Positions 1 to 8,204 of a stretch of DNA of 8,204 nucleotides are shown here, one piece after another. The notes beneath the pieces were generated by a model. That model did not search any database and had not been told where the DNA came from. It worked only from the letters and a program-made list of their open reading frames with translations. Position numbers and translations under genes: made by a program. The stretch covers positions 1 to 8,204 of the forward strand of contig DAOVRJ010000106.1 in the NCBI GenBank assembly GCA_030628225.1, in the 5' to 3' direction. Within the stretch, counting starts at the first letter, position 1. Every line of letters starts with the position of its first letter. This stretch comes from Candidatus Zixiibacteriota bacterium (GTDB lineage: Bacteria; SM23-81).

Positions 1-849
1 AAAAAGGGGAACCTGCTCCAACGGCTGGGTTCCCGGAAAGAGGAAGTGCCCACCCACTCCCATTTGAGCCGCTAGCCCATGCAGCGCCTCCAGCTGATCG
101 GGCCTGCCCCCCACCAGCAGGTAGACAACCTGAGGAAATTCCCTCAGCACCTCCGGAGCCCCCCGGATCAGCAGATCCAACCCCTGATTCTGCTCAAATG
201 TGCCGGTGTAGGCCACCACCAACTTCCCCCCCAGACCCAGGTTTTTTCTCAGCTCCGCCGCCATAAGCTCCCTGGATTCCGGGGGCTCACCAACGGCGTA
301 GTTCTCGATGAGAAACTGTTTCTTTTTTCCATCCAGACAACTCACGTGCTGCTCCAGATCCGGACAGATAGTAATCACTGAGTGAGCGCGGTGGATGACA
401 AATCTCTCCAGGCGGGAAAAGAGCCAGACCAGAGGCGCGTAATTGGCAAAATGGTAATTGGCCAACTGCTGGGGCAGCGATGAATGCATATCGTACAGCA
501 ATTTCACCCCGAACATGGCCGCCAGAGGAGCGACCAGGTAGGCCGCCTCCTCGTGGGCATGAATCACATCATAGCGACCTGTGGAGAGCATGGCAAAAGC
601 CTTAAACCAGAGCATCAGATCCAGAAGAAGTTTGACATAAGATGGACCCACTTTCACTCGCCGGATCAGAGGGAAACGCGGAATGCGAAAAATGCGCACC
701 CCCTCTATCTGGACATCCTCCCCCACGTGATAGGTCAGCAAATCTACTTCCAACTGGAGCTTGGACAGGGCTTTCAGCCTGAAAAAAACGCTAATCGGCG
801 TACCCCGGGGTTGAAAAAAGGGCTCCGGGGCAATCATCAAAATAGGCAT
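1..849 (-). CDS. GT4-family glycosyltransferase, 3' end cut by window edge
   Basis: This open frame runs from ATG at 849 to the left edge; 283 residues are visible and no stop is reached. It reads as a GT-B fold, family 4 glycosyltransferase that would add a sugar to a lipid-linked repeat unit at the cytoplasmic side of the inner membrane. The N-terminal Rossmann half starts with MPILMIAPEPFF and a PRGTP loop (residues 14-18), followed by YDVIHAHEE (93-101) and YDMHSSLPQQ (119-128), as in EPS-locus glycosyltransferases. The second half starts at VVAYTGTFEQNQGLDLL (211-227), the usual GT4 nucleotide-binding domain entry, with LLVGG at 244-248. The catalytic E-x7-E region is outside the window. 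The start at 849 fits the family N-terminus and has AGAGG only 4 nt upstream; an in-frame ATG at 885 would add 12 residues but lacks a good ribosome site. It lies 90 bp after the deacetylase. The family is confident; the sugar donor is unknown. Confidence 0.9.
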   Translation of the reverse strand, partial: MPILMIAPEPFFQPRGTPISVFFRLKALSKLQLEVDLLTYHVGEDVQIEGVRIFRIPRFPLIRRVKVGPSYVKLLLDLMLWFKAFAMLSTGRYDVIHAHEEAAYLVAPLAAMFGVKLLYDMHSSLPQQLANYHFANYAPLVWLFSRLERFVIHRAHSVITICPDLEQHVSCLDGKKKQFLIENYAVGEPPESRELMAAELRKNLGLGGKLVVAYTGTFEQNQGLDLLIRGAPEVLREFPQVVYLLVGGRPDQLEALHGLAAQMGVGGHFLFPGTQPLEQVPLF

Positions 850-864
850 GGTGCCTCTGGCAAT

Positions 865-879
865 GGGCCGGAGAGGCCC
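865..879 (-). other. GC-rich intercistronic hairpin
   Basis: A perfect 5-bp inverted repeat, GGGCC / GGCCC with a 5-nt loop, lies 15 nt before the glycosyltransferase ATG at 849. No T-run follows it, so it is not a typical intrinsic terminator. It could modulate translation of the glycosyltransferase or RNA stability. If translation really started at ATG 885 it would lie inside the coding sequence. Confidence 0.3.
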
Positions 880-939
880 GATCATGACATGAGAAACCCG
901 CTGTTCCAAAATCCCTGGATGCGAGCTCTATGTCCCGGT

Positions 940-1767
940 TCAGAGATCCAATACCTCCTTCACTGGAGCAAATTGGAAATCCCGAATGAGGGCTTTAATC
1001 TTGTTCTCCGTCGCCCAAAGGTTGCTGTAATGTCTGAGCTTCTTTAAAAAACTAACTTCTTGCTTGGGCGCAAAGGGGTCAATTTCCCAGGGGTGAAGGT
1101 AAAAAATCGCTGGATGTCCCTGCCGGTTAATTCGTTTAAGCGCCCACTTTACGAACCAATAGGGATAGAGCCGCAGGTATCCTCCGCCGGCGATGGGAAT
1201 GTTCTTGCCCAGAATTCTCACCGTGGAGAGCGGAAACTCGATGAGCTCCCGGCCGTTGTCCAGGTTTACGGTAAAGGGATATCGGGGCAGGCCTGAGATG
1301 CCGTAGCGATCGTGTTTTATGGGAAAAACGCTGGAGTCATACAGGATTCCCTGTTCGGCCAACAGTTCCCAAGCCCATAGCGTCTCCGGGACGATGGAAT
1401 AGCTGGGCGCCCGGTACCCGATCACCTTTTCTCCCAAGATGTCCTCCAGCACCCGAATGGCCTTAGCCACGTCCTGAGAAAACTCCTCCCTGGTCTGCTG
1501 CTGAATTTGCCGGTGGTCATAGCCGTGGGTGGACACCTCGTGCCCTCTCTTCTGGATGGACACCACCAGCTGGGGGAATCGCTCGGCAATCCAGCCCAGC
1601 ACAAAAAAAGTGGCCCGCACATCTCTGGTCGAAAAAATATCCAGAATCCTGTGTACGTTGGAGGTTACTCTGCTCTCGCAGGCATCCCAGTCCGCCCGGT
1701 CTATGACCTTCTCGAAATTCGTGACCTGGAACCAGTCCTCCACATCCACTGAAAGAGCGTTGATCAT
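940..1767 (-). CDS. Polysaccharide deacetylase, XrtA/PEP-CTERM-locus type
   Basis: This is a 275-residue NodB-type (CE4) deacetylase that would remove N- or O-acetyl groups from the locus polysaccharide. Numbering from ATG 1767, the metal/catalytic motif SVDVEDWF is at 6-13, STHGYDH with the metal-binding His pair at 79-85, YRAPSYS at 118-124, YDSSVFP at 143-149, GGGYLRLYP at 194-202, and HPWEID, the last catalytic-His motif, at 225-230. The C-terminal block LRHYSNL ... IRDFQFAPVKEVL matches the DUF3473 tail seen in deacetylases of exosortase loci. There is no signal peptide. The frame can extend upstream to GTG 1818, two bases after the epimerase stop, but that site lacks a ribosome site. 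The family normally begins at M-x-NALSVDVEDWF, so ATG 1767 is preferred, with GTG 1779 (GGGGA upstream) as an alternative. The family call is confident; the substrate is inferred from context. Confidence 0.93.
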   Translation of the reverse strand: MINALSVDVEDWFQVTNFEKVIDRADWDACESRVTSNVHRILDIFSTRDVRATFFVLGWIAERFPQLVVSIQKRGHEVSTHGYDHRQIQQQTREEFSQDVAKAIRVLEDILGEKVIGYRAPSYSIVPETLWAWELLAEQGILYDSSVFPIKHDRYGISGLPRYPFTVNLDNGRELIEFPLSTVRILGKNIPIAGGGYLRLYPYWFVKWALKRINRQGHPAIFYLHPWEIDPFAPKQEVSFLKKLRHYSNLWATENKIKALIRDFQFAPVKEVLDL

Positions 1768-1820
1768 ATGGCCATCCACCCATGTATTTCCCCGAACATC
1801 CGCTGGCGAATCGGGCACTT

Positions 1821-2768
1821 TTAAGAACGAGCGGTATATCGCTTTTTAAACCAGGTCACCGTTCTCTCCAGCCCCTCCTCAATGGTCACCTTTGGTCGAT
1901 ATCCCATGAACTTTCCAGCCCTGGAGATGTCAGCCAGAGAGTGCCGAACATCCCCCAGCCTGGAATCGGCATGCCGGGGGGGCAGATCGATACCCAGAAG
2001 ACGCCGCAAACAGGCAAACAGCTCGTTCACGGTATATCGCCCTCCGCAGGCCACGTTGATCACCTGGCCTGCGGCTTCCGGGGCTGCACAGGCCAGGATG
2101 TTGGCCTCCACCACATTGGAGACATAACTGAAATCCCGGGACTGCTCCCCATCGCCGTAGATGGTGGGGGAACGATGATCCAGCATAGCCAAGATGAACC
2201 TGGGAACAACCGCCGCATACTGCGAATTGGGGTCTTGCCTGGGACCGAAGACGTTGAAGTAGCGGAGGCAAACGGTCTCCAGCCCGTAAAGGCTGAAAAA
2301 AGCCTGACAGTATTTCTCTCCGGTCAGCTTGGTGATGGCATAGGGGGAAACGGGATTGGGCTTCATCAGCTCCCGCTTGGGCAAACGCCGGGAGGGCCCG
2401 TAAACAGAGGAAGAGCTGGCTAAGACAAAGCGCCTAACCTGCGCATCCTTGGCGGCCACCAGCAGGTTCAAGGTCCCCTGTATATTCACCTCGTTGGTTT
2501 CCAACGGATTGTCTATAGACCGCGGCACCGAGGCCAGGGCCGCCTGATGCAGAGTGTAGTCGACGCCGCGGACGGCCTCTTTAACGGCGACGAGATCTCG
2601 AATATCTCCCTCCACCAAGTCGATCTTAGGGAGGAAGACTTCCAGATTCTCCCTTTTGCCGGTGGAGAAGTTATCCAGAACTCGAACCCGATGCTTTCTG
2701 CGCAGCAGCTCCTCAATGATGTGCGAGCCGATGAAACCAGCTCCACCGGTAACTAAAAAAAAGGCCAT
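1821..2768 (-). CDS. NAD-dependent sugar-nucleotide epimerase, WbpP-like (UDP-GlcNAc 4-epimerase type)
   Basis: This is a 315-residue extended short-chain dehydrogenase that interconverts C4 epimers of a UDP-sugar in the cytoplasm and so supplies EPS precursor. The Rossmann glycine motif GGAGFIG is at 8-14, the NAD-ribose Asp in VLDNFSTGKR at D32, HQAALASVPRS at 74-84, the catalytic serine stretch ASSSSVYG at 117-124, and the catalytic Tyr143 and Lys147 in YAITK. The segments FGPRQDPNSQYAAVVPRF (174-191), YGDGEQSRDFSYV (204-216) and GDVRHSLADIS (272-282) resemble WbpP/TviC-type UDP-GlcNAc or UDP-GlcNAcA 4-epimerases more than plain GalE. An upstream in-frame ATG at 2804 would add 12 residues, but ATG 2768 has AAGGAGG 10 nt upstream and the standard N-terminus, so it is chosen. 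It starts 53 bp after the kinase stop. Substrate specificity is inferred. Confidence 0.93.
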   Translation of the reverse strand: MAFFLVTGGAGFIGSHIIEELLRRKHRVRVLDNFSTGKRENLEVFLPKIDLVEGDIRDLVAVKEAVRGVDYTLHQAALASVPRSIDNPLETNEVNIQGTLNLLVAAKDAQVRRFVLASSSSVYGPSRRLPKRELMKPNPVSPYAITKLTGEKYCQAFFSLYGLETVCLRYFNVFGPRQDPNSQYAAVVPRFILAMLDHRSPTIYGDGEQSRDFSYVSNVVEANILACAAPEAAGQVINVACGGRYTVNELFACLRRLLGIDLPPRHADSRLGDVRHSLADISRAGKFMGYRPKVTIEEGLERTVTWFKKRYTARS

Positions 2769-2778
2769 GGAACTCGGT

Positions 2779-2785
2779 CCTCCTT
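2779..2785 (-). promoter_or_regulatory. Strong ribosome binding site deciding the epimerase start
   Basis: AAGGAGG on the minus strand, 10 nt before ATG 2768. It decides against the longer frame from ATG 2804, because the site would then lie inside the coding region. Confidence 0.75.
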
Positions 2786-2821
2786 GGCAAAAACGGCGGG
2801 CCACAGATAATAATTGTGCCT

Positions 2822-3601
2822 TCAGGTCTCCTCTTTAGAGGCAAAGGAGATCTCCGGCTTGGCACTGTAGTACTTGTAGTACTTGTATCGATAGTGATAG
2901 GGCAGCACCTCAGAGAGGTCATTGATCACGACACCTAAAATATTGGCATCGGCGTTCTTTATGATGGACACTCCCCTCTGTCCCACCTCTCGCGGAGTTT
3001 TGCCCGAGAGGAATACGAACAAGATACCATCCATCTCCTTGGCTATCATCTCGGGCTCGCTAACCGGAATTGCCGGCGGAAAATCGAAGATAATCACGTC
3101 AAAATTGGCCCTCAGCTCATCGAGGATCTTATTTATCTTGCCATCCTCGAAGAGCTTAGAGGGGCTTCGGTGAAAGCGACCACCGGTGATGACCATGAGA
3201 TTCTCCAACCGTGTGCTCTTATAAGCCGCCCTGACCTTCAGATCTCCATCTAATATCTCAGCCAGCCCGTTGCGTCGGCTAAAACCAAACAGGGTGTGAA
3301 TCTGCGGACGTCTCAGGTCTGCATCTACCAGCAAGATCTTTTTCGCCTTATGCCTGGCCAAAGCGATGGCCAGATTTGTGGCCACCGTGGTCTTGCCCTC
3401 TCCTCTCATGGCGCTGGTCACCATCAAGGCCAGAGGTTTGGTCTGATCGCAAAGATCCAATACCCTTTTGCCCAGCCGGCGAAACTCCGTACCCTGGGGA
3501 GATTCGTCCATGTATTTCCCCAGGGCAGAGCTGCTTTTTTTATCCCTTTTCCCTTTCAACGTCAGGCTCTCCCTGTAGCAAAGTAATTTACTCCTAACCA
3601 C
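2822..3601 (-). CDS. CpsD/CapB-family bacterial tyrosine kinase (BY-kinase)
   Basis: This is a 259-residue cytoplasmic P-loop kinase of the CpsD/CapB/Wzc-C-terminal type, which autophosphorylates on tyrosines and controls polysaccharide polymerisation with the Wzz partner. Visible motifs are Walker A SAMRGEGKTT (63-72, Lys70), Walker A' ILLVDAD (89-95), and Walker B VIIFDFPP (169-176). The tail has a tyrosine cluster, PYHYRYKYYKYYS (234-246), with seven Tyr in eleven residues. It has no membrane segments, so the co-polymerase and kinase are split into two genes rather than fused as in Wzc. The start is GTG 3601, overlapping the co-polymerase stop by 8 bp, which suggests translational coupling; the ribosome site is weak (AAGG about 12 nt upstream). 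ATG 3511 (residue 31, GGGGAAATAC before it) is a possible shorter start that would keep all motifs. The family is certain; the exact N-terminus is not. Confidence 0.94.
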   Translation of the reverse strand: MVRSKLLCYRESLTLKGKRDKKSSSALGKYMDESPQGTEFRRLGKRVLDLCDQTKPLALMVTSAMRGEGKTTVATNLAIALARHKAKKILLVDADLRRPQIHTLFGFSRRNGLAEILDGDLKVRAAYKSTRLENLMVITGGRFHRSPSKLFEDGKINKILDELRANFDVIIFDFPPAIPVSEPEMIAKEMDGILFVFLSGKTPREVGQRGVSIIKNADANILGVVINDLSEVLPYHYRYKYYKYYSAKPEISFASKEET

Positions 3602-5168
3602 CTAACAGGCGCTGCCTTACCAAGATAAGTATAAGAACGGCAACCAACATACCCAGAACGATGAAAATGGCAACGCGAGCCTTTTTACTGCGCTTGGTCC
3701 CCTGCATTTCCATTCTAGGAATGGTTCCCAAAACAGCCAGTCCTAAATAGCGCTCCACATCCTCCACCGTCGTCAGGGAATGATCCAGGTACTCCACCAG
3801 AAAAACCAAGGCGAAGCCCAACATAGCTCCCATCACGCAGCCCAGCATGGCCAGCTTGGCTCGATTCGGCTTCACTGGTTTCAAGGGAAGCATGGCCGGC
3901 TCTATGATCCTGAACTTTCCCTCGGCCGCTGTCCGGTGGGCTGCCTCCTGGATCTGAGCAGCTTGGGACTGATCCAGAAACATCTGGTAGAGCTTTCGAT
4001 TGGAGTCGACCTCCTCCCTCAGTCTCTCCAGGATCAGCTCTTCCTGGGGACCCTGGACCAAAGACCGTTCGTAGTTGTTCACATAATCGCTGAGAGTCCT
4101 CCATTTGCTCCGGTAAAAAACCACATCGGCCTTAGCCAGCTCCAAATCCTGGAGAACTTCGCAGTATACTGGATTGTCGTTGTTCGTGGCTTCGCGGCAT
4201 TTTTTTCCCACTTCCATCCTTATCCCCTGGCGAAGTCTGTTGATTTCATCGGCAAGGGAAATGACCCGTGCGTCGCGCCATGTGTAGTTAATTAGCCGAT
4301 TAGCCAATTGTTGGGCCTGACCGTAGTACTCCGTCTCCATCTCCACCACCTGATTATCCAAAATCGAGATCGGCTCTCCTGAGGACAGATTCTGCAGGCG
4401 AATGGTCAGTGTGGTCACCGTCTTCTCGGCCTGGCGCAGATCTGCCTCTGTGGCAGAGACTAGCGAGCTGATGCGCTTCAGATTCTCCTGATCCTTGACG
4501 TCTCTCTTCAGCGATTGCCAGATCATTTTCTCCCGGAATTGACGAAGTTTTTCCTCGGACTCCTCCAGCTGCTGTTTGTAAATGGCTAACTGTTCGTTGC
4601 TGAACTCCAGGGCACCGCGCACTCCACTGAGCTCACGCCGGAGCGTTTCATCCACAAAAACCTGAGCCAGGGTCTTGGCCAATAAGACCACCGTCTTAGG
4701 ATCTGTGTCCTGGACGATGATGGTCAGCAGATCCGAGCCTTGACCCCGCACATTGATTTTCCTTCTTAAAGAACTGATCAGCCACCGCTCCACCATCTCA
4801 TCCACGGTCAGATCTGGAAAGTTCTCTTTTTCCTGTTCGGCCTTGGCCCGGAGCCTGGGATTGGTATCCAGCTGTAAAGTTCTGATCATCCGTCTCAGGT
4901 AATCCCTGCTGGTGATCTCTCTCTTAAGAGTGCTGATGTGCTCCCGGGAGCTCCCGCTGGCGGCCATCTTCTCCACCGACCGTGGCAACAGCCGAGGGTC
5001 GGCCACCAGAATGGTGGTGGATGACTGGTAAACGGGATTTATAAAAAGACTGCCCAGCATGACCGTAAGAACAACTCCCAGAAAGGGAAGGATCAGCAGG
5101 GTCTTCCTTTTATTGATCACCCGCAGATACTGCCGGAGATCGAAAGGCTCGTCTTTCTCAAAACTCAT
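3594..5168 (-). CDS. Wzz/GumC-type polysaccharide co-polymerase (chain-length determinant)
   Basis: This is a 524-residue inner-membrane polysaccharide co-polymerase that sets polymer length and links synthesis to export. The N-terminal Wzz domain has TM1 at about 23-43, preceded by DLRQYLRVINKRK. A long periplasmic region follows, with coiled coil at about 180-260 and further helices to about 400. The proline-rich PLKPVKPNRAK motif precedes TM2 (about 438-458). The juxtamembrane stretch EYLDHSLTTVEDVERYLGLAVLGTIPRM matches the linker that joins Wzc to its kinase domain, but here the protein instead ends after a third hydrophobic segment (about 498-518). Two periplasmic cysteines, C324 and C336, could form a disulfide. 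ATG 5168 has GGGGA 5 nt upstream and follows the export gene by 33 bp. The kinase gene overlaps its end. It resembles the exosortase-locus chain-length family, but that subtype is inferred. Confidence 0.94.
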   Translation of the reverse strand: MSFEKDEPFDLRQYLRVINKRKTLLILPFLGVVLTVMLGSLFINPVYQSSTTILVADPRLLPRSVEKMAASGSSREHISTLKREITSRDYLRRMIRTLQLDTNPRLRAKAEQEKENFPDLTVDEMVERWLISSLRRKINVRGQGSDLLTIIVQDTDPKTVVLLAKTLAQVFVDETLRRELSGVRGALEFSNEQLAIYKQQLEESEEKLRQFREKMIWQSLKRDVKDQENLKRISSLVSATEADLRQAEKTVTTLTIRLQNLSSGEPISILDNQVVEMETEYYGQAQQLANRLINYTWRDARVISLADEINRLRQGIRMEVGKKCREATNNDNPVYCEVLQDLELAKADVVFYRSKWRTLSDYVNNYERSLVQGPQEELILERLREEVDSNRKLYQMFLDQSQAAQIQEAAHRTAAEGKFRIIEPAMLPLKPVKPNRAKLAMLGCVMGAMLGFALVFLVEYLDHSLTTVEDVERYLGLAVLGTIPRMEMQGTKRSKKARVAIFIVLGMLVAVLILILVRQRLLGG

Positions 5169-5201
5169 GCTTTTCCCCGCTATCTGCCCAAGGAGGGCTT
5201 A

Positions 5202-6167
5202 CTATCTGACCCGATCCGCGATATATAAAATTCCGAGAACACCGGAGGCGACAGCCAGCACGTTCGTCACCCCACCCCATATGCTGCGCCAAGGCCCGGC
5301 CTTCTTGGGAACCACCACCGTGTCACCGGGACGAAGGGGTAAGTCCGCAGGACTTCCCTGGTTACTATACCGCTCTACGTCCACCGTGGCCACGGTGGAC
5401 TGGGACCCCTGTTTCATGAGCACGCGCACATTCTTCATGTCCGCTTCAGGTGTAGGACCCCCGGCCTGGGTGATGGCCCGTAAGATAGTGCTCTCCTCAC
5501 TTATTGGGTAAACCCCCGGGCGGGCAATCTGGCCATAGATGTAAATTACGGAGTGGCCCAGCAATTCCGCGGACGCAGATACACCTTCCCCGGAATAGCC
5601 TGGAACGATGATGGTATCGCCCGACCTGAGCACTGGGAACTTGGAAAAGTCGCCTGTTTCCAGTATCTGGGTCAGGTTCACCGAGATTTTCTTGCCCGCT
5701 TCATCGCCCGCGCGGATTACTGAAATATCGGTGAGCACAGCCCGCTCCCGGGGACCTCCCGCCTCTCTGAGGACTTCCCACAGATTGGGAATGACCTCGA
5801 AGGTGTATTTGCCGGGCCTGTACACCTCGCCGGTGACGAAAACCTTCCTGCTGTTATACTCTGCGATCTCCACCCGGGCCTGAGAGATCACCTTGTTGTA
5901 GACCGAGATGCTCCTAACGATGTTCTCCTCCAGCTCTCTGGAACTTAGACCGGCGGCCTCGATCTCCCCCAAAACAGGAAGGGAGATCTTGCCGTCCTGC
6001 CGAACTCGGGTAACGGTATTCAGGTCCGGCTGCTGCCAGAATGTTATTCGAACCACATCATCCGGCCCGATGAGATATTCTAATGCAACAGCTTGCAAAG
6101 CCAACAAAGCGATAAAGATGGCGGTGAAAGAGAGCCCCATCTGGCTACAGCGTCCTATTCGCCGCAT
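5202..6167 (-). CDS. Polysaccharide export protein (Wza/OPX family, two SLBB domains)
   Basis: This is a 321-residue protein of the outer-membrane polysaccharide export family, which forms the periplasmic/outer-membrane channel receiving polymer from the Wzz partner. A signal peptide spans about 1-28 (RR at the N-terminus, hydrophobic core 12-27). The Poly_export domain starts at YLIGPDDVVRITFWQQPDLN (31-50) and runs to about 105. SLBB 1 is about 108-188, with VFVTGEVYRPGKY and RSGDTIIVPG. SLBB 2 is about 207-287, with IYIYGQIARPGVYP and RPGDTVVVP. A C-terminal hydrophobic segment lies at about 298-317. There is no lipobox cysteine after the signal peptide, so it is probably not a lipoprotein, unlike E. 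coli Wza. ATG 6167 has AGGGG about 8 nt upstream and comes 4 nt after the stop of the small ORF. M10 is a weaker alternative start. Confidence 0.95.
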   Translation of the reverse strand: MRRIGRCSQMGLSFTAIFIALLALQAVALEYLIGPDDVVRITFWQQPDLNTVTRVRQDGKISLPVLGEIEAAGLSSRELEENIVRSISVYNKVISQARVEIAEYNSRKVFVTGEVYRPGKYTFEVIPNLWEVLREAGGPRERAVLTDISVIRAGDEAGKKISVNLTQILETGDFSKFPVLRSGDTIIVPGYSGEGVSASAELLGHSVIYIYGQIARPGVYPISEESTILRAITQAGGPTPEADMKNVRVLMKQGSQSTVATVDVERYSNQGSPADLPLRPGDTVVVPKKAGPWRSIWGGVTNVLAVASGVLGILYIADRVR

Positions 6168-6171
6168 CGGA

Positions 6172-6372
6172 TTACCCCTTTCTGGGTTCGTTGGCGCCCA
6201 GGTGAGATTCCCGGGAGGCTGCGCTCGATGAATGGATGAGCTCGCCCTGGCCGGGGAGAAGCTGCCAATGAGCGACCCCTAATTTCCGATTGTACTTCAC
6301 ATCGTATTTCAGCACCTGTACCCGCACATTGCCTGACCTCTCGGGGCCGGTTACCTGAACCACAACCTTCAC
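6172..6372 (-). CDS. Small unrecognised protein, first gene of the EPS operon
   Basis: This 66-residue ORF starts at GTG 6372 and I do not recognise its family. It is supported as a gene because AGGAGG stands exactly 8 nt before the GTG, an in-frame TAG lies 15 nt upstream of the GTG and fixes the start, and its TAA is only 4 nt before the export protein ATG. It also follows the sigma-54 promoter by about 70 nt. The first 45 residues look like a beta-rich small domain (MKVVVQVTG ... NVRVQVLKYDVKYN ... LGVAHWQLLPGQGELI). The last 20 residues are Ser-rich and polar, hence probably disordered. It has no signal peptide, membrane segment or cysteine. It could be a cytoplasmic regulator or adaptor of the EPS machinery, or a leader ORF whose translation couples to the export gene. 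No function can be assigned from sequence. Confidence 0.65.
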   Translation of the reverse strand: MKVVVQVTGPERSGNVRVQVLKYDVKYNRKLGVAHWQLLPGQGELIHSSSAASRESHLGANEPRKG

Positions 6373-6380
6373 GTCCTCGC

Positions 6381-6386
6381 CCTCCT
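6381..6386 (-). promoter_or_regulatory. Consensus Shine-Dalgarno site of the 66-residue ORF
   Basis: AGGAGG on the minus strand, with 8 nt to GTG 6372. This is the best ribosome site in the window after that of the epimerase, and the main evidence that the small ORF is translated. Confidence 0.75.
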
Positions 6387-6391
6387 ACTGC

Positions 6392-6432
6392 GGTTGGCGC
6401 AGCAACCCAAGCTATTCCCGAATACGTCCGGG
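6392..6432 (-). other. Possible leader-RNA hairpins
   Basis: The inferred leader contains two short inverted repeats: GGTTG / CAACC with a 6-nt loop (6392-6407), and CCCG / CGGG with an 8-nt loop (6417-6432). The first ends 5 nt before the AGGAGG and might affect access to it. Stems this short are common by chance, so this is a weak call. Confidence 0.25.
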
Positions 6433-6452
6433 CTCTCTGAAAATCTCTTTTT

Positions 6453-6470
6453 TAGCAAAATATATGCCAA
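6453..6470 (-). promoter_or_regulatory. Sigma-54 (RpoN) -24/-12 promoter of the EPS operon
   Basis: The minus strand reads TTGGCATATATTTTGCTA. The -24 GG (6468-6467) and the -12 GC (6456-6455) are separated by exactly 10 bases, and the flanks match the known consensus TTGGCA-N5-TTGCT almost fully. The inferred transcript start is near 6443, which leaves a leader of about 70 nt before GTG 6372. The gene upstream encodes a sigma-54 activator, which makes this promoter its natural target. No sigma-70 promoter of comparable quality was seen in the same gap. Confidence 0.85.
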
Positions 6471-6509
6471 AAGCATAGGCATCGTTGTACAGCTCATAGT
6501 GATATTCCC

Positions 6510-6522
6510 CTCTGTCCCAGAG
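6510..6522. promoter_or_regulatory. Perfect short dyad upstream of the sigma-54 promoter
   Basis: CTCTG-TCC-CAGAG is a perfect 5-bp inverted repeat about 40-55 bp upstream of the -24 element. It could be a protein-binding site, though it is closer than usual enhancer sites for NtrC-type activators. The call rests on symmetry alone. Confidence 0.25.
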
Positions 6523-6565
6523 AAAACGGTCGCCGGTCAACTCACCTCACTGACTATGTTAAAAA

Positions 6566-6578
6566 TGGCTCGTTGCCA
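6566..6578. promoter_or_regulatory. Candidate upstream activating sequence (enhancer dyad)
   Basis: TGGC-TCGTT-GCCA is a 4-bp inverted repeat with a 5-bp spacer, about 100-110 bp upstream of the -24 element, a typical distance for an NtrC-family activator site. It is short, single-copy and not matched to any known operator, so the assignment is an inference from spacing and symmetry. Confidence 0.3.
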
Positions 6579-6587
6579 GAATTCGTG

Positions 6588-6805
6588 GATGCTGGTTAAA
6601 GGCCGAGACTCGAGATTCGAGACTCGAGTGAAAGAAAAAACCGATCCTTGATCCTGGATCCTCGATGCTGGTGAGATAAGCTGATTCTGGATACTGGATT
6701 CTGGGTGAGAAAGGCGGATCCTGGATGCTTGATGCTGGATGAAGAGCCGAGACTCGAGATTCGTTAAAAGAAAGACCGATCCTGGGTGCTAGATTTTTGA
6801 TACTG
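6588..6805. repeat. Degenerate 7-bp tandem repeat arrays, GATNCTN orientation
   Basis: Several runs have a strict 7-base period. There are four units at 6643-6670 (GATCCTT, GATCCTG, GATCCTC, GATGCTG), three at 6683-6703, three at 6717-6737, and four degenerate ones at 6778-6805, plus one single unit at 6588-6594. A related CGAGAYT heptamer run lies at 6604-6628. Within this span a block of about 40-50 bp is duplicated: an 18-base segment at 6602-6619 recurs exactly at 6746-6763, 144 bp away, and each copy is followed by a similar AAAGAAA-ACCGATCC stretch. The arrays fill the gap between the regulator gene and the sigma-54 promoter. Nothing in them looks coding. Confidence 0.85.
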
Positions 6806-6874
6806 GTTAATAACTTAGCCCAGGAAGACACGGAGTCAAATCTGCATAAATTCGGAATTAAGCATATTACTAAC
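6806..6874. other. AT-rich spacer between the opposed heptamer arrays
   Basis: About 70 bp of AT-rich sequence separates the direct arrays from the inverted array. I see no gene, promoter or terminator in it. It would be the loop if the opposed arrays paired. Confidence 0.5.
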
Positions 6875-6916
6875 CAGGATCCAGGATCGAGGATCGAGGA
6901 TCGAGGATCCAGAATC
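6875..6916. repeat. Inverted heptamer array, six perfect tandem units
   Basis: Six uninterrupted 7-base units are present: CAGGATC twice, GAGGATC three times and CAGAATC once. They are the reverse complement of the GATNCTN units at 6643-6805, so this array is opposed to the others across a spacer of about 70 bp and could pair with them in single-stranded DNA or RNA. It starts about 60 bp beyond the stop of the response regulator gene and would be in its 3' untranslated region. Confidence 0.85.
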
Positions 6917-6978
6917 CAAAGCCACAGTTTTTGAAGATGACCCTTAAATTTTTCCGCTGTCCTGATGCTATCCTCAGA

Positions 6979-8204
6979 TCAGCTAATTTGGTAATCCTTG
7001 ATCTTGTATAAGAGAGACCGATAGCTGATTTTTAAAAGCCGGGCTGCTTTTTTCCGATTCCAATTGGTCTTGTTCAAAGCGCTTTTTATGAGGACTTTCT
7101 CCGTCTTCTGAACTGCTTTCTGGGTAGCGTCTTTAAGGGAAACATTCTCCCCCTCGCTGCTCGACTCAAGATATGGCAAGCTCTCCGGGGCAGCAGCCGG
7201 CAGCGATGTGTTTCGCTGTTCAACGGCGCGGGCGATGATGCTCTCGTCGCCCCGAACGACGATCTGCTTGATCAAGTTTTCCAGCTCACGAACGTTTCCC
7301 GGCCAGCTATACTCCTGCAACAGCTCCATATTCCTTCTGGAGAAAGCGTGATATTCTCGGTTATATTTCTGGCAGTACAGTCTGAGCATGTGCTCCACCA
7401 ACAGGGGAACATCCTCCTTCCGCTCGCGCAGAACAGGCAGCAAGAGGGTGATTTCGTTCAGGCGATAGAACAGATCTTCCCGAATGCGCCCCTGGGCCAG
7501 AGCCGTCTCCAGATCGCGGTTCGTGGCGCAGAGGATGCGCACATCCACCTGAATGGTCTCAATGCCTCCGACACGCATAAATTCCCTGTGTTCCAAAACT
7601 TGCAGTAGTTTCGCCTGAAGATCAGGAGACATCTCCCCGATCTCATCCAGGAAAATGGTCCCCCGGGAGGCCAGTTCGAACCGGCCGGGTTTTTTCTTGA
7701 TGGCCCCGGTAAAGGCGCCCTTTTCGTGCCCGAAGAGCTCGGCCTCCAACAGCTCCCTGGGCAAGGCGGCACAATTGACCTTCACGAAGGCACCCTTCCG
7801 CCGGCTGGAGAGACGATGGAGAGCCCGGGCCACAACCTCTTTGCCGGTGCCGCTCTCACCCCGGATAAGCACGGTGAGCTCGCTATCGGCCACCTGCTCG
7901 ATCATGGATTTGATCTCCAATATCTGTGGGCTATCTCCCACAAAATTATCTAACTCTCTCTTGGCCTCCAGCTCCGAGCGCAGGTGAAGGACCTCCTTCT
8001 TCAGCTCGCTCTTCTCCAGAACGCTGCGGATGACGATCTCCACCTCCTCCACATCGAAGGGCTTGCTGATAAAATCGGCGGCGCCCAGCTTCATGGCCCG
8101 GACGATCTGCTTGGTCTCCCCGTAGCCGGAGAGCATGACGATCTCCACACGCCGGTTGATGGACCTGACCCTCTCCAGGACCTCCATTCCGTCCATGCCC
8201 GGCA
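6979..8204 (-). CDS. Sigma-54-dependent response regulator (NtrC family), 5' end cut by window edge
   Basis: The visible 407 residues hold most of an NtrC-type activator: the end of a receiver domain, an AAA+ ATPase and a Fis-type DNA-binding domain. Numbering from Met at 8196, the receiver shows PGMDGMEVL, MLSGYGE (21-27) and the conserved Lys45 in FISKPF. The phospho-acceptor Asp lies beyond the edge. A helical linker (about 58-82) leads to the AAA+ domain with Walker A GESGTGKE (113-120), the sigma-54 contact loop GAFTGA (160-165), Walker B TIFLDE (180-185), and WPGNVREL (298-305). The helix-turn-helix lies at about 376-399 (TNWNRKKAARLLKISYRSLLYKIK). Nothing catalytic is missing in the visible part. 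It sits about 500 bp upstream of a sigma-54 promoter heading the EPS genes, so it probably activates them, much as EpsI/Nla24 in Myxococcus or PrsR in exosortase loci. The partner kinase is not visible. Confidence 0.96.
   Translation of the reverse strand, partial: PGMDGMEVLERVRSINRRVEIVMLSGYGETKQIVRAMKLGAADFISKPFDVEEVEIVIRSVLEKSELKKEVLHLRSELEAKRELDNFVGDSPQILEIKSMIEQVADSELTVLIRGESGTGKEVVARALHRLSSRRKGAFVKVNCAALPRELLEAELFGHEKGAFTGAIKKKPGRFELASRGTIFLDEIGEMSPDLQAKLLQVLEHREFMRVGGIETIQVDVRILCATNRDLETALAQGRIREDLFYRLNEITLLLPVLRERKEDVPLLVEHMLRLYCQKYNREYHAFSRRNMELLQEYSWPGNVRELENLIKQIVVRGDESIIARAVEQRNTSLPAAAPESLPYLESSSEGENVSLKDATQKAVQKTEKVLIKSALNKTNWNRKKAARLLKISYRSLLYKIKDYQIS

Follow-up and report, generated by a model that had tools for sequence, protein, structure and literature searches.

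Control of exopolysaccharide by sigma-54 is a known theme (PMC3162934), and in reported cases of sigma-54 control over the cell exterior, among them exopolysaccharide linked to NtrC or AlgB (Francke et al. 2011, PMC3162934; Burkholderia NtrC, PMC5491218), exopolysaccharide production is tied to a sigma-54 promoter together with an enhancer-binding protein. The PrsK/PrsR-RpoN system (PMC1569441; Aquincola pepA, PMC9850573) combines an NtrC-type two-component system, a −24/−12 promoter and XrtA-type exopolysaccharide genes nearby. Its PEP-CTERM sigma-54 regulon was described in 2006 as limited, within the set of genomes discussed at the time, to Proteobacteria (Haft et al. 2006, PMC1569441), and in Aquincola RpoN control has been reported for a PEP-CTERM gene, the transcription of exopolysaccharide genes being apparently not regulated by RpoN1 (PMC9850573). 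The literature searched yielded no study of sigma-54 in Zixibacteria.

The locus analysed here shares these traits with both groups of systems. It differs from the Burkholderia NtrC and AlgB-linked examples in that the activator gene directly adjoins the operon and the host belongs to an uncultured phylum, and from PrsK/PrsR in that the regulator of the window and the kinase of its nearest relative do not reach the family cut-offs, no PrsR-type box is present and it is the polysaccharide operon itself that would be controlled. The window, the whole stretch of 8,204 nucleotides that was analysed, is the entire contig C34 of a 2.34-Mb MAG from the same family as candidate division Zixibacteria SM23_81 (G001), the nearest genome among those compared. 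Its minus strand carries, in this order, genes for a regulator, an exporter, a chain-length determinant, an autokinase, an epimerase, a deacetylase and a glycosyltransferase, and the features are as follows.

6979–8202, minus strand: response regulator of the NtrC/AtoC type, truncated at its N-terminus where the contig ends (PF00072, PF00158, PF02954)
6597–6916, no single strand: heptad-repeat array of GATNCTN and GAGAYTC units in both orientations, lengthening the gap between regulator and promoter
6453–6470, minus strand: predicted sigma-54 promoter TTGGCATATATTTTGCTA, exact consensus, kept in two relatives, pattern enriched genome-wide
6168–6443, minus strand: predicted 5′ leader that would head the operon transcript; it contains an open frame of 66 codons (GTG 6372 to 6172) and is conserved relative to SM23_81
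5202–6167, minus strand: Wza-type polysaccharide export protein (PF02563, PF10531/PF22461; TIGR03027 at 124 bits against a cut-off of 180)
3594–5168, minus strand: chain-length determinant (Wzz/GNVR) of the XrtA-associated type (TIGR03007 at 236 bits, below its cut-off of 279; PF02706, PF13807)
2822–3601, minus strand: BY-type tyrosine autokinase (TIGR01007 above cut-off; TIGR03018 at 140 bits, below cut-off)
1821–2804, minus strand: NAD-dependent sugar epimerase/dehydratase (PF01370)
940–1818, minus strand: XrtA-system polysaccharide deacetylase (DUF3473; TIGR03006 at 386 bits, above its cut-off of 276)
1–909, minus strand: glycosyltransferase, cut by the contig end (PF13579, PF00534)

The deacetylase score, together with an exosortase that this genome encodes on contig C173, marks this as an XrtA/PEP-CTERM-type exopolysaccharide locus, with wza, wzz and the autokinase matching the XrtA-system models below cut-off.

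The earlier note on this DNA had proposed a near-consensus sigma-54 promoter with GG-N10-GC spacing. The element, TTGGCATATATTTTGCTA, reads from 6470 to 6453 and has GG at 6468–6467 and GC at 6456–6455 with exactly 10 bases in between; it is in fact an exact match to TGGCAY-N5-TTGCW. It was also the sole exact match to TGGCAYRN4TTGCW within the window, where the two further matches to this pattern had 2 mismatches each and lacked the GG/GC pair. When the gap between regulator and wza was shuffled with its dinucleotides preserved, an exact TGGCAYN5TTGCW arose on the sense strand in 9 of 20,000 shuffles, and the corresponding gaps of SM23_81 and of G002, a more distant genome of the same phylum, gave exact matches in 6/20,000 and 8/20,000, respectively. 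The element lies 301 bp before the wza start codon, and transcription is predicted to start at about 6443, about 12 bases past its GC. No sigma-70-like promoter was found between 6100 and 7050.

The gap in which the element lies was rightly described as long, 606 bases separating the regulator stop at 6979 from the GTG at 6372, although its length is due mainly to the heptad-repeat array at 6597–6916. The array is missing at the corresponding place in SM23_81. Triple units of the GATNCTN type occurred 161 times in the source genome, 24 times in SM23_81 and not at all in G002 and G003, and the GATNCTN/GAGAYTC heptads are a dispersed, family-specific intergenic repeat.

To evaluate the element in relatives, we compared the orthologous loci. 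SM23_81 carries TTGGCATATATCTTGCTT at the identical distance of 301 bp from the wza start, with 18 of 20 aligned bases matching those of the window, while in the 80 bases that precede it on the 5′ side, each of the eight ten-base blocks matched at only 1–6 positions. In G002, an exact element, TTGGCACAGATTTTGCTT, precedes wza by 370 bp, and the orthologous regulator (63% identical) and kinase genes adjoin the wza promoter in divergent orientation. Thus the GG/GC bases, whose conservation upstream of orthologous loci the earlier note had put forward as a check, are kept in two relatives. At greater distance, 17 wza loci from Zixibacteria, KSB1 and other groups had no such element within 900 bp, and at the eight Zixibacteria wza loci checked, a GAFTGA gene was absent from the stretch examined around them. 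Two Zixibacteria loci whose Wza is nearer in protein (51–52%) than that of G002 (48%) lack the element. Element and regulator therefore seem to appear and disappear together, with only three genomes having both.

The source genome encodes RpoN on contig C281 (464 aa; PF00309, PF04963, PF04552; RpoN box ARRTVAKYRE), so that the sigma factor required by the proposal is present as a complete gene. Genome-wide, we counted the consensus by pattern search and used the reversed consensus as the control. Exact TGGCAYN5TTGCW sites outnumbered the control by 17 to 2 in the source genome, 18 to 5 in SM23_81 and 30 to 2 in G002, and of the 65 exact sites that these genomes hold together, 16 had the AAA+ domain of an activator at a distance of 2 kb or less, against 1.4 expected, indicating that a promoter beside its own activator is a recurrent layout in these genomes.

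Other exact sites stood about 70 bases ahead of an Hsp20-like small heat-shock gene in the source genome and G002, and ahead of genes for predicted secreted proteins with T9SS/FlgD-like sorting segments at or near the end (e.g. SGLYICKLQAGDYQETMKMVLLR). An identical exact sigma-54-like site, TGGCACTGATTTTGCA, was found 356 bases ahead of glmS in two genomes; it lies inside an overlapping long frame and may therefore reflect codon conservation.

The regulator has a receiver domain (cut in the window), an AAA+ domain with GAFTGA (7719–7702) and Walker A, and a Fis-type helix-turn-helix, in agreement with the claim that a GAFTGA activator gene stands beside the element. Its domain order is that of the AtoC/NtrC type (NCBIfam NF008469, TIGR01818), whose models gave the best scores, but it misses every equivalog cut-off and is therefore not AtoC or NtrC itself. 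The SM23_81 regulator shared 82% identity with it and the G002 regulator 63%, the latter as compared with 36–38% for another activator of the source genome. A two-component system, as had been suggested, also fits the neighbouring genes: the regulator of SM23_81 is directly preceded by the gene for a histidine kinase with a GAF domain, and that of G002 by related kinase genes. The source genome has a homologue of the kinase (78%) where contig C47 ends, and the N-terminus of the regulator, with the phospho-acceptor region, comes after it. Receiver, GAFTGA AAA+ domain, Fis-type helix-turn-helix and cognate kinase gene together place the regulator among the NtrC-family two-component activators. 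The end of C47 and the start of the window share an overlap of 95 nt that is 95% rather than 100% identical. This suggests that strains are mixed where the contigs break, and the physical link of kinase and regulator in the source genome is therefore presumed. No dyad common to the three upstream regions (window, SM23_81 and G002) was found as an enhancer site, and no motif emerged with those three sequences.

Taken together, the exact consensus, the RpoN gene, the enrichment of the pattern and the conservation with a kinase–regulator pair give the hypothesis good support, and judging from sequence the element is very probably a sigma-54 (RpoN) promoter through which the adjacent two-component regulator drives the polysaccharide operon. 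We infer control by this particular regulator from its adjacency, kept in three genomes, and from the tendency of such sites to adjoin activator genes.

About ten activator genes are present in the source genome, including a true PrsR and one on the exosortase contig C173, so another enhancer-binding protein, for example the PEP-CTERM PrsR or the exosortase-adjacent activator, could act at a working sigma-54 promoter here. We consider this unlikely, as the adjacent regulator is the one kept beside the operon in three genomes and the C173 activator is only 38% identical to it. For PrsR itself we used cut-offs of 502.6 for TIGR02915 (PrsR) and 300 for TIGR02916 (PrsK). The window regulator, N-terminally cut, scored 377.8 and its complete SM23_81 orthologue 408.2, both below the PrsR cut-off, and the SM23_81 kinase reached 83.4, far below that of PrsK; the true PrsR of the source genome is a separate protein on contig C205 (579.6 bits), encoded after a 718-aa gene in the PrsK position. 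Among the PEP-CTERM genes of four Zixibacteria genomes, nine of 12 had a sigma-54 site close upstream with at most 1 mismatch, and a motif search upstream of ten PEP-CTERM promoters returned GTCGG-N8-ACA (log-likelihood 102.9; null mean 88.8, maximum 92.9), located mostly about 100–156 bases upstream of the sigma-54 sites. Its end resembles the TTTACA with which the 17-base motif 1 reported for Proteobacteria ends (PMC1569441). In a search with 13 sequences the box was found at PEP-CTERM promoters only, and in leave-one-out scoring seven PEP-CTERM promoters reached 10.8–18.4 bits while 33 other sigma-54 sites stayed at or below 9.1 and the three polysaccharide promoters at 4.8–7.3, with a best score of 5.5 in the window. 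PrsR was consequently rejected as activator of the polysaccharide promoter. Given the sub-cut-off scores, the true PrsR elsewhere and the missing box, this promoter appears to be part of a second RpoN circuit, distinct from that of PrsR.

A very different explanation, which we regard as highly improbable, is that the element arose by chance or is a piece of a small coding frame (MTGDRFLWDRGEYHYELYNDAYAFGIYFAKKEIFREPGRIRE), with transcription of the operon arising at another promoter that escaped recognition or from polymerase reading through out of the regulator gene. Within the window, the element does lie in an open frame of 42 codons, regulator and operon share a strand there, and the primary-sigma promoters of the phylum are uncharacterised. 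Yet in SM23_81 the corresponding frame stops (TAA) right after the element and its 5′ part is not conserved, while the promoter bases are; this coding frame, with two in-frame TAG codons ahead of the 66-codon frame, was thus set aside as not kept in the relative. Exact elements, moreover, precede wza in three genomes, and in G002 read-through is excluded because the regulator is divergent from wza.

Downstream of the predicted RpoN promoter, the GTG at 6372 lies about 83 bp from the element, close to the 80 bp formerly given for the first ORF, but this ORF is a doubtful gene. The 66-codon frame was open and gap-free when aligned with SM23_81, at 72% nucleotide identity, with 0.29, 0.24 and 0.30 substitutions per codon position as compared with 0.25, 0.17 and 0.50 for wza. 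This even spread favours a conserved leader, coding or RNA, and we did not retain the frame as the first gene of the operon. Its product had no Pfam or NCBIfam match, and a relative was found only in SM23_81. A block close to the middle of the leader was about 85% identical to SM23_81, with little excess at third positions. The leader matched no Rfam family, riboswitch or other, and in folding the window version did not surpass shuffled sequences (z 0.66), the SM23_81 version doing so slightly (z −2.03), so we claim no structure for it.

In the mechanism that we infer, covering promoter use, the identity of the activator, the signal and a single-transcript operon, RNA polymerase with RpoN would sit on the element as a closed complex. 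The GAF-domain histidine kinase would phosphorylate the response regulator encoded 0.5 kb upstream of the element, whose GAFTGA AAA+ domain would then open the complex, with transcription starting near 6443. After a leader of roughly 276 nt, the transcript would run through wza, wzz, the gene for the tyrosine autokinase and the sugar genes.

These results provide a specific, testable regulatory wiring for a matrix polysaccharide in an uncultured phylum. They suggest, from genome comparison, that a PrsR regulon exists outside Proteobacteria, in Zixibacteria, and that RpoN control here extends to the polysaccharide genes themselves, unlike what was reported for the studied proteobacterium. Most interesting is that control appears to be divided between two RpoN systems. 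With about an even chance of being correct, building of the cell's matrix in this Zixibacteria lineage may be shared by two parallel RpoN two-component systems, in which PrsK/PrsR, through the GTCGG-N8-ACA box, would control exosortase-sorted PEP-CTERM proteins and the non-PrsR pair would control the polysaccharide operon, possibly with an extra layer in the 276-nt leader.
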